Assembly: GCA_026195255.1 (NCBI GenBank)
Contig: JAPHSS010000012.1
Span: 1-64,000 of the forward strand
Direction: 5' to 3'
DNA from: Gammaproteobacteria bacterium
GTDB taxonomy: Bacteria > Pseudomonadota > Gammaproteobacteria > SZUA-229
Length of the DNA: 64,000 nt
Of the stretch, positions 1 through 64,000 are shown one piece after another (the first letter of the stretch is position 1; each line of letters begins with the position of its first letter). Under the pieces are notes generated by a model. The model worked only from the letters and a program-made list of their open reading frames with translations, ran no database searches and had not been told where the DNA came from. Both the position numbers and the translations under genes were made by a program.

Positions 1-22
1 AATTTATGCTATTGTAGGCTGT

Positions 23-51
23 TTTCTGACAGCTAGTTTACAGGTCAGAAA
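23..51. promoter_or_regulatory. Inverted repeat upstream of znuC
   Basis: Two 8-bp arms, TTTCTGAC at 23-30 and GTCAGAAA at 44-51, face each other across 13 bp, 51 bp ahead of znuC. There is no T-run after it, so it does not look like a terminator. It could be an operator for the zinc uptake genes, but it does not match a Zur site that I recognise. The promoter region is cut by the window edge. Confidence 0.3.
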
Positions 52-102
52 TAATTGGTCAATTAAGATTAAGATATACAAATAAGTTGGGCAAGAGCTT
101 AA

Positions 103-870
103 ATGAGTTCATTTTTATTAAAGGCAGACAATATAGGTCTGCAGATTAACCAGCGTCAGATTCTGGACAATATCAGCTTGAGCATAAAGCCGTCTGAGAT
201 TCTCACACTGGTTGGACCAAACGGCTCTGGCAAGACATCACTGGTCAGGGTATTACTGGGTTTAATTAAGCCTGATCATGGGCAGTTGCAGAGAAAAGCT
301 GATCTGGTTATTGGTTATGTCCCACAAAAACTACATATTGATTCGGCTTTACCGATGAGTGTATTACGGTTTTTACAAATGGGAATTAAAGCGGATGCTA
401 ATGATATTTCCCGTATGATCAGTACCTTAGGTGTTCGTTCATTGTTAGGTCAACCATTGCAGTCTGTTTCAGGTGGCGAATTTCAACGTATATTATTAGC
501 CCGGGCATTACTACGTAAGCCAGATTTACTGGTGCTGGATGAGCCGGCACAGGGTGTTGATATCAACGGTCAGCAACAGCTCTATCAACTGATTTCTACT
601 ATTCGAGATGAGTTTGGCTGCGGTATTTTAATGGTCTCGCATGATTTGCACCTGGTAATGGAAGCAACTGATCAGGTGCTTTGTCTTAACACGCATATTT
701 GTTGCTCGGGCCATCCTGAAGCAGTTAGTCAGCACCCGGAGTATCTTAAATTATTTGGTGCTTCACTGGATGGAATAGCGGTTTATACCCATAATCATAA
801 TCACTCACACGATTTAAGCGGTGATGTTGTTGAGCATGAACACCATGGAGACTGTGATCATGATCATTGA
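103..870 (+). CDS. znuC: Zinc ABC transporter ATP-binding protein ZnuC
   Basis: ATPase that powers high-affinity Zn2+ import with the ZnuB permease and a periplasmic ZnuA, which is not in this window. Walker A is GPNGSGKTS at residues 38-46, the signature SVSGGE at 121-126, and Walker B LLVLDEP at 142-148, followed by an H-loop SHD. At 255 aa it has the usual length. The last 25 residues are His/Asp-rich (HNHNHSHD, then HEHHGDCDHDH), a common zinc-binding tail in this family. It overlaps the start of znuB, indicating translational coupling. Assignment to zinc rather than manganese rests on the tail and on overall likeness to ZnuC. Confidence 0.93.
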   Translation: MSSFLLKADNIGLQINQRQILDNISLSIKPSEILTLVGPNGSGKTSLVRVLLGLIKPDHGQLQRKADLVIGYVPQKLHIDSALPMSVLRFLQMGIKADANDISRMISTLGVRSLLGQPLQSVSGGEFQRILLARALLRKPDLLVLDEPAQGVDINGQQQLYQLISTIRDEFGCGILMVSHDLHLVMEATDQVLCLNTHICCSGHPEAVSQHPEYLKLFGASLDGIAVYTHNHNHSHDLSGDVVEHEHHGDCDHDH

Positions 871-1660
871 TGATTTCATTGTTCGTGCGTTATTGGCGGG
901 GTTACTGGTGGTGCTGGTATCTGGCCCATTGGGCTGTGTGGTAGTGTGGCGACGCATGGCGTATTTCGGTGATGCCCTGGCGCATTCTGCCTTGCTGGGC
1001 ACATCTCTGGCTATTATGTTTGATATTAATCCGCTGATTGGCGTCATGCTGATTGGAATTGTGCTGAGTTATTTATTAATCAGGTTGCAGGCCAATAAAG
1101 ATTTATCCAGCGATGCTATTTTAGGTATTTTGTCACACGGTGCGCTAGCAGGTGGTTTGGTGTTATTAGCAATTATGCAGTCTCAGGGGCAGCGAGTTGA
1201 TCTAATGGCGTATCTGTTTGGAGACATCCTTTCGGTTAGCTGGGCTTATCTCATCTGGTTAAGTGGGGTTTGTTTGTTAGTGTTGGCTTTATTGGGCTGG
1301 ATATGGCAGTCGATTTTAGCCGTGGCGGTTCATGAAGAGCTGGCGCGTAGTGAAGGTATCGCCGTTGACAGGGTGCGTTTGATTTTTATGTTATTGATGG
1401 CGGTAGTGGTCGCCGTCGCCATGAAAATTGTCGGTATTATTTTAATTACAGCATTACTTATAGTGCCTGCGGCAAGTGCCAGACGATTTGCATCATCACC
1501 TGAATCGATGGCTATAATAGCAGTGTTGTTTGGTTTGCTCTCGGTATTAGGTGGGGTGTTTGCATCGATGCAGTGGGATTCCCCTGCGGGGCCGTCTATC
1601 GTGCTTGCATCGGTGTTTTTATTTTTTGTATCCAGGTTTAAAACTGTTACGAAAGGTTAA
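860..1660 (+). CDS. znuB: Zinc ABC transporter permease ZnuB
   Basis: Integral membrane permease of the ABC-3 family, partner of ZnuC. The chain is almost entirely hydrophobic with about eight predicted helices and shows the family regions GCVVVWRRMAYFGDALAHSA near the N-terminus and VGIILITALLIVPAASARR near residue 200. I chose the ATG at 860 (MIIDDFIVRALL), which overlaps the znuC stop by 11 bp. An upstream ATG at 821 would add a polar extension that is only the shadow of the znuC tail. Expected to be repressed by Zur when zinc is plentiful, but no certain Zur box is visible. Confidence 0.92.
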   Translation: MIIDDFIVRALLAGLLVVLVSGPLGCVVVWRRMAYFGDALAHSALLGTSLAIMFDINPLIGVMLIGIVLSYLLIRLQANKDLSSDAILGILSHGALAGGLVLLAIMQSQGQRVDLMAYLFGDILSVSWAYLIWLSGVCLLVLALLGWIWQSILAVAVHEELARSEGIAVDRVRLIFMLLMAVVVAVAMKIVGIILITALLIVPAASARRFASSPESMAIIAVLFGLLSVLGGVFASMQWDSPAGPSIVLASVFLFFVSRFKTVTKG

Positions 1661-1662
1661 GT

Positions 1663-2427
1663 TTAACGATCCAGATTTAGTTTGCTGGCAATGGCCTGTT
1701 TTGCCTGCAAAGCAAGTTGTTTATTAGTTATAACCGCTGTTTCGTGAAGATGAGTATCAATTGGTTCTAGAAAATGTAGTTCAACCTTTAAAGGCCTGGA
1801 TTTTGTCAGCCCCATAACTGAATCCATAAAAGTCATTTCATCAATGTAAGGAACGTGGGGGTTAATGCTTTCTTTATATGGGTAACGTAAAGCAACGGGC
1901 TGTAATTTTACCTGTGCATTGATAGCCGCCTGAAGTAAACGGCCATGAAAATTTCTTAAATTTGAGCCGTCAGTTGTGGTGCCTTCGGGAAAAACCACAA
2001 CACTGCCACCATCTTTCAGACATTGGGTGATTTCATTTAAAGAGTTTTCAGCAGCGCCCGTTGCGCCCCGCTGAATAAACAAGGTGCCTGCTCTTTGTGT
2101 GAACCAGCCTATTAAAGGCCATGATTTAACTTCTGCTTTAGATAAAAAATGTAAAGGTTGCTGTGAAGCTAAAGCAGGAATATCGAACCATGAAATATGG
2201 TTCATTACATATAAAGTTGCTTCCGGGTTCATATCGCCATGAACAGCAATCTTCGCTTTGAAAATATAACATAAACGTTTGTTCCACCATATAAACAAAC
2301 GTGAAGCAGTGTTTGAATTGTGTATGCCGTCGCGCACAAAAAGCAAGGTGAGTGTCAAACCTGATATCAAGTGCAGGCTAATGCGAAATAACTTCAGGCT
2401 AAGTATTATGGGTCTAAATATTTTCAA
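1663..2427 (-). CDS. plsC: 1-acylglycerol-3-phosphate O-acyltransferase (PlsC family)
   Basis: Inner-membrane acyltransferase that makes phosphatidic acid from lysophosphatidic acid, or a close relative acting on other lysolipids. The NHX4D catalytic motif is NHISWFD (H77, D82), and the second family block is FPEGTTTDGSNL near residue 147. An N-terminal hydrophobic segment (about residues 14-31) anchors it. At 254 aa it is typical. Its stop lies 2 bp from the znuB stop (convergent), and it sits 6 bp downstream of nadC on the same strand, so the two probably share an mRNA. The exact acyl acceptor cannot be read from sequence. Confidence 0.88.
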   Translation of the reverse strand: MKIFRPIILSLKLFRISLHLISGLTLTLLFVRDGIHNSNTASRLFIWWNKRLCYIFKAKIAVHGDMNPEATLYVMNHISWFDIPALASQQPLHFLSKAEVKSWPLIGWFTQRAGTLFIQRGATGAAENSLNEITQCLKDGGSVVVFPEGTTTDGSNLRNFHGRLLQAAINAQVKLQPVALRYPYKESINPHVPYIDEMTFMDSVMGLTKSRPLKVELHFLEPIDTHLHETAVITNKQLALQAKQAIASKLNLDR

Positions 2428-2433
2428 TGTGAT

Positions 2434-3264
2434 TTAAGAAAAACGCATAGATAAATCTAGTGCTTTTACATCCTTAGTTATAGCGCCAGTAGAGATATAA
2501 TCTACGCCGGTTTTAGCAATTCCAGCGATAGTTTGCAGAGTGATATTACCCGATGCTTCAAGCTCGGTTTTTTTATTAGTAATTTTAACCGCCTGAGTCA
2601 ACATGTCTAAATCAAAATTATCGAGCATGATTCGATCAACATTTGCATCTAAAGCGAGTTGCAGTTCATCGAGGTTTTCTACTTCAACTTCTATCATCAG
2701 TTCAGGGCCGTGAAAACGGGCGGCCTCAACGGCTTGTGCTATGCCACCTGCAGCTAGTATATGGTTCTCTTTAATTAATATGGCATCGAATAAACCCACT
2801 CGATGATTATGGCAGCCGCCACATCTGGTTGCATATTTTTGAGCCAGACGTAAACCCGGTATGGTTTTTCGGGTGTCTAATACTTTTACATTAGTGCCTT
2901 TTACGGCTGCAGCATATTCAGCTGCTATTGTTGCCGTGCCTGATAAGGTTTGTAAAAAATTTAATGCGCTGCGTTCGCCCGTTAGCAAAGCACGAGTAGA
3001 GCCGCTTAGTGAGCAAAGCTGCTGTCCCGCTTCCACTACATCACCATCATCAACATCCCATTCGATAAAAATCTGAGAATCTAATTGCGAAAAAACTTCT
3101 TCAAACCAGTCAATGCCGCAAATAGTTGCAGCTTCACGGCTGATTACTGTGGCCAGGCTAAAATCGTCTTCATCAATGAGTTTCGCGGTTACATCACCAG
3201 TTCCAATATCCTCATTGAGAGCGGTGTGTACGCTTTCTTCTATGTAGCTGTGGGGTACATGCAT
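2434..3264 (-). CDS. nadC: Quinolinate phosphoribosyltransferase (decarboxylating)
   Basis: Converts quinolinate and PRPP to nicotinate mononucleotide in de novo NAD synthesis. Recognisable blocks are the N-terminal EDIGTGDVTA, the catalytic-region TRKTIPGLR, the CGGCHNHRVGLFDAILIKENH block, EVEVENLDE, and the C-terminal barrel block VDYISTGAITK. At 276 aa it is full length. The ATG at 3264 gives the family's usual N-terminus. It is followed 6 bp later by plsC. No NadR/NrtR-type operator was recognised upstream. Confidence 0.95.
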   Translation of the reverse strand: MHVPHSYIEESVHTALNEDIGTGDVTAKLIDEDDFSLATVISREAATICGIDWFEEVFSQLDSQIFIEWDVDDGDVVEAGQQLCSLSGSTRALLTGERSALNFLQTLSGTATIAAEYAAAVKGTNVKVLDTRKTIPGLRLAQKYATRCGGCHNHRVGLFDAILIKENHILAAGGIAQAVEAARFHGPELMIEVEVENLDELQLALDANVDRIMLDNFDLDMLTQAVKITNKKTELEASGNITLQTIAGIAKTGVDYISTGAITKDVKALDLSMRFS

Positions 3265-3289
3265 AATTAAATCGTTAATATGTTTTCAG

Positions 3290-3303
3290 TAAGTCGTAAG
3301 TGT
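3290..3303. repeat. Short heptamer repeat (two TAAGTCG-like units)
   Basis: TAAGTCG followed directly by TAAGTGT lies between nadC and the next gene. The same heptamer forms a seven-unit array at 15234-15282, so this may be a minor copy of a dispersed repeat. With only two units it could be chance. Confidence 0.3.
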
Positions 3304-3312
3304 ACGTTTATT

Positions 3313-4485
3313 TTAATCAAATACTAGCCGAAGACCTGCGAATATATGCCTATGGTGAGCCTGATGATGGTTTCTAAACGAGGCACGTTTGATTTCTGGG
3401 CGAGTATAGTGACTCGCTCCCTTTAAAACAAAATGTTCAGTATTAAATTCAGTTTGGCTGCGATCTGTATAGGGAAACGCCTTGAATCCCTGATAAGGCT
3501 GAAGTGTGTTACAGCACCACTCCCAGGCATCGGTGGTGCTTTTAATTAATTCGAGCCGAGCCGCTGTCTCCCATTCATGTTCATGGGGAAGGCGTGCACC
3601 AACCCAGTTGGCAAATGCACTGGCTTCAAAATGGCTTAAACCGTATACCGCATCATTGTTATTAAGATCAAATGGACCGAGGTGGTTTATGCCGTACCAT
3701 TGGCCGTGATCATTTATGGCCCAGTATTCCGGATGCTGAATGTTGTTTTTTTCACGCCATTGCCAGCCAGAGTCGCACCAGAAAATTTTATTGTTATATC
3801 CTCCATCTTCAATAAAGAGTAGATATTGAGCATTACTAACCGGCGTATTGGCTATAAAAAAATCTTTAAGTTGAATTTGATGGCCGGGTAATTCATTGTC
3901 AAAAGAATAAGGCCATTCACCGCCTACTGAATAATGGCCCGTTTTAATGTGAGAAATGTTTTTAATAAGGGCCTGAGGTTTTAGCTGTTCGGATGGGGTA
4001 TAAGGCTGATTCTTGCTACTTCTTTTATGCTTCTTAAGCGCGATCTGGTTTAAAACTGTGTAGATTGATTCATAGTTTAACGCATAATTCTGGATGATGA
4101 GATTTTCTATATATTCGTCTTTGAACAAGTAGTGCTGACTAAGTGGTGTGGTTTTTTCCAGTAATAACAGGTCATTATTATCCTGTTGTTCAGATATGTC
4201 CCTGATTTGCTTATGTAAGGGCGGCAATCTTGGTCCACGTTGAAATATTGGACAATTGTCAGCAACAAATAATGACTTATCCTCTGTAAATTGTTTATTA
4301 CCCTGGATAACTTCATGTAACCAGTAATTCTCAAAAAAGATAGCTTGCCCCAGATACCAGCCGGCAGGGCTCAGGTCGTGTTGATATTGAAGTCTGTAAT
4401 GAATATCATTAAGACCTTCAAATAATTTTCGGGTCTTGTTTTGAATGCCGCGCAGACGAATTAATGTTGCCAGTGAAGTTGTCAC
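3313..4485 (-). CDS. EgtB/SUMF1-like protein (DinB-like + FGE-sulfatase domains), iron ligands apparently lost
   Basis: Residues 1-150 resemble the DinB-like helical domain of EgtB, and residues 185-390 are a formylglycine-generating-enzyme-type domain (GGEWPYSFDNELPGHQ, then GARLPHEHEWETAARL, ending FAGLRLVFD). In EgtB-type sulfoxide synthases three histidines bind iron: one in an LxH motif and two in a QHExxHxE motif. Here the matching positions read WYLGQ (Q47) and QNYALNYE (N133, N137). All three ligands are therefore replaced while the scaffold remains. A standard ergothioneine or selenoneine synthase role is unlikely. No egtD-like methyltransferase is adjacent. The family call is solid; the function is unknown. 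Confidence 0.75.
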   Translation of the reverse strand: MTTSLATLIRLRGIQNKTRKLFEGLNDIHYRLQYQHDLSPAGWYLGQAIFFENYWLHEVIQGNKQFTEDKSLFVADNCPIFQRGPRLPPLHKQIRDISEQQDNNDLLLLEKTTPLSQHYLFKDEYIENLIIQNYALNYESIYTVLNQIALKKHKRSSKNQPYTPSEQLKPQALIKNISHIKTGHYSVGGEWPYSFDNELPGHQIQLKDFFIANTPVSNAQYLLFIEDGGYNNKIFWCDSGWQWREKNNIQHPEYWAINDHGQWYGINHLGPFDLNNNDAVYGLSHFEASAFANWVGARLPHEHEWETAARLELIKSTTDAWEWCCNTLQPYQGFKAFPYTDRSQTEFNTEHFVLKGASHYTRPEIKRASFRNHHQAHHRHIFAGLRLVFD

Positions 4486-4668
4486 TAAAAATGAGTATCT
4501 CTATCTGTTTGGCCTAATACTAACATAGGCAGAAGTTGTGTAAAAATCTGTGAATCAAATATAAATATCTAAAGATAAATATCAGCCAATTCCCCTAAGA
4601 TTGCATATACTTAATATTTAGAAGCTCAATATTATGATTTATATTTACAAACCCTCAGGATTAATATT

Positions 4669-6423
4669 ATGCAGCATGGCCTCGCGCAATGGCTAGCTTA
4701 CTTATCTGTTAAGGAACTGCCTATACTACAGCGTAGCAGAGCTGATGTGCAGGCGTTAATAAAACAAGCGCAGTTATCAATAACTCAATACTCAACCCCC
4801 ATCGTTTATGACGCGGGTTTTAGTGCACGTATTTTTCGTCACGTGAATACACAAAGACAATCATCAGGTAAACACCCGTTAACCACAATGGGTAATGCTT
4901 TATCACACCTGGGGCAAACAGCCTTTAATGACTTTCTAAATAAAGCACCTTCACTTGAAGACCTGAAGTTATCAGAAAGAAATAGTCAGGGATATATCAG
5001 AGTGATGGGGCAGGCTTGTCATGCATCTCTTCAAGCTAGAAACTGGGCGTTACAAAGAAATGCAGTTGAAACCGAAGAAACTCAGCTAGCAGCACTGTTG
5101 CAAAATATAACCGAGTTAATGCTCTGGTGTTACGGCGATGACGTGATGCTGAAAATTGAAGAACTGTGTTATGTGAAGAAAAAGCCCTATGAAGAAGCTG
5201 CTAGTTCGGTTTTAGGTTGCGGTATGAGGGAGCTTGGAAGTAAGTTGGCAATCGAATGGAATTTACCAGAAATGGCAGTAGATGGTCTGTTATCAAAACA
5301 GGATAATTTTACACTGGCCAGTGGAGTATCCCTTGCATCAGAGTTAGCTCGCATAGTGACATTGAACTGGTATGGAAAAGATGCTGAAGACGTGATCAGG
5401 CGAATTGCAAAATATAAAGGCCTGGCAGAAGGTGCAATTGAACGTCGATTACACATGAATGCGGTTGATGTTAATGATGAATTGCTGGATAAAGGTTTTG
5501 AAGCACCGGCTAAATTGTTATTTCAACTGGCGGATGATAATTATGAATACCCCCAGTTTGTTTTTAATAAAGAAGATGAGCCACTTGAAAAATCAGCTAA
5601 AGCAGAATCAGTTAAACCCGAATCTGCTAAATCAGAAGTCGTAAAAACTCCAGGAAAAACAGGCTTGCAAGCTGATAAAAAACAAGCCAATGTAAAACAG
5701 GTAAAGGCTAAAGCAGAGATAGTCCCGTCGAATAGTTCACGAGATGTTATTTTAGAAAAAATTAAAGCCAGAAAGTTAGCCGAGAAACAAAGAGAAGAAA
5801 ACCAGTCAGCTGATAATTCTGAAAAACAAGTTTCAGATGTTGTTCGAAAAAAAATGCCTGATAAGCAAGAAATTAAGCTTGATGAAAGTGAAAAAAAATC
5901 AGCATCAGTTAGTAAAGAGCTTGCTGCTGCTATTAGAGAATTTCAGTTAATGGTGTCTCAGGGGAAACCCGCTCATGATTTAATAGAGTTCGCGGTTAAA
6001 ACCTGTCTATTATGCGGTGTCCAGAGGAGTGTGTTTGTAATTAAAGTACCAGAAAAAAACTTCCTGGTGTCCAGGTATATAACTCAGGTTTCAGACGATA
6101 TAGCAATTAAATCACTTAAAATAGCAACTAATAAGCCTAATTTGTTTTCCTTGCTTATGGAAAAAAGCCGAAATATATTTTTGAATGATTCAAACAGAGG
6201 CAAGTACTGGAAGTCTCTTCCTGATACCGTAAAATTATCACTTGGCGTTAAGCAGTTTTTTGCCATGTCAATTTTTGCTAATAGTCATGCAGTGGGTTTA
6301 ATGTATGCAGATAAGGTAAAAGGTGAATTAACTCAGGCTGAATACATTCAGTTTCAGGGTATCTGTCGACTGTTATCAAAGGGTATAATTCAGTCGACGA
6401 TAAACAAGAAGAAAAAGGGCTAA
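4669..6423 (+). CDS. HDOD domain protein with C-terminal GAF-like domain
   Basis: A 584-aa cytoplasmic protein. Residues 1-285 match the HDOD fold (GNALSHLGQTAFNDFL, later ASSVLGCGMRELGSKLAIEWNLP), a degenerate HD-type helical domain common in bacterial signalling proteins. Residues 300-425 are a low-complexity Lys/Glu/Ser linker, probably disordered. Residues 430-580 look like a GAF sensor domain (LLCGVQRSVFVIKVPE, FFAMSIFANSHAVGLMYADK). There is no membrane segment. It converges on an HD-GYP regulator, which fits a role in second-messenger signalling, but its ligand and partner are unknown. Confidence 0.75.
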   Translation: MQHGLAQWLAYLSVKELPILQRSRADVQALIKQAQLSITQYSTPIVYDAGFSARIFRHVNTQRQSSGKHPLTTMGNALSHLGQTAFNDFLNKAPSLEDLKLSERNSQGYIRVMGQACHASLQARNWALQRNAVETEETQLAALLQNITELMLWCYGDDVMLKIEELCYVKKKPYEEAASSVLGCGMRELGSKLAIEWNLPEMAVDGLLSKQDNFTLASGVSLASELARIVTLNWYGKDAEDVIRRIAKYKGLAEGAIERRLHMNAVDVNDELLDKGFEAPAKLLFQLADDNYEYPQFVFNKEDEPLEKSAKAESVKPESAKSEVVKTPGKTGLQADKKQANVKQVKAKAEIVPSNSSRDVILEKIKARKLAEKQREENQSADNSEKQVSDVVRKKMPDKQEIKLDESEKKSASVSKELAAAIREFQLMVSQGKPAHDLIEFAVKTCLLCGVQRSVFVIKVPEKNFLVSRYITQVSDDIAIKSLKIATNKPNLFSLLMEKSRNIFLNDSNRGKYWKSLPDTVKLSLGVKQFFAMSIFANSHAVGLMYADKVKGELTQAEYIQFQGICRLLSKGIIQSTINKKKKG

Positions 6424-6437
6424 TAGCATTAACCTTT

Positions 6438-8024
6438 TTAGTCATCACCTAGCTGTATTCTGAACTCGGTGAAACTGTCATAGTTGTTTATAAAAATTTC
6501 AACTAGTTGCGGATCAAAATGTTTGCTTTTTTGGTCGTTAAAATATTTTTTAATGTCTGCTGCTGACCATGCCTCTTTATAACAGCGAGAACTAGACAGG
6601 GCATCAAAAACATCAACAATTGCGATTATTCGGCCAAATATATGTATATCCATTCCGCTTAAGCCGCGGGGGTAACCACTGCCATCCCATTTTTCCTGAT
6701 GTTGATAAGCTATAGTTGCCGCAGCCTGAAATATAGGTCGAGAGGAATGTTTTAAAATGTCATAACCGATAGTGGTATGGGTTTTCATTACCTCAAACTC
6801 TTCAACAGTTAATTTGTCCGGTTTTAAAAGAATATTGTCAGGGATGCCAATTTTTCCTACGTCATGCATTGGTGAGGCAAGGCGAATTAACTCAGCATCA
6901 TCTTCAGTGAGGCCCGCTAGAATGGCCAGTTTGCGAGACATTTCAGAAACTCTGGCTATATGGTTTCCGGTTTCGTTTGAACGAAACTCCGTTGTTGAGC
7001 CGAGCGTGAATATAACTTCTTTTTGAGTTTCTAGAATTTCTTCATTCAATTCTACATTTTCAAAAGCCACGGTTACATTTGCGCTAAATATATCCAGTAA
7101 AGATTGTTCAAGTTTGTTTAATTTTTTATAACCATCTATATAAATCAGGCTGTGATTTCGAAGATATACAATACAACTGTCATCGGTAAAGACACTGCGT
7201 TTTTCTTTATAAGCAGTATTTATATGTTGAATGACATCGGCTGCGAGTGTTTGATTGACGGGCTGGTTTGTCATGTTTTCAAAACGGCCTGTGCCAGATA
7301 TTATAACCATATTATTGGTATTGTTTTGTTCGGGCTGACTGTTTTTAATACTGATGAAACTTGATGAATGTCCGTAGAATGCGCCTTCATCAATACCAAT
7401 AATTGACATAACTTGCATTAGAACACCAGAGACAAGCTGCTCCATTGATTGTAGGCGAAAAATATCAGCTGTTGCATTGATGATTTTTTCTAATCCCTGG
7501 CGGCTTTGTTCTAATCGAACTATATCGCTATAACTTCTTAGTGCTGTGTAAACAGTAGTGAATAATTTTTTAGAGGTAAGTTCAGTTTTTTCTTTGTAAT
7601 CATTAATATCATACTTCTGTATGACATCTAACTCTGGAGCATGTCCTGGCTGGCCAGTTCGTAAAATAATTCGCACGGATTGATTGTCTAAGGTGTTTCG
7701 AATTATATCAACGGCAGCTAGTCCCGACTCATCCGTTTCCATTACTACATCAAGTAGTAATAAAGCGGTATCAGGGTGTTGTTTCAGTATTTCAATTGTT
7801 TGTTTGCCGCTATAAGCGTGCAGAAACTCAATAGGTTTGTTTTCAAAGTGCACATCTTTAAGTGCAAGAATGGTTACTTCATGAATAGAGGGTTCATCAT
7901 CAGCAATGAGAACTTTCCAGCTAGCAGAAAATTTTGCGTTGCCATCATGAGTGTTATTGATTTGTGTTTTTTCAAGATGACTTTCATTTTTATCATCTTG
8001 AAATTCAAAAATATCGTCAGACAT
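6438..8024 (-). CDS. Response regulator: REC-DUF3369-HD-GYP (putative c-di-GMP phosphodiesterase)
   Basis: A 528-aa regulator. The receiver domain (about residues 36-165) has acidic D42/D43 and likely phosphoacceptor D92. The middle part (about 170-330) matches DUF3369, a GAF-like domain. The HD-GYP domain (335-525) has H355, H387-D388 in MHDVGKIGIP, H442 and the GYP triplet at 450-452, then D471/D474. All expected metal-binding positions are present, so c-di-GMP hydrolysis is likely. A sensor kinase gene lies upstream on the same strand, 269 bp away, and is the probable cognate partner. The long, structured spacer is described separately. Confidence 0.9.
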   Translation of the reverse strand: MSDDIFEFQDDKNESHLEKTQINNTHDGNAKFSASWKVLIADDEPSIHEVTILALKDVHFENKPIEFLHAYSGKQTIEILKQHPDTALLLLDVVMETDESGLAAVDIIRNTLDNQSVRIILRTGQPGHAPELDVIQKYDINDYKEKTELTSKKLFTTVYTALRSYSDIVRLEQSRQGLEKIINATADIFRLQSMEQLVSGVLMQVMSIIGIDEGAFYGHSSSFISIKNSQPEQNNTNNMVIISGTGRFENMTNQPVNQTLAADVIQHINTAYKEKRSVFTDDSCIVYLRNHSLIYIDGYKKLNKLEQSLLDIFSANVTVAFENVELNEEILETQKEVIFTLGSTTEFRSNETGNHIARVSEMSRKLAILAGLTEDDAELIRLASPMHDVGKIGIPDNILLKPDKLTVEEFEVMKTHTTIGYDILKHSSRPIFQAAATIAYQHQEKWDGSGYPRGLSGMDIHIFGRIIAIVDVFDALSSSRCYKEAWSAADIKKYFNDQKSKHFDPQLVEIFINNYDSFTEFRIQLGDD

Positions 8025-8056
8025 TTACTGCTTACACCATGTCAAAATACCTTACC

Positions 8057-8171
8057 GGGCTTCCAGCCAAATAAAAGGTGAAAATTTTTAACCGGTTAAT
8101 CCATCTGCCGGAGCCCTTAATGGTTACAGGGCTTACTCGCTGCGTGGCGATAATCACCTGAACGGGTGATT
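8057..8171 (-). promoter_or_regulatory. Structured leader candidate upstream of the HD-GYP regulator
   Basis: Between the kinase and regulator genes several stems are packed closely: GGCT/AGCC near 8059-8070, the perfect 12-bp palindrome TTAACCGGTTAA at 8088-8099, GCCCT/AGGGC at 8113-8117/8128-8132, and AATCACC/GGTGATT at 8152-8158/8165-8171. Read on the minus strand this would be the 5' leader of the regulator mRNA. It does not fit the c-di-GMP-I (GEMM) consensus: I find no GAAA loop or receptor. It may be a riboswitch-like leader, a protein operator, or partly a plus-strand terminator, because the last hairpin is followed on plus by an interrupted T-rich stretch. Confidence 0.35.
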
Positions 8172-8264
8172 GTTATTCTATTTTTTTAGAGTATCTCTAT
8201 ATATTTAGAGTTATGGTGCTGAGACTAACACAGTCATATTGTGAAATACTAATTTTTTTAGATA

Positions 8265-8273
8265 TGTGGATAA
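8265..8273 (-). promoter_or_regulatory. Perfect single DnaA box
   Basis: The 9-mer TTATCCACA (minus strand) lies just downstream of the sensor kinase stop. It matches the high-affinity DnaA box exactly. As an isolated site it may titrate DnaA or have no role. Confidence 0.35.
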
Positions 8274-8293
8274 GCAATAGGTGATTTTTGTAC

Positions 8294-9853
8294 TTAAAGC
8301 AAATTGAGTGGTAGGGTTATTTCAAAACATAAACCTTTTTCACGGTTTTTGGTAATCAATATTTCCCCTTTTAATTGTTGGGTTATAATATTATAAACTA
8401 GATGCAAGCCCAGGCCGCTACCACCAAGACCTCTGCGAGTGGTAAAAAAAGGATCAAATGCCCTGCTCAGGTTTTCTTCAGGAATGCCGCAACCATCATC
8501 ACAATATTTTATTAAAATACTCTGCTTGTTGGTTGTCACATCAATACTTATTAAACCTTGATCGTTTTCTTTATATCCATGAATTAATGAATTGGTGATC
8601 AGGTTACTGATTATTTGTGAGTAAGACCCTGGGTAACTATCTATTTCGATATCTTCAGGGCATTTAAGTTTTGTCTTTACACGCGTTTTTTTTATTCCAG
8701 GTTGTAAGCTGAGTAATGTTTCTTCAATTGTTTCTTTTATATTAAAATTACGTCTGTCTTCGGATGTTTGATCTACCGCTATTTGTTTAAAACTTCGGAT
8801 AAGTTTTGCCGCACGATGAAGATTGTTAAGTAAAATCTCACTACCTTCATTTGCATTATGTAAAAACGTTGCAAATTCAGTTTTAGTTATTTTTCCACTT
8901 TCAAATTTTTTAGTAAAAAGATTAATGGTGTCCTGTAAATGCGATGCTGCTGTAACCCCAATGCCAACAGGTGTATTTATTTCATGCGCAACGCCAGCGA
9001 CAAGTTCTCCCAGAGAGGCCATTTTTTCATTTTGTACTAACTGGTCGCGAGTACTGTTCAGTTTTTCAATTGAGTCAACAAGATTGCGGTTAGTTTTAAT
9101 TAATACACGACTGGTATTATCCAGTTCCTGAGATTTTTGTTCTGCGGTGGTTCTTGCGGTGTCTGCATCTGCGCGATTCTTATGTAAATCATCAAGAAGG
9201 TTTACTACGTGTTTGCTTATTTTAAAAACGATAATAAGACCAAACAATAAAGCGAACAACATAATTCCTATATTAACATTAATAATTCGAGATAATTTAT
9301 CGTTAAGTTTTTGACTATTATTTTGTGATACAAGCGTGTGCTGTTTAATTAATTCATCTATAAGGTCATTGATAATTGAGCTGTTTTTAATTATTTCACG
9401 AGCGTTTTTCCAGTGTTCGAGGCTGTTTGGAATGAGCAGTGTGTTTTTTATCTGTTTTTGGTTGTTTTTTATCTCAGCAGCTAATGTGTTTATGAGTTGT
9501 TTATTGTCCTTTGTTAATGATATTAGTTTTTTTAGTTCATTGTTTAAACGCTGGTTAGACTTTTTGTAAGCATTGAACATTTCTTTGTTAGGCTTGGCGA
9601 GCCAGGTATTAATCAGTCGATTGCTTTCATTTATAGATAATTTTAAAGAGATAATTTGCAGTGTAACAGGGTGGCTGTTTTTGTGGGTCTGTGTGCCCAG
9701 TGTGATTACGTCAGAGCCAGATTTATAGGTGATGGCTATAGCTGCTAGCATAATGCAAAAAATAATAGAGTAACTGGCTATTAATAATAAGCGTATATGC
9801 TGGCCGTGTTGATCATGTTTTAACTCATTGATGAGACTGTAAAAGCGATGCAT
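8294..9853 (-). CDS. Membrane sensor histidine kinase
   Basis: A 519-aa kinase with TM helix 1 at about residues 21-43, a periplasmic helical sensor of about 145 residues, and TM helix 2 at about 192-212. A coiled linker follows, then a dimerisation/phosphoacceptor block GELVAGVAHEINTPVG with H290. The ATPase domain has N-box-like ITNSLIHGY, G1 DDGCGIP and G2 GLGGSGLGLHLV. The start lies 5 bp after the argA stop, so the gene is probably cotranscribed with argA. The next same-strand gene encodes the HD-GYP regulator, its likely partner. The sensed signal is unknown. Confidence 0.88.
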   Translation of the reverse strand: MHRFYSLINELKHDQHGQHIRLLLIASYSIIFCIMLAAIAITYKSGSDVITLGTQTHKNSHPVTLQIISLKLSINESNRLINTWLAKPNKEMFNAYKKSNQRLNNELKKLISLTKDNKQLINTLAAEIKNNQKQIKNTLLIPNSLEHWKNAREIIKNSSIINDLIDELIKQHTLVSQNNSQKLNDKLSRIINVNIGIMLFALLFGLIIVFKISKHVVNLLDDLHKNRADADTARTTAEQKSQELDNTSRVLIKTNRNLVDSIEKLNSTRDQLVQNEKMASLGELVAGVAHEINTPVGIGVTAASHLQDTINLFTKKFESGKITKTEFATFLHNANEGSEILLNNLHRAAKLIRSFKQIAVDQTSEDRRNFNIKETIEETLLSLQPGIKKTRVKTKLKCPEDIEIDSYPGSYSQIISNLITNSLIHGYKENDQGLISIDVTTNKQSILIKYCDDGCGIPEENLSRAFDPFFTTRRGLGGSGLGLHLVYNIITQQLKGEILITKNREKGLCFEITLPLNLL

Positions 9854-9858
9854 GAAAG

Positions 9859-11169
9859 TTATAAGCTTTTAATATATATCTTTGAGTTTCTTTGTGCGTT
9901 ATACATATCTCTGCGTTGTATCGGGATCTGTTTTAAGTCACCTTCAATAAAACCTTTTTCTATAAACCAGTGAGCGGTATGAGTAGTTAGGATAAATAAC
10001 TGCTTAATGTCATTTTTAATGCATTGTGTTTGTATGTGCTGTAATAACTCTCCTGCGCGCCCCTGTTTCTGATAATCATTATGTACGGCAACACAGGCTA
10101 GTTCTGCGCAATGATTGTCATATGGGTAAAGGGCGGCACAGGCAATGATCATTCCATCACGCTCAATAACTGTGAATTGCTCTATCTCTAATTCGAGTTG
10201 CTCCCGTGAACGGTGAGCAAGAACATGTTGTTCTTCTAAAGGCTGAATGAGTTCGAGAATGCCGCCAACATCGTTAATATCTGCCTGACGTAAACCTTCA
10301 TATGTATCGGTAGTTATCATGGTGCCGCTACCATCACGGGTATATAACTCCAGTAATAATGCGCCATCGGTTTGGTGGCTTATTAAATGCGCGCGACGCA
10401 CGCCTTTTTTACAGGCGTCGAGCGCACTGCAAAGATGCAATTGGGTAATCTCGTCATTGATATTTTTTTCAGCCAGTGACTCCGCTTCAGTTAGGGTTAA
10501 TTGATGAATAATTTTTTGCTGTGCATTTTTTACACCCGCATCAGGCATCATGAAAATAAGTTTATCGGCACCTAGTTCGCTGGCAGCGAATGTTGCGACA
10601 TCTTCAGCACGACAGTTAAATGCTTCACCACTGGGAGAATAGGCAATAGGTGATAATAAGACGATATTGTTAAGTACTAGCTGTTGTTGAATCGCATCGG
10701 TATCAACTTTACGAATATCACCAGTGAAACCAAAATCAATTCCCTCTCTAACGCCGTAAGGTCTGGCAGTAACAAAGTTACCAGAGATTACTTTTAGGGC
10801 AGCGCCTGCCATGGGGGTGTTAATTAGTCCTCTGGATAAATGCGTTTCTATATTTACCCGTACCTGACCAACAGCCTGTTCAATGCCCGGCAGTGTATCG
10901 GCTGGCGTTATACGCCAGCCATTATGGAAGTCCGATTTAATTTTCAGGGTTTCAAGTTGCTGTTTTATTTGTGGGCGCGCCCCATGAACCAGCACCAGTT
11001 TTACACCCAGGCTATTAAGTAATGCGATGTCATTAATTAAGTGAGCAAAACCCGCGTGGTTTATAGTTTCACCTGAAATATAAATAACAAATGTACGCCC
11101 GCGATGACTATGGATGTAGGGTGAAGAGCCACGGAACCATTCTACATATTGGTGTTTCATTGATGTCAT
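9859..11169 (-). CDS. argA: N-acetylglutamate synthase
   Basis: First step of arginine biosynthesis: acetyl-CoA plus glutamate to N-acetylglutamate. Residues 1-280 are the amino-acid-kinase-like domain (FVIYISGETINHAG, KLVLVHGARPQI), used for arginine feedback. Residues 290-436 are the GNAT acetyltransferase domain (CVAVHNDYQKQGRAGELL, FILTTHTAHWFIEKGF). At 436 aa it matches the classical ArgA length. Two starts are possible, at 11169 or 11160, and neither has a clear ribosome site. It lies downstream of argE on the same strand with a 135-bp gap. Confidence 0.94.
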   Translation of the reverse strand: MTSMKHQYVEWFRGSSPYIHSHRGRTFVIYISGETINHAGFAHLINDIALLNSLGVKLVLVHGARPQIKQQLETLKIKSDFHNGWRITPADTLPGIEQAVGQVRVNIETHLSRGLINTPMAGAALKVISGNFVTARPYGVREGIDFGFTGDIRKVDTDAIQQQLVLNNIVLLSPIAYSPSGEAFNCRAEDVATFAASELGADKLIFMMPDAGVKNAQQKIIHQLTLTEAESLAEKNINDEITQLHLCSALDACKKGVRRAHLISHQTDGALLLELYTRDGSGTMITTDTYEGLRQADINDVGGILELIQPLEEQHVLAHRSREQLELEIEQFTVIERDGMIIACAALYPYDNHCAELACVAVHNDYQKQGRAGELLQHIQTQCIKNDIKQLFILTTHTAHWFIEKGFIEGDLKQIPIQRRDMYNAQRNSKIYIKSL

Positions 11170-11304
11170 TATTAGTTAATAAATCCCGGTTTATGTTCTG
11201 TTAAATTGCACTGTTTAGACTCATCTCCATCGGGGAAAGGTCGCGTTTTTTGCGCCCTGTCCCCTGTGTTGATGCCATCAAGAGTATTACGGAGTCGACT
11301 TAAT

Positions 11305-12462
11305 CTAACTCTGAATACAAAACTTATGTATCAGCTTTTTTAATATATCTACCGTCGGTTCAATCCTGTCTATATCCAGGTATTCATCCGGCTGGTGTGC
11401 CTGGGCGATATCTCCCGGCCCTAGTACAATAGTGTCTATGCCCATTTCAGTCAAATAGGGCGCTTCTGTGCCAAATGCTACGCTGCCTGCTGGTGTTCCC
11501 GTTAGTTTTTCTGCGGCTTTTACCAGTTCTGATTCAGCAGATGTCTCCATTGAAGGGATGCCGGAAAACAGAGGTAGAACTTCAAGCTTGAAACCATGTT
11601 CGGGAATGACAGTTTGTAATCTAGCTTTTAGTTCTTCTCTAAGTGTATGCAGGTCCATGCCAGGTAAGGGGCGAATATCTATATGTAATTCACAGGCACC
11701 ACAAATTCTGTTCGGATTATCACCACCGTGAATATGTCCCAGATTCATAGTCGGCACCGGAACTTCAAATAAGTGATTTTTGTATTGTTGCTGCAGTTCA
11801 TCTCGCCATTTTAAAAGTTCAGCAATCACCTGGTGCATCGCCTCTAATGCGTTGTGCCCATATGCCGGGTTACTGGAGTGACCAGCAAGTCCGCTTATAC
11901 GCACAGCTTCCATCATAATGCCTTTATGCATGCGAATGGGTTGCATGCCCGTAGGCTCACCTATAACAGCGTATCGTGCAGTGGGTTTGCCTGCATCCAC
12001 CAGTGCTTTAGCGCCTGCCATGGTGGTTTCTTCATCAGATGTTGCCAGAATAATCAGCGGTTGTTTGTATTCGTTTTTAGCAAAACTAATTGCCGCCTCT
12101 ATTGCCAGTGCCAGAAAGGCTTTCATGTCCGAGGTGCCTAAACCGTAGAGTTTGCCATTGTCTTCAGTAAGTTTAAAAGGCTCATGTAACCAGCGATTTT
12201 CATCATATGGCACAGTATCTGTGTGACCAGCCAAAATAAGCCCGCCTGTGCCAGAGCCCAGTGTTGCAATCAAATTAGCCTTGCCTTCTGACACAGAAAG
12301 TATTTCAACCTGAAACCCCAGTTCGTTTAACCAGTTAGCGAGAAGGTTAATTACCGGTAAATTGCTCTGGTCAATTTGTGGGTTCACACAACTGACCGAA
12401 GGGGTTGAAATAAGCTGTTGAATCATTTCCAGTGTGTCTGGTTTTTTAGCGGATGAAATCAT
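11305..12462 (-). CDS. argE: Acetylornithine deacetylase
   Basis: Zinc-dependent M20-family hydrolase that releases ornithine from N-acetylornithine. Family blocks include LAGHTDTVPYDENRW (metal His/Asp), ATSDEETTMAGAKAL (catalytic and metal Glu), and near the C-terminus FGTEAPYL and LGPGDIAQAHQPDEY. At 385 aa it is full length. Its ATG overlaps the oxyR stop (ATGA, 4 bp), so the two are translationally coupled. This is an unusual pairing, because argE usually sits with other arg genes or alone. argA follows 135 bp downstream. Confidence 0.94.
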   Translation of the reverse strand: MISSAKKPDTLEMIQQLISTPSVSCVNPQIDQSNLPVINLLANWLNELGFQVEILSVSEGKANLIATLGSGTGGLILAGHTDTVPYDENRWLHEPFKLTEDNGKLYGLGTSDMKAFLALAIEAAISFAKNEYKQPLIILATSDEETTMAGAKALVDAGKPTARYAVIGEPTGMQPIRMHKGIMMEAVRISGLAGHSSNPAYGHNALEAMHQVIAELLKWRDELQQQYKNHLFEVPVPTMNLGHIHGGDNPNRICGACELHIDIRPLPGMDLHTLREELKARLQTVIPEHGFKLEVLPLFSGIPSMETSAESELVKAAEKLTGTPAGSVAFGTEAPYLTEMGIDTIVLGPGDIAQAHQPDEYLDIDRIEPTVDILKKLIHKFCIQS

Positions 12463-13415
12463 TTAGTTAACTTTGCGTTTGTGCTTGCAGGTTCGGATTC
12501 AGAGGCAATCATATTTACGCCGCTAAGAGAGCATTTTAAAATTTCCTGGCGTAATACTTCGATTGCCTCAGGTCGGGTAAAACCTTTACGCCAGGCCAGT
12601 GCCACACGGCGTTCTGGAGCTGGTTCTATAAAGGGGATCATCTTAATTAGTGGGTTATTTGTGGCTCTCTGTTTTGAGCTGGAAGGTAACACGGTAATGC
12701 CGGTGCCGCTGGCAACCATATGGCGTATGGTTTCTAATGAGCCACCTGCCAGGCTTTCCTGTAAGTTGCTCGATGAGCTACAGTCCGGGCAGGATCGTAA
12801 TACCTGATCTCGAAAGCAATGGCCCGGGCCGAGTAGAAGTAAATTTTCCTGAGCAAGCTCATTGGCTTCTATACGCTGCCGATCTTTCCAGTGATGGTTG
12901 GCGGGAATAACAACCTCAAATGGTTCGTCATAAACCGCCTGAGTAACCACTCCGGGTTCATTAAAGGGTAGAGCAATTAGAATAACATCCAGCTTGCCCT
13001 GTTTTAATTGCTCAGAGAGTACCGCGGTGAAATTTTCTTCCAGACGTAGTTGCATATTAGGGGCACGTTTGTGTAAACGCGGAATAAGGTCAGGTAACAA
13101 ATAGGGAGCAATAGTATAAATGGCGCCTAAGCGAAGCACTGCGGCCAGTGGGTCCTGATGTGATTGAGCCAGTGTTTTTAACTGTAATGCCTGGTCGAGT
13201 ACTTTTTGCGCCTGTTCAATAATTTGTTGCCCGAGCTCGGTTATTCGTAATTCATTACGGGCTTCTCTTTCAAAGATATTGATATCAAGCTCATCTTCCA
13301 GTTTTTTTATGCCCAGGCTTAAAGTAGGTTGACTAACAAAGCAGGCTTTGGCCGCGCGACCAAAGTGTTTATATTGCGCAACCGCAACAATGTATTTAAG
13401 TTCAGTTAGAGTCAT
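12459..13415 (-). CDS. oxyR: OxyR-type LysR-family peroxide regulator
   Basis: 318-aa LysR-type regulator with an N-terminal winged helix (FGRAAKACFVSQPTLSLGIK). The redox region is GPGHCFRDQVLRSC with C200 and C209, the same 9-residue spacing as the peroxide-sensing C199/C208 pair of E. coli OxyR. It continues with SLETIRHMVASGTGITVLP, also OxyR-like. An additional Cys at 212 follows directly. Its stop overlaps the argE start. Upstream is a divergent chemoreceptor gene with a shared 165-bp intergenic region, where OxyR autoregulation would be expected. Confidence 0.9.
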   Translation of the reverse strand: MTLTELKYIVAVAQYKHFGRAAKACFVSQPTLSLGIKKLEDELDINIFEREARNELRITELGQQIIEQAQKVLDQALQLKTLAQSHQDPLAAVLRLGAIYTIAPYLLPDLIPRLHKRAPNMQLRLEENFTAVLSEQLKQGKLDVILIALPFNEPGVVTQAVYDEPFEVVIPANHHWKDRQRIEANELAQENLLLLGPGHCFRDQVLRSCPDCSSSSNLQESLAGGSLETIRHMVASGTGITVLPSSSKQRATNNPLIKMIPFIEPAPERRVALAWRKGFTRPEAIEVLRQEILKCSLSGVNMIASESEPASTNAKLTK

Positions 13416-13580
13416 GATTTAGCTTTTTTGAAGTTATTTTATTTTCCATTTAAAAAATCTATCAAAATATAAGGCTTTAGTAAATATATTTACTAAAGCA
13501 TCTCTGTCGTTTGTCGATATCTTTGCTATAACAATACTAACTACTGGGCTAATCGCTCCATTTTCAGGTGAGATAAAAAA

Positions 13581-15212
13581 GTGATAAAAAGATATATCTG
13601 TTCAAGCATTCGAAATAAATTGCTGATGATTACGGGTTTTGGAACTTCACTGGTTGTGGCAGCAGCGGTTTATGGTATTTATAGTGGCTGGCAGGTAAAA
13701 CAGGAAATGTCAGAGGGTATTCATCACTCACTGACAGTTCAGGCTGAATTTTCAGATATATCATCAAAATTTAGAGCGCAGATTCAAAACTGGAAAAACG
13801 TCTTAATTAGAGGTCATGATGACGAGCAGAGAAAACAATACTGGAATAAATTTGTAAAGCAGCATGAGTCTGTACAGCAGGCTGTCGATTTGTTAGTTAG
13901 CGATGTGCATGATGCGCAAGTTGAGCAGCAATTACATGCATTTAAATCAGAGCACGCAGCTCTTTTTGCTTTATATGAAAAAGCTCTCGAGACCTTTGTA
14001 AATACCGGTTTTGATCATATTGCCGGAGATAGAGAGGTAAAAGGCATAGAGATAAAATCTGGCCAGATGTTGGACGCCATTACCAGCAGCTTGACCGAAA
14101 GTATCACTAACATTATTTCAATCGGTGAGAAACATGCCGCAGATGGAATAAAAATTACCGTGCTTTCATTAGCTGTTTCTCTTGTTTTAGGTTTTTTCAT
14201 GTTTCTGATCATGGTTAAAAAGATAATCGTTACCCCGGCGCAAAATGTTGCAAGAGATATATCATTAATGGCATCAGGTGATTTTAGTAATGAAATTATC
14301 GCGTATTCTGCAGATGAGCTAGGCCAGGTTGCTGATAGTGCGAGTGTTTTGAGAGATGATATAGGTAATATTGTTAATCAGATTAATCAGTCCGTATACA
14401 AACTCTCGACTTCGGCCGAAGAAATGGCACATATCACTGAGCAATCCAATCAATCCATGACGCAGCAGCGATTAGAAACGGATCAGGTTGCTACCGCTAT
14501 GAACGAAATGACAGCGACTGTTCATGAAGTAGCACAAAATGCTCAATTGGCGGCGGACTCTGCAAACCAGGCTAATAGTGAGGTCAATACGGGTCAGGGG
14601 GTTGTTAATGAGTCAATCAGTGCTATTTCAAAACTGGTTCAGCAGGTTGAAAAAGCGGCTGACGTTATACAGGCACTGGAAAATGATTCAGTCGAAATAG
14701 GCTCAGTGTTAGACGTGATTCGCGGTATAGCGGAACAAACCAACCTGTTAGCATTAAATGCAGCAATAGAAGCCGCTCGTGCCGGTGAGCAGGGTAGAGG
14801 GTTTGCGGTGGTGGCTGATGAGGTGCGTGTACTCGCTCAGCGAACACAAACATCCACAGAAGAAATTCAAAAAATGATTGAAAAATTACAAAGTGGCGCA
14901 CAGCAAGCGGTTGATGCGATGAACCAGAGTCGCTCCCAGGCAGATGTGACTCGTGATACGGCTGCTCGCGCAGGGCAGGTGTTAACTAGCATTACGAACT
15001 CTGTCACCAATATAAATGAGATGAATACGATCATTGCAAGTTCGGCGGAAGAGCAAAATTCAGTGGCCGAAGAAATTAACCGTAGTATTGTTAGTATCTC
15101 ACAGGGTGCAGAAGTAGCCTCTGAAGGTGCTGCACATACAGCTCAAACCTCTGAAGATTTACGTAATGTGGCGGAAGAGCTTAAACACGTGATTTCTAGA
15201 TTGAAGGTTTAA
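13581..15212 (+). CDS. Methyl-accepting chemotaxis protein
   Basis: 543-aa chemoreceptor. TM1 spans about residues 14-36, followed by a helical periplasmic sensor of about 150 residues. TM2 is near 190-212, then HAMP (about 213-265), then a long coiled signalling domain with the invariant hairpin tip [18 protein letters not shown] and [12 protein letters not shown]. The GTG start at 13581 gives a normal N-terminus, though the ribosome site is weak. It is transcribed away from oxyR and ends in a strong intrinsic terminator at 15285-15318. The ligand is unknown. Confidence 0.9.
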
Positions 15213-15233
15213 TAGATAGATAAACAGAAGTCT

Positions 15234-15282
15234 TAAGTTGTAAGTCTTTAGTCTTAAGTCGTAAGTCGTAAGTCGTAAGTCA
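15234..15282. repeat. Seven-unit tandem heptamer array (TAAGTCG type)
   Basis: Seven contiguous 7-bp units run TAAGTTG, TAAGTCT, TTAGTCT, then three exact TAAGTCG, then TAAGTCA. They lie between the chemoreceptor stop and its terminator. An inverted copy (CTTACGAC) occurs about 65 bp downstream near 15347, and a two-unit copy occurs at 3290. The exact 7-bp phasing in noncoding DNA suggests slippage expansion of a dispersed repeat. Confidence 0.8.
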
Positions 15283-15284
15283 AA

Positions 15285-15318
15285 AGCGGGCTCTCCTTTG
15301 GAGGGTTCGCTTTTTTTT
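15285..15318 (+). terminator. Intrinsic terminator of the chemoreceptor gene
   Basis: A 12-bp stem including G-U pairs (AGCGGGCTCTCC with GGAGGGTTCGCT, 3-nt loop) is followed by eight T residues. It ends the chemoreceptor transcript before ilvD. Confidence 0.88.
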
Positions 15319-15415
15319 GGGTGTGACTTTAAGTGCTGCGAGTTAAGGCTTACGACATTGAGTTTATTCATTTACAATAGCGCTTAATATTAAAAACAAA
15401 TTTAAAGGTCTCAAA

Positions 15416-17263
15416 ATGCCAGTATATCGCTCTCGAACGTCTACTCATGGCCGTAATATGGCGGGTGCCCGCGCACTCTGGCGTGCAACCGGCATGAAAG
15501 ATGGTGATTTCGAAAAACCAATTATTGCTATTTCAAATTCATTTACCCAGTTTGTTCCCGGTCATGTTCATTTAAAAGATATGGGACAGTTAGTAGCACG
15601 TGAAGTGGAAAAAGCCGGCGGCATTGCTAAAGAATTTAATACCATTGCAGTTGATGATGGAATTGCCATGGGGCATGGTGGCATGTTGTATTCATTACCA
15701 TCCAGAGAGATTATTGCCGACTCAGTTGAATATATGGTGAATGCACATTGTGCTGACGCCATTGTCTGTATTTCAAATTGCGATAAAATTACCCCGGGCA
15801 TGTTACTCGCTTCAATGCGTTTAAATATTCCTGTTATCTTTGTATCCGGTGGCCCAATGGAATCGGGCAAGGCAAATATGCTGGGTGAAGAAGTGCATTT
15901 AGATTTAGTCGATGCAATGGTGATGGCGGCAGATGATAGTCAGTCAGATGAAATTGTTGACCAGGTAGAACGTTCAGCTTGCCCAACTTGTGGTTCATGC
16001 TCTGGCATGTTTACTGCGAACTCAATGAACTGTTTAACCGAAGCATTAGGTTTGTCTTTACCAGGTAATGGATCTTTACTGGCTACTCATGCTTATCGTG
16101 AGGAGCTATTTTTAGAGGCCGGTCGTCGTATAGTAGAAATTACCAGAGATCATTATGAAAATGATAACTACGACGTGTTACCGCGCTCAATTGCAAACTT
16201 TAAAGCCTTTGAAAATGCCATGAGTTTAGACATTGCGATGGGTGGTTCAACGAATACCGTTTTACATTTATTAGCGGCAGCACAAGAAGGTGAAATTGAT
16301 TTCACCATGGACGATATTGATCGTTTATCTCGTAAGGTACCTAATTTATGTAAGGTGGCGCCAGCGACGCCAAAATATCATATGGAAGATGTGCATCGTG
16401 CAGGTGGTGTATTTTCTTTATTAGGTGAACTAAATCGTGCAGGTTGTTTACATGCTGAATTACCGACTGTACATAGTGCAAGCATGGCAGAGGCCCTGGC
16501 TAAATGGGATATTGCCGTTAGTGAAGATGAAGATGCTAAAAAATTATTTTCTGCAGCACCCGGTAATGTTCCAACACAACAGGCTTTTTCACAGGAAAAA
16601 GTTTGGCCACTAGATACAGACCGAGCTAATGGTTGTATTCGAAATCTGGAAAATGCTTATTCATTAGATGGTGGTCTGGCGGTTTTATTTGGCAATATTG
16701 CCGAGTTAGGTTGCATTGTTAAAACCGCCGGTGTGGATAAAGATAATTTAATTTTCACTGGACGAGCGCGAATTTTTGAATCACAGGACGCAGCAGTTGC
16801 GGCCATACTTGATGATAATGTGGTCGCGGGTGATGTGGTAATTATTCGTTATGAAGGGCCTAAAGGCGGCCCGGGTATGCAGGAAATGTTATACCCAACT
16901 TCGTACCTAAAATCGAAAGGTTTAGGCAAAGCCTGTGCTTTATTAACTGATGGACGTTTCTCTGGTGGAACATCAGGTTTATCAATTGGCCACGCATCGC
17001 CAGAAGCAGCTGAGGGTGGAGCAATTGGTCTGGTTGAAGAAGGTGACACAATTGAAATCGACATCCCTAAACGTATTATTAATCTTGTAATAACAGATGA
17101 TGAGTTAGCTAAGCGTAGAACCGCAATGGATGCTAAAGGCTCAGATGCCTGGAAACCTCTGGGGCGTGAGCGTGTAGTGAGTAATGCACTTAAGGCGTAT
17201 GCGGCGATGACAACGAGTGCAGCGCGTGGCGCAGTGCGCGATGTTTCGCAGCTAGAAAAGTAA
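15416..17263 (+). CDS. ilvD: Dihydroxy-acid dehydratase
   Basis: Iron-sulfur dehydratase of valine, leucine and isoleucine synthesis. At 615 aa it matches the E. coli-type enzyme. Cluster-region cysteines are C122 in [11 protein letters not shown] and C192/C195 in [11 protein letters not shown]. Other blocks are [27 protein letters not shown] and the C-terminal [15 protein letters not shown]. It follows the chemoreceptor terminator and appears to be a single-gene unit. ilvE lies 6 kb downstream rather than adjacent. Confidence 0.96.
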
Positions 17264-17292
17264 ACCGTTTGGAAAAGTAAAATCCACCAATA

Positions 17293-17314
17293 TAGGTGCG
17301 AATTCATTCGCACA
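17293..17314 (+). repeat. REP palindrome, left of the RAYT gene
   Basis: The core GGTGCGAATTCATTCGCAC contains a perfect TGCGAAT/ATTCGCA stem. It lies just ahead of the transposase gene and is repeated in inverted orientation after it. Confidence 0.75.
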
Positions 17315-17337
17315 GCAATCAAAAACAAGGATGTTTT

Positions 17338-17808
17338 ATGATGGGATATGACGCATTAAGAAAAGGCAGAGTTTCTGAAATTGGCAGAGCCTATTTTATA
17401 ACAACGGTGAGCAAAAATAGAGAGCCTCTTTTTAATGATTTATATGTGGCCAGAATTGTTATAAAAACAATGAAATGCCTGCATGATGAAAACTATGTTA
17501 ATTCACTAAGTTGGGTGCTTATGCCGGATCACTTGCATTGGCTGTTTCAATTGAGCGATAGTCGTTTGTATGAGTTCGAAACGTCATTGTCTATAGTAAT
17601 GAAACGGTTGAAGTCCATATCAGCACAAGATATCAATAAATATTTAAATCGTGATGGCAGCGTTTGGCAGAAAGCTTATTATGACCGTGGTTTAAGAGAT
17701 AATGAAAGTCTTAAAAAAACTGCTCGATATATTGTAGCTAATCCGTTAAGAGCGGGGTTGGTTGATAATATTTTAGAATATTCTCATTGGGATGCACAAT
17801 GGTTGTGA
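17338..17808 (+). CDS. REP-associated tyrosine transposase (RAYT)
   Basis: 156-aa Y1-type HUH nuclease related to the IS200/IS605 transposases, thought to mobilise REP palindromes. The HUH motif is MPDHLHWLF, the likely catalytic tyrosine region is AYYDRGLRDNESLKK, and the C-terminal block YIVANPLRAGLV is typical. I chose the ATG at 17338 because AAGGA lies 6 bp upstream; a longer reading would begin inside the REP. One REP precedes the gene and two follow, so this is a complete single-domain REP locus. It is inserted between ilvD and purT. Confidence 0.88.
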   Translation: MMGYDALRKGRVSEIGRAYFITTVSKNREPLFNDLYVARIVIKTMKCLHDENYVNSLSWVLMPDHLHWLFQLSDSRLYEFETSLSIVMKRLKSISAQDINKYLNRDGSVWQKAYYDRGLRDNESLKKTARYIVANPLRAGLVDNILEYSHWDAQWL

Positions 17809-17810
17809 GT

Positions 17811-17834
17811 TGTGCGAATAAATTCGCACCTACA
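17811..17834 (-). repeat. REP palindrome, right of the RAYT gene (inverted)
   Basis: Reverse-complement copy of the left REP, differing by one base in the loop (core GGTGCGAATTTATTCGCAC). It begins 2 bp after the transposase stop. Confidence 0.75.
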
Positions 17835-17865
17835 ATTTAGAGTGATCATTGTAATATATAACACT

Positions 17866-17887
17866 GTCGGTGCGAATTCACTCGTAC
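17866..17887 (+). repeat. Third, degenerate REP copy
   Basis: GGTGCGAATTCACTCGTAC has the REP left half intact, but the right half carries two changes that weaken the stem. It lies 20 bp before purT, so it is within that gene's leader. Confidence 0.65.
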
Positions 17888-17906
17888 TATTACCTGGAGG
17901 TAAAAA

Positions 17907-19097
17907 ATGAAAATAGGCACTCCTCTTTCTCCTTCGGCAACAAAAATAATGCTCCTGGGCTCTGGTGAGCTTGGTAAAGAAGTCATTATTGAATTGCAGC
18001 GTTTTGGTGTAGAAGTTATTGCGGTTGATCGTTATGAAAATGCGCCGGGGCATCAGGTCGCTCATCGTGCTTATGTAATTGATATGACCGATGGTGAGGC
18101 TTTAAAGGCGCTGGTTAAAAAAGAACGTCCTGATATTATCGTGCCGGAGATTGAAGCGATTGCAACAGACATGTTGGCGGTTATTGAAGAAGAAGGTTTA
18201 GCTGAAGTTATTCCAACGGCTCGTGCAACACAGCTTACAATGAATCGAGAAGGTATTCGCCGACTTGCCGCAGAAGATTTAAAAATTGAAACCTCCAGTT
18301 ATGTATTTGCTGATAGCTTTGAAGAGTTACAGCAGGCGGCGAAATTAATTGGTTTTCCCTGCATTATTAAACCGGTGATGTCGTCATCGGGAAAAGGCCA
18401 GTCACGACTGGAGTCTGCCACGGATGTTGAATCAGCCTGGCAGTATGCGATGGATGCAGGGCGGGTAAATCAAGGCAGAGTGATAGTAGAAGGCGTGGTT
18501 GATTTTGATTATGAAATTACACAGTTAACCGTACGGGCTAAAAATGCAGAAGGTAAACTAGAAACGCATTTTTGTGCTCCGGTAGGGCATATTCAAAAAA
18601 ATGGTGATTATGTTGAAAGCTGGCAGCCCCATCCTATGTCAGAAGTTGCATTAGAAAAGTCGAGAGAGATAGCTGAAAAAGTCACCACTGCTTTAGGTGG
18701 TCGTGGTTTGTTTGGTGTTGAGTTATTTATAAAGGGTGATGAGGTTTATTTTAGTGAAGTTAGTCCGCGACCCCATGATACAGGGCTAGTTACTATTATT
18801 ACTCAATGGCAGTCAGAGTTTGCATTACATGCGCGTGCGATACTCGGTTTGCCAGTCGATACCAGTTTGCGTTGTGACGGTGCTAGCGCGGTGATTTATG
18901 GCGGTAAAAATGCTGTGGGTATAACCTTTGAAGATGTTGATAAGGCGTTGAGTGTGCCATCTACAGAAATTAGATTATTTGGTAAACCAGAAGCATTTGA
19001 AAAACGTCGTATGGGTGTTGCCGTATCCAGTGCCGGTTCAATAGAAGAGGCACGTGGTCGAGCTCGATTAGCGGCTTCAACAGTTAAGCCGGTTTGA
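17907..19097 (+). CDS. purT: Formate-dependent phosphoribosylglycinamide formyltransferase
   Basis: ATP-grasp enzyme that formylates GAR with formate and ATP in purine synthesis, an alternative to folate-dependent PurN. The N-terminal nucleotide block is [17 protein letters not shown], followed by [15 protein letters not shown]-grasp blocks are [12 protein letters not shown] and [22 protein letters not shown]. At 396 aa it is full length. A strong ribosome site, TGGAGG, precedes the ATG at 17907. The REP element lies in its upstream region. Confidence 0.95.
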
Positions 19098-19580
19098 GGC
19101 TGGGTTATCGTTTGGTCTGTTTATCATTAACTCTATTGAATTGAGTGCATCTGGTGTATTTGAGGCATACAATGTTTCAGTAGATGATAGATTGGGGAGC
19201 AGGTTATTGCGTTTCTGTTTTTTAATGCATTAGTTCAAACAAGGCTCATGTTGTAAATAACCTGTTCAGGCAGACTGTATTCACCGCATGAGTGAGGCTT
19301 TTTTCAGGAAGTCATATCAGTCGTTATGCAATTGAAAAGAACGTGAATTACATGATGTTATCCTTAATGGCGAGGATATGATGAAGGTGCTGAGAAAGGT
19401 CTACCAGGTTACAACAACAGCTGACGATTTTGAGTTGCTATATCAGGTTTAGAGGTTACTTCTAGTGTGAGTTGTTAACTAAACCATCTAAATCACTATT
19501 TTTATTGATTTTTTTCTTTACCTTTGTTTTTTATTATACTATTGTTATACATAACAAAATGACTAAAGCAGGATAAAACA
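19098..19580. other. Intergenic region, 483 bp, possible coding remnant
   Basis: There is no convincing gene here. One stretch, 19378-19452, reads as a 24-codon open frame with GAGG before its ATG and protein-like composition (MMKVLRKVYQVTTTADDFEL), but a stop codon cuts the frame upstream. It may be a decayed gene end. The right end is AT-rich and probably holds the promoter of the DjlA-like gene. Confidence 0.3.
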
Positions 19581-20372
19581 TTGGCACGCCTAGCAGACGT
19601 AGTTACTCAAACATTCCGTTCTATTAGCCCTGATGCTCTATCAGAGCGACTTTTTAGAGACCCTTTAGCCCGTTGGTGGCAAACCTATCAGCAGAAACTT
19701 GAAGAAAGTGGGTACGATGGTGCTGTGCAGGGTGCCTTCTTTATAGCCAGTTTCTCAGCAATGGGGCGTATCGCAAAGTGTGATGGGCGGGTTAAAAGTG
19801 TAGAGATTGAGCTGGCAACGCAGGTTATGGATCATCTCAAGCTAAACCAGGAGCAGAAACAGCTGGCGATACGCCTGTTTAATGAAGGTAAAAATGATGA
19901 CTTCGCCCTGGAAACATTGTTATGGCGTTTTAAACGTAAATGTGGTCACCGAGTTAGTGTGGTGCAGGTGTTTATCGAAATTCAGCTGAAAATGGCTTAT
20001 GCAGATGCCAGTCTGAATGAAAAAGAAATGAAAATAATCAAGCGCATGTGTAAACGCCTTGATGTATCAGAATCTATTTATACTCGTATTGAGCGACGAG
20101 TGAGAGCAGAAAAAAAAGTAGCCAATCAGCCAGTGGCGAATGCACCAAAAAAAAACTTTAGTTTAGCGGATGCATATGAAATGCTGGGTTTAAATCGCTG
20201 GGCGAACCAGAACCAGATTAAACAGTCATATCGTCGAATGATGAGTAAATTCCATCCGGATAAACTACTTGCCAAAGGCGCCTCTGAAGTTGAGGTGATA
20301 GAAGCACATGATATTATTCATGACATTAAACATGCCTATGAAATGTTAGTAAAAGCCAGGCGTATGCGTTAG
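19581..20372 (+). CDS. DjlA-like protein (TerB domain + C-terminal J domain)
   Basis: 263-aa co-chaperone-like protein. Residues 45-175 match the TerB-like domain of DjlA (FSAMGRIAKCDGRVKSVEIE, AYADASLNEKEMKII). Residues 195-263 are a J domain with the HPD motif at 225-227 (KFHPDKL), expected to stimulate DnaK ATPase. Classical DjlA has an N-terminal membrane helix; none is visible here, so this protein is probably soluble or peripheral. The TTG start at 19581 is the only start giving the full N-terminus, and a modest ribosome site (AGCAGGA) precedes it. Confidence 0.8.
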   Translation: MARLADVVTQTFRSISPDALSERLFRDPLARWWQTYQQKLEESGYDGAVQGAFFIASFSAMGRIAKCDGRVKSVEIELATQVMDHLKLNQEQKQLAIRLFNEGKNDDFALETLLWRFKRKCGHRVSVVQVFIEIQLKMAYADASLNEKEMKIIKRMCKRLDVSESIYTRIERRVRAEKKVANQPVANAPKKNFSLADAYEMLGLNRWANQNQIKQSYRRMMSKFHPDKLLAKGASEVEVIEAHDIIHDIKHAYEMLVKARRMR

Positions 20373-20432
20373 CTGATGTCATAACAATTATGTCAGAAAT
20401 TTTTCTTCCTGATCTTTTCAGGGGGAGTGTGT

Positions 20433-20455
20433 CGGGAAGCTTTGCTTCCCGTTTT
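20433..20455 (+). terminator. Intrinsic terminator after the DjlA-like gene
   Basis: A perfect 8-bp stem (CGGGAAGC, TTT loop, GCTTCCCG) is followed by TTTT. It separates the DjlA-like gene from glnE. Confidence 0.8.
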
Positions 20456-20502
20456 GCGTCTTACGTATTTTTTTAATATAAATTGAATATTGGAATTCAC
20501 AC

Positions 20503-23427
20503 GTGTCAGAAAATTCAATTCTAAGTTTTGTTCCAGAGTTATTACATGAACGTGTCACTCGCCATTGGCAAGATTGGGTAGTGGCCTGTGAATTAATTGA
20601 GCAAAACCCGTCAGGCGGTATCGACCTGGCTTTGCTTGGAAAAGTCTGGGCCTGTAGTGAGTTTGTTGCAACTACCATGGTGCGCAATCCGGATCTCTGG
20701 TTTGAATTAATACACAAAAACGCTCTTGATTTAACGTTTTCTCTTGATGATTATCGTAAACAACTAAGACAACGCCTGGAAGAGAATGCGGTCTTAAATG
20801 ATATTGTGTTAATGAAGCAGCTGCGGTTGTTTCGTGCGCAACAAATGTTACGTATTGCCTGGCGTGATCTGGCTAATTGTGCACCGACTTCAGAAACATT
20901 ATGTAATTTGACCGATCTCGCGGAAACCTGTGTTGATATTGCCCTGGAAACTCTCTATCAGGACCAATGTAAACAATTAGGTATACCGGTAAATTCTAAG
21001 GGTGATGAACAACGCCTGGTTGTCATTGGAATGGGTAAGTTAGGTGGTTATGAATTAAATTTTTCATCTGATATAGATCTGATCTTTTGCTTTGAGGAGG
21101 AGGGTGAAGTTCCGGGGTCGCGCTCACTTTCAAACAGTCAGTTTTTTATTCGATTAGGCCAGCGATTTATTAAAGCATTAAATGATGTAACCGGAGATGG
21201 TTTCGTGTTTCGGGTTGATATGCGTTTAAGGCCTTATGGTGAGAGTGGGCCATTAGTTATGAGTCAGGTGGCTTTTGAACAGTATTATCAGACGCAGGGA
21301 AGAGACTGGGAAAGGTATGCAATGATAAAGGCGCGGGTAATAGGTGGAGATCGTAAGCAGGGCCAGGTTGTTATGGATATGCTTAAACCCTTTATATACA
21401 GGCGTTATCTGGATTTTGGAGCATTTGAATCTATACGTGATATGAAAGCGATGATCAATACAGAGGTTCGTCGTAAGGGAAATTTGAATAATATTAAGTT
21501 AGGCTCGGGTGGTATTCGTGAAATTGAATTTATTGGGCAAACATTTCAATTGTTACGCGGGGGAAGTGATTCTGATTTACAGACTCGGGGTATTCTTGAT
21601 GTGCTTGAACTACTAGCAGAAAAAAAATATCTGGATAATAAAGAGTCAGAAATACTAGCGAAAAGTTACGACTTTCTGCGACGTCTTGAAAATAGATTAC
21701 AAATGTACTCAGATGCACAGACTCATTTGTTGCCTAATGATGAAAAGCAACAGTTAAGCATGGCTCTGGCTATGGGTTATGAAAATTGGCACGAATTGTT
21801 TGTGGCTTGTGAAGCCTGTCGTGAATCAGTGCGGGTTTCATTTGCACAGCTTTTACATGATTCAGAGTCTGCAGTAGATAAAGATGATGATCATGAAGAT
21901 GATGCCATGCGTTCTATCTGGTTGTATGAACAGGATGAAGACGATGGCCTGACATTACTTGAAAGCACAGGTATGGCGGATTCAGTTGCGGTATATAAAG
22001 TACTCGATCAATTTAAAAAATCTGCACAGTTAAATGTAATGACGGCAACCGGTAGACAACGCCTGGATACCTTAATGCCCAAGTTACTGGCTGCGATAAT
22101 TAATGAAACAGACCCCGCAGAAGTTTTAAAAAGGTTACTGGCTTTACTGCAATCCATATTACGACGTAGTGTGTATCTGTCTTTATTAAATGAATATCCT
22201 CAGGCATTAAAACAACTGGTTACCCTGTTTGCAGCTAGCCCCTGGATTGCGCAGTGGCTTAGCAGGTACCCGGTTCTTCTCGATGAACTATTAGATTCAC
22301 GAAGTTTATATCAGGTATCAAGTAGTTCAAAGCTACAGCAGGAGCTGAACGATTTACTGCAGCGAGTGGGTGATGATGAAGAGCAACAAATTGAAAATCT
22401 GAGAAAATTTAAACAAACTCAGGTACTGAAAATTGCTGCAATGGATGTTTCTGGCATTATTGATGTTTTTGAAGTGAGTGAACGACTTAGTATTATTGCT
22501 GAGGTGTTGCTCGATAAGGTAATGCGTATGTCATGGGACTGGATGGTGGCCAAACATGGTGTGCCCGAGTGTCAGATTGATGGCCAGGTTTACAGGCCAA
22601 CAATGGCGGTCGTTGCGTATGGCAAAATGGGCGGACAGGAATTAAGTTATAGCTCTGACCTTGACCTGGTTTTTTTGCACGATAGTCAGGGCGAACAGCA
22701 GCAGACGGTGGGTGAGCGAGCGATAGATAACACGAGCTTTTTTGCGCGTATGGCCCAACGGGTAATACATCTATTGAGCTTACAAACGGCAAATGGCCGT
22801 TTGTATGAGACAGATATGAGGCTTCGTCCGGATGGAAATGCGGGTATGTTGGTTAGTAATATTCATGCGTATGACCGCTATCAACATGAAAAAGCCTGGA
22901 CATGGGAGCATCAGGCGTTAATTCGAGCCAGAATATTGTGTTCAAGTGAACATTTAAAGAAAGAATTTGATAGAATTCGTCGTTCGATATTAATGCGCCA
23001 ACGGGATTTGGCTACATTAGCATCGGAAGTTGTTGAAATGAGAGAAAAGATGCGTGAAACACTGGGTGGCAGAGATAGCGATGGGAAATTCCATATAAAG
23101 CAGGATGCAGGTGGACTGGTGGATATTGAGTTTATTGCTCAATATGGCGTTTTAAGCTGCGCGTCAAAATATGAGCAGTTTACAAAATATACCGCGACCA
23201 GAAAAATACTCATGCAGTTAGTTGAGTGTTCTTTGTTTGATAAGGAGCAGGCGCAGTGCTTAATTGATGCGTATAGAGATTATCGCACCTGTAGTCATCA
23301 ACGCGCGTTACAGCAATTGTCATCTCTGGTAGAAATCACCGAGATAGAAAAGTTAAGAAATAAGGTAATAGAAGTTTGGCAGCATGTGTTTGAGCAATCT
23401 GCTGATCTGCATAACCCGGCAAATTAA
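20503..23427 (+). CDS. glnE: Glutamine synthetase adenylyltransferase/deadenylase
   Basis: Bifunctional enzyme that adds AMP to, and removes it from, glutamine synthetase in response to PII and glutamine. Two nucleotidyltransferase domains are evident: the N-terminal one with GMGKLGGYELNFSSDIDL, and the C-terminal one with YGKMGGQELSYSSDLDL. Each carries the paired Asp residues needed for metal. Each is followed by its helical block (GSGGIREIEFI, DAGGLVDIEFI). At 974 aa it is full length. The start is GTG at 20503. ilvE follows 53 bp downstream and may be cotranscribed. Confidence 0.95.
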   Translation: MSENSILSFVPELLHERVTRHWQDWVVACELIEQNPSGGIDLALLGKVWACSEFVATTMVRNPDLWFELIHKNALDLTFSLDDYRKQLRQRLEENAVLNDIVLMKQLRLFRAQQMLRIAWRDLANCAPTSETLCNLTDLAETCVDIALETLYQDQCKQLGIPVNSKGDEQRLVVIGMGKLGGYELNFSSDIDLIFCFEEEGEVPGSRSLSNSQFFIRLGQRFIKALNDVTGDGFVFRVDMRLRPYGESGPLVMSQVAFEQYYQTQGRDWERYAMIKARVIGGDRKQGQVVMDMLKPFIYRRYLDFGAFESIRDMKAMINTEVRRKGNLNNIKLGSGGIREIEFIGQTFQLLRGGSDSDLQTRGILDVLELLAEKKYLDNKESEILAKSYDFLRRLENRLQMYSDAQTHLLPNDEKQQLSMALAMGYENWHELFVACEACRESVRVSFAQLLHDSESAVDKDDDHEDDAMRSIWLYEQDEDDGLTLLESTGMADSVAVYKVLDQFKKSAQLNVMTATGRQRLDTLMPKLLAAIINETDPAEVLKRLLALLQSILRRSVYLSLLNEYPQALKQLVTLFAASPWIAQWLSRYPVLLDELLDSRSLYQVSSSSKLQQELNDLLQRVGDDEEQQIENLRKFKQTQVLKIAAMDVSGIIDVFEVSERLSIIAEVLLDKVMRMSWDWMVAKHGVPECQIDGQVYRPTMAVVAYGKMGGQELSYSSDLDLVFLHDSQGEQQQTVGERAIDNTSFFARMAQRVIHLLSLQTANGRLYETDMRLRPDGNAGMLVSNIHAYDRYQHEKAWTWEHQALIRARILCSSEHLKKEFDRIRRSILMRQRDLATLASEVVEMREKMRETLGGRDSDGKFHIKQDAGGLVDIEFIAQYGVLSCASKYEQFTKYTATRKILMQLVECSLFDKEQAQCLIDAYRDYRTCSHQRALQQLSSLVEITEIEKLRNKVIEVWQHVFEQSADLHNPAN

Positions 23428-23480
23428 TAAGGGCCCTGTTAGCAGGGGCTGGGGTTAAAATAAATTTAGGAGAAAGAAGT

Positions 23481-24407
23481 ATGCAAACCATGGCAGATCG
23501 CGATGGTGTAATTTGGTTTGACGGGGAGTTAGTTCCCTGGCGTGAAGCTAAGATACATGTTTTAACCCATACATTACATTATGGTATGGGTGTATTTGAG
23601 GGGGTTCGTGCATACCATGCTGAGCAAGGTACAGCCATTTTTCGTCTGCAAGCTCATACGGATAGACTGTTTGACTCAGCGCATATTATGCGCATGGATA
23701 TGCCGTACGATAAAGATGAGATTAATGAGGCGCACCGTCTTGTAGTGCGTGAAAATAATTTAGATTCAGCGTATATCAGGCCAATGGCATTTTATGGTTC
23801 AGAAGGTATGGGTTTACGGGCAGATAATTTAAAAACCCATGTCATAGTTGCTGCATGGGAATGGGGTGCGTACCTGGGTGAAGAAAACCTTAAGAAAGGT
23901 TTGAGAATTCATACATCATCTTATACCCGTCATCATGTAAATATCAGCATGACCAAAGCAAAAGCAAATGGCCATTACATTAACTCCATGCTGGCTTTGC
24001 AAGAAGCAATTAGTGATGGTTATGATGAGGCTATGTTACTTGATAATGAAGGTTATGTGGCTGAAGGTAGTGGAGAAAATATCTTCATCGTTAAAAATGG
24101 CATAATTTATACACCTGATTTAACATCGGCTCTTAATGGAATTACACGAAATACAATATTCAGATTTTGCAAAGATCTGGGCATTGAAATAGTAGAAAAA
24201 CGTATTACACGGGATGAAGTTTATATTGCAGATGAAGCCTTTTTTACCGGTACGGCAGCAGAAGTGACCCCAATACGAGAAGTGGATAATCGTATAATAG
24301 GTGCAGGTACTCGTGGCCCTGTTACTGAGAAACTGCAAACATTATATTTTGATGTGGTACATGGTAGAAAACATATCGAAGATAACTGGTTAACTACAAT
24401 CAAGTAG
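23481..24407 (+). CDS. ilvE: Branched-chain amino acid aminotransferase
   Basis: PLP-dependent class IV transaminase for the last step of valine, leucine and isoleucine synthesis. The PLP lysine is probably K161 in the block KANGHYINSMLAL. The cofactor-phosphate region is EGSGENIFIVKNG, and the N-terminal block is THTLHYGMGVFEGVRAY. At 308 aa it is typical. GGAG lies shortly before the ATG. It lies downstream of glnE and upstream of a small zinc protein, possibly one nitrogen-metabolism transcript. Confidence 0.94.
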   Translation: MQTMADRDGVIWFDGELVPWREAKIHVLTHTLHYGMGVFEGVRAYHAEQGTAIFRLQAHTDRLFDSAHIMRMDMPYDKDEINEAHRLVVRENNLDSAYIRPMAFYGSEGMGLRADNLKTHVIVAAWEWGAYLGEENLKKGLRIHTSSYTRHHVNISMTKAKANGHYINSMLALQEAISDGYDEAMLLDNEGYVAEGSGENIFIVKNGIIYTPDLTSALNGITRNTIFRFCKDLGIEIVEKRITRDEVYIADEAFFTGTAAEVTPIREVDNRIIGAGTRGPVTEKLQTLYFDVVHGRKHIEDNWLTTIK

Positions 24408-24474
24408 AGGCGGACTTGTGACGCCCTATTTTTATTAGTGTAATAAAACGAGTATAACCTTAAAGAGAAGACAG

Positions 24475-24672
24475 ATGACGGCTCAGGAAAGTTTATCGAC
24501 ACCGAATGCAAAAAATTGTTATGAAGTTACACAAAATGATGTTCCCGTACATTGCCCTATGCCAGGAAGCAGTTTATGGGATTCACATCCACGGGTGTAT
24601 ATAGCATTCAATAAAAATGGTGAAGGTAAATGCCCGTATTGTGCTGCTGATTATCACTTGAAAGAAAAATAG
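24475..24672 (+). CDS. Small CHCC zinc-finger protein
   Basis: 65-aa protein of the zf-CHCC family, which includes mitochondrial complex I accessory subunits and short bacterial proteins of unknown role. The ligands are C27, H38, C53 and C56 (VHCPMPG, SHPRVYIAF, CPYCAADYHL). Bacterial members are often found near ilvE and LPS genes, which matches this position (68 bp after ilvE, ahead of a glycan cluster). An imperfect terminator-like inverted repeat (AGGAGTC/GACTCCT) follows at 24690-24719. Confidence 0.85.
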   Translation: MTAQESLSTPNAKNCYEVTQNDVPVHCPMPGSSLWDSHPRVYIAFNKNGEGKCPYCAADYHLKEK

Positions 24673-24741
24673 ATAGTAACTGATTAATCAGGAGTCACCT
24701 AAAATAAATAACGACTCCTACATGGTAATTTAGCTAATCTC

Positions 24742-25791
24742 TTAAAACTTATAGTATTTTAGTTTTTTTCGCATTTGTAATTTACGGCCTAAGTTTAATG
24801 GTTTTGATTTCAAATCACTTTTATCTGAAGTTATAAAATTTACAGTAGCATCCAGTATACGTTCAGCTGCGTGACCATCCCGTAGCGGATGTATTTTCAA
24901 AGCATAATTTTCTATTTCATTCATGAGCTCTATCGGTCTGGATAATGCCTTATCAAGCGCAGGTTCAATTTGATCAATTAACTTCACATCTATCAAATGA
25001 GGCCCGGGAACTGAGGTATTAAAAGTTACCACAGGTTTATTAAGTAACAGATATTCTATGAAAATAGAAGACGTATCACAGAGCATGGCATCAGCCGCAT
25101 AAAGCATGGGAATTATTTCTTCACCTGGCTCAATAAAGGTGAGGTTTGGGCTTTTTATATCACGATAAAGTTTAATGACTTCAGGATCTGATTTAGGATG
25201 TAAAGTAACTAACCAGTGCCATTTTCCTGATGCGGCCATTTTTTTAATTTGATCAATTAAAATGGGGGCAGATGTAAGTTTGGGGCTAAATGTGGATGCA
25301 TAAAATATTATTGGTTTATCAACATTTAATTTATTTCGTAATAGGTCTGGTGATTCACAGTTAAACATGGGGTCTAGTTTAGACCAGCCAGTTTCTGCTA
25401 CTCTAAAATAGCCGTATTGTTGAGCAAGTTTTTTAAAGGGTAAGGTTGTGTCTGGGCCTTGTGTGCAATAAAGGTCAAAGTGGCCCCTTATTCTAAAATG
25501 ATCCTGGCTGCTATTGGCACGTTTTCCCACGTTGAAACCATGAAAAATTTCAACTTTTATACCAGGAAAAAAATCAGGTACCCAGTTGGTAGGTACAAAA
25601 ACCGCATCAGCATTAAAGTTTTGCACTTCATCTACGGAGTTAAGTAAAGGTGCGTCTTGTGCTGTTAAATAGTTCGGTATTTTATGTATGTACCAGGCAA
25701 CGCTGTCTCCACGCTGTAAAATAGCCTGTTGAAGAGGGCGTAAAATTGGGTAACTATAGAGTTGTTCAGCAAAAAGCAGGTATTTTTTCAT
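24742..25791 (-). CDS. CDP-glycerol glycerophosphotransferase-like protein
   Basis: 349-aa protein resembling the TagF/Glyphos_transf family, which transfers glycerol-phosphate or related groups to surface polymers. Supporting blocks are EIFHGFNVGKRA, LVTLHPKSDPE and YAADAMLCDTSSIFIEYLL, the typical nucleotide-sugar-binding C-domain signature. The ATG at 25791 (MKKYLLFAEQLY) is preferred over 25821. It faces away from a glycosyltransferase gene across a short shared promoter region and belongs to the surface-glycan cluster. The donor and acceptor are unknown. Confidence 0.7.
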   Translation of the reverse strand: MKKYLLFAEQLYSYPILRPLQQAILQRGDSVAWYIHKIPNYLTAQDAPLLNSVDEVQNFNADAVFVPTNWVPDFFPGIKVEIFHGFNVGKRANSSQDHFRIRGHFDLYCTQGPDTTLPFKKLAQQYGYFRVAETGWSKLDPMFNCESPDLLRNKLNVDKPIIFYASTFSPKLTSAPILIDQIKKMAASGKWHWLVTLHPKSDPEVIKLYRDIKSPNLTFIEPGEEIIPMLYAADAMLCDTSSIFIEYLLLNKPVVTFNTSVPGPHLIDVKLIDQIEPALDKALSRPIELMNEIENYALKIHPLRDGHAAERILDATVNFITSDKSDLKSKPLNLGRKLQMRKKLKYYKF

Positions 25792-25884
25792 GGTCATGAG
25801 TATAATACGATTAACACACATGTGGTATAGGCTATTAATATAGCTGTTATGAAATATGAGGGCTAGTTAAAGTCTGGGTTAAAT

Positions 25885-26646
25885 ATGAAATCAAAATTAT
25901 CGGTTACCATTATTTGTAAAAATGAAGAAAGCAGAATAAGACGCTGTCTTGAATCTGTTTCTTGGGTAGATGAGATTGTTGTTGTTGATTCAGGTAGCAC
26001 AGATAAAACGCTTGAAATAGTTGCTGAATATACTGATAAAATATATAGCAATACTGAGTGGCCTGGTTTCGGCTTACAAAAGAGGTTTGCGGTAGAAAAA
26101 GCCAGCAATGACTGGGTGTTAGCGCTGGACTCGGATGAAGTGGTGAGTGAAGAGCTCAGAGATGAAATTATAGAGTTATTACCAGCGGTTGATGAAAATT
26201 ATGTGTACCGTATAAATAGATTGACTCATTTCTGTAATAAGTTTATTTACCATAGTGGTTGGCATCCAGATAAAATTGTTCGTTTATTTAATAAAAAGCA
26301 TTACACATATAATGACAAATATGTACATGAAACTGTGGAATGTAAGGCTGCAAAAAAAATAGACTTACAAGGCAAATTATATCATTACACTTTTGAATCA
26401 TTAGAAGAGTATATGAACAAAAGGAATGGTTACGCAAAAGCATGGGCTGATAGTCAATATAAAAAAGGTCGAAAAACATCAACATTAGAAATTATAGGGC
26501 GTTCACTTTTTGCTTTTATTCGACACTATATTATACGTCTGGGCGTGCTCGATGGTTATCATGGGTTTTTAATTTCAGTTATACAAATGCAATATACATT
26601 TAATAAGTATAATTTTTTAAGATTCAGGTATGAGTCTGAGAGTTAA
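25885..26646 (+). CDS. Family 2 glycosyltransferase (WaaE/KdtX-like)
   Basis: 253-aa GT-A enzyme. The N-terminal block SVTIICKNEESRIRRCLES, the nucleotide-binding VDSGSTDKT and the DxD-type LALDSDEVV match family 2 transferases that add a beta-1,4-linked hexose to the LPS inner core. The C-terminal part is hydrophobic (LEIIGRSLFAFIRHYIIRLGVLDG), suggesting membrane association. It is the first of three plus-strand genes (this gene, an FkbM methyltransferase, a family 9 transferase) with gaps of 16 and 8 bp. The exact sugar is not known. Confidence 0.82.
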   Translation: MKSKLSVTIICKNEESRIRRCLESVSWVDEIVVVDSGSTDKTLEIVAEYTDKIYSNTEWPGFGLQKRFAVEKASNDWVLALDSDEVVSEELRDEIIELLPAVDENYVYRINRLTHFCNKFIYHSGWHPDKIVRLFNKKHYTYNDKYVHETVECKAAKKIDLQGKLYHYTFESLEEYMNKRNGYAKAWADSQYKKGRKTSTLEIIGRSLFAFIRHYIIRLGVLDGYHGFLISVIQMQYTFNKYNFLRFRYESES

Positions 26647-26662
26647 TAAGAGAAAAGTAACA

Positions 26663-27535
26663 ATGAGTTTGGTTAGATATTTTAATAAGTTTCGCAGAGA
26701 ATTATATAAGCCTTTATCTAAAATTTGCCTGAAACAGGCAAAAACAGATTATTTCGGTTTAAAACTAAATGTACCGATTTTGCATGGTCTGGGTGCAGGA
26801 TTTCTTGTTCCTGATGATAAGTGGATGTCAGATTGTCTTGCTGTGTTTTTAAAGAAAAAGCAGGGAAGTATCGTCGATATTGGTGTGAATATAGGGCTTT
26901 ATATGGTCAAGCTAAAAGCACTTGATCAGCAACGTAATTATATTGGCTTTGAGCCTAATGCTGTTTGTAATTACTATACGCAAGAACTTATTAGATCAAA
27001 TAATTTTCAGAATGTACGTATTTTACCATTTGCATTATCGGATAAAAAAGAACTGAGAACTTTTTATATAAGAAGAAAAGCAGACAAGATGGGGTCATTA
27101 AATGATTATGCACGTTTTGGAGAAACAGATAAGTTTGCATTTGATTTGTTCACATTCCCTGCTGATGAGTTTTTTGAGATGTTAGCTCCTGAAGCTTTAT
27201 GTGCGTTTAAAATAGATGTTGAAGGTTCTGAATTGGAAGTATTACGAGGTCTTGCCGGTACAGTTGCAAAATATAAACCTTATCTGTTTTGTGAAATATG
27301 GCAATTGCCTGAAGCTGGACACCCTACTTATGATGAGAAGTTGAAAAGGTTAAAGTTAATACGTGAGCTTATGCAATCTATTGATTATAAAATATTAGGC
27401 GTATCTTTAAAAAATCCAGCTGATGTTAATGTGCTTAATACTTTAGAAAGTTTTGATGGTAGTCATCGTCGAGATTATATACTGGTTCATAAATCAGAGG
27501 CTGATGATTTGTGTAATGAACTAAGAAACATTTAA
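26663..27535 (+). CDS. FkbM family methyltransferase
   Basis: 290-aa SAM-dependent methyltransferase. The SAM-binding glycine loop reads SIVDIGVNIGLY, followed by NYIGFEPN, and the FkbM block is CAFKIDVEGSELEVLRGL. Such enzymes often O-methylate sugars in surface glycans. The ATG at 26663 avoids overlap with the upstream gene; a start at 26630 is also open. The position between two glycosyltransferases supports methylation of an LPS or capsule sugar. Confidence 0.8.
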   Translation: MSLVRYFNKFRRELYKPLSKICLKQAKTDYFGLKLNVPILHGLGAGFLVPDDKWMSDCLAVFLKKKQGSIVDIGVNIGLYMVKLKALDQQRNYIGFEPNAVCNYYTQELIRSNNFQNVRILPFALSDKKELRTFYIRRKADKMGSLNDYARFGETDKFAFDLFTFPADEFFEMLAPEALCAFKIDVEGSELEVLRGLAGTVAKYKPYLFCEIWQLPEAGHPTYDEKLKRLKLIRELMQSIDYKILGVSLKNPADVNVLNTLESFDGSHRRDYILVHKSEADDLCNELRNI

Positions 27536-27543
27536 ATTTATAT

Positions 27544-28614
27544 ATGTCTTCATCAGTAATCCCAGCAAAGAAAATATGTATATTACGTCTCTCTGCCATA
27601 GGTGATGTAACGCATGTTTTGCCCGTTCTTAGAGTTATACAACAACAATGGCCTGAAACAGAAATAAGCTGGATCTGTGGAAAGTTTGAATATAAATTTC
27701 TTAAAGTTATAAGTGGCGTAAGGTTTATTGTCTTTGATAAAAAAAATGGTTTAAAGGAATATAGAAAATTATGGGCCTCACTTAAAAATGAACATTTTGA
27801 TGTCTTGCTTCAAATGCAGGTGGCAGGCAGAGCAAATATAGCTAGTTTGGGTATTAAAGCTAAAGTAAAGCTGGGTTGGGATAAGGCAAGATCAAGGGAC
27901 TTTCATCAGTTTTTTATAAACAAACATATAAACCAGAAAAAACAGCAACATCAGGTGCAGGGTTTTCTATCGTTTGCCAGATCGCTGGGTTTACAGGCAG
28001 AAACGCCAGTATGGAATATACCCGTTACAGATGAAGCGATATTATTTGCAGATAAATATATAGAAAAAAATAAACCTGTAATGGTTATATCCGCCTGTTC
28101 GAGTCACAAATTACGCAACTGGTTTGCCGACCGATATGCACAATTAGCAGACTATGCCATTAACCAATATGATATGCAGGTTATTTTAAGCGGTGGCCCG
28201 TCAGAGCTAGAGCTTACTATGGCTCAGGATATTGAGTCCAATATGCATAATCAGGTCTTAAATCTGGTAGGAAAAGACACTCTTGAGCAGTTAGTAGGGC
28301 TGTTAAGTAAGGCCACTGTTGTTGTGTCACCTGACTCAGGACCTGCGCATATTGCAAATGCGCTAGCAGTACCTGTTATTGGTTTATACGCGTGTACCTG
28401 GAGCAAACGAAGCGGTCCTTATAATTCTCTAGAATATTGTGTAGATAAATTTGAAATTGCAGCTGAGAAATTTCTAAATAAAGCAGCAGGTGATTTACGT
28501 TGGGGAACAAAAATTGAATTGCCCGGTGTGATGGAGTTAATCAGCGTTGACGATGTATGTAAAAAGCTTGATCAGGTGATGGCTGACAGAAACGTAAAAA
28601 AAGTAAAACAATAG
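27544..28614 (+). CDS. Family 9 glycosyltransferase (heptosyltransferase-like)
   Basis: 356-aa enzyme of the ADP-heptose:LPS heptosyltransferase family. The N-terminal block is KKICILRLSAIGDVTHVLPV, and the C-terminal nucleotide-sugar block is VVVSPDSGPAHIANALAVP followed by GLYACTWSKRSGPY. It most likely adds heptose to the LPS inner core, though WaaC/WaaF/WaaQ identity cannot be settled by eye. It ends 4 bp from the convergent family 4 transferase gene. Confidence 0.85.
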   Translation: MSSSVIPAKKICILRLSAIGDVTHVLPVLRVIQQQWPETEISWICGKFEYKFLKVISGVRFIVFDKKNGLKEYRKLWASLKNEHFDVLLQMQVAGRANIASLGIKAKVKLGWDKARSRDFHQFFINKHINQKKQQHQVQGFLSFARSLGLQAETPVWNIPVTDEAILFADKYIEKNKPVMVISACSSHKLRNWFADRYAQLADYAINQYDMQVILSGGPSELELTMAQDIESNMHNQVLNLVGKDTLEQLVGLLSKATVVVSPDSGPAHIANALAVPVIGLYACTWSKRSGPYNSLEYCVDKFEIAAEKFLNKAAGDLRWGTKIELPGVMELISVDDVCKKLDQVMADRNVKKVKQ

Positions 28615-28618
28615 TTAT

Positions 28619-29707
28619 TTAGCTATCTAAAAGATTTTCGAAGTAATTAATATAATGTTCAACTGTTTTGCTGTGTGACATTTTACCAAGTAAAACTTTA
28701 GGGCTGTTATCTGATAGCGTTTTTAGTAAATCTGGGGAGTCGTGAAGTTCCTTCACCTTATTTGCTATAGCATCAGAATCACCAACGGCGACGATACAAC
28801 CATTAACCCCGTCGTCAATGATCTCCATGCTTCCAGGGTTCGCAGATGCAACAACAGGCGTGCCATAAGCCATGGATTCAAGCACAACACGAGGCAGGCC
28901 TTCACCGGAAATAGAGGGTTGTATCAGAATATCGCTTGCAGAAATTAGTTCAGGCGCATCATTTCTATAACCCGCAAGATGTATCCTCTGTTTCATTTTA
29001 CTATTGTTAATTAAACTATTGTATGGCTCTTTATGCATGCCATTGCCAACTAATAAAAGATGGAAGTTTTCAATATCTGCAAGTTTATTAGTCGCTTCAA
29101 GAGCAATATGAATGCCTTTATGAGGTCGCGCATTTGTGACACAAATGGCTGTGAAATCGCCTTTCTTTATTCCAAACTCATTTAAGTCAGCAGGTTTTTT
29201 ATTATACCAGCTTAAATCGTGACCTTTGTATATAGAAATGATCTTTTTATTTTTTAGAACTCTTTTCGATACAACATAATTATAAACATATTCTGATACG
29301 CATATAATACCATCGACTCTTGGATGTAATGTGCCCAGATAACTACCCGGGTCATGCCAGTATAAACCGCTTGCTGTTCCGCGATAAGCCACCAGTTTGG
29401 CTGGTGTACCAATACAGGCAAAAGCGGCATTTGGTATGGATTTTGAATTAGTTGCGTAAACGATATCAATCGATTTCTGTTTTATCGTTTGTCGAATTAA
29501 ACGAATAGATTTAATACTTAGTTTTTTTGTTATCGGTTTCTCAATAACAGCTATATTGTTTTTAATAAATAATTCTTTATAGGGTGCATTTTCATGTGTG
29601 ATGATCGAGATGTTATGCCCTGCTTTTGCAAGGCTTATATAAATTTCGTGTTCAGGACGAAGGCTATTAAACGAACAATCACTAGATGTGCAGGCCAGAA
29701 TATTCAT
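28619..29707 (-). CDS. Family 4 glycosyltransferase
   Basis: 362-aa GT-B enzyme. The C-domain blocks are AICVTNARPHKGIHIALEA, LLVGNGMHKEP and SISGEGLPRVVLESMAYGTP, with the E-x7-E arrangement, followed by NGCIVAVGDSDAIANKV. The N-terminal part lacks a signal peptide. It lies 2 bp downstream of a methyltransferase gene on the minus strand (order: DUF6165 gene, methyltransferase, this gene). It probably adds a sugar to the LPS core or a capsule. Confidence 0.83.
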   Translation of the reverse strand: MNILACTSSDCSFNSLRPEHEIYISLAKAGHNISIITHENAPYKELFIKNNIAVIEKPITKKLSIKSIRLIRQTIKQKSIDIVYATNSKSIPNAAFACIGTPAKLVAYRGTASGLYWHDPGSYLGTLHPRVDGIICVSEYVYNYVVSKRVLKNKKIISIYKGHDLSWYNKKPADLNEFGIKKGDFTAICVTNARPHKGIHIALEATNKLADIENFHLLLVGNGMHKEPYNSLINNSKMKQRIHLAGYRNDAPELISASDILIQPSISGEGLPRVVLESMAYGTPVVASANPGSMEIIDDGVNGCIVAVGDSDAIANKVKELHDSPDLLKTLSDNSPKVLLGKMSHSKTVEHYINYFENLLDS

Positions 29708-29709
29708 TA

Positions 29710-30522
29710 TTAAATTTTTTCAGCAGTAACGGTAAGTAACCAGACTACGCCATTTGATTTTGCTTCTGCTACCTGTTCTTTCGAGTAACTGGTGATTTCA
29801 ATTGGCCAGTCATTAAATTCATTTTGCCCTGGTGTGTATCGTTGTAATGGTGAATAATCCTCTCGCCATTTTTCAATATTAACATTTTTCCATTGGTCTT
29901 CTGGGAAAAGGGATCTTACTTTATCCACATCCCCCATAATGAACATTTCATTACCATGAAAATGCACCGGTGCATCTAGATAAACAGTCCCACCAGGTTT
30001 TAGTACACGTCTAATTTCAGCAATGCAATCCGGGTATGAAGAGGGTTCACGTACACCGCCAGCTTTTTGTCCCCAGTGTTCAATAGATTGCACTGCAAAA
30101 ACCATATCAAATGTTTTATCTGGAAACGGAACATGAGTGGCATGCCCATAACCACCTTTACCAATAACGGGTGTTTCATTTTTTGGGCGTCTGGGTTCGA
30201 CACCTGTCCATGTGCCACCACTACGTTGAATTAGCTTTTTTGCCAGTTTAAAACGGCCAAAACCTATTTCTAGTACGTCTTTGTTTTTGCAATCAAAAAA
30301 GTGTGCTTCAATACTTGAGACAACGCATTTGCGTAGTGGTGTACCGAAATTAATGCTACATGCCTGTTTTTGTTCATTGAAACTGGGGCAGTTTGCACAT
30401 GAAATTACACGACAGTTATCAATATTCTGCCAGTACTGGTGATTCCATTTTTTCGCACATCTTTTCGGATTTATTCTTAAACTATGCCAGCGTTTGAGTA
30501 ATGATTCTTTTTTTGAATGCAT
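29710..30522 (-). CDS. Class I SAM-dependent methyltransferase
   Basis: The methyltransferase core shows DVLEIGFGRFKLAKKL (SAM loop), FDMVFAVQSIEHWGQ and IRRVLKPGGTVYLDAPVHF. Near the N-terminus a cysteine group, CANCPSFNEQKQACSINFG, may bind zinc. I chose the ATG at 30522 (MHSKKESLLKRW). A TTG at 30570 would add 16 residues and overlap the DUF6165 gene by 35 bp. Its place in the glycan cluster suggests sugar or lipid methylation; the substrate is unknown. Confidence 0.72.
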   Translation of the reverse strand: MHSKKESLLKRWHSLRINPKRCAKKWNHQYWQNIDNCRVISCANCPSFNEQKQACSINFGTPLRKCVVSSIEAHFFDCKNKDVLEIGFGRFKLAKKLIQRSGGTWTGVEPRRPKNETPVIGKGGYGHATHVPFPDKTFDMVFAVQSIEHWGQKAGGVREPSSYPDCIAEIRRVLKPGGTVYLDAPVHFHGNEMFIMGDVDKVRSLFPEDQWKNVNIEKWREDYSPLQRYTPGQNEFNDWPIEITSYSKEQVAEAKSNGVVWLLTVTAEKI

Positions 30523-30535
30523 GGGAAGGTGTTTT

Positions 30536-30928
30536 CTACGTATAGTCCTGATATGACTTTTCTTCAACAATATCAGATTTTAAATAAAGGTTTATTCGTT
30601 TTTTTACATCAGCTCGCACGTCATTTGTTACATAAACGCTACGCGCCAGTTCAATAAAACGAGTTTCGAAACGTTTATCTCGTTCTTCGTCGCGAATATC
30701 ATCTTCAATTTCCCATAGGGTTTCATTGATAGATCTCATTTCAGAGCGCAAGGCTTTAATTTCATCGTCTTCAGTAACCGCTTCTGACCAGACGTTATTG
30801 AGCATGGCAAGTTCTTTGTTTACATTGGCTTTTTTTTCTGCAGATTCGATGCGTTCTGATTTTATTTCCAGAATAGTGATTTTATCGAGTAGTTCACCGG
30901 GAGAGATAGGGATAAGTATTTGATTCAT
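30536..30928 (-). CDS. DUF6165 family protein
   Basis: 130-aa mostly helical protein starting MNQILIPISPGELLDKITIL, a start I recognise from the DUF6165 family, which commonly occurs inside LPS or glycan clusters. The ATG at 30928 is preferred to the longer open frame from 30997. The middle is Glu/Arg-rich and probably coiled coil. It is the first gene of a three-gene minus-strand unit with a methyltransferase and a family 4 transferase. Its biochemical role is not known to me. Confidence 0.72.
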   Translation of the reverse strand: MNQILIPISPGELLDKITILEIKSERIESAEKKANVNKELAMLNNVWSEAVTEDDEIKALRSEMRSINETLWEIEDDIRDEERDKRFETRFIELARSVYVTNDVRADVKKRINLYLKSDIVEEKSYQDYT

Positions 30929-31265
30929 AATGATACTTCGGTATTGAAAAAGATGTGACCTATTATAAATGTAATTATAAAGGGATGCCAATCTCATACA
31001 GGTCTGTTGGCATCAAATTTATGAATAAAGAGGCAATTAGAGAGTTATATTGCTCGTATGGAGTTTATTGATTGTTTTGTAAGAGTTTTAAACCTGGTAC
31101 TGCTTTTTAGGGAAGACTGATTTTGTCGTTTTTTCAGGGTAAAAATGCTACTACGCCTGACTTTAATTTCAAAGTGAAAAACTTAGAGCATTAAGTCTGT
31201 TGTTTATCCTTACTTGTGGTTATATCAATGCGTATCAAAATACTGAAAAATGAATAATGCTGGAT
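30929..31265. other. Intergenic region with no recognised gene
   Basis: About 340 bp of AT-rich sequence between the DUF6165 gene start and the terminator of the aldehyde dehydrogenase gene. It should contain the promoter for the minus-strand glycan genes. I see no open frame or repeat worth calling. Confidence 0.5.
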
Positions 31266-31300
31266 AATTAAAAATGCCTCTATCGAAATGATAGAGGCAT
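31266..31300 (-). terminator. Intrinsic terminator of the aldehyde dehydrogenase operon
   Basis: A perfect 11-bp stem (ATGCCTCTATC pairing with GATAGAGGCAT, 5-nt loop) at 31274-31300 is followed on the minus strand by TTTTAATT. It ends the two-gene minus-strand unit. Confidence 0.85.
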
Positions 31301-31331
31301 CTTATGTTGATAAGGTCAGGAAATTGGCTAG

Positions 31332-32771
31332 TTATAATTTGTCAGATTTTATAACAATCATTTTCTCAATTTGCATATCTTTAAATGTATGAGGTATGCC
31401 GCCAACCCCCATACCTGAATGACGAAGCCCGGCGAACGGCATCCAGTCAACGCGAAAAGCAGTAAAGTCATTAACCATAACGGCAGATGCATTAAGTTGT
31501 TTATAAGCGTGCATGGCTGTATTCAGGTTAGACGTGTAAACCGCAGCCTGAAATGATACATCAAGTGAGTTAGCGCGTTTAATAGCGTCATTGATATCAT
31601 CATATTCATAAACACATATAACAGGGCCAAAAACTTCTTTACAGCTGACTGATGTATTTTCAGGGGGGTTAAATAATACAGTGGGTGAATAACAGCTATC
31701 TGAAATTTTTCCTGTGCCCGAGATTTTTTCAGCACCTGCTTTTATAGCTTCTTCTACCCATTCATTTATGCGTTCAGTTTCTGAGTGTCTAATAATGGGC
31801 CCAACATCAGTTTCTGGCAGGGTTGGGTCACCTACAATCATATTGTTTCCAATTTCTGCAATTTTATCTGCAACTTGTCGAGCAATGCTTTTTTCGGCAA
31901 ATACCCGTTGAACAGAAACGCATACCTGACCAGCGTGATAGAAACCGCCTTTTGCAAGCATAGGTATTGCAGTTTCAAGCTCAGCATCTGCTGCTACTAA
32001 AACCGGTGCAACACCACCATGCTCTAATGCGCATCTCGTACCGGGTGCGAGTTTTGAGCGTAACATCCAGCCAACTTTTGCACTGCCTATAAAACTGAAA
32101 AAACCAACCCTGGCATCGGTTACCAGCGATTCAGCTACCTTATGACTTTCAGGTGTTACAACTTGAGCCCACTCTTCTGGCAGCCCCGCCTGATGAAACA
32201 GTTTTACTAACTCATAACAGGATAGCGGTGTATCATTGGCGGGTTTTATTATCACCGGACAACCTGAAGCTACGGCTGGCCCAACCTGATGAACTATTAA
32301 ATTGACAGGATGGTTAAATGCACTAACCGCAACGACAACACCAATCGGCTCATGTGAAGTGAATGCCAGTCGATTCATGGATGCTGCATTTAAGCCCATT
32401 GGAATTTCTTCACCATGATTGTTACGGATACACTCTACACAATTATTGATGCCATCAATTGCACGAGCCATTTCAACTTTAGTATCGTTAAGTGGCTTGC
32501 CACCTTCCTGAGCAGAAATTAGAACTAATCGATCTGCATTCTCCTCCATTAAATGTGACAGACGCGTTAATATTTCAATTCGTTTATCTGCACTTAACCA
32601 CTTGGATCTGTCGTTATACAGGCCACTGGCCGTACTAAGTGCATGTTCGATAGCGTCTGCGTCAACTGTGTCTACGGTGGCAATTAACTGGTCATCAAAG
32701 GGGGCGGTGACGTCTAGTTTACCACTGGCTTTAATATCACCTGCTATCATATTGTTGTAGTGTGAGCTCAT
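31332..32771 (-). CDS. NAD(P)-dependent aldehyde dehydrogenase
   Basis: 479-aa member of the aldehyde dehydrogenase superfamily. The catalytic general base is in CALEHGGVAPVLV, and the nucleophile cysteine is in GGFYHAGQVCVSVQRVF. The cofactor block is FSFIGSAKVGWML, and a C-terminal block reads EVFGPVICVYEY. GAGG precedes the ATG at 32771. It lies 81 bp downstream of an acetolactate-synthase-like gene and probably works with it, oxidising the aldehyde side of a TPP-dependent reaction. The substrate is not readable from the sequence. Confidence 0.88.
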   Translation of the reverse strand: MSSHYNNMIAGDIKASGKLDVTAPFDDQLIATVDTVDADAIEHALSTASGLYNDRSKWLSADKRIEILTRLSHLMEENADRLVLISAQEGGKPLNDTKVEMARAIDGINNCVECIRNNHGEEIPMGLNAASMNRLAFTSHEPIGVVVAVSAFNHPVNLIVHQVGPAVASGCPVIIKPANDTPLSCYELVKLFHQAGLPEEWAQVVTPESHKVAESLVTDARVGFFSFIGSAKVGWMLRSKLAPGTRCALEHGGVAPVLVAADAELETAIPMLAKGGFYHAGQVCVSVQRVFAEKSIARQVADKIAEIGNNMIVGDPTLPETDVGPIIRHSETERINEWVEEAIKAGAEKISGTGKISDSCYSPTVLFNPPENTSVSCKEVFGPVICVYEYDDINDAIKRANSLDVSFQAAVYTSNLNTAMHAYKQLNASAVMVNDFTAFRVDWMPFAGLRHSGMGVGGIPHTFKDMQIEKMIVIKSDKL

Positions 32772-32851
32772 TTTATTCCTCAATACTAAATTAAGTTTTA
32801 ATTATATTGTTACTGTTAAAAAGACGTCTTATTAGCAGTAATGATTAAACT

Positions 32852-34504
32852 TTAAATAGGACAGGCGATATCACCTAGTCGTTCCGTGAGTATCATGTTT
32901 TCACGATAGTCTATAGGTACCAGGACAAGACTTGGGCCATCTTCATTAAATGCGGCTTCTAGTGTGTTTGTGATTTCAGATGATTGTGTAATGGTGTGTC
33001 CATTCCAGCCGAATGCTCCTGCCAATTGCATCCAGTTTGGGTTACCAAAAGCTAAATCTGTGTGCCGACCAAACTCGTTCTGTTGTTTCCAGGCAATTAG
33101 ACCATATTCATTATCTTCCCAGACCATAACAACACAGTTTACATTTAAGCGTTTAGCTGTTTCCATTTCCTGTACGTTCATCAAAAAACCCGCGTCTCCA
33201 CAAACCGCCAGAACACGCTTATCAGGATGCACCATAGAAGCTGCAATAGCACCAGGAAGTGCAAAACCCATTGAACAAAATCCATTTGGGATTAAACAGG
33301 TATTGGGTTCATGGCACTGGTAATGTCTGGCGACCCACATTTTATGTGCGCCAACATCAGATAACATTATATCGTGTGGCCCCATAACTTGCCGAGCATC
33401 CCATAAAACTTTTTGAGGTTTTATTAAGTCGTTAGCATCATCATCTTTGTAGATGGCTAGCTCCTGTTGCATTTGCTCACGTGTGGCTTTTTGTTGGCTT
33501 AAGTCATAACTTAATACACCTTCTTTTTCGATACGCTCTAGTAACATGGTTATGGTTTGTGCCATATCACCAATTAATTCAACTTCAGGGTGGTAATGTG
33601 CATCGATTTCGGAGGGGTGAAAGTCAGCATGAATAATATGTTTATCACCGTCTTTATTCCAGAGGACCGGGTGATACTCAACCATGTCATAACCGAAGGC
33701 TAATATAAGGTCCGCTGCATCAACCGCACAGGCCACTACATCTTTAGCCTGTAAACCAATTGTATACAGGCAATAATCAGCATCCATATCAACACTGCCT
33801 TTACCCATAAAAGTACTAACTACGCCAATACCCGTGGACTCACAAAAACGTCGTAACTGTTTACTGGTGCGGCGTCGAATACAGCCGTTACCGGCAAGAA
33901 TAATAGGGCGTTTTGCCTTTTTAAGCATTTCATACGCTTCATCTATGATTTTATTATCCGGCCCCGGGCGACGGAAGCGGCGAGGCGGTATGGGTTTTGT
34001 GGTTGTCTGTAGTTTAGCGATATCTTCAGGTAGCTCAATTAATACTGCGCCAGGTTTTTCAGATCGGGCAACTCTCACTGCCTTACGTATGATTTCAGGG
34101 ATATTATCCTGGTGTAAGACACTGGAGGCCCATTTGGTAACTGGTGTAAACATTGTGACAACGTCCATTACCTGATGTGATTCTTTATGTAGGCGTTGTG
34201 ATGACCCCTGGCCAGTTAGTACCAGCATAGGAGCATGGTCCATATTTGAATCAGCAACGCCGGTTATTAGATTAGTAGCGCCAGGCCCTAATGTTCCTAA
34301 ACAACATGCGGGATTACCTGTTAAACGCCCGTAAATTTCGGCCATAAAAGCAGCGCCCTGCTCATGGCGGCATAAAATGAATTTAATTTTATCTGATTTT
34401 TCCAGTGACATCATGAAGTCTGCATTTTCTTCACCGGGAACGCCGTAAATATATTCGATTCCTTCTTCTTCAAGACATTTAACAAATAGGTCGGATGCTT
34501 TCAT
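32852..34504 (-). CDS. Thiamine-diphosphate enzyme, acetolactate synthase large-subunit-like
   Basis: 550-aa TPP enzyme. The N-terminal PYR domain has YGVPGEENADF and CRHEQGAAFMAEIYGR (catalytic Glu). The central domain follows, then the C-terminal TPP-binding GDAGFLMNVQEMETA with EDNEYGLI. The length and blocks match catabolic AlsS/IlvB-type enzymes. No small regulatory subunit gene (ilvN/ilvH) is next to it; instead an aldehyde dehydrogenase follows. This argues for a catabolic or detoxifying role rather than branched-chain amino acid synthesis. A related decarboxylase or ligase activity remains possible. Confidence 0.82.
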   Translation of the reverse strand: MKASDLFVKCLEEEGIEYIYGVPGEENADFMMSLEKSDKIKFILCRHEQGAAFMAEIYGRLTGNPACCLGTLGPGATNLITGVADSNMDHAPMLVLTGQGSSQRLHKESHQVMDVVTMFTPVTKWASSVLHQDNIPEIIRKAVRVARSEKPGAVLIELPEDIAKLQTTTKPIPPRRFRRPGPDNKIIDEAYEMLKKAKRPIILAGNGCIRRRTSKQLRRFCESTGIGVVSTFMGKGSVDMDADYCLYTIGLQAKDVVACAVDAADLILAFGYDMVEYHPVLWNKDGDKHIIHADFHPSEIDAHYHPEVELIGDMAQTITMLLERIEKEGVLSYDLSQQKATREQMQQELAIYKDDDANDLIKPQKVLWDARQVMGPHDIMLSDVGAHKMWVARHYQCHEPNTCLIPNGFCSMGFALPGAIAASMVHPDKRVLAVCGDAGFLMNVQEMETAKRLNVNCVVMVWEDNEYGLIAWKQQNEFGRHTDLAFGNPNWMQLAGAFGWNGHTITQSSEITNTLEAAFNEDGPSLVLVPIDYRENMILTERLGDIACPI

Positions 34505-34991
34505 TGTGAGTTTTTCGCTGTTTTTTGAGATTAAAATAAAGTGTAGTCTATATCGTGAACAACTATTGAATATCTAATGATTTTTAGTGCCTGTATATCA
34601 CTTGAGAAAGAAGACTTTAATGTAATCACCCTGTGACCAGCTCACACACATCTCTGTTAATAATGTTTTTGACTCATCACTTTTTACCCATTCGGTAATT
34701 GTTTTTAAGTTTAGTTCATGTCTGATTTGACTTATTGTTTTAAGCAGATATTAATCAACTTTTAAAATATCAATAGGTGATGCTTTAAGGTATGAGAAGA
34801 ACTAATTTGAATTAAATAAAAACGGGTTTATTTTTCAGATATAAAAATATTTAATTCATTATTTAATGCGAAAAAATTGAATATACTTTATTAATATGAA
34901 TAATCGCTTATTTCGAATAACGCCTGGTCAATTATAGCTATTTACTGCCTTAAGCAATGACAGGAATCTAAACCAGTTAAGGTGTCATTGG
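34505..34991. other. AT-rich intergenic region, no recognised gene
   Basis: About 490 bp lie upstream of the TPP enzyme gene (its promoter side) and downstream of the ABC permease gene. It contains only short open frames and AT-rich runs. I find no tRNA, repeat family or clear terminator. Confidence 0.5.
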
Positions 34992-35765
34992 TTATTGTCG
35001 GATGCCTGTACCTTTATTAAGCAGGTGCATGGCGAAGGTAAAAAGTACAAGCGTAAATCCGATAATTATCATAATTGCAGTGGTGATATCAGTATCACTA
35101 GTGCCTATCATGCCGTATCTAAAAGAACTAATCATATAGAGAATAGGGTTAGCTAAGGAAAGTGTTTGCCAGAAATCGGGTAACATCTCAATCGAGTAGA
35201 ATATTCCACCTAAATAAGTCAGCGGTGTTAAAACAAATGTAGGGATGATGCTGATGTCATCAAAACTATTTGCATAAATAGCATTTATAAAACCAGCTAT
35301 GGAAAATAATGTGGCGGTTAAGATAAACACAAACAGACTTAGAGTGTAACTGTGAACCTGTATGTCAGAAAAGTACATTGCGACTAAAGTTACAACTATG
35401 CCAACAATAATGCCTCTGGCGACACCGCCCGAAATATAACCAATTAAAATCAAATAGTTGGGAGTGGGTGAGACAAGTAACTCTTCAATGCTTTTTTGAA
35501 ATTTCGCACTATAGAACGATGACACAACATTGCCATAGGAGTTAGTTATGACGGCCATTAAAATTAATCCAGGAACAATGTAGTCCATATATTTATAACC
35601 ATTGATATCACCAATCTGGGAGCCAATCAGCTTGCCAAAAATAATAAAATAAAGCGCTGTAGTAATTGCGGGTGGTAAAACAGTTTGAATCCAGATACGA
35701 ATAAATCGAAGATATTCCTTAATGATAATAGTTTTTAAAGCATTATATTTTTCAAACCAGCTCAT
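34992..35765 (-). CDS. ABC-2 type transporter permease
   Basis: 257-aa integral membrane protein with about six hydrophobic helices. It matches the ABC-2 permease family, including the block VTNSYGNVVSSFYSAKFQKSIEELLVSPTP in pieces and the C-terminal LTYLGGIFYSIEMLPDFWQ. It lies 6 bp downstream of its ATPase gene, forming a two-gene exporter of the kind often annotated YadGH-like. The cargo may be a lipid, polysaccharide or drug and is unknown. Confidence 0.88.
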   Translation of the reverse strand: MSWFEKYNALKTIIIKEYLRFIRIWIQTVLPPAITTALYFIIFGKLIGSQIGDINGYKYMDYIVPGLILMAVITNSYGNVVSSFYSAKFQKSIEELLVSPTPNYLILIGYISGGVARGIIVGIVVTLVAMYFSDIQVHSYTLSLFVFILTATLFSIAGFINAIYANSFDDISIIPTFVLTPLTYLGGIFYSIEMLPDFWQTLSLANPILYMISSFRYGMIGTSDTDITTAIMIIIGFTLVLFTFAMHLLNKGTGIRQ

Positions 35766-35771
35766 ACGTGT

Positions 35772-36761
35772 TTATCCGTCTAAATTTTCAGTGTGTGAAG
35801 TTTGTTCTAACGTCTCAATGAGCTCTGAGTTATTACGGTTTTTATCAACCAGTCGCATAAATAACTGTTCTAGTCGGTTGGTTTTATTTCGCATACTTAA
35901 GACCTGAATGCCATTGTCAGTGAGTAGTTTAAATAAGTGATTAAACTGCATCTTTTCATGAATGCTAATTTCTAGTGTGTTTTCATCTAGCACGTGAATA
36001 TCAAAAGGTGATAAATCATGACTTTTAAGGTTATGTGTGTCATTTATAGGTGACTGTAAATACAATATGAAGGTTTCCGTGTTTAGTTGACTTAATAATG
36101 TCTTCATACTGGTGTCTTCAATGGTGCGACCATGGTCAATAATTGCGATATTTTTACACAGGCTTTCGGCTTCCTCTAGATAATGTGTAGTTAGAATTAT
36201 GGTAGTACCCTGTTTATTAATTTTAGTCAGAAAGTCCCACATAGAGCGGCGTATTTCTATATCAACCCCAGCTGTGGGCTCATCAAGAATAAGTAACTTA
36301 GGGTGATGTATAAGCGCCCGGGCAATCATTAAACGGCGCTTCATACCGCCAGATAATTCACGCGCCATATCATTACGTTTATCCCATAACTCAAGTTGTC
36401 TTAAATAGGTTTCGGCTCTTTTATATGCCTGTGGTCTGGGAATGCCATAATAACCTCCCTGGTTTACCAGGATTTCAATGACACGTTCAAACTGGTTGAA
36501 ATTAAACTCTTGTGGCACAAGGCCAATGCATGATTTTGCCTGCGCCTGATGTGTGTCGTAGTCATAACCAAAAATCTTAACACTGCCGGCCGATTTGTTT
36601 ACCAGCCCTGAGACTATGCCGATTGTAGTCGATTTTCCTGCCCCGTTTGGACCAAGCAGGGCAAAAAAATCTCCCTTCTCAACCTTTAGGTCAACACCTT
36701 TAAGTGCCTTTGTGCCGCTGGAATAGGTTTTTTTCAAATGTTCGATTTCTAGGGCATACAT
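35772..36761 (-). CDS. ABC exporter ATP-binding protein
   Basis: 329-aa ATPase of the multidrug/polysaccharide exporter class. Walker A is GPNGAGKST, the signature is [15 protein letters not shown], Walker B is [12 protein letters not shown], and the H-loop is TTHYLEEAE. The C-terminal 90 residues are the accessory domain typical of ABC-2 exporters. It pairs with the permease 6 bp downstream. A divergent TetR-family gene starts about 200 bp away and may control the exporter. Confidence 0.9.
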
Positions 36762-36964
36762 GGGTTCAAAGCAGGCTTGTTAGTTTGAATAAAGCGTTGA
36801 TTATATATGACAGCCAACCGCTTATCAGGTATAACTTGAAAAAAAGGCTAAAAAATAATACGATTGTCTTATATTTGAGGGTAGGCTATTCTTTATAAAA
36901 GCGCTGTTATAGTCAGGCAGCAGTCTTAGTTGATACAAAGTATTGGTAATACACAGGTAAAATT

Positions 36965-37546
36965 ATGGGAACGAAAGGATCAGCCAACCGCCAACGAATC
37001 GTCGATGCCGCTGACCATCTCTTTTATTCGCGAGGTTATAATCAAACTTCATTTAGTGATATTTCAGATGAGACAGGTATTCCACGAGGTAATTTTTATT
37101 ACTATTTTAAAACTAAAGAAGATATTCTCGCTGCCGTAGTTGATGCCCGCGTCGGTGAATTTAAAGCGGTGTTAAAAAACTGTGAAGAAGCGACTTCTGA
37201 TCCGATGCAACGTTTACATGCCCTGGCGCAGTTGCCTTTGCAGCATGAAACTCAGGTGCTGCAGTATGGTTGTCCTATTGGCTCACTAAGCTCAGAGCTG
37301 GTTAAAGAACAGGATACAGAGATATCTCAGGTACGTTTGACTGCGGTCTTTGATTTATTAAAGAGCTGGATAATAGAGCAACTTGATAAATTAGGGCAAA
37401 GCAGTCGTGGTGATGATATTGCTAAAGATTTATTAGCCAGGATGCAGGGCATTATTCTTATTGCCAATGTTTATAATGATGCGCCATTTTTACATAGAAG
37501 TGTGAATGATCTTCAAAGCTGGCTCAATCAAACTTTAAGTAACTAG
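36965..37546 (+). CDS. TetR/AcrR family transcriptional regulator
   Basis: 193-aa regulator. The N-terminal helix-turn-helix block is HLFYSRGYNQTSFSDISDET followed by GIPRGNFYYYFKTKEDIL. The C-terminal part matches TetR_C_6-type ligand domains. It is divergent from an ABC exporter gene pair, a classic arrangement for repressors of efflux systems. The ATG at 36965 gives the expected N-terminus. It is followed 16 bp later by a small conserved gene in the same direction. Confidence 0.88.
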   Translation: MGTKGSANRQRIVDAADHLFYSRGYNQTSFSDISDETGIPRGNFYYYFKTKEDILAAVVDARVGEFKAVLKNCEEATSDPMQRLHALAQLPLQHETQVLQYGCPIGSLSSELVKEQDTEISQVRLTAVFDLLKSWIIEQLDKLGQSSRGDDIAKDLLARMQGIILIANVYNDAPFLHRSVNDLQSWLNQTLSN

Positions 37547-37562
37547 TCAGGCGGTTTTACTG

Positions 37563-38012
37563 ATGAGTCAGAACATTGAATATTCAGATCCTTATGTTAA
37601 ACGATTTAAAGAGGGCCGCTTTGAATCATTGATGCGTTGGCAACAGCTTGAAGATTTCTGGAATACACTACGACCACAGATAGATGATAGCTGGTACGTA
37701 TATGCAATTGGTGAAGAGGCACCAACGGAACCTGCTAGTAAAGAAAATGTATTGAATTTTATTACTGAAATAGACCAGTTGCTTCACGATGAGCACGACG
37801 AGTCTTATTGCGGTATTGTTTACGCTGATAATCATCAAAACCCTGATTTTATAAAAATATTTGACCCAAATAACTTAGGTGTGAGCTGTGGATTTAGTGA
37901 AAACCCTCCATTGCCAGGCTGGATAATGTCAAAAATGAAACCAGTTGATTTACAGGACGCGTTACAGCCTGCTAACAATCGCCGCCGTTGGTGGCAAAAG
38001 ATTTTTTCTTAA
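37563..38012 (+). CDS. Conserved hypothetical protein
   Basis: 149-aa soluble acidic protein with no domain I can name. It is rich in aromatic residues (FESLMRWQQLEDFWNTL, SWYVYAIGEEAP) and ends in a basic tail NNRRRWWQKIFS. There is no signal peptide or membrane segment. It lies 16 bp after the TetR gene and ends before a strong terminator, so the two form one transcript. The composition looks like a genuine gene. Function unknown. Confidence 0.7.
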   Translation: MSQNIEYSDPYVKRFKEGRFESLMRWQQLEDFWNTLRPQIDDSWYVYAIGEEAPTEPASKENVLNFITEIDQLLHDEHDESYCGIVYADNHQNPDFIKIFDPNNLGVSCGFSENPPLPGWIMSKMKPVDLQDALQPANNRRRWWQKIFS

Positions 38013-38145
38013 TTACCTGCGATTTTTAAAGTTAAAATTTAAAATTATAATCAGCCAGCTGAGCATGTAATACAACAATTAACGCCATGTAATCGTTTAA
38101 TAAATGAAATCGGTACGTAGTATGAATAAGAGCGTATGTTAGTTA

Positions 38146-38184
38146 CAGAGGCTTTAAATTCTTTAAATTTAAGCCCCTGTTTTT
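38146..38184 (+). terminator. Intrinsic terminator of the TetR-hypothetical unit
   Basis: The stem CAGAGGCTTTAAA pairs with TTTAAGCCCCTG with one mismatch and is followed by TTTTT. A second small hairpin (CCCC/GGGG) overlaps the end. It closes the plus-strand unit before the convergent DoxX gene. Confidence 0.75.
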
Positions 38185-38201
38185 ATGGGGATGATTTTAG
38201 A

Positions 38202-38807
38202 TTAAACCATAAACCTTTTACGTAACAGGTGGTCAATACTAACTCGACCGGCACCGAAAAATAATAAAGGCAATAACATTATGAAGTAGGTTGCTGCAAA
38301 CTCTATACCGTTTTTCAGTATAGTTATATTGCCTGTAGCGGTTAACCATCCATAATTACCATGTTCCTGCAGAAGACTGCGGGCAGCATCACGTCGTTGC
38401 ACGGCATCATCAATTAAATCCATACGCCATTCCCATGGAACTGTCAGTGTTGTTTCTGGTAGTGCATGCCAGCCATTAGCCCAATGAGCAGTGCTCGCTG
38501 CAACCAGCATAGTGACCATTAGTGGAATTGAAAACCAGCGAGTGGCAAGTCCAATTAAGATGGCTATACCACCAAAAAACTCAGTCGATCCTGCCATAAA
38601 TGCCATTAAATCAGGTAAGGGCAGGCCCAGATGTTCTCCAAAATAATAAGCAGTACTTTCCAGGTCATTTAATTTACCCCAGCCTGCTAATATAAAAATG
38701 GGTGCAAGATAAATTCTAATCAATAAGGGAGCGGTGAAATCGAGTAACTTTATCTTTTCAAGAAAGAAAACTTGAATATCTGTTATTAAGTCTATTAACT
38801 TGTTCAT
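38202..38807 (-). CDS. DoxX family membrane protein, HvfX-like
   Basis: 201-aa protein with four hydrophobic segments. Blocks APLLIRIYLAPIF, STEFFGGIAILIGLATRW, SIPLMVTMLVAAS, EHGNYGWLT and NGIEFAATYFIMLL strongly resemble the DoxX-type proteins that I recall as HvfX, found with HvfA/B/C RiPP metallophore operons. An HvfA-like precursor gene lies 1.8 kb upstream on the same strand, separated by one gene. Its role in such systems is thought to relate to copper or redox handling in the membrane. A general DoxX role is the alternative. Confidence 0.75.
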   Translation of the reverse strand: MNKLIDLITDIQVFFLEKIKLLDFTAPLLIRIYLAPIFILAGWGKLNDLESTAYYFGEHLGLPLPDLMAFMAGSTEFFGGIAILIGLATRWFSIPLMVTMLVAASTAHWANGWHALPETTLTVPWEWRMDLIDDAVQRRDAARSLLQEHGNYGWLTATGNITILKNGIEFAATYFIMLLPLLFFGAGRVSIDHLLRKRFMV

Positions 38808-38874
38808 AGGGGGGCCTTTTAATTAAGTTATTATGCCTGGTTGATTTATGCATGTAATTTTCGTTCATATAATT

Positions 38875-40377
38875 TTAAGCCTGATTTTTTGATTGCTTCT
38901 CAGGGTAGATTTCACGTAATGATTTTGAGCGGCCATTTGTCTGCACAATCCGCGCATGATCTCGATTAAATTCACGAGGAGATTTTACTCCACATGAGTG
39001 GCCTATTACGCCAACCTCATGAATAATATTTTGAATATAGTGGGTTACTCGCCATGATTTTTGAGTTTGAACCAGGCCGCGTTGCAGTTTTTTGTTATGC
39101 GTAGTTATACCCGTTGGGCAAGTGTTTTTATCACACTGTAGTGCCTGAATACAGCCAAGAGCAAACATAAAACCGCGGGCACTGACAATGAAATCAGCGC
39201 CCATACAAAGTGCCCATGCAACTTCTGCAGGCGTAATTAATTTACCTGAAGCGATAACTTTTACACGTTCACGCAGTCCATATTGCTGCAATTTATCAAT
39301 CACGAGTGGCAGGCTTTCCTGAATGGGTAGACCCACATAATCAATCAGGCTCATGGGAGCAGCACCTGTACCCCCTGTCGAACTATCGATTGTAATAAAG
39401 TCCGGGGCGTAATCCAGACCTCGCTCATTTATTTTTTTACATAACTCATCGATCCAGTCGTAGGCGCCAATAACCACCTTAAAACCTACAGGTTTTCCTG
39501 TCACGCTGCGTATATGGTAGATCATATCTAATAAATCATCATTAGAGTTGATATCGGCGTGACGGTTTGGGCTTATTGAATCCTCGCCTTCTGGAATGCA
39601 TCTAACAGCCGCAATTTCAGCGGTTACTTTTTCTCCGGGAAGTATGCCACCTTTACCAGGCTTGGCTCCCTGGCTAAGTTTAATCTCAAACATTTTTACC
39701 TGTTCAATTGCCGCAACTTCTTTTAATTTTTCATCTGAAAGGTTGCCATTTTCATCTCTGACGCCATATTTTGCGGTACCAATTTGAAATACGATATCGG
39801 CACCACCAACAAGATGATAGGACGATAAGCCGCCTTCACCTGTATTAATCCAGGCCCCAGCCTTACGTGCACCATGAGATAAAGAGACAATAGCAGGTTT
39901 TGAAAGTGCGCCGAAACTCATGCCTGAAATATTAAAAATTGATGAGGTCGTAAATGGCTGTTTACAGTTTTCACCTATGGTGACCGGTTTAGGGACAACG
40001 GCATCTTTTCCTAATGTAGGAAACGGGCAGTTCACAAATATTACTGTGCCCGCAGGTTTTAAGTCACGAGTTGAACCAAAAGCCACGGTGTTGCTTATAT
40101 TCTTTGCTGCTCTATAGATCCACGAGCGTTCAGCTCTGTTAAAAGGCAGTTCTTCTCTATCCATTGTGAAAAAATACTGACGAAAGAAGGTGCCCAAATG
40201 TTCAAACCAGTATCTAAATCGACCAATGACCGGGTAGTTGCGGCGAATTGCGTGTACGGTCTGGTTTCTATCTATTATATAAATAACGATAATGACAATT
40301 GCGGCGACGGCAATTGAAGTGACAAATAATATAGCCAGGATTTGTAAAACGCTCTGGAAAAAAGGCAGTTCAGTCAT
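38875..40377 (-). CDS. FMN-binding glutamate-synthase-like protein
   Basis: 500-aa protein with one N-terminal membrane helix (about residues 10-32), followed by a domain like the FMN/central barrel of glutamate synthase large subunit: FNISGMSFGALSKPA, KPGKGGILPGEKV, IDSSTGGTGAAPMSLID and ASGKLITPAEVAWAL. A cysteine cluster, LGCIQALQCDKNTCPTG, matches the 3Fe-4S site. The glutaminase domain is absent, so it is not a complete GltB. Such proteins are widespread and poorly characterised. It lies between the HvfX-like gene and the HvfA-like precursor gene on the same strand. Confidence 0.85.
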   Translation of the reverse strand: MTELPFFQSVLQILAILFVTSIAVAAIVIIVIYIIDRNQTVHAIRRNYPVIGRFRYWFEHLGTFFRQYFFTMDREELPFNRAERSWIYRAAKNISNTVAFGSTRDLKPAGTVIFVNCPFPTLGKDAVVPKPVTIGENCKQPFTTSSIFNISGMSFGALSKPAIVSLSHGARKAGAWINTGEGGLSSYHLVGGADIVFQIGTAKYGVRDENGNLSDEKLKEVAAIEQVKMFEIKLSQGAKPGKGGILPGEKVTAEIAAVRCIPEGEDSISPNRHADINSNDDLLDMIYHIRSVTGKPVGFKVVIGAYDWIDELCKKINERGLDYAPDFITIDSSTGGTGAAPMSLIDYVGLPIQESLPLVIDKLQQYGLRERVKVIASGKLITPAEVAWALCMGADFIVSARGFMFALGCIQALQCDKNTCPTGITTHNKKLQRGLVQTQKSWRVTHYIQNIIHEVGVIGHSCGVKSPREFNRDHARIVQTNGRSKSLREIYPEKQSKNQA

Positions 40378-40510
40378 ATCTATTCATCTTAATTATTAGA
40401 GTTGTATACATAAAATAGCAGTAATCATTAATTTTTGCTGTACATGGCTCGTTTTGTATATATGTTTTTGAATTAAGTTGTTAGAGAGAGTTACAATCAA
40501 AATTGAAGTT

Positions 40511-40542
40511 AATAAAAAAAGGCCTCGATAATCGAGGCCTTT
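40511..40542 (-). terminator. Intrinsic terminator of the HvfA-like gene
   Basis: A perfect 11-bp stem (AAAGGCCTCGA, TAA loop, TCGAGGCCTTT) at 40518-40542 is followed on the minus strand by a T-run. It lies 50 bp after the precursor stop and isolates that gene from the downstream glutamate-synthase-like gene. Confidence 0.85.
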
Positions 40543-40592
40543 CATTGAGCGAATACTGAAAAAACATATTCGTAAGTGCTTAAGTGTTGTGA

Positions 40593-40940
40593 TTAATTAC
40601 CGCCACATTTACCTTCACCGCACTTGCCTTTACCTTTTGTTTTGCCTTCTCCACACTTACCTTCTTTCTTGCTGTCGCCGCATTTGCCTTTTTTCATGCT
40701 ATCGCCACATTTACCTTCACCGCACTTACCTTTCTTCTTGCTGTCGCCGCACTTGCCTTTTTTCATGCTGTCGCCGCATTTACCTTCACCACATTTGCCT
40801 TTTTCAGCAACAGTGATCTGGTCAGTATCGATGTTACTCATACCAAATGGATTTTCTGATGCACTAGTAATTGGGCTGAATGCCATTACAAATAAAAAGC
40901 TGAGTGCTGCAATAAGAGATTTGTTAAATAATTTAGTCAT
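40593..40940 (-). CDS. HvfA-like cysteine-rich RiPP metallophore precursor
   Basis: 115-aa secreted low-complexity peptide. Residues 1-28 are a signal peptide (basic start, hydrophobic core ALSFLFVMAF, cleavage near SASEN). From residue 47 on there are nine GKCG motifs, four of them EGKCG, with cysteines at 50, 55, 64, 73, 78, 87, 96, 107 and 112; every Cys is in a GKCG. One unit, EGKT at 98-101, has lost its Cys. This matches HvfA peptides, whose EGKCG cysteines are converted to oxazolone-thioamide copper ligands by HvfB (MNIO/DUF692) and HvfC. No maturase gene is in this window. AGAAGG precedes the ATG. An own terminator follows. Confidence 0.85.
   Translation of the reverse strand: MTKLFNKSLIAALSFLFVMAFSPITSASENPFGMSNIDTDQITVAEKGKCGEGKCGDSMKKGKCGDSKKKGKCGEGKCGDSMKKGKCGDSKKEGKCGEGKTKGKGKCGEGKCGGN
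40596..40805. repeat. In-frame tandem repeats encoding GKCG units
   Basis: Within the precursor gene the DNA repeats with a longer unit of about 23 codons (EGKCGDSMKKGKCGDSKK-type) made of shorter GKCG modules. Near-identical codons between units point to recent duplication or slippage. Confidence 0.8.
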
Positions 40941-41211
40941 CTTTTTTATACCTTCTGGGTTGGTTTTTATAATCGAACTATTCAGTTGTTGTGCATAAAT
41001 TGTGTAACTTTATATGCCCAACGAACCAATGTCCCTGAGTTTACGGCCTGAGTCTATCCTTATTTATTCAGAAAGGACATAAAAATTAGGCACGTGATTT
41101 AACTACAAGTTCACATTTTTTAACTTTGGGTAAGTTAGACATCGAATTTAAAGCAAGTTCAATAGATTGTCTAAATTTAATTTAATATTAGAATGAATTA
41201 ATATAAGACTG

Positions 41212-41649
41212 TTAAACGTTTAAAAGTTCTTTAAGTGACTGTAGATAACGGCTTTCATCGGGTTGAGTATTATTTGTTTGAGCAGACCACATCGCTTCTG
41301 CCAGACACTCAATCATGCTGTGCTCGGCATCATGGCCTGAGCCTTTTATCTTGAGCAGCTGTTTATAAATTTCAGTTATACCTGTTGGGCGATTCGTTGC
41401 CAGTTGTTCGCGCAGTCCAAGATGTAAGCCCATATGCAAAAATGGATTGGTTTGCCCCAGTTCGGGTAAGAAGTCTTTATCTAATTGGTTAACAAAATCA
41501 TGATACTCAGGATGTTCTTTAATAACATCAGTAATTTGTATTTCAAGTGGCGTGAGTACTTGCTGCTGCTGGAGCTTGTCCCATGCACTTTTATACATTT
41601 GTCTTAATTGATTTCGATCATTTCCAAACATGTCAGGTGTTTTCCACAA
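41212..41649 (-). CDS. DUF1841 family protein
   Basis: 145-aa soluble protein matching DUF1841: MFGNDRNQLRQMYKSAWDK, IKEHPEYHDF, and the strongly conserved GQTNPFLHMGLHLGLREQ followed by RPTGI. It is 29 bp downstream of nth and probably the last gene of the Rnf-nth transcript. The family is conserved in beta- and gammaproteobacteria but has no known function. Confidence 0.88.
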   Translation of the reverse strand: MWKTPDMFGNDRNQLRQMYKSAWDKLQQQQVLTPLEIQITDVIKEHPEYHDFVNQLDKDFLPELGQTNPFLHMGLHLGLREQLATNRPTGITEIYKQLLKIKGSGHDAEHSMIECLAEAMWSAQTNNTQPDESRYLQSLKELLNV

Positions 41650-41678
41650 TTAAATTTAAAGAGAAAAAGCAACAAATA

Positions 41679-42314
41679 TTAATCACTGTTTTTTTGCCTG
41701 AACTCGCAAAGATCTTCAATAATACATGAGCCGCAGCGAGGTTTTCTTGCGATGCAGGTATATCGACCATGTAAAATTAGCCAGTGATGTGCATCCAGTA
41801 AAAACTCTTCAGGCACGAACTTAAGAAGTTTTTTTTCTACTTCAAGAACTGTTTTTCCAGGGGCAATTTTCGTGCGGTTAGAAACTCGAAAAATATGTGT
41901 ATCAACCGCAATAGTGGGATGACCAAATGCAGTATTACGAATAACATTGGCGGTTTTTCTGCCAACACCGGCTAAAGCTTCAAGTGCCTGTTGGTCATCT
42001 GGTACTTCAGAATTGTGTTTTTCAATTAATATTTTGCAGGTTTTAATAATGTTAGCGGCTTTTGTATTAAATAAACCAATTGTTTTTATATATTTTTTTA
42101 AACCGTTTTCACCTAACTTAAGAATTTTTTCTGGGGTGTTTGCTACAGCGAATAGTTTTCTAGTTGCTTTATTAACACCTTTATCCGTTGATTGTGCCGA
42201 TAGAGCAACAGCAACGAGCAACTCGAAAGGGCTTGAATATTCAAGTTCAGTGGTGGGCTTAGGGTCTTCAGCTTTGAGTCGAGAAAATATTTCGATTCGT
42301 TTAAGTTTGTTCAT
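41679..42314 (-). CDS. nth: Endonuclease III
   Basis: 211-aa base-excision repair glycosylase/AP lyase for oxidised pyrimidines. The helix-hairpin-helix is LEALAGVGRKTANVI, with the catalytic Lys in GRKTA and the Asp in VDTHIFRVSNR. The C-terminal 4Fe-4S cluster has four cysteines in CIARKPRCGSCIIEDLC. It lies 19 bp after rnfE, the conserved rnf-nth arrangement. Confidence 0.95.
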   Translation of the reverse strand: MNKLKRIEIFSRLKAEDPKPTTELEYSSPFELLVAVALSAQSTDKGVNKATRKLFAVANTPEKILKLGENGLKKYIKTIGLFNTKAANIIKTCKILIEKHNSEVPDDQQALEALAGVGRKTANVIRNTAFGHPTIAVDTHIFRVSNRTKIAPGKTVLEVEKKLLKFVPEEFLLDAHHWLILHGRYTCIARKPRCGSCIIEDLCEFRQKNSD

Positions 42315-42333
42315 AGCTGATAACTATTTATTA

Positions 42334-43029
42334 TTAAGCAGTCGCTTCTGATGCAGATACGGCCTGAGCTGCAGAGATGGTTTGTTTTTTCTTATTGTGG
42401 GTATCAATAACATTTTTTAAAGCAATGATTAAGCCCATGCCAATAAAAGCACCAGGTGGTAATATTGCCAGAAGAAAACCAGAGTAGTCTTCAACAAATA
42501 CCCATGTCCAGTTTCGCGCCATATCACCAAACATTAAATGTGCATTACTAAACAGAGTGCCATAACCTAAAATTTCTCGAATAGCACCAAGTGTCACCAG
42601 TACAAAAGTAAAACCAAGCCCCATCATAAGTCCATCAAGCATTGAAGGTAATAAACTGTTTTTAGACGCGAAGGCTTCTGCGCGAGCCAGAATGCCACAG
42701 TTAGTAACGATAAGAGGGATAAAAATACCCAGTACAGTATAAAGTTCATATAACCAGGCATTCATAGATAATTCAATAGCAGTAACCACCGAGGCAATAA
42801 TCAGAACGAAGACTGGTACTCGTACTTCAGGGCGAACCCAGTGACGAATGAGTGAGACAACCGCGTTAGATAAAACTAATGTCAATAATGTTGCCATACC
42901 CAGGCCCAGGCCATTAATAACTGTGCCGGTAACAGCAAGTAAAGGGCAGAGTCCAAGCAGCTGCACCAGCGCAACATTGTTGTTCCACAAGCCATTTTTG
43001 CTTATTTCATTGTAGTTTGTATCACTCAC
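42334..43029 (-). CDS. rnfE: Rnf complex subunit E
   Basis: 231-aa inner-membrane subunit of the Rnf ion-translocating ferredoxin:NAD+ oxidoreductase, with about six helices. Family blocks are [18 protein letters not shown] and [17 protein letters not shown], with the conserved Cys residues near the membrane 2Fe-2S site. The start overlaps the rnfG stop by 4 bp. The C-terminal tail is Ala/Ser-rich. Confidence 0.93.
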
Positions 43030-43700
43030 TTTACGGGCTCGCCTGATTTTTTATTACTAACAGACAGTTTAACCTGTTTGTTATATTTTTCGATTAGTTC
43101 TTTTTTATGTCTATCAAAGTATACCAGACATAAATGCACAGCTTGTACCACTGCTCGTGGGGTAATTGTTGCCCCGGTGAACTGGTCAAATGCGCCGCCA
43201 TCACGTTTAACCTTCCACTTATTTTCAGCTGGTTCATTTAGTGATTTACCATTAAAACCCAGTACCCAGTCACTTTTTTCAATTTCCATGGCATCTCCAA
43301 GCCCCGGTGTTTCCTTGTGGCTAACAATACGTACCCCGGCTAATGTGCCATCAATATTAATACCAACCAGCATTTTTATCTCACCACTATAACCCTTACC
43401 GGCAATAACAGGAAAAATCATCGCACTGATTTCATTTCCACGTTTTGCAATATAAATAGTAGATGTCTCTTTCTGGCCTAGGCGGTCATCAGCGTCTAAA
43501 CTTATTGTGGTATGCAATAAGTCGTTATCATATTTTTCAGAAGGTAAAATCTGGTTAAGTTTTCTTAATAATGCAAGGCGTTCATTATCAATGATTTTAT
43601 CGGCGGTAACCTGGTGAGTAACACCGACCAGAGCCGTGCCTACAATTGCAAATAGTCCCAGTATTAAACCGCTAACTAAAATATAACGTTTGTTATTCAT
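43026..43700 (-). CDS. rnfG: Rnf complex subunit G
   Basis: Flavoprotein subunit with one N-terminal membrane helix ([16 protein letters not shown]) and a periplasmic FMN-binding domain. FMN is covalently attached to a Thr in the motif FTGATITPR near the C-terminus. I chose the ATG at 43700 (MNNKRYILV), which overlaps the rnfD stop; the longer frame from 43751 is read-through of rnfD sequence. It overlaps rnfE by 4 bp. Confidence 0.92.
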
Positions 43701-44778
43701 CGTCATCATCTGTTTTATGGTGATGCGGGAACTCTGTCCAGCTATGGCCAAATGCGCGTGGCATCGTGTAGTAATCGAGTAAAGGCGCTGCCATATTCAT
43801 AAGGATTACTGCGAATGCAATTCCATCAGGGTAGGCACCCCAGGTGCGAATAATAAATATAAATACACCTATTCCAGCGCCATAAAGCCAGCGGCCTTTA
43901 GTGGTTGTTGCTGCAGTTACCGGGTCAGTGGCAATAAAGAATGCGGCGAGCATAATACCACCACTGAACAGGTGAAAAGTGGGCGGGGTAAATGAGGCAT
44001 AGTCATAAAGTGCAAAGGTATTAGATAAAACCAGTAAAGCAGCAATGAGGCCAGCAGGGATGCGCCAGTCAATAATACCTTTTACAGCTAGATAACATCC
44101 CGTTGCCAGAAACAGGCCATTAACCCACTCCCAGCCAAAACCACCCACTGAACCAAATATGCCGCCATATTCTTTGTGATTTTCAATTTCATTAATACTG
44201 AGTTCAAGGCCAAGTTGTGTTTTAACCGTATCTAATGGGGTGGCCATTGTTATGGCATCCCATGTGTATGCGAGAGGTAAATCGCCACCAAAAATAATGC
44301 TTAATGTTTCTGTAAAAGTGAGCTGGGTATAACCCTCTAATAAGGGTGGTACCCACTGTGTCATTTCTTTAGGAAAAGAAATAATAACAACGATATAACC
44401 TACCATAGCAGGATTAAACGGATTAAAGCCAAGTCCGCCGTATAAATGCTTGGCAACAATAATTGCAAATAGAGTGCCTATCACTGTTAGCCACCAGGGG
44501 GCTAACTGAGGCAGAGCAAGTACCAGTAAACACGCGGTAAGTATTGCACTGCCATCAGTGATATAAGGTTTTATTGGGCGTTTACGAATCCATAACATTA
44601 ATGCTTCAGCGGACAGAGCGACTACAGAGGCGAGTATGATATTAATTAACACGCCCCAGCCAAAGAAAACGATCATCGCAATTGTGCCGGGTACCATCGC
44701 CAGTAAAACTTTAAACATTAACCCCTGAACACTGTTCTGTTGAGGTATATGTGGCGAACTAGCTGTTTTAAATTGCAT
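43693..44778 (-). CDS. rnfD: Rnf complex subunit D
   Basis: 361-aa membrane subunit, homologous to NqrB, with about nine helices. The FMN-attachment threonine lies in ITMATPLDTVKTQ. Other blocks are GLGFNPFNPAMVGY and FFIATDPVTAATT. The C-terminal tail is acidic. It follows rnfC with a 134-bp gap, the longest gap in the operon, and overlaps rnfG. Confidence 0.94.
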   Translation of the reverse strand: MQFKTASSPHIPQQNSVQGLMFKVLLAMVPGTIAMIVFFGWGVLINIILASVVALSAEALMLWIRKRPIKPYITDGSAILTACLLVLALPQLAPWWLTVIGTLFAIIVAKHLYGGLGFNPFNPAMVGYIVVIISFPKEMTQWVPPLLEGYTQLTFTETLSIIFGGDLPLAYTWDAITMATPLDTVKTQLGLELSINEIENHKEYGGIFGSVGGFGWEWVNGLFLATGCYLAVKGIIDWRIPAGLIAALLVLSNTFALYDYASFTPPTFHLFSGGIMLAAFFIATDPVTAATTTKGRWLYGAGIGVFIFIIRTWGAYPDGIAFAVILMNMAAPLLDYYTMPRAFGHSWTEFPHHHKTDDDDE

Positions 44779-44912
44779 TGCATTTTCCAGTGTTTTTTGA
44801 ATGCTTTAATAGTGACGCGTAAGGGTGCTGAGTTTCTGATTTATAAAAATATAAAAATATTTCATTTCTGTTTTTGAATTTTTGTATCCAGAAAATACTA
44901 TTCATTAAAATA

Positions 44913-46508
44913 TTATTCATCAGAACTGGTGTTATTATTTTGTTTAGCTGCTTTTTTATCCTGTACCCGTTTCATTGCCGCTTCTATTGCCGCTTTTTTA
45001 GGGTCTATTTCTGTTTCAGGAGTATCGTTTTTGGCAGCGGCTTCTGCTATTTTTTTCTTTTCTAATAATTCTTTTTTCTTGCGCAGTTTTTCTGCACGCT
45101 CTTTCTTTTCTAACTCTAAACGGGCCTGCCTGAAATCATGGCGTACACGTGCATGATCGGATTTTATTCGATCTCGTTCCTGGCTCCATATTTCGGTTTT
45201 TGCAAATCGATAATATTGCACCAGAGGGATCTGGCTAGGACAAACCTGTGCGCAACAGCCGCATTCAATGCAATCAAAAAGATGGTAATCCTGTACCAGT
45301 TCAAAGTTTTTCGAACTGGCCATCCAGAATAACTGCTGAGGTAACAGTTGTGCGGGGCAAACGCTGGCACAGGCACCACAACGAATGCAGGGCATAGTTG
45401 CAGGCGTTTCCTCAGGTGTGTTTTCAACAAGTAAGCAATTACAGCCTTTAATGACGGGCAAATGATCTGTTTGCAGGGTGAAGCCCATCATTGGCCCCCC
45501 CATAATTAATTTGCAGGCGTCATCATGATAACCGCCCGATTGTTCAATTAATTCAGACATAGAAGTACCAATCAGTACTTCCATGTTTTGTGGCTGTTTT
45601 ACACCCTCTCCGGTAACTGTCACGATGCGGGAAATAAGGGGCTCACCTAAAACTATAGCCTTATGGACAGCAACAGCTGTGCCCACATTTTGTACCAGCA
45701 ACCCGATATCTGATGGAAAACCATCACTAGGTACTTCTTTTTGCGTAAGAACTTTTATTAGTTGTTTCTCGCCGCCTGTTGGATAAATTGTAGGAATGCT
45801 AACAACTTCGATGGTATGTAATGCCTGCTCATTTATTACGGCTTGAATAGCTTTAATTGCTTCGGGTTTATTGTCTTCGACGGTAATTAAGCAGTGAGTA
45901 GCCGATACCATATACTGAATAATGCCGCAGCCTGAAATTAGCTCAGTAGCATATTCACGCATCAGCATATCGTCACAACTGATATAGGGTTCGCATTCTG
46001 CACCGTTAATAATTAATGTTTCAATATGAGCTTGTGGGCCGGGATTTACTTTTACAGCAGTAGGGAATGCCGCACCGCCTAAACCAACAATACCGGCCTT
46101 GCGAATTAACTGGCGTAGTTCAGCGGGGGATTTTGTATTTATATAATGCGTTGGTTGAAGCTCCGTCCATTTATCTTCGCCGTCTGTTTCTATAACGACA
46201 CATAAGGTGTTCAGGCCAGATGGGTGGGGTGCGGGATATTCATCGATATCTATAACGGTGCCAGATGATGAAGCATGAACAGGTGCGCTCACATATTCAG
46301 TGCTCTGTGTAATTGCCTGACCTTTTAAAACCTTATCTCCCTTTTTTACCAGCAATGCGCCAGCTTCACCAATGTGCTGTTGCACCGGTAATATCAGGCG
46401 TTTTGGCAGGCGGGCTTTTACAATAGGCGATTGCGTTGAGATCGCTTTATTGCTTTCAAGTTTTAAACCACCATGAAAGTGCCAGAGTTGACGGGAAGAT
46501 CGAGTCAT
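44913..46508 (-). CDS. rnfC: Rnf complex subunit C
   Basis: 531-aa peripheral subunit that exchanges electrons with NAD(H). Blocks are GLGGAAFPTAVKVNP and YPTGGEKQLIKVLTQKEVP, and two 4Fe-4S motifs are CIRCGACASVCP and CIECGCCAQVCP. Beyond about residue 440 the chain is a Lys/Glu/Ala coiled coil, a variable tail that is long in many gammaproteobacteria. It lies 53 bp after rnfB. Confidence 0.95.
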   Translation of the reverse strand: MTRSSRQLWHFHGGLKLESNKAISTQSPIVKARLPKRLILPVQQHIGEAGALLVKKGDKVLKGQAITQSTEYVSAPVHASSSGTVIDIDEYPAPHPSGLNTLCVVIETDGEDKWTELQPTHYINTKSPAELRQLIRKAGIVGLGGAAFPTAVKVNPGPQAHIETLIINGAECEPYISCDDMLMREYATELISGCGIIQYMVSATHCLITVEDNKPEAIKAIQAVINEQALHTIEVVSIPTIYPTGGEKQLIKVLTQKEVPSDGFPSDIGLLVQNVGTAVAVHKAIVLGEPLISRIVTVTGEGVKQPQNMEVLIGTSMSELIEQSGGYHDDACKLIMGGPMMGFTLQTDHLPVIKGCNCLLVENTPEETPATMPCIRCGACASVCPAQLLPQQLFWMASSKNFELVQDYHLFDCIECGCCAQVCPSQIPLVQYYRFAKTEIWSQERDRIKSDHARVRHDFRQARLELEKKERAEKLRKKKELLEKKKIAEAAAKNDTPETEIDPKKAAIEAAMKRVQDKKAAKQNNNTSSDE

Positions 46509-46561
46509 ATTTTAATTTGTGTCTCTATATTTCTAGTAATATTTAAGTTTAAGTTAAGTGC

Positions 46562-47122
46562 TCATGCCTTTGGTGATGTATCTGTAGATTCAGGTAATGA
46601 CCAACGCCAGGTTTCTGGCTCAATTTTAACGGGTATTATATGAATACAATCTACCGGGCAGGGTGGTATACATAAATTACAACCAGTACATTCACTCTCT
46701 ATAATGCTATGCATTTGTTTTGCAGCACCTAATATAGCGTCGACCGGGCACGCCTGAATGCATAATGTGCAACCAATACAGGTTTGTTCGTCTATATAAA
46801 CAACCGTTTTTTCAGGATCGTCGGCATGCTCGCTATCAAGCGGTATCGGCTCAACCCCTAACAGCTCTGAGAGCGCGAGCATAGTAGTTTCACCTCCAGG
46901 TGGGCACTGATTTATATTCGCTTCACCAGCGGCTATAGCTTCAGCGTATGGCCGACAGCCAGGGTATGTGCATTGCCCGCATTGCGTTTGTGGTAACAAC
47001 GCATCAATTTTATCGACAACCGGATCACCCTCAACATGAAATTTAACAGAGGTATAACCAAGTAATAAACCAAAAAAAACCGAGATAGTGGCAAGTACGA
47101 TAATGGCGATGAGTATAGACAT
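46562..47122 (-). CDS. rnfB: Rnf complex subunit B
   Basis: 186-aa iron-sulfur subunit with one N-terminal membrane helix. The Fe4S domain has [16 protein letters not shown] and NQCPPGG. Two ferredoxin motifs are [12 protein letters not shown] and [12 protein letters not shown]. It carries electrons toward the membrane subunits. It starts 5 bp after the rnfA stop. Confidence 0.95.
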
Positions 47123-47127
47123 CTAAA

Positions 47128-47706
47128 TTAATTTACTAATCCTATAAAACCCATAAAAGCTAGCGACATAATGCCCGCCGTAATCATAGCAATGGCTGTT
47201 CCCTGAAATACGTTGGGTACATCAGCCACCGCAATCCTTTCTCGAATTCCAGAAAATAAGATTAATACCATAGAAAAACCAACGGCGGCTCCAAAACCAT
47301 AAAATACGGACTCAAGAAAGTTATTGTCTTTCTGAATATTAAGCAGTGCAACACCGAGTACAGCGCAATTGGTAGTGATAAGGGGTAAAAAAATGCCTAA
47401 TACGTTATAAAGTAGAGGGCTGGTTTTATGAACAATCATCTCGGTAAATTGAACCACAACAGCGATTACCAGAATAAACATAATGGTACGTAAGTACATA
47501 ATGTCAAATGGCTCAAGAATAAATTCATTGACTAAATAGCTACAAATTGAAGATAAAGTCAGTACAAACGTGGTGGCAAGGGCCATGCCTATAGCTGTTT
47601 CCAGCTTACGCGAAACCCCCATAAACGGGCATAAGCCAAGAAACTTAACCAATACAAAATTGTTAACCCATATAGTACTTATTAGAATTAGTGCGTATTC
47701 AGTCAT
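47128..47706 (-). CDS. rnfA: Rnf complex subunit A
   Basis: 192-aa membrane subunit, first gene of the rnfABCDGE-nth operon, with six helices and the family blocks [19 protein letters not shown] and [13 protein letters not shown]. The ATG at 47706 is chosen; a TTG nine bases upstream is also in frame. Its first 12 codons and upstream region are tandemly duplicated upstream (see the repeats at 47673-47984). The ribosome site AAGAAG lies about 12 bp before the ATG, which is rather far. Confidence 0.94.
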
Positions 47707-47743
47707 GTATATCAATTACTTCTTAGTAGTAAAAAAAGATCTG

Positions 47744-47794
47744 TTAATCATCTAAATCAATAGTACTTATTAGAATTAGTGCGTATTCAGTCAT
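47744..47794 (-). CDS. Possible 16-aa leader peptide, copy 2 of the rnfA N-terminus
   Basis: Unit 2 of the repeat keeps the rnfA ATG and ribosome-site region, and its frame reads [16 protein letters not shown] then stops, 37 bp before rnfA. The first twelve residues are those of RnfA. Whether it is translated is unknown; it may be only a by-product of duplication. Confidence 0.35.
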   Translation of the reverse strand: MTEYALILISTIDLDD

Positions 47795-47830
47795 GTATAT
47801 CAATTACTTCTTAGTAGTAAAAAAGCTCTG

Positions 47831-47881
47831 TTAATCATCTAAATCAGTAACATTTATTAGAATTAGAGCTTTTTCAGTCAT
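47831..47881 (-). CDS. Possible 16-aa leader peptide, diverged copy 3
   Basis: The frame MTEKALILINVTDLDD has the same length as the copy 2 peptide despite several substitutions. The start, stop and length are kept while the surrounding repeat has changed, which hints at, but does not prove, selection. It ends 36 bp before the next leader frame. Confidence 0.3.
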   Translation of the reverse strand: MTEKALILINVTDLDD

Positions 47882-47984
47882 ATAAATCAATATTTGTAGC
47901 GATTTAAGGGCTCTGTTTATAATTTAGATCATAAAGTATACTTATAGCATTAGTGCGTATTCAGCTATTTATCCCGATATTTTA

Positions 47985-48170
47985 AATAAAAGATAAGAGT
48001 TTACCTTAATATATAGCCCTTAGGTGGCTGATAAATATAAATATAGGAAAAACCTTATATAGAGTACAAATAAAGATTGAAAATGTGTGGGCTAAAATTC
48101 AAAAATGAGGATGAAAGGTCTTGCCTTTAGTGGTGAATATATGCGTTAATAAATGTTATTCCCGCTAAAT
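47985..48170. other. Intergenic sequence between the rnf repeats and the RNA candidate
   Basis: AT-rich sequence with no open frame worth calling. It should contain the rnf promoter (minus strand) and any promoter for the plus-strand RNA candidate. I could not place a convincing -35/-10 pair. Confidence 0.4.
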
Positions 48171-48287
48171 GATGCTTCTGTGGTTGTGGCATCGGTTCCT
48201 CTGGAAACGCTTAAAATCGGGTCAAACATTTTAAAACTAGCGTGGAAATCCGTATTGTTCGGAGCCGGCCTCAAGCCGGCTTTTTTT
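48171..48287 (+). ncRNA. Candidate plus-strand noncoding RNA with terminator
   Basis: Three stems are arranged in series: GATGC/GCATC (48171-48193), a short TTCC/GGAA hairpin (48196-48206), and ACGCT-TTAAAAT with ATTTTAA-AGCGT (48207-48243, one bulge). A textbook terminator follows. No plus-strand gene lies upstream in the interval, and both flanking genes are on the minus strand, so the terminator most likely ends a noncoding transcript. The 5' end is not defined. It does not resemble 6S, SRP, RNase P or tmRNA closely enough to name. Confidence 0.45.
48263..48287 (+). terminator. Strong orphan intrinsic terminator
   Basis: AGCCGGC and GCCGGCT pair across a 5-nt loop and are followed by seven T residues. 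The orientation is plus, facing the 3' end of the minus-strand gene at 48325. Confidence 0.88.
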
Positions 48288-48324
48288 ATGCCCGTATTAA
48301 AAGCATATGCTTAAAATAAATAAC

Positions 48325-49257
48325 TTATTCCTGCTGTGTTCGTGTGACGCATATTTCAGGCCTGAACTCTTCTTTTAATGTGCCCTTCAGGCAGTTCCAG
48401 ACTATTCTGCCTTTTAATATATTGGGTGTGAATATAAGAGTTTGTTCTGTGCCGTCTATAACATGGCCGTAGAGGGTTGCTGTAATTACCGCATTGTTAC
48501 CCACAACAACTGATTTTAATGATCTATTACTTATGCGTTTGTTTAAATCAGCATCAATGTTCTGATTAGGCCAGAAATTAGTTTTCTGAATAAATTCTGT
48601 TACCTTGTTACGTGTATCAAATGCCAGCTTTAAGTCTTCAATAATTTGTGCACGTTTTACGTACTGCTTATAAAATGGAAAGCCAATCCCAATACCAATG
48701 CCCAGTAAAAGAATAATGATAGCGGTTCTGATTAAAGTGGTTTTTGTTTTGCTCTTTTTTAATTCCTCTGGGTCGTAACCACAATGAATACAGGCTAAAT
48801 CTGCGCTGGCTCGAATAGTCCCGCATTGCGGGCAGAAATTTTCAGGGTTAATGTCATTAATTTTTGTGGGATCACTGGAAGTGTTATTTTTTTCAGGAGC
48901 CCCACTTTGAAGGCTAAGGTTTACATTTTCCTGATGTAAGGGAGTTATATCGGGGCGTGTAATATCAGTCAGAGGTTTTACTTTAGCCGTATTTTCTATT
49001 TCTTCTATTTCGGGTAGTGCTGTTTCTTCTTCTGCAATAACTTCATTGATTTGACAGTTTACGCCTGCAGCTGTGATGGCTTTATGAAACTTTTCCGCAG
49101 TAATTTTATCGGTTTGTTTTTTAATTATAAAGGATTCTTTTTGTAAAATTTTCTGAGATTTTTCGGGAGAAATTTTAAATAGTTTAGACAGCTGAGTTGT
49201 AACAGATTCAGATACGGGTGTCTGAAGAATGGTGACGTTATATTTTTTATTATCCAT
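48325..49257 (-). CDS. Three-module protein: L7/L12-like domain, zinc ribbon, membrane-anchored pilin-like domain
   Basis: 310 aa. Residues 1-75 resemble a small L7/L12-C-terminal-like domain seen in uncharacterised gammaproteobacterial proteins (LSKLFKISPEKSQKIL, ITAAGVNCQI). A disordered linker follows. Residues 142-159 are a zinc ribbon with C142, C145, C156 and C159. Residues 174-230 (TLIRTAIIILLLGIGIGIG, then KRAQIIEDLKLAF) mimic a type IV pilin N-terminal helix, and the C-terminus (TLIFTPNILKGRIVWNC with C289 and C303) resembles a pilin C-terminal disulfide loop. The prepilin cleavage motif and Glu5 are missing. Probably an inner-membrane protein with a cytosolic N-terminus; function unknown. 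Confidence 0.65.
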   Translation of the reverse strand: MDNKKYNVTILQTPVSESVTTQLSKLFKISPEKSQKILQKESFIIKKQTDKITAEKFHKAITAAGVNCQINEVIAEEETALPEIEEIENTAKVKPLTDITRPDITPLHQENVNLSLQSGAPEKNNTSSDPTKINDINPENFCPQCGTIRASADLACIHCGYDPEELKKSKTKTTLIRTAIIILLLGIGIGIGFPFYKQYVKRAQIIEDLKLAFDTRNKVTEFIQKTNFWPNQNIDADLNKRISNRSLKSVVVGNNAVITATLYGHVIDGTEQTLIFTPNILKGRIVWNCLKGTLKEEFRPEICVTRTQQE

Positions 49258-49366
49258 TTATCCGATCCATTTTAACTGCCTTTATTTTGTTTAGCTTAAA
49301 TATCCATCTTTTAAGTACTGGCTGTGGTTTAATTAATTCACAGCCAGTTGATGATTTAGAGGGTAT

Positions 49367-50635
49367 TTATATTGCTTTAAAACCGATGTCTTTGCGGTAA
49401 TATACTTTATCCCATTGAATTTTTTCAACAATCTCATAAGCTGCTTTTTGAGCCTCTGCAACATTATTGCCCATGCCGCAGGCACAAAGTACACGGCCAC
49501 CATTTGTCACGATTTGTTCGTCTTTTATAGCGGTACCTGCATGAAAAACTTTTGTTTTATATGTATCGAGACCATCAAGCCCGCTAATTACATCACCTTT
49601 GTTATAGTTATCCGGGTATCCGCCAGCAGCAAGTACAACACCTAACGCATATTGAGGGTCCCACTGTGCAGTGTGTTCATCAAGTTTTCCATCTACTGCA
49701 GCCAGGCATAATTCAACAATATCGGATTGTAGGCGCATCATAATTGGCTGTGTTTCAGGGTCACCAAAACGCACGTTATATTCTAAAACCTTAGCCTTGT
49801 TGTTTTTAATCATTAGTCCGGCGTATAAAAAGCCCGTGAATGGATGACCTTCGTTAGCCATGCCGTCAACGGTAGGGCGAATAATTTCATCAATCACCTT
49901 CTGGTGGATTTCATCTGTAACCAGAGGGGCAGGAGAGTAAGCACCCATGCCACCGGTATTCGGTCCGGTGTCACCTTCATCACGTGCTTTATGATCTTGT
50001 GAAGTCGCCAGAGGCAAAATGTTTTTGCCATCGACCATGCAAATAAAGCTGGCTTCTTCACCTGGCAAAAACTCTTCAATTACTACCCTGGCTCCCGCAT
50101 TACCAAATTTGTTTCCTGAGAGCATGTCTTCTACAGCTTCTATGGCCTGTGCTTCAGTTTGCGCCAGAATGACACCCTTACCAGCAGCTAAACCATCTGC
50201 TTTTATAACAATCGGTGCGCCTTGTTGTTTTATATAAGTTATTGCCTCGGCTTCATTTGTGAAATTGCCGTAAGCTGCAGTAGGAATTTCATTGCGAGCA
50301 AGAAAGTCTTTAGCGAATGCCTTTGATCCTTCTAATTGAGCAGCGCTACGGCTTGGGCCAAATATTTTTAAAGCGGCAGCCTGAAAAGTGTCAACTATGC
50401 CGTTTACTAAGGGGGCTTCAGGGCCAACAATTGTAAGCGCTATTTCATTTTGCATGGCAAAGTTTTTTAGAGCATCAATGTCTTCGGCATTAATATCGAC
50501 ATTTTTAACTTTATCTTCACGGGCAGTTCCCGCATTACCTGGTGCTACAAAAACAGTTTTAACAGCTTCAGACTGGGCTGCTTTCCAGGCCAGTGCATGT
50601 TCGCGACCACCGCCGCCTATGATAAGTATATTCAT
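49367..50635 (-). CDS. purD: Phosphoribosylamine-glycine ligase
   Basis: Second step of purine synthesis, forming GAR from phosphoribosylamine, glycine and ATP. ATP-grasp blocks are MNILIIGGGGREHALAWK, KADGLAAGKGVILA, VIEEFLPGEEASF and EYNVRFGDPETQ. The ATG at 50635 is preferred over the longer frame. It lies 122 bp downstream of purH on the same strand, the common purHD arrangement, here with a large inverted repeat in the gap. Confidence 0.95.
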   Translation of the reverse strand: MNILIIGGGGREHALAWKAAQSEAVKTVFVAPGNAGTAREDKVKNVDINAEDIDALKNFAMQNEIALTIVGPEAPLVNGIVDTFQAAALKIFGPSRSAAQLEGSKAFAKDFLARNEIPTAAYGNFTNEAEAITYIKQQGAPIVIKADGLAAGKGVILAQTEAQAIEAVEDMLSGNKFGNAGARVVIEEFLPGEEASFICMVDGKNILPLATSQDHKARDEGDTGPNTGGMGAYSPAPLVTDEIHQKVIDEIIRPTVDGMANEGHPFTGFLYAGLMIKNNKAKVLEYNVRFGDPETQPIMMRLQSDIVELCLAAVDGKLDEHTAQWDPQYALGVVLAAGGYPDNYNKGDVISGLDGLDTYKTKVFHAGTAIKDEQIVTNGGRVLCACGMGNNVAEAQKAAYEIVEKIQWDKVYYRKDIGFKAI

Positions 50636-50659
50636 TATTTGACCTGTTGGTTTTATTGT

Positions 50660-50747
50660 CACAAAGACACGCAGGACGCAGAGTTTTTAGTTTGTGCTTA
50701 GGGCACAATAAAATAATTTATTTCTCTGAGCCCTGCGTGTCTTTGTG
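50660..50747. repeat. Nested inverted repeat between purH and purD
   Basis: Two 24-bp arms (50660-50683 and 50724-50747) match in inverted orientation at 22 of 24 positions (CACAAAGACACGCAGG and its partner). Inside lies a second small hairpin, TTGTGC-TTAG-GGCACAA. The whole 88 bp would fold as one long cruciform or RNA stem. It has no transposase and no T-run; it may be a small mobile repeat or an RNA-processing element in the purHD mRNA. Confidence 0.8.
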
Positions 50748-50757
50748 GCAAAGGTTT

Positions 50758-52326
50758 TTAGTGTCTAAAGTGACGCATATTAGTAAATACCATTGCCATG
50801 CCGTGTTCATTAGCTGCCGCTATCGTTTCATCATCACGCATTGAACCGCCAGGTTGAATAACGGCTGTGATGCCCGCTTCATGTGCTGCATCTATGCCAT
50901 CACGAAACGGAAAGAAGGCATCTGATGCCATGACTGAGCCTTCAACCTGAAGATTCTCATCGGCCGCTTTAATACCCGCAATTTTAGCAGAGTATACTCG
51001 ACTCATCTGGCCGGCACCTACACCAATAGTCATCTGGTTTTGTACATAAACAATGGCGTTAGACTTAACAAACTTGGCTACTTTCCAGGCAAACAATAAA
51101 TCGCGCATCTGCACTGTTGTCGGTTTCTTCTCGGTAACAACCTGAAGGTCATCAATATCCACCATGCCTAAATCACGGTCCTGTACTAATAAACCACCAT
51201 TAATGCGTTTGAAGTCGAGCGCAGGTACAGGTTTGTCCCATTCACCACATTCAAGAACACGAACGTTTTTCTTTTCAGCTAAAACCGTTTTAGCTGCTTT
51301 ACTCACCGCAGGCGCAACAATAACTTCAACAAACTGACGTTTAATAATTTCAGCTGCCACGTCTTCTTCTAGTGTGCGGTTAAAAGCAATAATGCCACCA
51401 AAAGCAGATGTCGGGTCTGTTTTGTAAGCCGATTCATAAGCTGCCATAACATTATCAGCAATGGCTACACCGCAGGGGTTTGCGTGTTTTACAATGACAC
51501 ATGCCGGCTCCGCAAATGATTTAACGCACTCCAGTGCCGCGTCTGTATCAGCTACATTGTTATAAGACAGTTCCTTACCTTGAACTTGAGATGCGCTGGC
51601 AACGGAGACTTCAGGGGGATTAGTTTCTTTGTAGAAAGCCGCCTGTTGATGTGGGTTTTCGCCATAACGCATTTCCTGTACCTTATCAAACTGCATATTG
51701 ATGGTGCGTGGAAAATTCGACTGGCTACCATCTGGCTTAATGGTACCAAGGTAATTGGCAATGGCCCCATCATAATTTGCAGTGTGTTCAAATGCTTTAA
51801 CTGCCAGGTCAAATCGAGTTGCCTGACAAATGCCACCAGCTTTTATTTCATTGATAACACGTGAGTAATCTGTCGGGTCTACAACAATGGTCACAAAAGC
51901 ATGGTTTTTGGCAGTAGCACGAACCATAGTGGGCCCACCGATATCAATATTCTCGATAGCATCATCCAGGCTGCAGTCTGCTTTAGCAATAGTGGCTGCA
52001 AATGGGTATAGATTAACAACAACCAGGTCTATTGGCGCAATATCATTGGCTTGCATTACGTCATCATCTATACCACGGCGGCCTAAAATGCCGCCGTGAA
52101 TTTTAGGGTGTAACGTTTTAACACGTCCATCCATCATTTCAGGAAAGCCCGTGTGTTCAGAAACTTCAGTAACGGGTAAGTTGTTATCAGCTAGTAATTT
52201 AGCCGTACCACCGGTAGAAAGGATTTCGACGCCTGCATCAACCAGTGCCCGGGCTAGTTCCAAAATGCCGGTTTTGTCTGAAACACTCATCAGAGCCCGT
52301 TTTGCCGGGCGGGTATCATTACTCAT
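50758..52326 (-). CDS. purH: Bifunctional AICAR transformylase/IMP cyclohydrolase
   Basis: Last two steps of IMP synthesis. The N-terminal cyclohydrolase domain (residues 1-195) has [28 protein letters not shown] and [15 protein letters not shown]. The C-terminal transformylase has [33 protein letters not shown] and near the end [11 protein letters not shown]. At 522 aa it is full length. A PurR-like operator was not recognised upstream. purD follows 122 bp downstream. Confidence 0.96.
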
Positions 52327-52532
52327 AGTTTCTGTAATCCGCAGTCTGTCAATTTAAGAAGCGAATTATAAACTAATTAGGGGGCACTCAGAAGGTTAAG
52401 CGAAATATTTATGCACGAAAGGGGGCCGATTGTTTATAGAAAAGACTCGCCCACAAATGGTACAAAAAATTAATTATCTCCATTGCCAGGAGTGTTACTG
52501 GCTTAATAAGCCGGTAATTTTCAAACTCATTA

Positions 52533-52541
52533 TGTGGATAA
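52533..52541. promoter_or_regulatory. Perfect single DnaA box after fis
   Basis: The 9-mer TGTGGATAA, the complement of TTATCCACA, lies 7 bp downstream of the fis stop. A single isolated copy; its relevance is uncertain. Confidence 0.3.
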
Positions 52542-52547
52542 TGTTTT

Positions 52548-52841
52548 TTATTTAATCAGCTTATAGGTTTTGAGTTTTTTACGCAGAGTACCGCGATTTA
52601 TGCCCAGACACTCAGCTGCTTTTGACTGGTTGCCCTCAACATGCTGCATAATGAGCTCTAATAAAGGCTCTTCAACCTGTTGCATCACCAGATCATAGAT
52701 ATTACCTGGGTTTTCACCATCCAGATCATTAAGGAACTGACTTAGTGATGAGCGAATAATCGTATTAAGCCCTGACGATTGTTCTTCATTCAAATTGATG
52801 TTTTGAGTATTATGTAAGTTTATAACATTGCTATTATTCAT
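52548..52841 (-). CDS. fis: DNA-binding protein Fis
   Basis: 97-aa nucleoid and growth-phase regulator. The C-terminal helix-turn-helix is NQSKAAECLGINRGTLRKKL, nearly identical to classical Fis, preceded by VEEPLLELIMQHVEG. The start overlaps the dusB stop by 4 bp, the conserved dusB-fis operon of gammaproteobacteria. Confidence 0.95.
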   Translation of the reverse strand: MNNSNVINLHNTQNINLNEEQSSGLNTIIRSSLSQFLNDLDGENPGNIYDLVMQQVEEPLLELIMQHVEGNQSKAAECLGINRGTLRKKLKTYKLIK

Positions 52842-53851
52842 GCTGCAATTGACCTGTTTATTGTTTTTATATTATCCGGGTTATTAAAAAACGAAATAAC
52901 TTCATTAAGTTGTTGTTTTGCTTCTTTGAAACGGTTGATATGCTTACGAAAATTAAGTTGTTGTTCATCTGTGATAAAGCTGCATTTTTGCGAATACCAG
53001 TTTATATGCTTTCGAGCTATCTGCGCGCCTCGTTGTTCGCCATAAAAATTATAAAGATCGATCAGATGATTCTCTATCAACTTAACTAATTCTCGTTGAT
53101 TGGGTGCTGCCAGTTTTTCTTCTGTTTTTAAAAAATGATTTATTTCACGAAATATCCATGGGTTACCCTGCGCCCCACGGCCAATCATAATGGCATCTGC
53201 CCCCGTTAGTTGCATAACCTGTCTGGCTTTAAGAGGCGAGGTAATATCTCCGTTAGCGACTAAAGGTATACTTACCTGTTGCTTAACTAACGTGATAGTT
53301 GCGTACTCAGCATCACCCTTATATGCATCAGCTCGAGTTCGTCCGTGCATGCTTAACATCTGGATGCCGCAATCTTCGGCTATATGTGCAATAACAGGAG
53401 CATTTTTATTGTCGTGATCCCATCCGGTTCGCATTTTTAAAGTAACAGGCACATCAACAGCTGATACAACAGCTCGTAATATATCGGCTACTTTTTTCTC
53501 ATCCCTCATTAGTGCAGATCCAGCTGCTACGTTGCACACTTTTTTAGCCGGGCAGCCCATATTAATGTCAATGATATGGGCGCCATGCTCTACATTGTAT
53601 TTAGCTGCATTGGCCATTTTTACAGGGTCAGTGCCTGCAATCTGTACACTAACAGGCCCGGCTTCGCCTTTATGATCCATACGCAATCGGCTTTTATGGC
53701 TGTTGCGTAAATGTGGTTCGGAAGTTGTCATTTCAGACACAACTAATCCTGCACCCATATTGCGGCATAACTGACGAAAGGGTTTGTCAGTTATACCCGC
53801 CATGGGGGCGAGAAAAACAGGAGATGTTAGTGTGTAAGGGCCGAGTTGCAT
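52838..53851 (-). CDS. dusB: tRNA-dihydrouridine synthase B
   Basis: 337-aa FMN enzyme that reduces uridine to dihydrouridine in tRNA. Family blocks are FLAPMAGITDKPFRQLC, IDINMGCPAKKV, TLKMRTGWD, SMHGRTRADAYKGDAEY, NGDITSPLKA and IMIGRGAQGNPWIF. The catalytic Cys is in MGCPAKK. It is the first gene of the dusB-fis operon, and control of fis probably acts at its promoter. Confidence 0.95.
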   Translation of the reverse strand: MQLGPYTLTSPVFLAPMAGITDKPFRQLCRNMGAGLVVSEMTTSEPHLRNSHKSRLRMDHKGEAGPVSVQIAGTDPVKMANAAKYNVEHGAHIIDINMGCPAKKVCNVAAGSALMRDEKKVADILRAVVSAVDVPVTLKMRTGWDHDNKNAPVIAHIAEDCGIQMLSMHGRTRADAYKGDAEYATITLVKQQVSIPLVANGDITSPLKARQVMQLTGADAIMIGRGAQGNPWIFREINHFLKTEEKLAAPNQRELVKLIENHLIDLYNFYGEQRGAQIARKHINWYSQKCSFITDEQQLNFRKHINRFKEAKQQLNEVISFFNNPDNIKTINRSIAA

Positions 53852-54367
53852 TGTGCCATCCGTTTTTATGGACGACTAATATTACCCCTATAAACGCAGA
53901 TTAAAAATAAATTTATTTGCTTTTTTTGCACAAAAAAGGCTTGCATTTTAAGGCGTCTAAAAAAATCAAATACTTGGGTGTGGTTATTGTTCTGGGGCAG
54001 ACGTTGTGTTTCACAATAGCTGTGTTATCTCGGCGTATAACTGAATATCTTTTTTGTCGTTATATCCGTGTTTTCATTAGCATTATCATGGATATGATTA
54101 AGTGGTGAGTTGTTCATGGGCGTCACAAACATGGGGTGTAAAGTTGCATGGAGCAGCTTTAAGCAGACTTTGTCTGGCCTGAAGCGTATATAGGGCGGGA
54201 GCCTGTAATAATGGCGAAGCAGGCGCTATTTAAAGTGAGATATCAGTTTAATGTTTGCGTTTTTTGCTTTGGGCTTTTAAGTAGTTTAAGTCCCAAGCTG
54301 TTGAATATGTATACGCCTATTTCAGGGGCATGCATTTAAGCTACTTTCTTTGTCAGCCGGTGGGTTG
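53852..54367. other. Intergenic region, 516 bp, no recognised gene
   Basis: It lies between the dusB start and the fnr stop, and should contain the dusB-fis promoter near 53860-53930. Only short, unconvincing open frames are present. I recognise no tRNA, repeat family or terminator. Confidence 0.5.
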
Positions 54368-55132
54368 TCAGGCCGTTTTGCTCGGGCAGTCAGGAGTAGT
54401 GCAGTGGTCAGTTATTCCGGCTAATTCTTTTAGTTCACCAAGCTTGTGAATATTTACATATTTACGTTGCGTTGATAAAAGACCCTCACTCTGAAAACGG
54501 CTAAATGTGCGACTGATTGTTTCTATTGTGAGGCCCAGATAGTTGCCGATATCTTTACGAGACATGGTCAGATTAAACTCGGTTTCAGAAAAATTACGGG
54601 CTTTTAAACGGCTGGAGAGGTTAACTAAAAATGCAGCGAGTCTTTCATCGGCACTTTTTTGGGCCATCAACATGAGTAGTGATTGATCACCTGCAATTTC
54701 CTTGCTCATAATACGAAATAACTGGCGATGTAATTCAGGTATCTGACTGCTTAGTTCTTCTAATGAATCAAATGGTAACTCACAGAGACTGGTGGTCTCT
54801 AGCGCAATAGCTGAACAGGGGTGCTGGTTATCATGGATGGCATCAAGGCCAATAAGTTCACCAGGTAAATACAGACCAGTGATTTGTTCATCACCTTGTT
54901 CACTTTCAGTGAATGTTTTAATAGATCCGCTGCGCACCGCGTAAATAGATGTGAATTTTTCGCCACTATTAAACAGGTATTCGCTTTTGTGTAATGGGCG
55001 GCTACGTTTAACTATTTCATCGAGTCTTTCAATATCGCCTAAATCAAGACCAAGGGGCAGGCAAAGATCATGTAAGCTACAGGTTTTGCAAGCCGTTTTA
55101 ATAGCAGATAATTTAATTGATGTCGAAGTCAT
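54368..55132 (-). CDS. fnr: Fnr-type oxygen-responsive transcriptional regulator
   Basis: 254-aa Crp/Fnr regulator. The N-terminal iron-sulfur ligands are C15, C18 and C24 (CKTCSLHDLC), with the fourth probably C117 in TTSLCELPFD, matching E. coli C20, C23, C29 and C122. Cyclic-nucleotide-like barrel blocks follow. The recognition helix is IGNYLGLTIETISRTFSRFQ, with the E/S/R residues that read TTGAT-N4-ATCAA. A perfect FNR box lies 106 bp upstream, suggesting autoregulation. A second box lies 1 kb away at a putative RNA promoter. Confidence 0.93.
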   Translation of the reverse strand: MTSTSIKLSAIKTACKTCSLHDLCLPLGLDLGDIERLDEIVKRSRPLHKSEYLFNSGEKFTSIYAVRSGSIKTFTESEQGDEQITGLYLPGELIGLDAIHDNQHPCSAIALETTSLCELPFDSLEELSSQIPELHRQLFRIMSKEIAGDQSLLMLMAQKSADERLAAFLVNLSSRLKARNFSETEFNLTMSRKDIGNYLGLTIETISRTFSRFQSEGLLSTQRKYVNIHKLGELKELAGITDHCTTPDCPSKTA

Positions 55133-55237
55133 AGCAGTTACAGCTGGTGCTTATAAGGGATTGTTAAGTGTATCTAATTCCATTACTAAAGGTAAGCCCT
55201 AATGTCATTTGTTTGTTCTGTTTCTATCATGATTGTT

Positions 55238-55251
55238 TTGATTTAAATCAA
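55238..55251. promoter_or_regulatory. Perfect FNR box upstream of fnr
   Basis: TTGATTTAAATCAA matches the consensus TTGAT-N4-ATCAA exactly. It lies between fnr and bolA, both on the minus strand, 106 bp ahead of the fnr start, and fits FNR autoregulation. Confidence 0.8.
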
Positions 55252-55340
55252 GGAAACAAGGTTGACTTTATATTAAGTAACAGCTGTTTTTTTCAAGCTA
55301 GAAAAAGTTCTGCCGTGTGACATAAACTATGCCAAAGTGA

Positions 55341-55649
55341 CTATTTTCCACCGCCCAGGCAAGGTGGTGATTCAGGTGCTGCGCCTTTTTCTGCCCATTC
55401 GTCAGGTGTCACAGTATGTAATGCCAGTGCATGAACTGGCCCTGCAAGCTCTTCTGCTAGTGCTTTATTGATTAAGCGATGACGAGCAACCAGCATTTTT
55501 CCATTGAACTCTTCAGTTACAGCAACAACTTTAAAATGAGATTCTGAGCCCGGCGGAACGTTATGCTTGTGACTCTCGTTAGTTACATCGAGATACACAG
55601 GGTTAAGTGTGGTTTGTAATTTTTCAATGATGTCGTCTTCAATGCTCAT
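55341..55649 (-). CDS. bolA: BolA family protein
   Basis: 102-aa protein with the BolA core: VTNESHKHNVPPGSESHFKV, ARHRLINKALAEEL and VHALALHTVTPDEW, ending SPPCLGGGK. This is close to E. coli BolA rather than IbaG. BolA proteins work with monothiol glutaredoxins in iron-sulfur handling and influence cell shape and biofilm genes. It lies 208 bp upstream of fnr and just downstream of the repeat-RNA terminator. Confidence 0.92.
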   Translation of the reverse strand: MSIEDDIIEKLQTTLNPVYLDVTNESHKHNVPPGSESHFKVVAVTEEFNGKMLVARHRLINKALAEELAGPVHALALHTVTPDEWAEKGAAPESPPCLGGGK

Positions 55650-55721
55650 GTCTTTTCGATTTCTTAAAAGTAAAGCATGATTTTAACAAGAATGGACTAC
55701 AATCGGTTCATTTTTTTTGAA

Positions 55722-55760
55722 CAAAAAAAAGAGCTGATCATCACGAGGTGACGACCTGCT
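55722..55760 (-). terminator. Strong intrinsic terminator of the repeat RNA
   Basis: A 14-pair stem (GAGCAGGTCGTCAC with GTGATGATCAGCTC, two G-U pairs and one mismatch, 3-nt loop) is followed on the minus strand by eight T residues. It lies 72 bp upstream of the bolA start, so bolA must have its own promoter after it. Confidence 0.88.
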
Positions 55761-55771
55761 CTTTAACTCCC

Positions 55772-55990
55772 CCCCAGGAGATTCAACATACCCCATTAAT
55801 CACTTCATCTGGAACGTGACCAAATATGGAGTCTTTTAACTTTTCTGAAGGAGTACGATGTTTTTTCGTATTCCCCCAGGAGATTCAACATACCCCATTA
55901 ATCACTTCATCTGGAACGTGACCAAATATGAGGTCTTTTAACTTTTCTGGGAGAGAACGATGTTCTTTCGTGCTCCCCAGGAGATTCTTT
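55772..55990. repeat. Tandem 101/102-bp direct repeats between bolA and bpt
   Basis: Unit 1 is 55772-55873 and unit 2 is 55874-55974, differing at few positions outside the hairpin. A partial third unit begins at 55975 (CCCCAGGAGATTC) and diverges after about 16 bp, though its hairpin persists. Differences cluster in the hairpin loops and outer stem. Confidence 0.92.
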
Positions 55991-56078
55991 GCAACTTGAG
56001 AAAATACGAGCTTCGTTCGTATTCACCCAGAATATTCTTAAAAACCCCATAACTGCAATGGGTTTCAACATGGTGTAA

Positions 56079-56120
56079 AGCATAGAGAGTTAGAAAAATT
56101 CTGGCGTTGATGTAAATCAA
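56079..56120 (-). promoter_or_regulatory. Class II FNR-type promoter (FNR box + -10)
   Basis: The FNR box, TTGATTTACATCAA on the minus strand, is perfect at 56107-56120. A -10-like TATGCT lies at 56079-56084. If transcription starts at 56072, the -10 occupies -12 to -7 and the FNR box centres at -41.5, the classic class II activation position. The box begins 10 bp after the bpt stop. Confidence 0.65.
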
Positions 56121-56129
56121 CAAAAAGTG

Positions 56130-56837
56130 CTAGTTGGTAAATGATATCCAGCTGTCCTGCCGGTATATTTCCAGGCTGGAAAATTTACGTTTATATTCCA
56201 TTTTTGGGTGACCATCAATCCAGTAACCAAGATACAAATGTTCCTTATTGTAAAGTCTGGCTAACCATACCTGCTGTAAGATGGCAAAAGTGCCTAAACT
56301 TCGTTTATGTTCATCCGGGTCGAAAAAAGTATAAACAGCGGAAGGCCCTGCATTCAAAAAATCAACAACTGCGACACATAATAGTTTGTCATTAAGGCGT
56401 GACTCAATAAAAATGCTGGTATTCCAGTTATTCAGTAAAAAATTTCTAAAATCGTCGGGTTGCGGATCGGCCATGCTGCCGTTTTTATGCCGGCTATCTA
56501 AATAACGTTGATATAGTGAGAAGTATTCATCTGTAAATTTAGCTGGTTTGAGATGAGTTGTTAGCTGTTTGTTGTTTTTAAGGCATCGACGTTGGTTTTT
56601 GCTAGCTTTAAAGTTTTCTATATTTATTCGACACGGCACACAGGCTGAACATTGTTTGCAGTGCGGTCGGTAAACGAATTCACCGCTTCTTCTAAACCCT
56701 TTACTAAGTAATAGACTATACAGGTCAGAGTACATTTCTACCTGTGGGTCAGGAATAAGGTTAGAGCTTTGACGATCGTTATAATAGCCGCATTCATGTT
56801 CTGCGGTTATATAAAGGTTAAGGTTGTGAGTGTTCAT
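56130..56837 (-). CDS. bpt: Aspartate/glutamate leucyltransferase
   Basis: 235-aa aminoacyl-tRNA-protein transferase of the N-degron pathway, which adds leucine to N-terminal Asp or Glu. N-terminal cysteines in HCKQCSACVPCRI, and blocks GFRRSGEFVYRPHC, YQRYLDSRH, VYTFFDPDEHKRSLGTFAI and LYLGYWIDGHPKMEYK, match the Bpt family. The length is normal. Its 3' end abuts the FNR-type promoter of the repeat RNA. Confidence 0.94.
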   Translation of the reverse strand: MNTHNLNLYITAEHECGYYNDRQSSNLIPDPQVEMYSDLYSLLLSKGFRRSGEFVYRPHCKQCSACVPCRINIENFKASKNQRRCLKNNKQLTTHLKPAKFTDEYFSLYQRYLDSRHKNGSMADPQPDDFRNFLLNNWNTSIFIESRLNDKLLCVAVVDFLNAGPSAVYTFFDPDEHKRSLGTFAILQQVWLARLYNKEHLYLGYWIDGHPKMEYKRKFSSLEIYRQDSWISFTN

Positions 56838-56940
56838 GCGCTGTATCTTAATTTATTTAAGGAATATGAAAAGCAAAAGAAATCACAGTTAAAGCCAGCT
56901 CTTATATAAACAGCTAATTTAAAAACAGCTTAAATACCCC

Positions 56941-56969
56941 TTAGAAGCTATACAGATAGATGCTATAAT
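56941..56969 (+). promoter_or_regulatory. Likely metH promoter
   Basis: A perfect -10 TATAAT at 56964-56969 has a weak -35 TTAGAA at 56941-56946, spaced 17 bp. The start would be near 56976, leaving a leader of about 23 nt, too short for a cobalamin riboswitch. Confidence 0.6.
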
Positions 56970-56998
56970 CCGCGTTTTTGTCATTATTGGTTATAAAA

Positions 56999-59900
56999 AT
57001 GGGTTCTGATACTCAACGAAATACTCGAATTGAACAGCTAAAACTAGCCCTGAAAGAGCGCATTTTGATACTCGATGGTGGCATGGGCACGATGATTCAG
57101 AGTTATAAATTAGAAGAGGCTGACTATCGTGGTGAGCGCTTTGCAGACTGGGCATCGGATTTAAAAGGCAATAATGACCTGTTGAGTATTACCCAGCCGG
57201 ATATCATTCGTGATATCCATAAAGCCTATCTGGAAGCGGGTGCAGATATTGTTGAAACGAATACGTTTAACGGCACCTCAATTGCAATGGCTGACTATTC
57301 AATGCAAGAGTTGGCGTATGAACTAAATCTGCAAGGCACAAAAGTAGCCCGTCAGGCAGCGGATGAATTAAGCACAGCTGAGCGACCTCGTTTTGTGGCG
57401 GGTGTTTTGGGCCCCACCAACCGCACCGCCTCCATTTCTCCCGATGTGAATAATCCTGGCTATCGAAATGTTAGCTTTGATGAGTTGGTTGAGGCTTATA
57501 CCGAAGCCACCAGCGGTCTGGTTGATGGTGGCTGTGATATTTTATTGATTGAAACGGTTTTTGACTCACTTAATGCTAAAGCCGCTATTTTTGCAGTAAT
57601 GCAGTATTTTGATGATCATAATGTAGATATACCGGTGATGATTTCCGGCACTATTACTGATGCTTCAGGTAGAACATTATCTGGCCAGACAGCCCAGGCT
57701 TTCTGGAACTCAATGTGCCATGTGAATCCAATTAGTTTTGGTTTTAACTGTGCGTTAGGTGCTGATGAGTTGCGTCAGTATGTTGCAGAAATGTCGGGCA
57801 TTGTAAATTGTAATATTAATGCACACCCGAATGCGGGGCTGCCAAATGAATTTGGTGAATATGAAGAATCACCAGAAGATATGGCTGCGCAAATTGAAGA
57901 GTGGGCAAGTTCAGGTTTCTTAAATATTATTGGTGGCTGTTGTGGAACCACGCCAGCACATATAAAAGCGATAGCTGATGCTGTATCTAAATATCCGCCA
58001 AGAAAAATTCCCGATATAAAAGTTGAATGTCGCCTGAGTGGTCTTGAGCCACTTAATATCACAAGTGAATCATTATTTGTGAATGTGGGTGAGCGCACAA
58101 ATGTTACCGGTTCTGCTCGATTCAAGCGTTTGATTCTAGACGAAGATTATGAAACAGCACTGGATGTTGCTCGAGAGCAGGTAGAAAACGGTGCGCAGGT
58201 AATAGATATTAATATGGATGAAGGTATGCTCGATGGCGAAAAAGCCATGGTTACCTTTTTAAATATGATTGCATCCGAACCGGATATATCACGCGTACCG
58301 GTAATGATCGATTCATCCAAGTGGCACATCATAGAAGCGGGTCTTAAATGTATTCAGGGTAAAGGTATCGTTAATTCCATTAGTATGAAAGAAGGCGAAG
58401 ATATCTTTATTGAACAGGCAAAGCTAATTCGTAAATACGGTGCCGCTGCAATTATTATGGCCTTTGATGAAACCGGGCAGGCAGATACATGTGACCGAAA
58501 AGTAGAAATATGTACGCGCGCTTATAAAATATTAACTGAAGAAGTTGGTTTTCCTGCAGAAGATATAATTTTCGACCCGAATATTTTTGCCATAGCTACG
58601 GGCATTGAAGAGCATAATAATTATGGTCTGGATTTTATTGAAGCTACTAGTGTCATTAAGAAAACCCTGCCACACGCAATGGTCTCTGGTGGTGTATCTA
58701 ATGTGTCGTTTTCGTTTCGTGGCAACAACCCTGTGCGCGAAGCCATACATGCGGTCTTTTTATACCATGCAATAAAAGCAGGTATGGATATGGGCATAGT
58801 TAATGCCAGTCAGTTAGCTGTTTATGATGACCTGCCTGAAGAATTACGTGAGTGCGTAGAGGATGTTGTACTTAACAGGCGAGATGATTCTACCGAGCGT
58901 TTACTGGATATCGCAGACAAGTATCGCGGTGATGGCAGTACAGGCAAAAAAGAAGAAAGTCTTGAGTGGCGCGAACTGGAAGTAAGTAAACGTATTGAGC
59001 ATGCATTAATTAAAGGCATCGATGCATATGTTGAAGAAGATACAGAAGAAGCACGTTTAAGTTATGCGCGTCCAATTCAGGTAATTGAAGGCCCGTTGAT
59101 GGATGGTATGAATGTTGTCGGCGATTTATTCGGCGATGGTAAAATGTTTTTACCTCAGGTGGTTAAATCTGCCAGGGTTATGAAAAAAGCGGTTGCTCAC
59201 CTGATTCCATTCATTGAAGCTGAAAAGGACGGCGCGGCTAAATCGAATGGCAAAATATTAATGGCTACAGTTAAAGGCGATGTGCACGATATAGGTAAAA
59301 ATATTGTTGGTGTTGTGCTGCAGTGTAATAACTTTGAAGTGGTTGATATGGGCGTTATGGTGCCTGCGAATAAAATTCTGGAAAAAGCTAAAGAAGAGAA
59401 TGTTGATATAATTGGTTTAAGTGGTTTGATAACACCATCGTTAGATGAAATGGTGCATATGGCGAAAGAACTGCAGCGTTTGAAACTGGATATTCCGGTA
59501 ATGATCGGTGGAGCCACGACATCAAAAGCACATACGGCTGTTAAAATTGATCAAAATTACGATGGTCCGACTGTTTGGGTTAAAGATGCATCACGTGCTG
59601 TGGGTGTTGCACAAAGCTTAATCTCAGCAGAGCTGAAAGAAAATTTTGTATCTGAACTGCGTGACGATTATGAGCAGGTGCGCATTAATCATGCGGGGCG
59701 TCGTAAGAAAACCAACTGGGCAAAAATCGAAGATGCCAGAGCCAATAAAGTAAAAATAGACTGGGATAAAAGTGATATTGGTACGCCTACGTTTAGCGGA
59801 GTGAAAGTTTTTGATGATTATTCATTAGACGAAATTAAAGACTATATCGACTGGACACCATTTTTCTTCGCCTGGGAATTAAAAGGCCGTTATCCAAAAA

Positions 59901-60700
59901 TACTAACGGATAAAGTAAAAGGCGAAGAGGCAACAAAATTATTTAACGATGCCAAAAGCATGTTAGATAAAATTATCAGTGAGAAGTGGTTGCAGGCAAA
60001 AGCAGTCGTCGGTGTATTTGCTGCAAATAGCATAAATGATGATGACGTAGAGGTTTATACCGATGAGTCGCGTAGTGAGGTGTTAACTACACTTAACTTC
60101 TTGCGCCAACAAACGCAGCAGCCTCCGGGCCGACCTAATTATTGTTTAAGTGATTTTATTGCACCTAAAGAAACCAGCTTAAGTGATCACATTGGCGCGT
60201 TTGCTGTTACCACAGGCATAGGTATTGAAGAGCACGTAAAACGTTTTGAAGATGATCATGATGATTATCAGGCTATTATGCTTAAAGTTTTAGCTGATCG
60301 TTTAGCCGAGGCTTTTGCAGAATTAATGCATAAGCGAATGCGTAGAGAATATTGGGCATATGCAAAAGAAGAAACTCTAGACAATGCCGCTTTAATTGCC
60401 GAAGAGTATAAAGGAATACGGCCCGCTCCGGGTTATCCTGCTTGCCCTGACCATACTGAAAAAGCAAAGTTGTGGCAATTGATTGATGCGGATAATAATG
60501 CGGGAATCAGTATTACTGAAAGTTTTGCGATGCTACCTGCTGCATCAGTTAGCGGTTGGTATTTTAGTAATCCCGAATCAAAGTATTATGCGGTGGCTAA
60601 AATAAACCGGGACCAGGTTGAAGATTATGCAAAACGAAAAAAAATGTCACTGGCAGAAGCAGAACGCTGGTTATCACCTAACCTGGGTTATGATAATTAA
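56999..60700 (+). CDS. metH: Cobalamin-dependent methionine synthase
   Basis: 1233-aa four-module enzyme that methylates homocysteine with methyltetrahydrofolate. The homocysteine domain has [10 protein letters not shown] and the zinc Cys pair in [11 protein letters not shown]. The pterin domain has [14 protein letters not shown]. The B12 domain has the DxHxxG motif [14 protein letters not shown] and [14 protein letters not shown]. The C-terminal activation domain includes [13 protein letters not shown] chose the ATG at 56999; an upstream TTG at 56978 is in frame but lies at the predicted transcription start. It seems complete and unbroken. Confidence 0.97.
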
Positions 60701-60739
60701 GCGGAGTGTTGACGTTGTATAAATTAAATTTAAAATTAA

Positions 60740-60775
60740 CTGAGTGTCTTTATGTAATAAAGACAGTTGTCTCAG
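60740..60775 (+). promoter_or_regulatory. Hairpin at the start of the desaturase gene
   Basis: GTCTTTAT and ATAAAGAC (60746-60764) form an 8-bp stem, and outer CTGAG/CTCAG arms (60740-60744, 60771-60775) extend it so that the TTG at 60767 lies inside. There is no T-run. It could hide the start codon, or it could mean the real start is further downstream. Confidence 0.4.
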
Positions 60776-61579
60776 AAAGGAATCAGTATCTTTAGGTATA
60801 AGGAAGATAGGCTGCCTGTTCTATTGATTTTAACCCTCACTGTGGTTGATTTTATTCTGTACTTCAGCGTGACTAATGGCTGGCTGTTATTTGCTTATTA
60901 CTTAATTATGATTATTCCGAAAGGCACTATCTGTGCCTGGAATCATCATCACCAGCATTTATTTACGTTTCGAAATACATTTTTGAATCGCGGTCTGGAA
61001 TTTGCTTATGCATTGCATACGGGTGTAACTACACATCTCTGGCGCCTACATCATGTATTAGGGCATCATTTAAAATTTCTTGATCAGGAAAAAGATGAAA
61101 GTCGATGGAAGCGAAAAGATGGCACAAAAATGGGTGTTATTGAGTATACGCTGAATGTGGCATTAACTGCATACCCAAGAGGTTTTAGTGTGGGTAAGAA
61201 ACACCCTAAGCAATTAAAACCTTTTGTTGTTTATAGCCTGATAACATTTTTAATTGTTGGGCTTCTGGTTTGGTATAAACCGCTAGAAGCTTTTTTATTA
61301 TTTGTACTGCCGATGATTACCAGTTTATTATTTACAGCTTTTGTAACATATGAACATCATTCGGGGCTGGATACTCAAAATGAATTTGAGGCCTCTTATA
61401 ATAATTTAAATAAAATGTACAATTTGTTTACTGGAAATCTGGGTTATCACACAGCGCATCATCACAAGCAGGGTGTGCACTGGTCAAAACTGCCCCAGTT
61501 ACATAAAACGATAGAAGATAAAATTCCCAAACAGCTATATACAAAGTCGGTTATTACCAAAATAGTTTTAGGTGGCTAA
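60767..61579 (+). CDS. Fatty acid desaturase-like membrane protein
   Basis: Membrane-bound di-iron enzyme of the desaturase/hydroxylase superfamily. The histidine boxes are NHHHQHLF, LHHVLGHHLKF and YHTAHHHKQGVHW, with YEHHSGL between. Four hydrophobic stretches fit the family's four helices. It probably introduces a double bond into membrane acyl chains; alkane or sterol relatives cannot be excluded. The start is uncertain: the open frame begins at TTG 60767 inside a hairpin and has no good ribosome site, while AAAGGA lies just after it. It may form a unit with metH, 66 bp upstream. Confidence 0.75.
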   Translation: MSQKGISIFRYKEDRLPVLLILTLTVVDFILYFSVTNGWLLFAYYLIMIIPKGTICAWNHHHQHLFTFRNTFLNRGLEFAYALHTGVTTHLWRLHHVLGHHLKFLDQEKDESRWKRKDGTKMGVIEYTLNVALTAYPRGFSVGKKHPKQLKPFVVYSLITFLIVGLLVWYKPLEAFLLFVLPMITSLLFTAFVTYEHHSGLDTQNEFEASYNNLNKMYNLFTGNLGYHTAHHHKQGVHWSKLPQLHKTIEDKIPKQLYTKSVITKIVLGG

Positions 61580-61653
61580 ATTACAGAATGCTTCTGCTCT
61601 GAGAGTTTGCAGCTTTAATCCACCAGGAGCAGTGTTTTGTTTTAAATTAAACA

Positions 61654-61968
61654 TTATGATCGTCTATCACGCATACGTCTGTCAGAAAAATCAATAGGTA
61701 TGTTTTGCTGGCGCCGATCGCTGCTTTGCTTTCTGCGTTCCTTTATAAATTGCAGCATTATTGAAGCCATTGTGAAACTAATTAAAATCGCGACCCAACA
61801 GGTTGCAATATAAGCATCATAAGATTCATGAAGGTCTAGCTGAATTACGCGGACGCCTATAAATTCAAGTGTTATCGTCGCCAGGCCGGCGACAGCACAT
61901 AGAAACAATAGATATATAAAAAATAATCGGTAATAAACGAAATTTACATCACGAACATTTAGGTGCAT
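61654..61968 (-). CDS. Hypothetical two-helix membrane protein
   Basis: About 104 aa from the ATG at 61968 (MHLNVRDVNFVYY), or 122 aa if the GTG at 62022 is used. Two hydrophobic segments (FFIYLLFLCAVAGLATITL and ATCWVAILISFTMASIML) are followed by a strongly basic tail ending SDRRMRDRRS. No domain is recognised. Neither start has a clear ribosome site. It converges on the desaturase gene. Confidence 0.55.
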   Translation of the reverse strand: MHLNVRDVNFVYYRLFFIYLLFLCAVAGLATITLEFIGVRVIQLDLHESYDAYIATCWVAILISFTMASIMLQFIKERRKQSSDRRQQNIPIDFSDRRMRDRRS

Positions 61969-62022
61969 AAGTACAGGCCGCAAATTGTTAAGTGCACCGC
62001 TTATAGGCGATGCACGTAGCAC

Positions 62023-62562
62023 AATAGTGTGTAACTAATAGAATAGACTATATTTGTGAAAAATACTTATATCACAATAATCACGAGACAAACCCGTCTC
62101 TATCGAGTGTATGTAGGTATTGCGCGTCAATAGCAGGTATACAATGGTCTTATCTATGCAGATTACGCGGAAGTTATGCTGTTTCTACTGCTGCAGCATG
62201 TAATGTTTCACTAACTGACATTGTTGGCGTCAGCTCAATGTCATAATCATTATATTAATATTCAAAATACATCAGCAATTAAGTGTGCCATAACATTTAG
62301 TGGAATGCGTAAATAGAAATTTAAAATAGCTTAACTTTAGCCATTTCAGAATCATTTCAATTGTATGCTGGTGATCATGAATAGAACTATCGTTACGCTG
62401 AAAATGAGGTGTCTTGCTTTTAAAATACAGATAGCATATCTGAAGGGTATTCCTGGCAGTGATTTGAAGAAATAATTTGAAAATTGACCCATCTGAGCAG
62501 ATATTTTGGGTAACTTGTCAACAAAATACTGAGGTTTTTGAACTAAAAATTTTGAAAAAAGG
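62023..62562. other. Long intergenic region, no recognised gene
   Basis: About 540 bp without a credible open frame. It is AT-rich and ends at the DnaA-box cluster. The absence of genes over nearly 900 bp in total (62023-62898) is unusual for this otherwise dense window. Confidence 0.5.
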
Positions 62563-62783
62563 TTATCCACAAAAGCTGTGGATAACTCTGTGGATGGCTC
62601 ACTGAATTGTGTCTGAAATGGAACTATAACGGATTTTTTATTAGATTGTATAAAAAATAATCAATACTATTTTAATTAATAAAATCAACAGGTTATAAAT
62701 AAATTGAAAATAGTTTGACAGTTTGTAAGTATTAAGAGGTGCTTAATTAGGTGTTTGTAGTTGAATAAGCGGACTGTGCATAA
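62563..62783. promoter_or_regulatory. DnaA-box cluster with adjacent AT-rich DNA (possible origin or DnaA-binding locus)
   Basis: Perfect boxes TTATCCACA (62563-62571) and TGTGGATAA (62577-62585) face each other across 5 bp. A weaker box TGTGGATGG follows at 62589-62597, and a consensus-type box TGTGCATAA lies at 62775-62783. Between them 62630-62720 is extremely AT-rich, as a duplex-unwinding region would be. The neighbours (hypothetical gene, kdkA) are not typical for a gammaproteobacterial oriC, and dnaA, mnmG or rpmH are not in view. Confidence 0.45.
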
Positions 62784-62789
62784 CTAGGC

Positions 62790-62816
62790 CTGACATTGTA
62801 TAAAAAACGATATAAT
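62790..62816 (+). promoter_or_regulatory. Likely kdkA promoter
   Basis: The -10 TATAAT at 62811-62816 is perfect. The -35 CTGACA at 62790-62795 matches five of six bases but with a short 15-bp spacer. It starts 7 bp after the last DnaA box, so DnaA binding could affect it. Confidence 0.45.
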
Positions 62817-62898
62817 AGCTGTCTATTTTACAGTTTTCGGTATCATAGGTTGCTATATCAAGCTTTGGCTGTAGCAAAAAATAAATTAGGCGAATTAT

Positions 62899-63663
62899 TT
62901 GAGTCAAAAACATAAAATTCATAGTGAAAATTGCTGTTTAATTCATAAAAAAGACAGTTATTTACTATATGACCCGCATTTACTAACGTCCCCGGAAGCC
63001 GATTTGCTTTACAGTGGGATATTTCATAAATCAGATGATTTTCGACCCGTTGTGGCGGGCGGGCGCGGGCAGGCATGGTTTGTTGAAATCAATGGGTTAG
63101 CGGCAGTTTATCGCAGATATCTGCGAGGTGGCCTAATATCGCGATTAAACCAGCAGACGTATTTTGGTTTGAGACAGGAAGATAGTCGTTCATTTAAAGA
63201 GTGGCGGCTGCTGCAGTTGATGCTTGAACGAGGTTTACCGGTTCCGCGGCCCATTGCTGCATCTGTAAGCCGCTGGCCTTTCAAATATAGCCCGTTTTAT
63301 CGAGCGCAGATACTGGTTGAGTTAATTCCCAATGTTAAAGTGCTTGATCAAATATTAACTCAGCGGGATTTAACCTCAGAAGAATGGGCCCTGGTTGGAA
63401 AATGCATTCGCCAATTTCACAATGAAGGTGTTTATCATGCTGATTTGAATGTTAATAATATTCTACTCAATGAGTCATCCTCTGTTTATCTTATTGATTT
63501 TGATAAAAGTGAAATTCGAAATACCCGGGAAAAAGGTGATTCATGGAAGCAGGGAAATTTGCAGCGGCTTAAAAGATCATTATTAAAACAGTGGTCAATT
63601 CATAAGTCATATCATTTTACAGAAAAAAACTGGCAAACTCTGCTAGCTGCATATACAGCTTAA
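62899..63663 (+). CDS. kdkA: 3-deoxy-D-manno-octulosonic acid (Kdo) kinase
   Basis: 254-aa kinase that phosphorylates Kdo at O-4 in the LPS inner core, as in Haemophilus, Vibrio and relatives. Blocks VAGGRGQAWFVEIN, LRGGLISRLNQQTYFG, FHNEGVYHADLNVNNILL (catalytic loop) and VYLIDFDKSEIR (metal-binding Asp) match the family. The start is TTG at 62899. It fits with the LPS genes at 25-29 kb, although it is far from them. Confidence 0.9.
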   Translation: MSQKHKIHSENCCLIHKKDSYLLYDPHLLTSPEADLLYSGIFHKSDDFRPVVAGGRGQAWFVEINGLAAVYRRYLRGGLISRLNQQTYFGLRQEDSRSFKEWRLLQLMLERGLPVPRPIAASVSRWPFKYSPFYRAQILVELIPNVKVLDQILTQRDLTSEEWALVGKCIRQFHNEGVYHADLNVNNILLNESSSVYLIDFDKSEIRNTREKGDSWKQGNLQRLKRSLLKQWSIHKSYHFTEKNWQTLLAAYTA

Positions 63664-64000
63664 ATGTAAGTTAATCTATAACAGCTTATATAACTTTTGC
63701 TCATAAACGCCGTTTATCCGCATTTACTGTAATGGGGGCAATTATAAATATTAATAGTTCTTCAGCTAACTAGTGTTAGCGGGATGACAGTTATATAGGC
63801 AATGGCAATAACCTGCATGATATTGTTTGCTTTTCTGGTGGTAATGGTGATTTGACTGATGTTATTGCAGCTGTGCCTGTATCAGTTAGCAGTGTCATGC
63901 TGGCAGGGTCAATATCTTTAAAAGCTTAACACTCATTTTTTATAATGATGTTGTCAATATAAACATCAAGAATTTTATTCTGCTTTTGTAATGCATTTTT
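63664..64000. other. Intergenic sequence to the window end
   Basis: No convincing open frame. One small inverted repeat, GCTAAC-TAGT-GTTAGC, lies near 63765-63780 without a T-run. The next gene is outside the window. Confidence 0.4.

Follow-up and report, generated by a model that had tools for sequence, protein, structure and literature searches.

What does the gap between bpt and bolA-fnr in this uncultured gammaproteobacterium encode? An earlier note on the window (the whole stretch of 64,000 nucleotides analysed here) had seen an FNR box, a -10 hexamer, direct repeats and a minus-strand terminator, and had read them as an FNR-driven noncoding RNA. We find all four features on the minus strand at 56120-55723, between bpt and bolA-fnr (Table 1), and comparison with related genomes strongly supports the reading that was made from the sequence: each of the 16 members that we identified keeps the box, its spacing, an invariant core and the terminator. 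That the element is an RNA gene, conserved and headed by a class II FNR promoter, has in our view a probability of about 0.9.

Table 1. Features of the bpt-bolA-fnr locus in the window
Feature	Position	Strand	Remark
bpt (arginyl/leucyl-tRNA-protein transferase)	56130..56837	-	
FNR box TTGATTTACATCAA	56107..56120	-	centre at -41.5 relative to the predicted start
-10 hexamer TATGCT	56079..56084	-	22 nt past the FNR box
Predicted small RNA, 350 nt in the window genome	55723..56072	-	ends inferred from promoter spacing and terminator
5' leader hairpin AAACCC..GGGTTT	56042..56065	-	
Hairpin unit 1, degenerate, beginning GAATATTCTGGG	55988..56037	-	
Hairpin unit 2, beginning GAATCTCCTGGGG	55887..55987	-	insert of ~51 nt inside
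Hairpin unit 3, beginning GAATCTCCTGGGGG	55785..55886	-	insert of ~51 nt inside
Invariant core CUCCUGGGGGGGAG, GGGG loop on a predicted 5-bp stem	55767..55780	-	same in all 16 members (7 genera)
Intrinsic terminator hairpin and U8 tail	55723..55764	-	stem 55764-55728, U8 to 55723
Extended -10 TGTTAAAAT, likely bolA's own promoter	55680..55688	-	downstream of the terminator
bolA	55341..55649	-	
fnr, oxygen-sensing regulator	54368..55132	-	

How would such an RNA be transcribed? The FNR box of the window, TTGATTTACATCAA, matches 10 of 10 conserved positions. All 16 members carry a box, with 10 of 10 positions matched in 11 of them and 9 of 10 in the other five, and in 16 of 16 the -10 hexamer has the form TAnnnT and lies exactly 22 nt from the box. 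With this spacing the box lies at -41.5 relative to the predicted start, as in a class II promoter, and the RNA of the window is predicted to start at position 56072. In one genus (g12) the FNR boxes are degenerate (TTGATCTNNCTCAA) and the spacing is nonetheless kept. The product of the window's fnr gene matches NCBIfam NF008365 with 308.7 bits (cut-off 228), is similar to the solved FNR and contains the cysteines C15, C18 and C24. We also note a second FNR box, TTGATTTAAATCAA, on the minus strand at 55238-55251, in the gap between bolA and fnr and ~110 nt before fnr, which suggests FNR autoregulation; the closest relative (G002) has a near-copy, and this box was not seen in the remaining members.

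Relatives were found by DNA search and by tblastn of the flanking proteins, and their intergenic regions were then read; the pattern common to them is an FNR box, a leader, CTCCTGGGGGGGAG and a terminator. The 16 members fall into seven genera, all from a single family of uncultured gammaproteobacteria, with one copy per genome, and their locus reads bpt-RNA-bolA-fnr wherever the contig covers both flanks (in the short contig of member L004, genome G003, a bpt match was not found upstream and the bolA-fnr flank alone is confirmed). Among 54 genomes of the family, a covariance model of core and terminator matched 16, once each, at 59-78 bits, while the next match scored 28.5 bits, the level expected of ordinary terminators. 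Conservation in relatives, which the earlier note had named as a check on its claim, is borne out by a predicted hairpin-bearing RNA in 16 genomes with an FNR box in all of them. An exact pattern scan (core, 28-58 nt, T6) of 84,980 species genomes returned 11 matches, every one an uncultured gammaproteobacterial MAG; nine correspond to records from the genome search, and the other two (L031 and L032) also show the order bpt-RNA-bolA-fnr. In a sample of 369 genomes of the class, those belonging to other families yielded no match; the taxonomic order is represented in the set by this one family only. Rfam gave no match for the window at the gathering threshold, and for eight homologous loci searched with E up to 5 its only matches were at chance level and either lay outside the element or had no relation to it. 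The window's genus includes the MAG SZUA-229; SZUA-229 members are described as sulfur-oxidizing vent bacteria (PMC9769843), and one of them as a tubeworm symbiont genus (PMC12045306). The element appears to represent an undescribed family of oxygen-controlled small RNAs in uncultured vent and sediment gammaproteobacteria. Two minor features of the bpt-bolA gap were seen in passing. One member, L009 (G007), has extra sequence past the RNA terminator (~1263-1344), in which Rfam sees a weak resemblance, below threshold, to Francisella FtrB. In four loci from genera that lack the RNA (L046, L047, L048 and L062) the gap appears to be occupied by a short reading frame with membrane-protein-like sequence.

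Which part of the RNA is under constraint? Conservation is strongest in the single-copy core CTCCTGGGGGGGAG (55780-55767), immediately 5' of the terminator, and not in the repeats. In all 16 members the 14-nt core CUCCUGGGGGGGAG directly precedes the terminator and is invariant at 14 of 14 positions, whereas the terminator stem varies with compensation: on the alignment of core and terminator, seven of the 16 predicted pairs show double changes, all of them in the terminator stem. In nearly all members the core is predicted to form a CUCCU/GGGAG stem that carries a GGGG loop; because the core is invariant, covariation speaks neither for nor against this hairpin. The U tail is long, mostly U6-U8, a sequence compatible with Hfq or ProQ binding and nothing more. 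The smallest member, L045, is predicted to be 62 nt long and to start 2 nt 5' of the core, which implies that core plus terminator suffice. These observations bear on the reading that the locus holds chance repeats or the remnant of a mobile element next to a fortuitous FNR-like box and has no function as RNA. Species do differ in repeat copy number, as that reading would have it, but seven genera keep the core, promoter spacing, terminator and locus, the stems covary and each genome has one copy; we consider it very improbable.

The direct repeats of the window are 102-nt units (55873-55974 and 55771-55872) with 91% identity, and a 13-mer, CCCCAGGAGATTC on the plus strand, occurs at 55772, 55874 and 55975, with a degenerate copy at 56025. 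The RNA is predicted to fold with -117.4 kcal/mol (z = -5.4), a stability reached by none of 100 shuffled sequences. The units of ~101 bp described by the earlier note are real as repeats, but the true repeat module is a hairpin unit of ~50 nt that starts GAATCTCCTG; an insert of ~51 nt in two of the window's units produces the longer period. Members of the window's genus have a predicted length of 193-350 nt and 2-5 such units, and in one of them, L004, Tandem Repeats Finder reports a period of 49 with 4-5 copies. Most members outside this genus are predicted at 62-138 nt, with a single core. The idea that the RNA was built by unit duplication accordingly stands for the window's genus but not elsewhere, where a single-unit RNA is found, and on sequence comparison the hairpin repeats are an elaboration confined to that genus. 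Small ORFs exist within the window, but they cannot specify a conserved product, since there are members of only 62-138 nt. The stem of the repeat unit is itself maintained: across 16 units from five species 84.8% of cells are paired, versus 36-49% when the partner is slid, six pairs are changed on both sides, and the covariation score is reached by none of 500 shuffles, a count that kinship among the sequences can inflate and that is read jointly with the slid controls. Most units retain GAAUCUCCUG, and a multi-site regulator, as first suggested, is possible. From the 62-nt minimal form to the 350-nt multi-module form, the family offers a natural series with one promoter layout, in which the relation between module number and small-RNA function is testable.

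How might the RNA act? We propose that under anoxia FNR would bind at -41.5 of the class II promoter, so that a free-standing small RNA is made, its 3' end set by the intrinsic terminator. The part that acts in trans would be the invariant CUCCUGGGGGGGAG hairpin adjoining the terminator: the core would open, and its CUCCU(GGGG) would pair with C-rich Shine-Dalgarno regions (complement CCCCAGGAG), thereby blocking translation. In the window's genus the repeated module of GAAUCUCCUG plus hairpin would supply extra copies of the same pairing surface. The case for mRNA pairing comes from the core sequence, whose 5' end, CUCCU, is complementary to AGGAG, and from the working mode of FnrS-type RNAs; we give trans-acting base-pairing via the core an even chance.

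The target search looked for CCAGGAGA 3-9 nt ahead of ATG in two sets of 10 genomes, and the set with the RNA showed no excess over the set without it (61 versus 69 sites). Among the sites with a real ORF, the complementarity is slightly longer in the RNA genomes (one-sided p = 0.035), and CxxCH proteins make up 6 of 24 with the RNA versus 0 of 33 without it, an observation made post hoc. Because it was spotted post hoc, the cytochrome enrichment was tested on 126 cytochrome c genes, and c-type cytochromes were rejected as targets: the mean duplex energy is -12.1 with the RNA and -12.8 without, and matches of at least 8 nt occur in 1 of 62 and 1 of 64 genes, respectively. Leaders of cytochrome oxidase subunit II were likewise set aside, with a 12-nt complement in one genome and ordinary Shine-Dalgarno sequences in the relatives that were read. 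Candidate pairing sites exist, but the CCAGGAGA-ATG sites of the 10 plus 10 genomes and the 126 cytochrome c genes reveal no conserved target class. The longest site seen, in one genome only (L161, G009, ~1495-1515), is a perfect 14-nt complement of the core at the ribosome binding site CCCCCCAGGAGATT of a 129-aa protein with no Pfam match.

Alternatively, the invariant hairpin may serve to bind a protein and not to seed pairing. LhrC and the RsmZ/CsrB RNAs are multi-module small RNAs with repeated hairpins, each carrying a recurring short sequence, and RsmZ-type RNAs sequester CsrA. The window RNA likewise repeats hairpin modules with a recurring short sequence; it differs in that the repeats are found in one genus, with one module elsewhere, and in that ANGGA is rare. 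A protein-titrating RNA, in which the core hairpin (with the modules, in the window's genus) sequesters a protein under anoxia, would account for a short invariant hairpin with a GGGG loop and for the multiplication of modules in one genus. However, a single core, as in most members outside that genus, is poorly suited to titration, and CsrA-type ANGGA motifs number 0-3 per RNA, with none in most. The sponge of CsrA type that had been considered for this RNA is not supported by these counts, and titration in general seems to us rather unlikely. Still less probable is a variant in which the invariant SD/anti-SD mini-hairpin is itself active: induced by anoxia, it would be a ligand of a protein or of the 30S ribosome, its valency tuned by the modules multiplied in one genus, instead of seeding pairing with a few mRNAs in the conventional way.

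A free-standing RNA under oxygen control has precedents. FnrS of E. coli and its relatives is activated by FNR bound to a class II site with its centre at -41.5 (summarised in PMC3032703), and the window RNA resembles it in being a predicted FNR-activated small RNA with a class II site at -41.5. The two differ in that the window RNA has no Rfam match and no sequence relationship was found. To our knowledge, the invariant CUCCUGGGGGGGAG core and the hairpin-repeat expansion are not features of FnrS. For the FnrS of Neisseria gonorrhoeae, which is anaerobically induced, a class II FNR site is predicted, along with a -10 element and a Rho-independent terminator; no sequence match between it and the present RNA was found, and the sections of the source consulted report no repeated hairpin architecture for it (PMC3032703). 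PhrS of Pseudomonas aeruginosa needs the FNR homologue Anr, is induced by low oxygen and encodes a conserved 37-aa peptide (PMC8395346), whereas the present RNA can be as short as 62 nt and has no Rfam match. The core-terminator pattern has no match outside the family in the 84,980 species genomes. Kinship with PhrS or FnrS was therefore discarded for want of sequence support; FnrS, offered by the earlier note as a precedent, is a fair analogue. By its sequence the element is probably an FNR-activated free-standing small RNA, an analogue and not a homologue of FnrS, that acts through its core.

Could the transcript act in cis instead? A cis role is possible, as all members belong to one clade and adjoin fnr. 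Every genome read that has fnr directly 3' of bolA also carries the RNA, and none of those lacking this arrangement does; the latter have a more distant FNR (~45% identity) located elsewhere. Such strict co-occurrence would be explained by a cis-acting leader, in which the FNR-started transcript and its terminator meter read-through into bolA-fnr, so that FNR regulates itself by attenuation. Yet the match of presence and gene order is also expected from shared descent; it agrees with the RNA having arisen once, in one clade, and alone is no proof of a cis link. Moreover, a conserved antiterminator between the core and a terminator arm is impossible, because the core is invariant and the arms differ among genera. 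A further argument against the leader is that bolA seems, from its upstream sequence, to have its own promoter past the terminator. An extended -10 of the type TGnTAAAAT lies between terminator and bolA in 12 of the 16 members, ~38-46 nt ahead of the bolA start region, and most relatives without the RNA, among those read, have a similar element ~19 nt before bolA. We consider the cis-acting leader unlikely. Finally, in the loci L046-L062, which lack the RNA, the position of this element ~19 nt before the ATG would leave the bolA mRNA with little or no leader.
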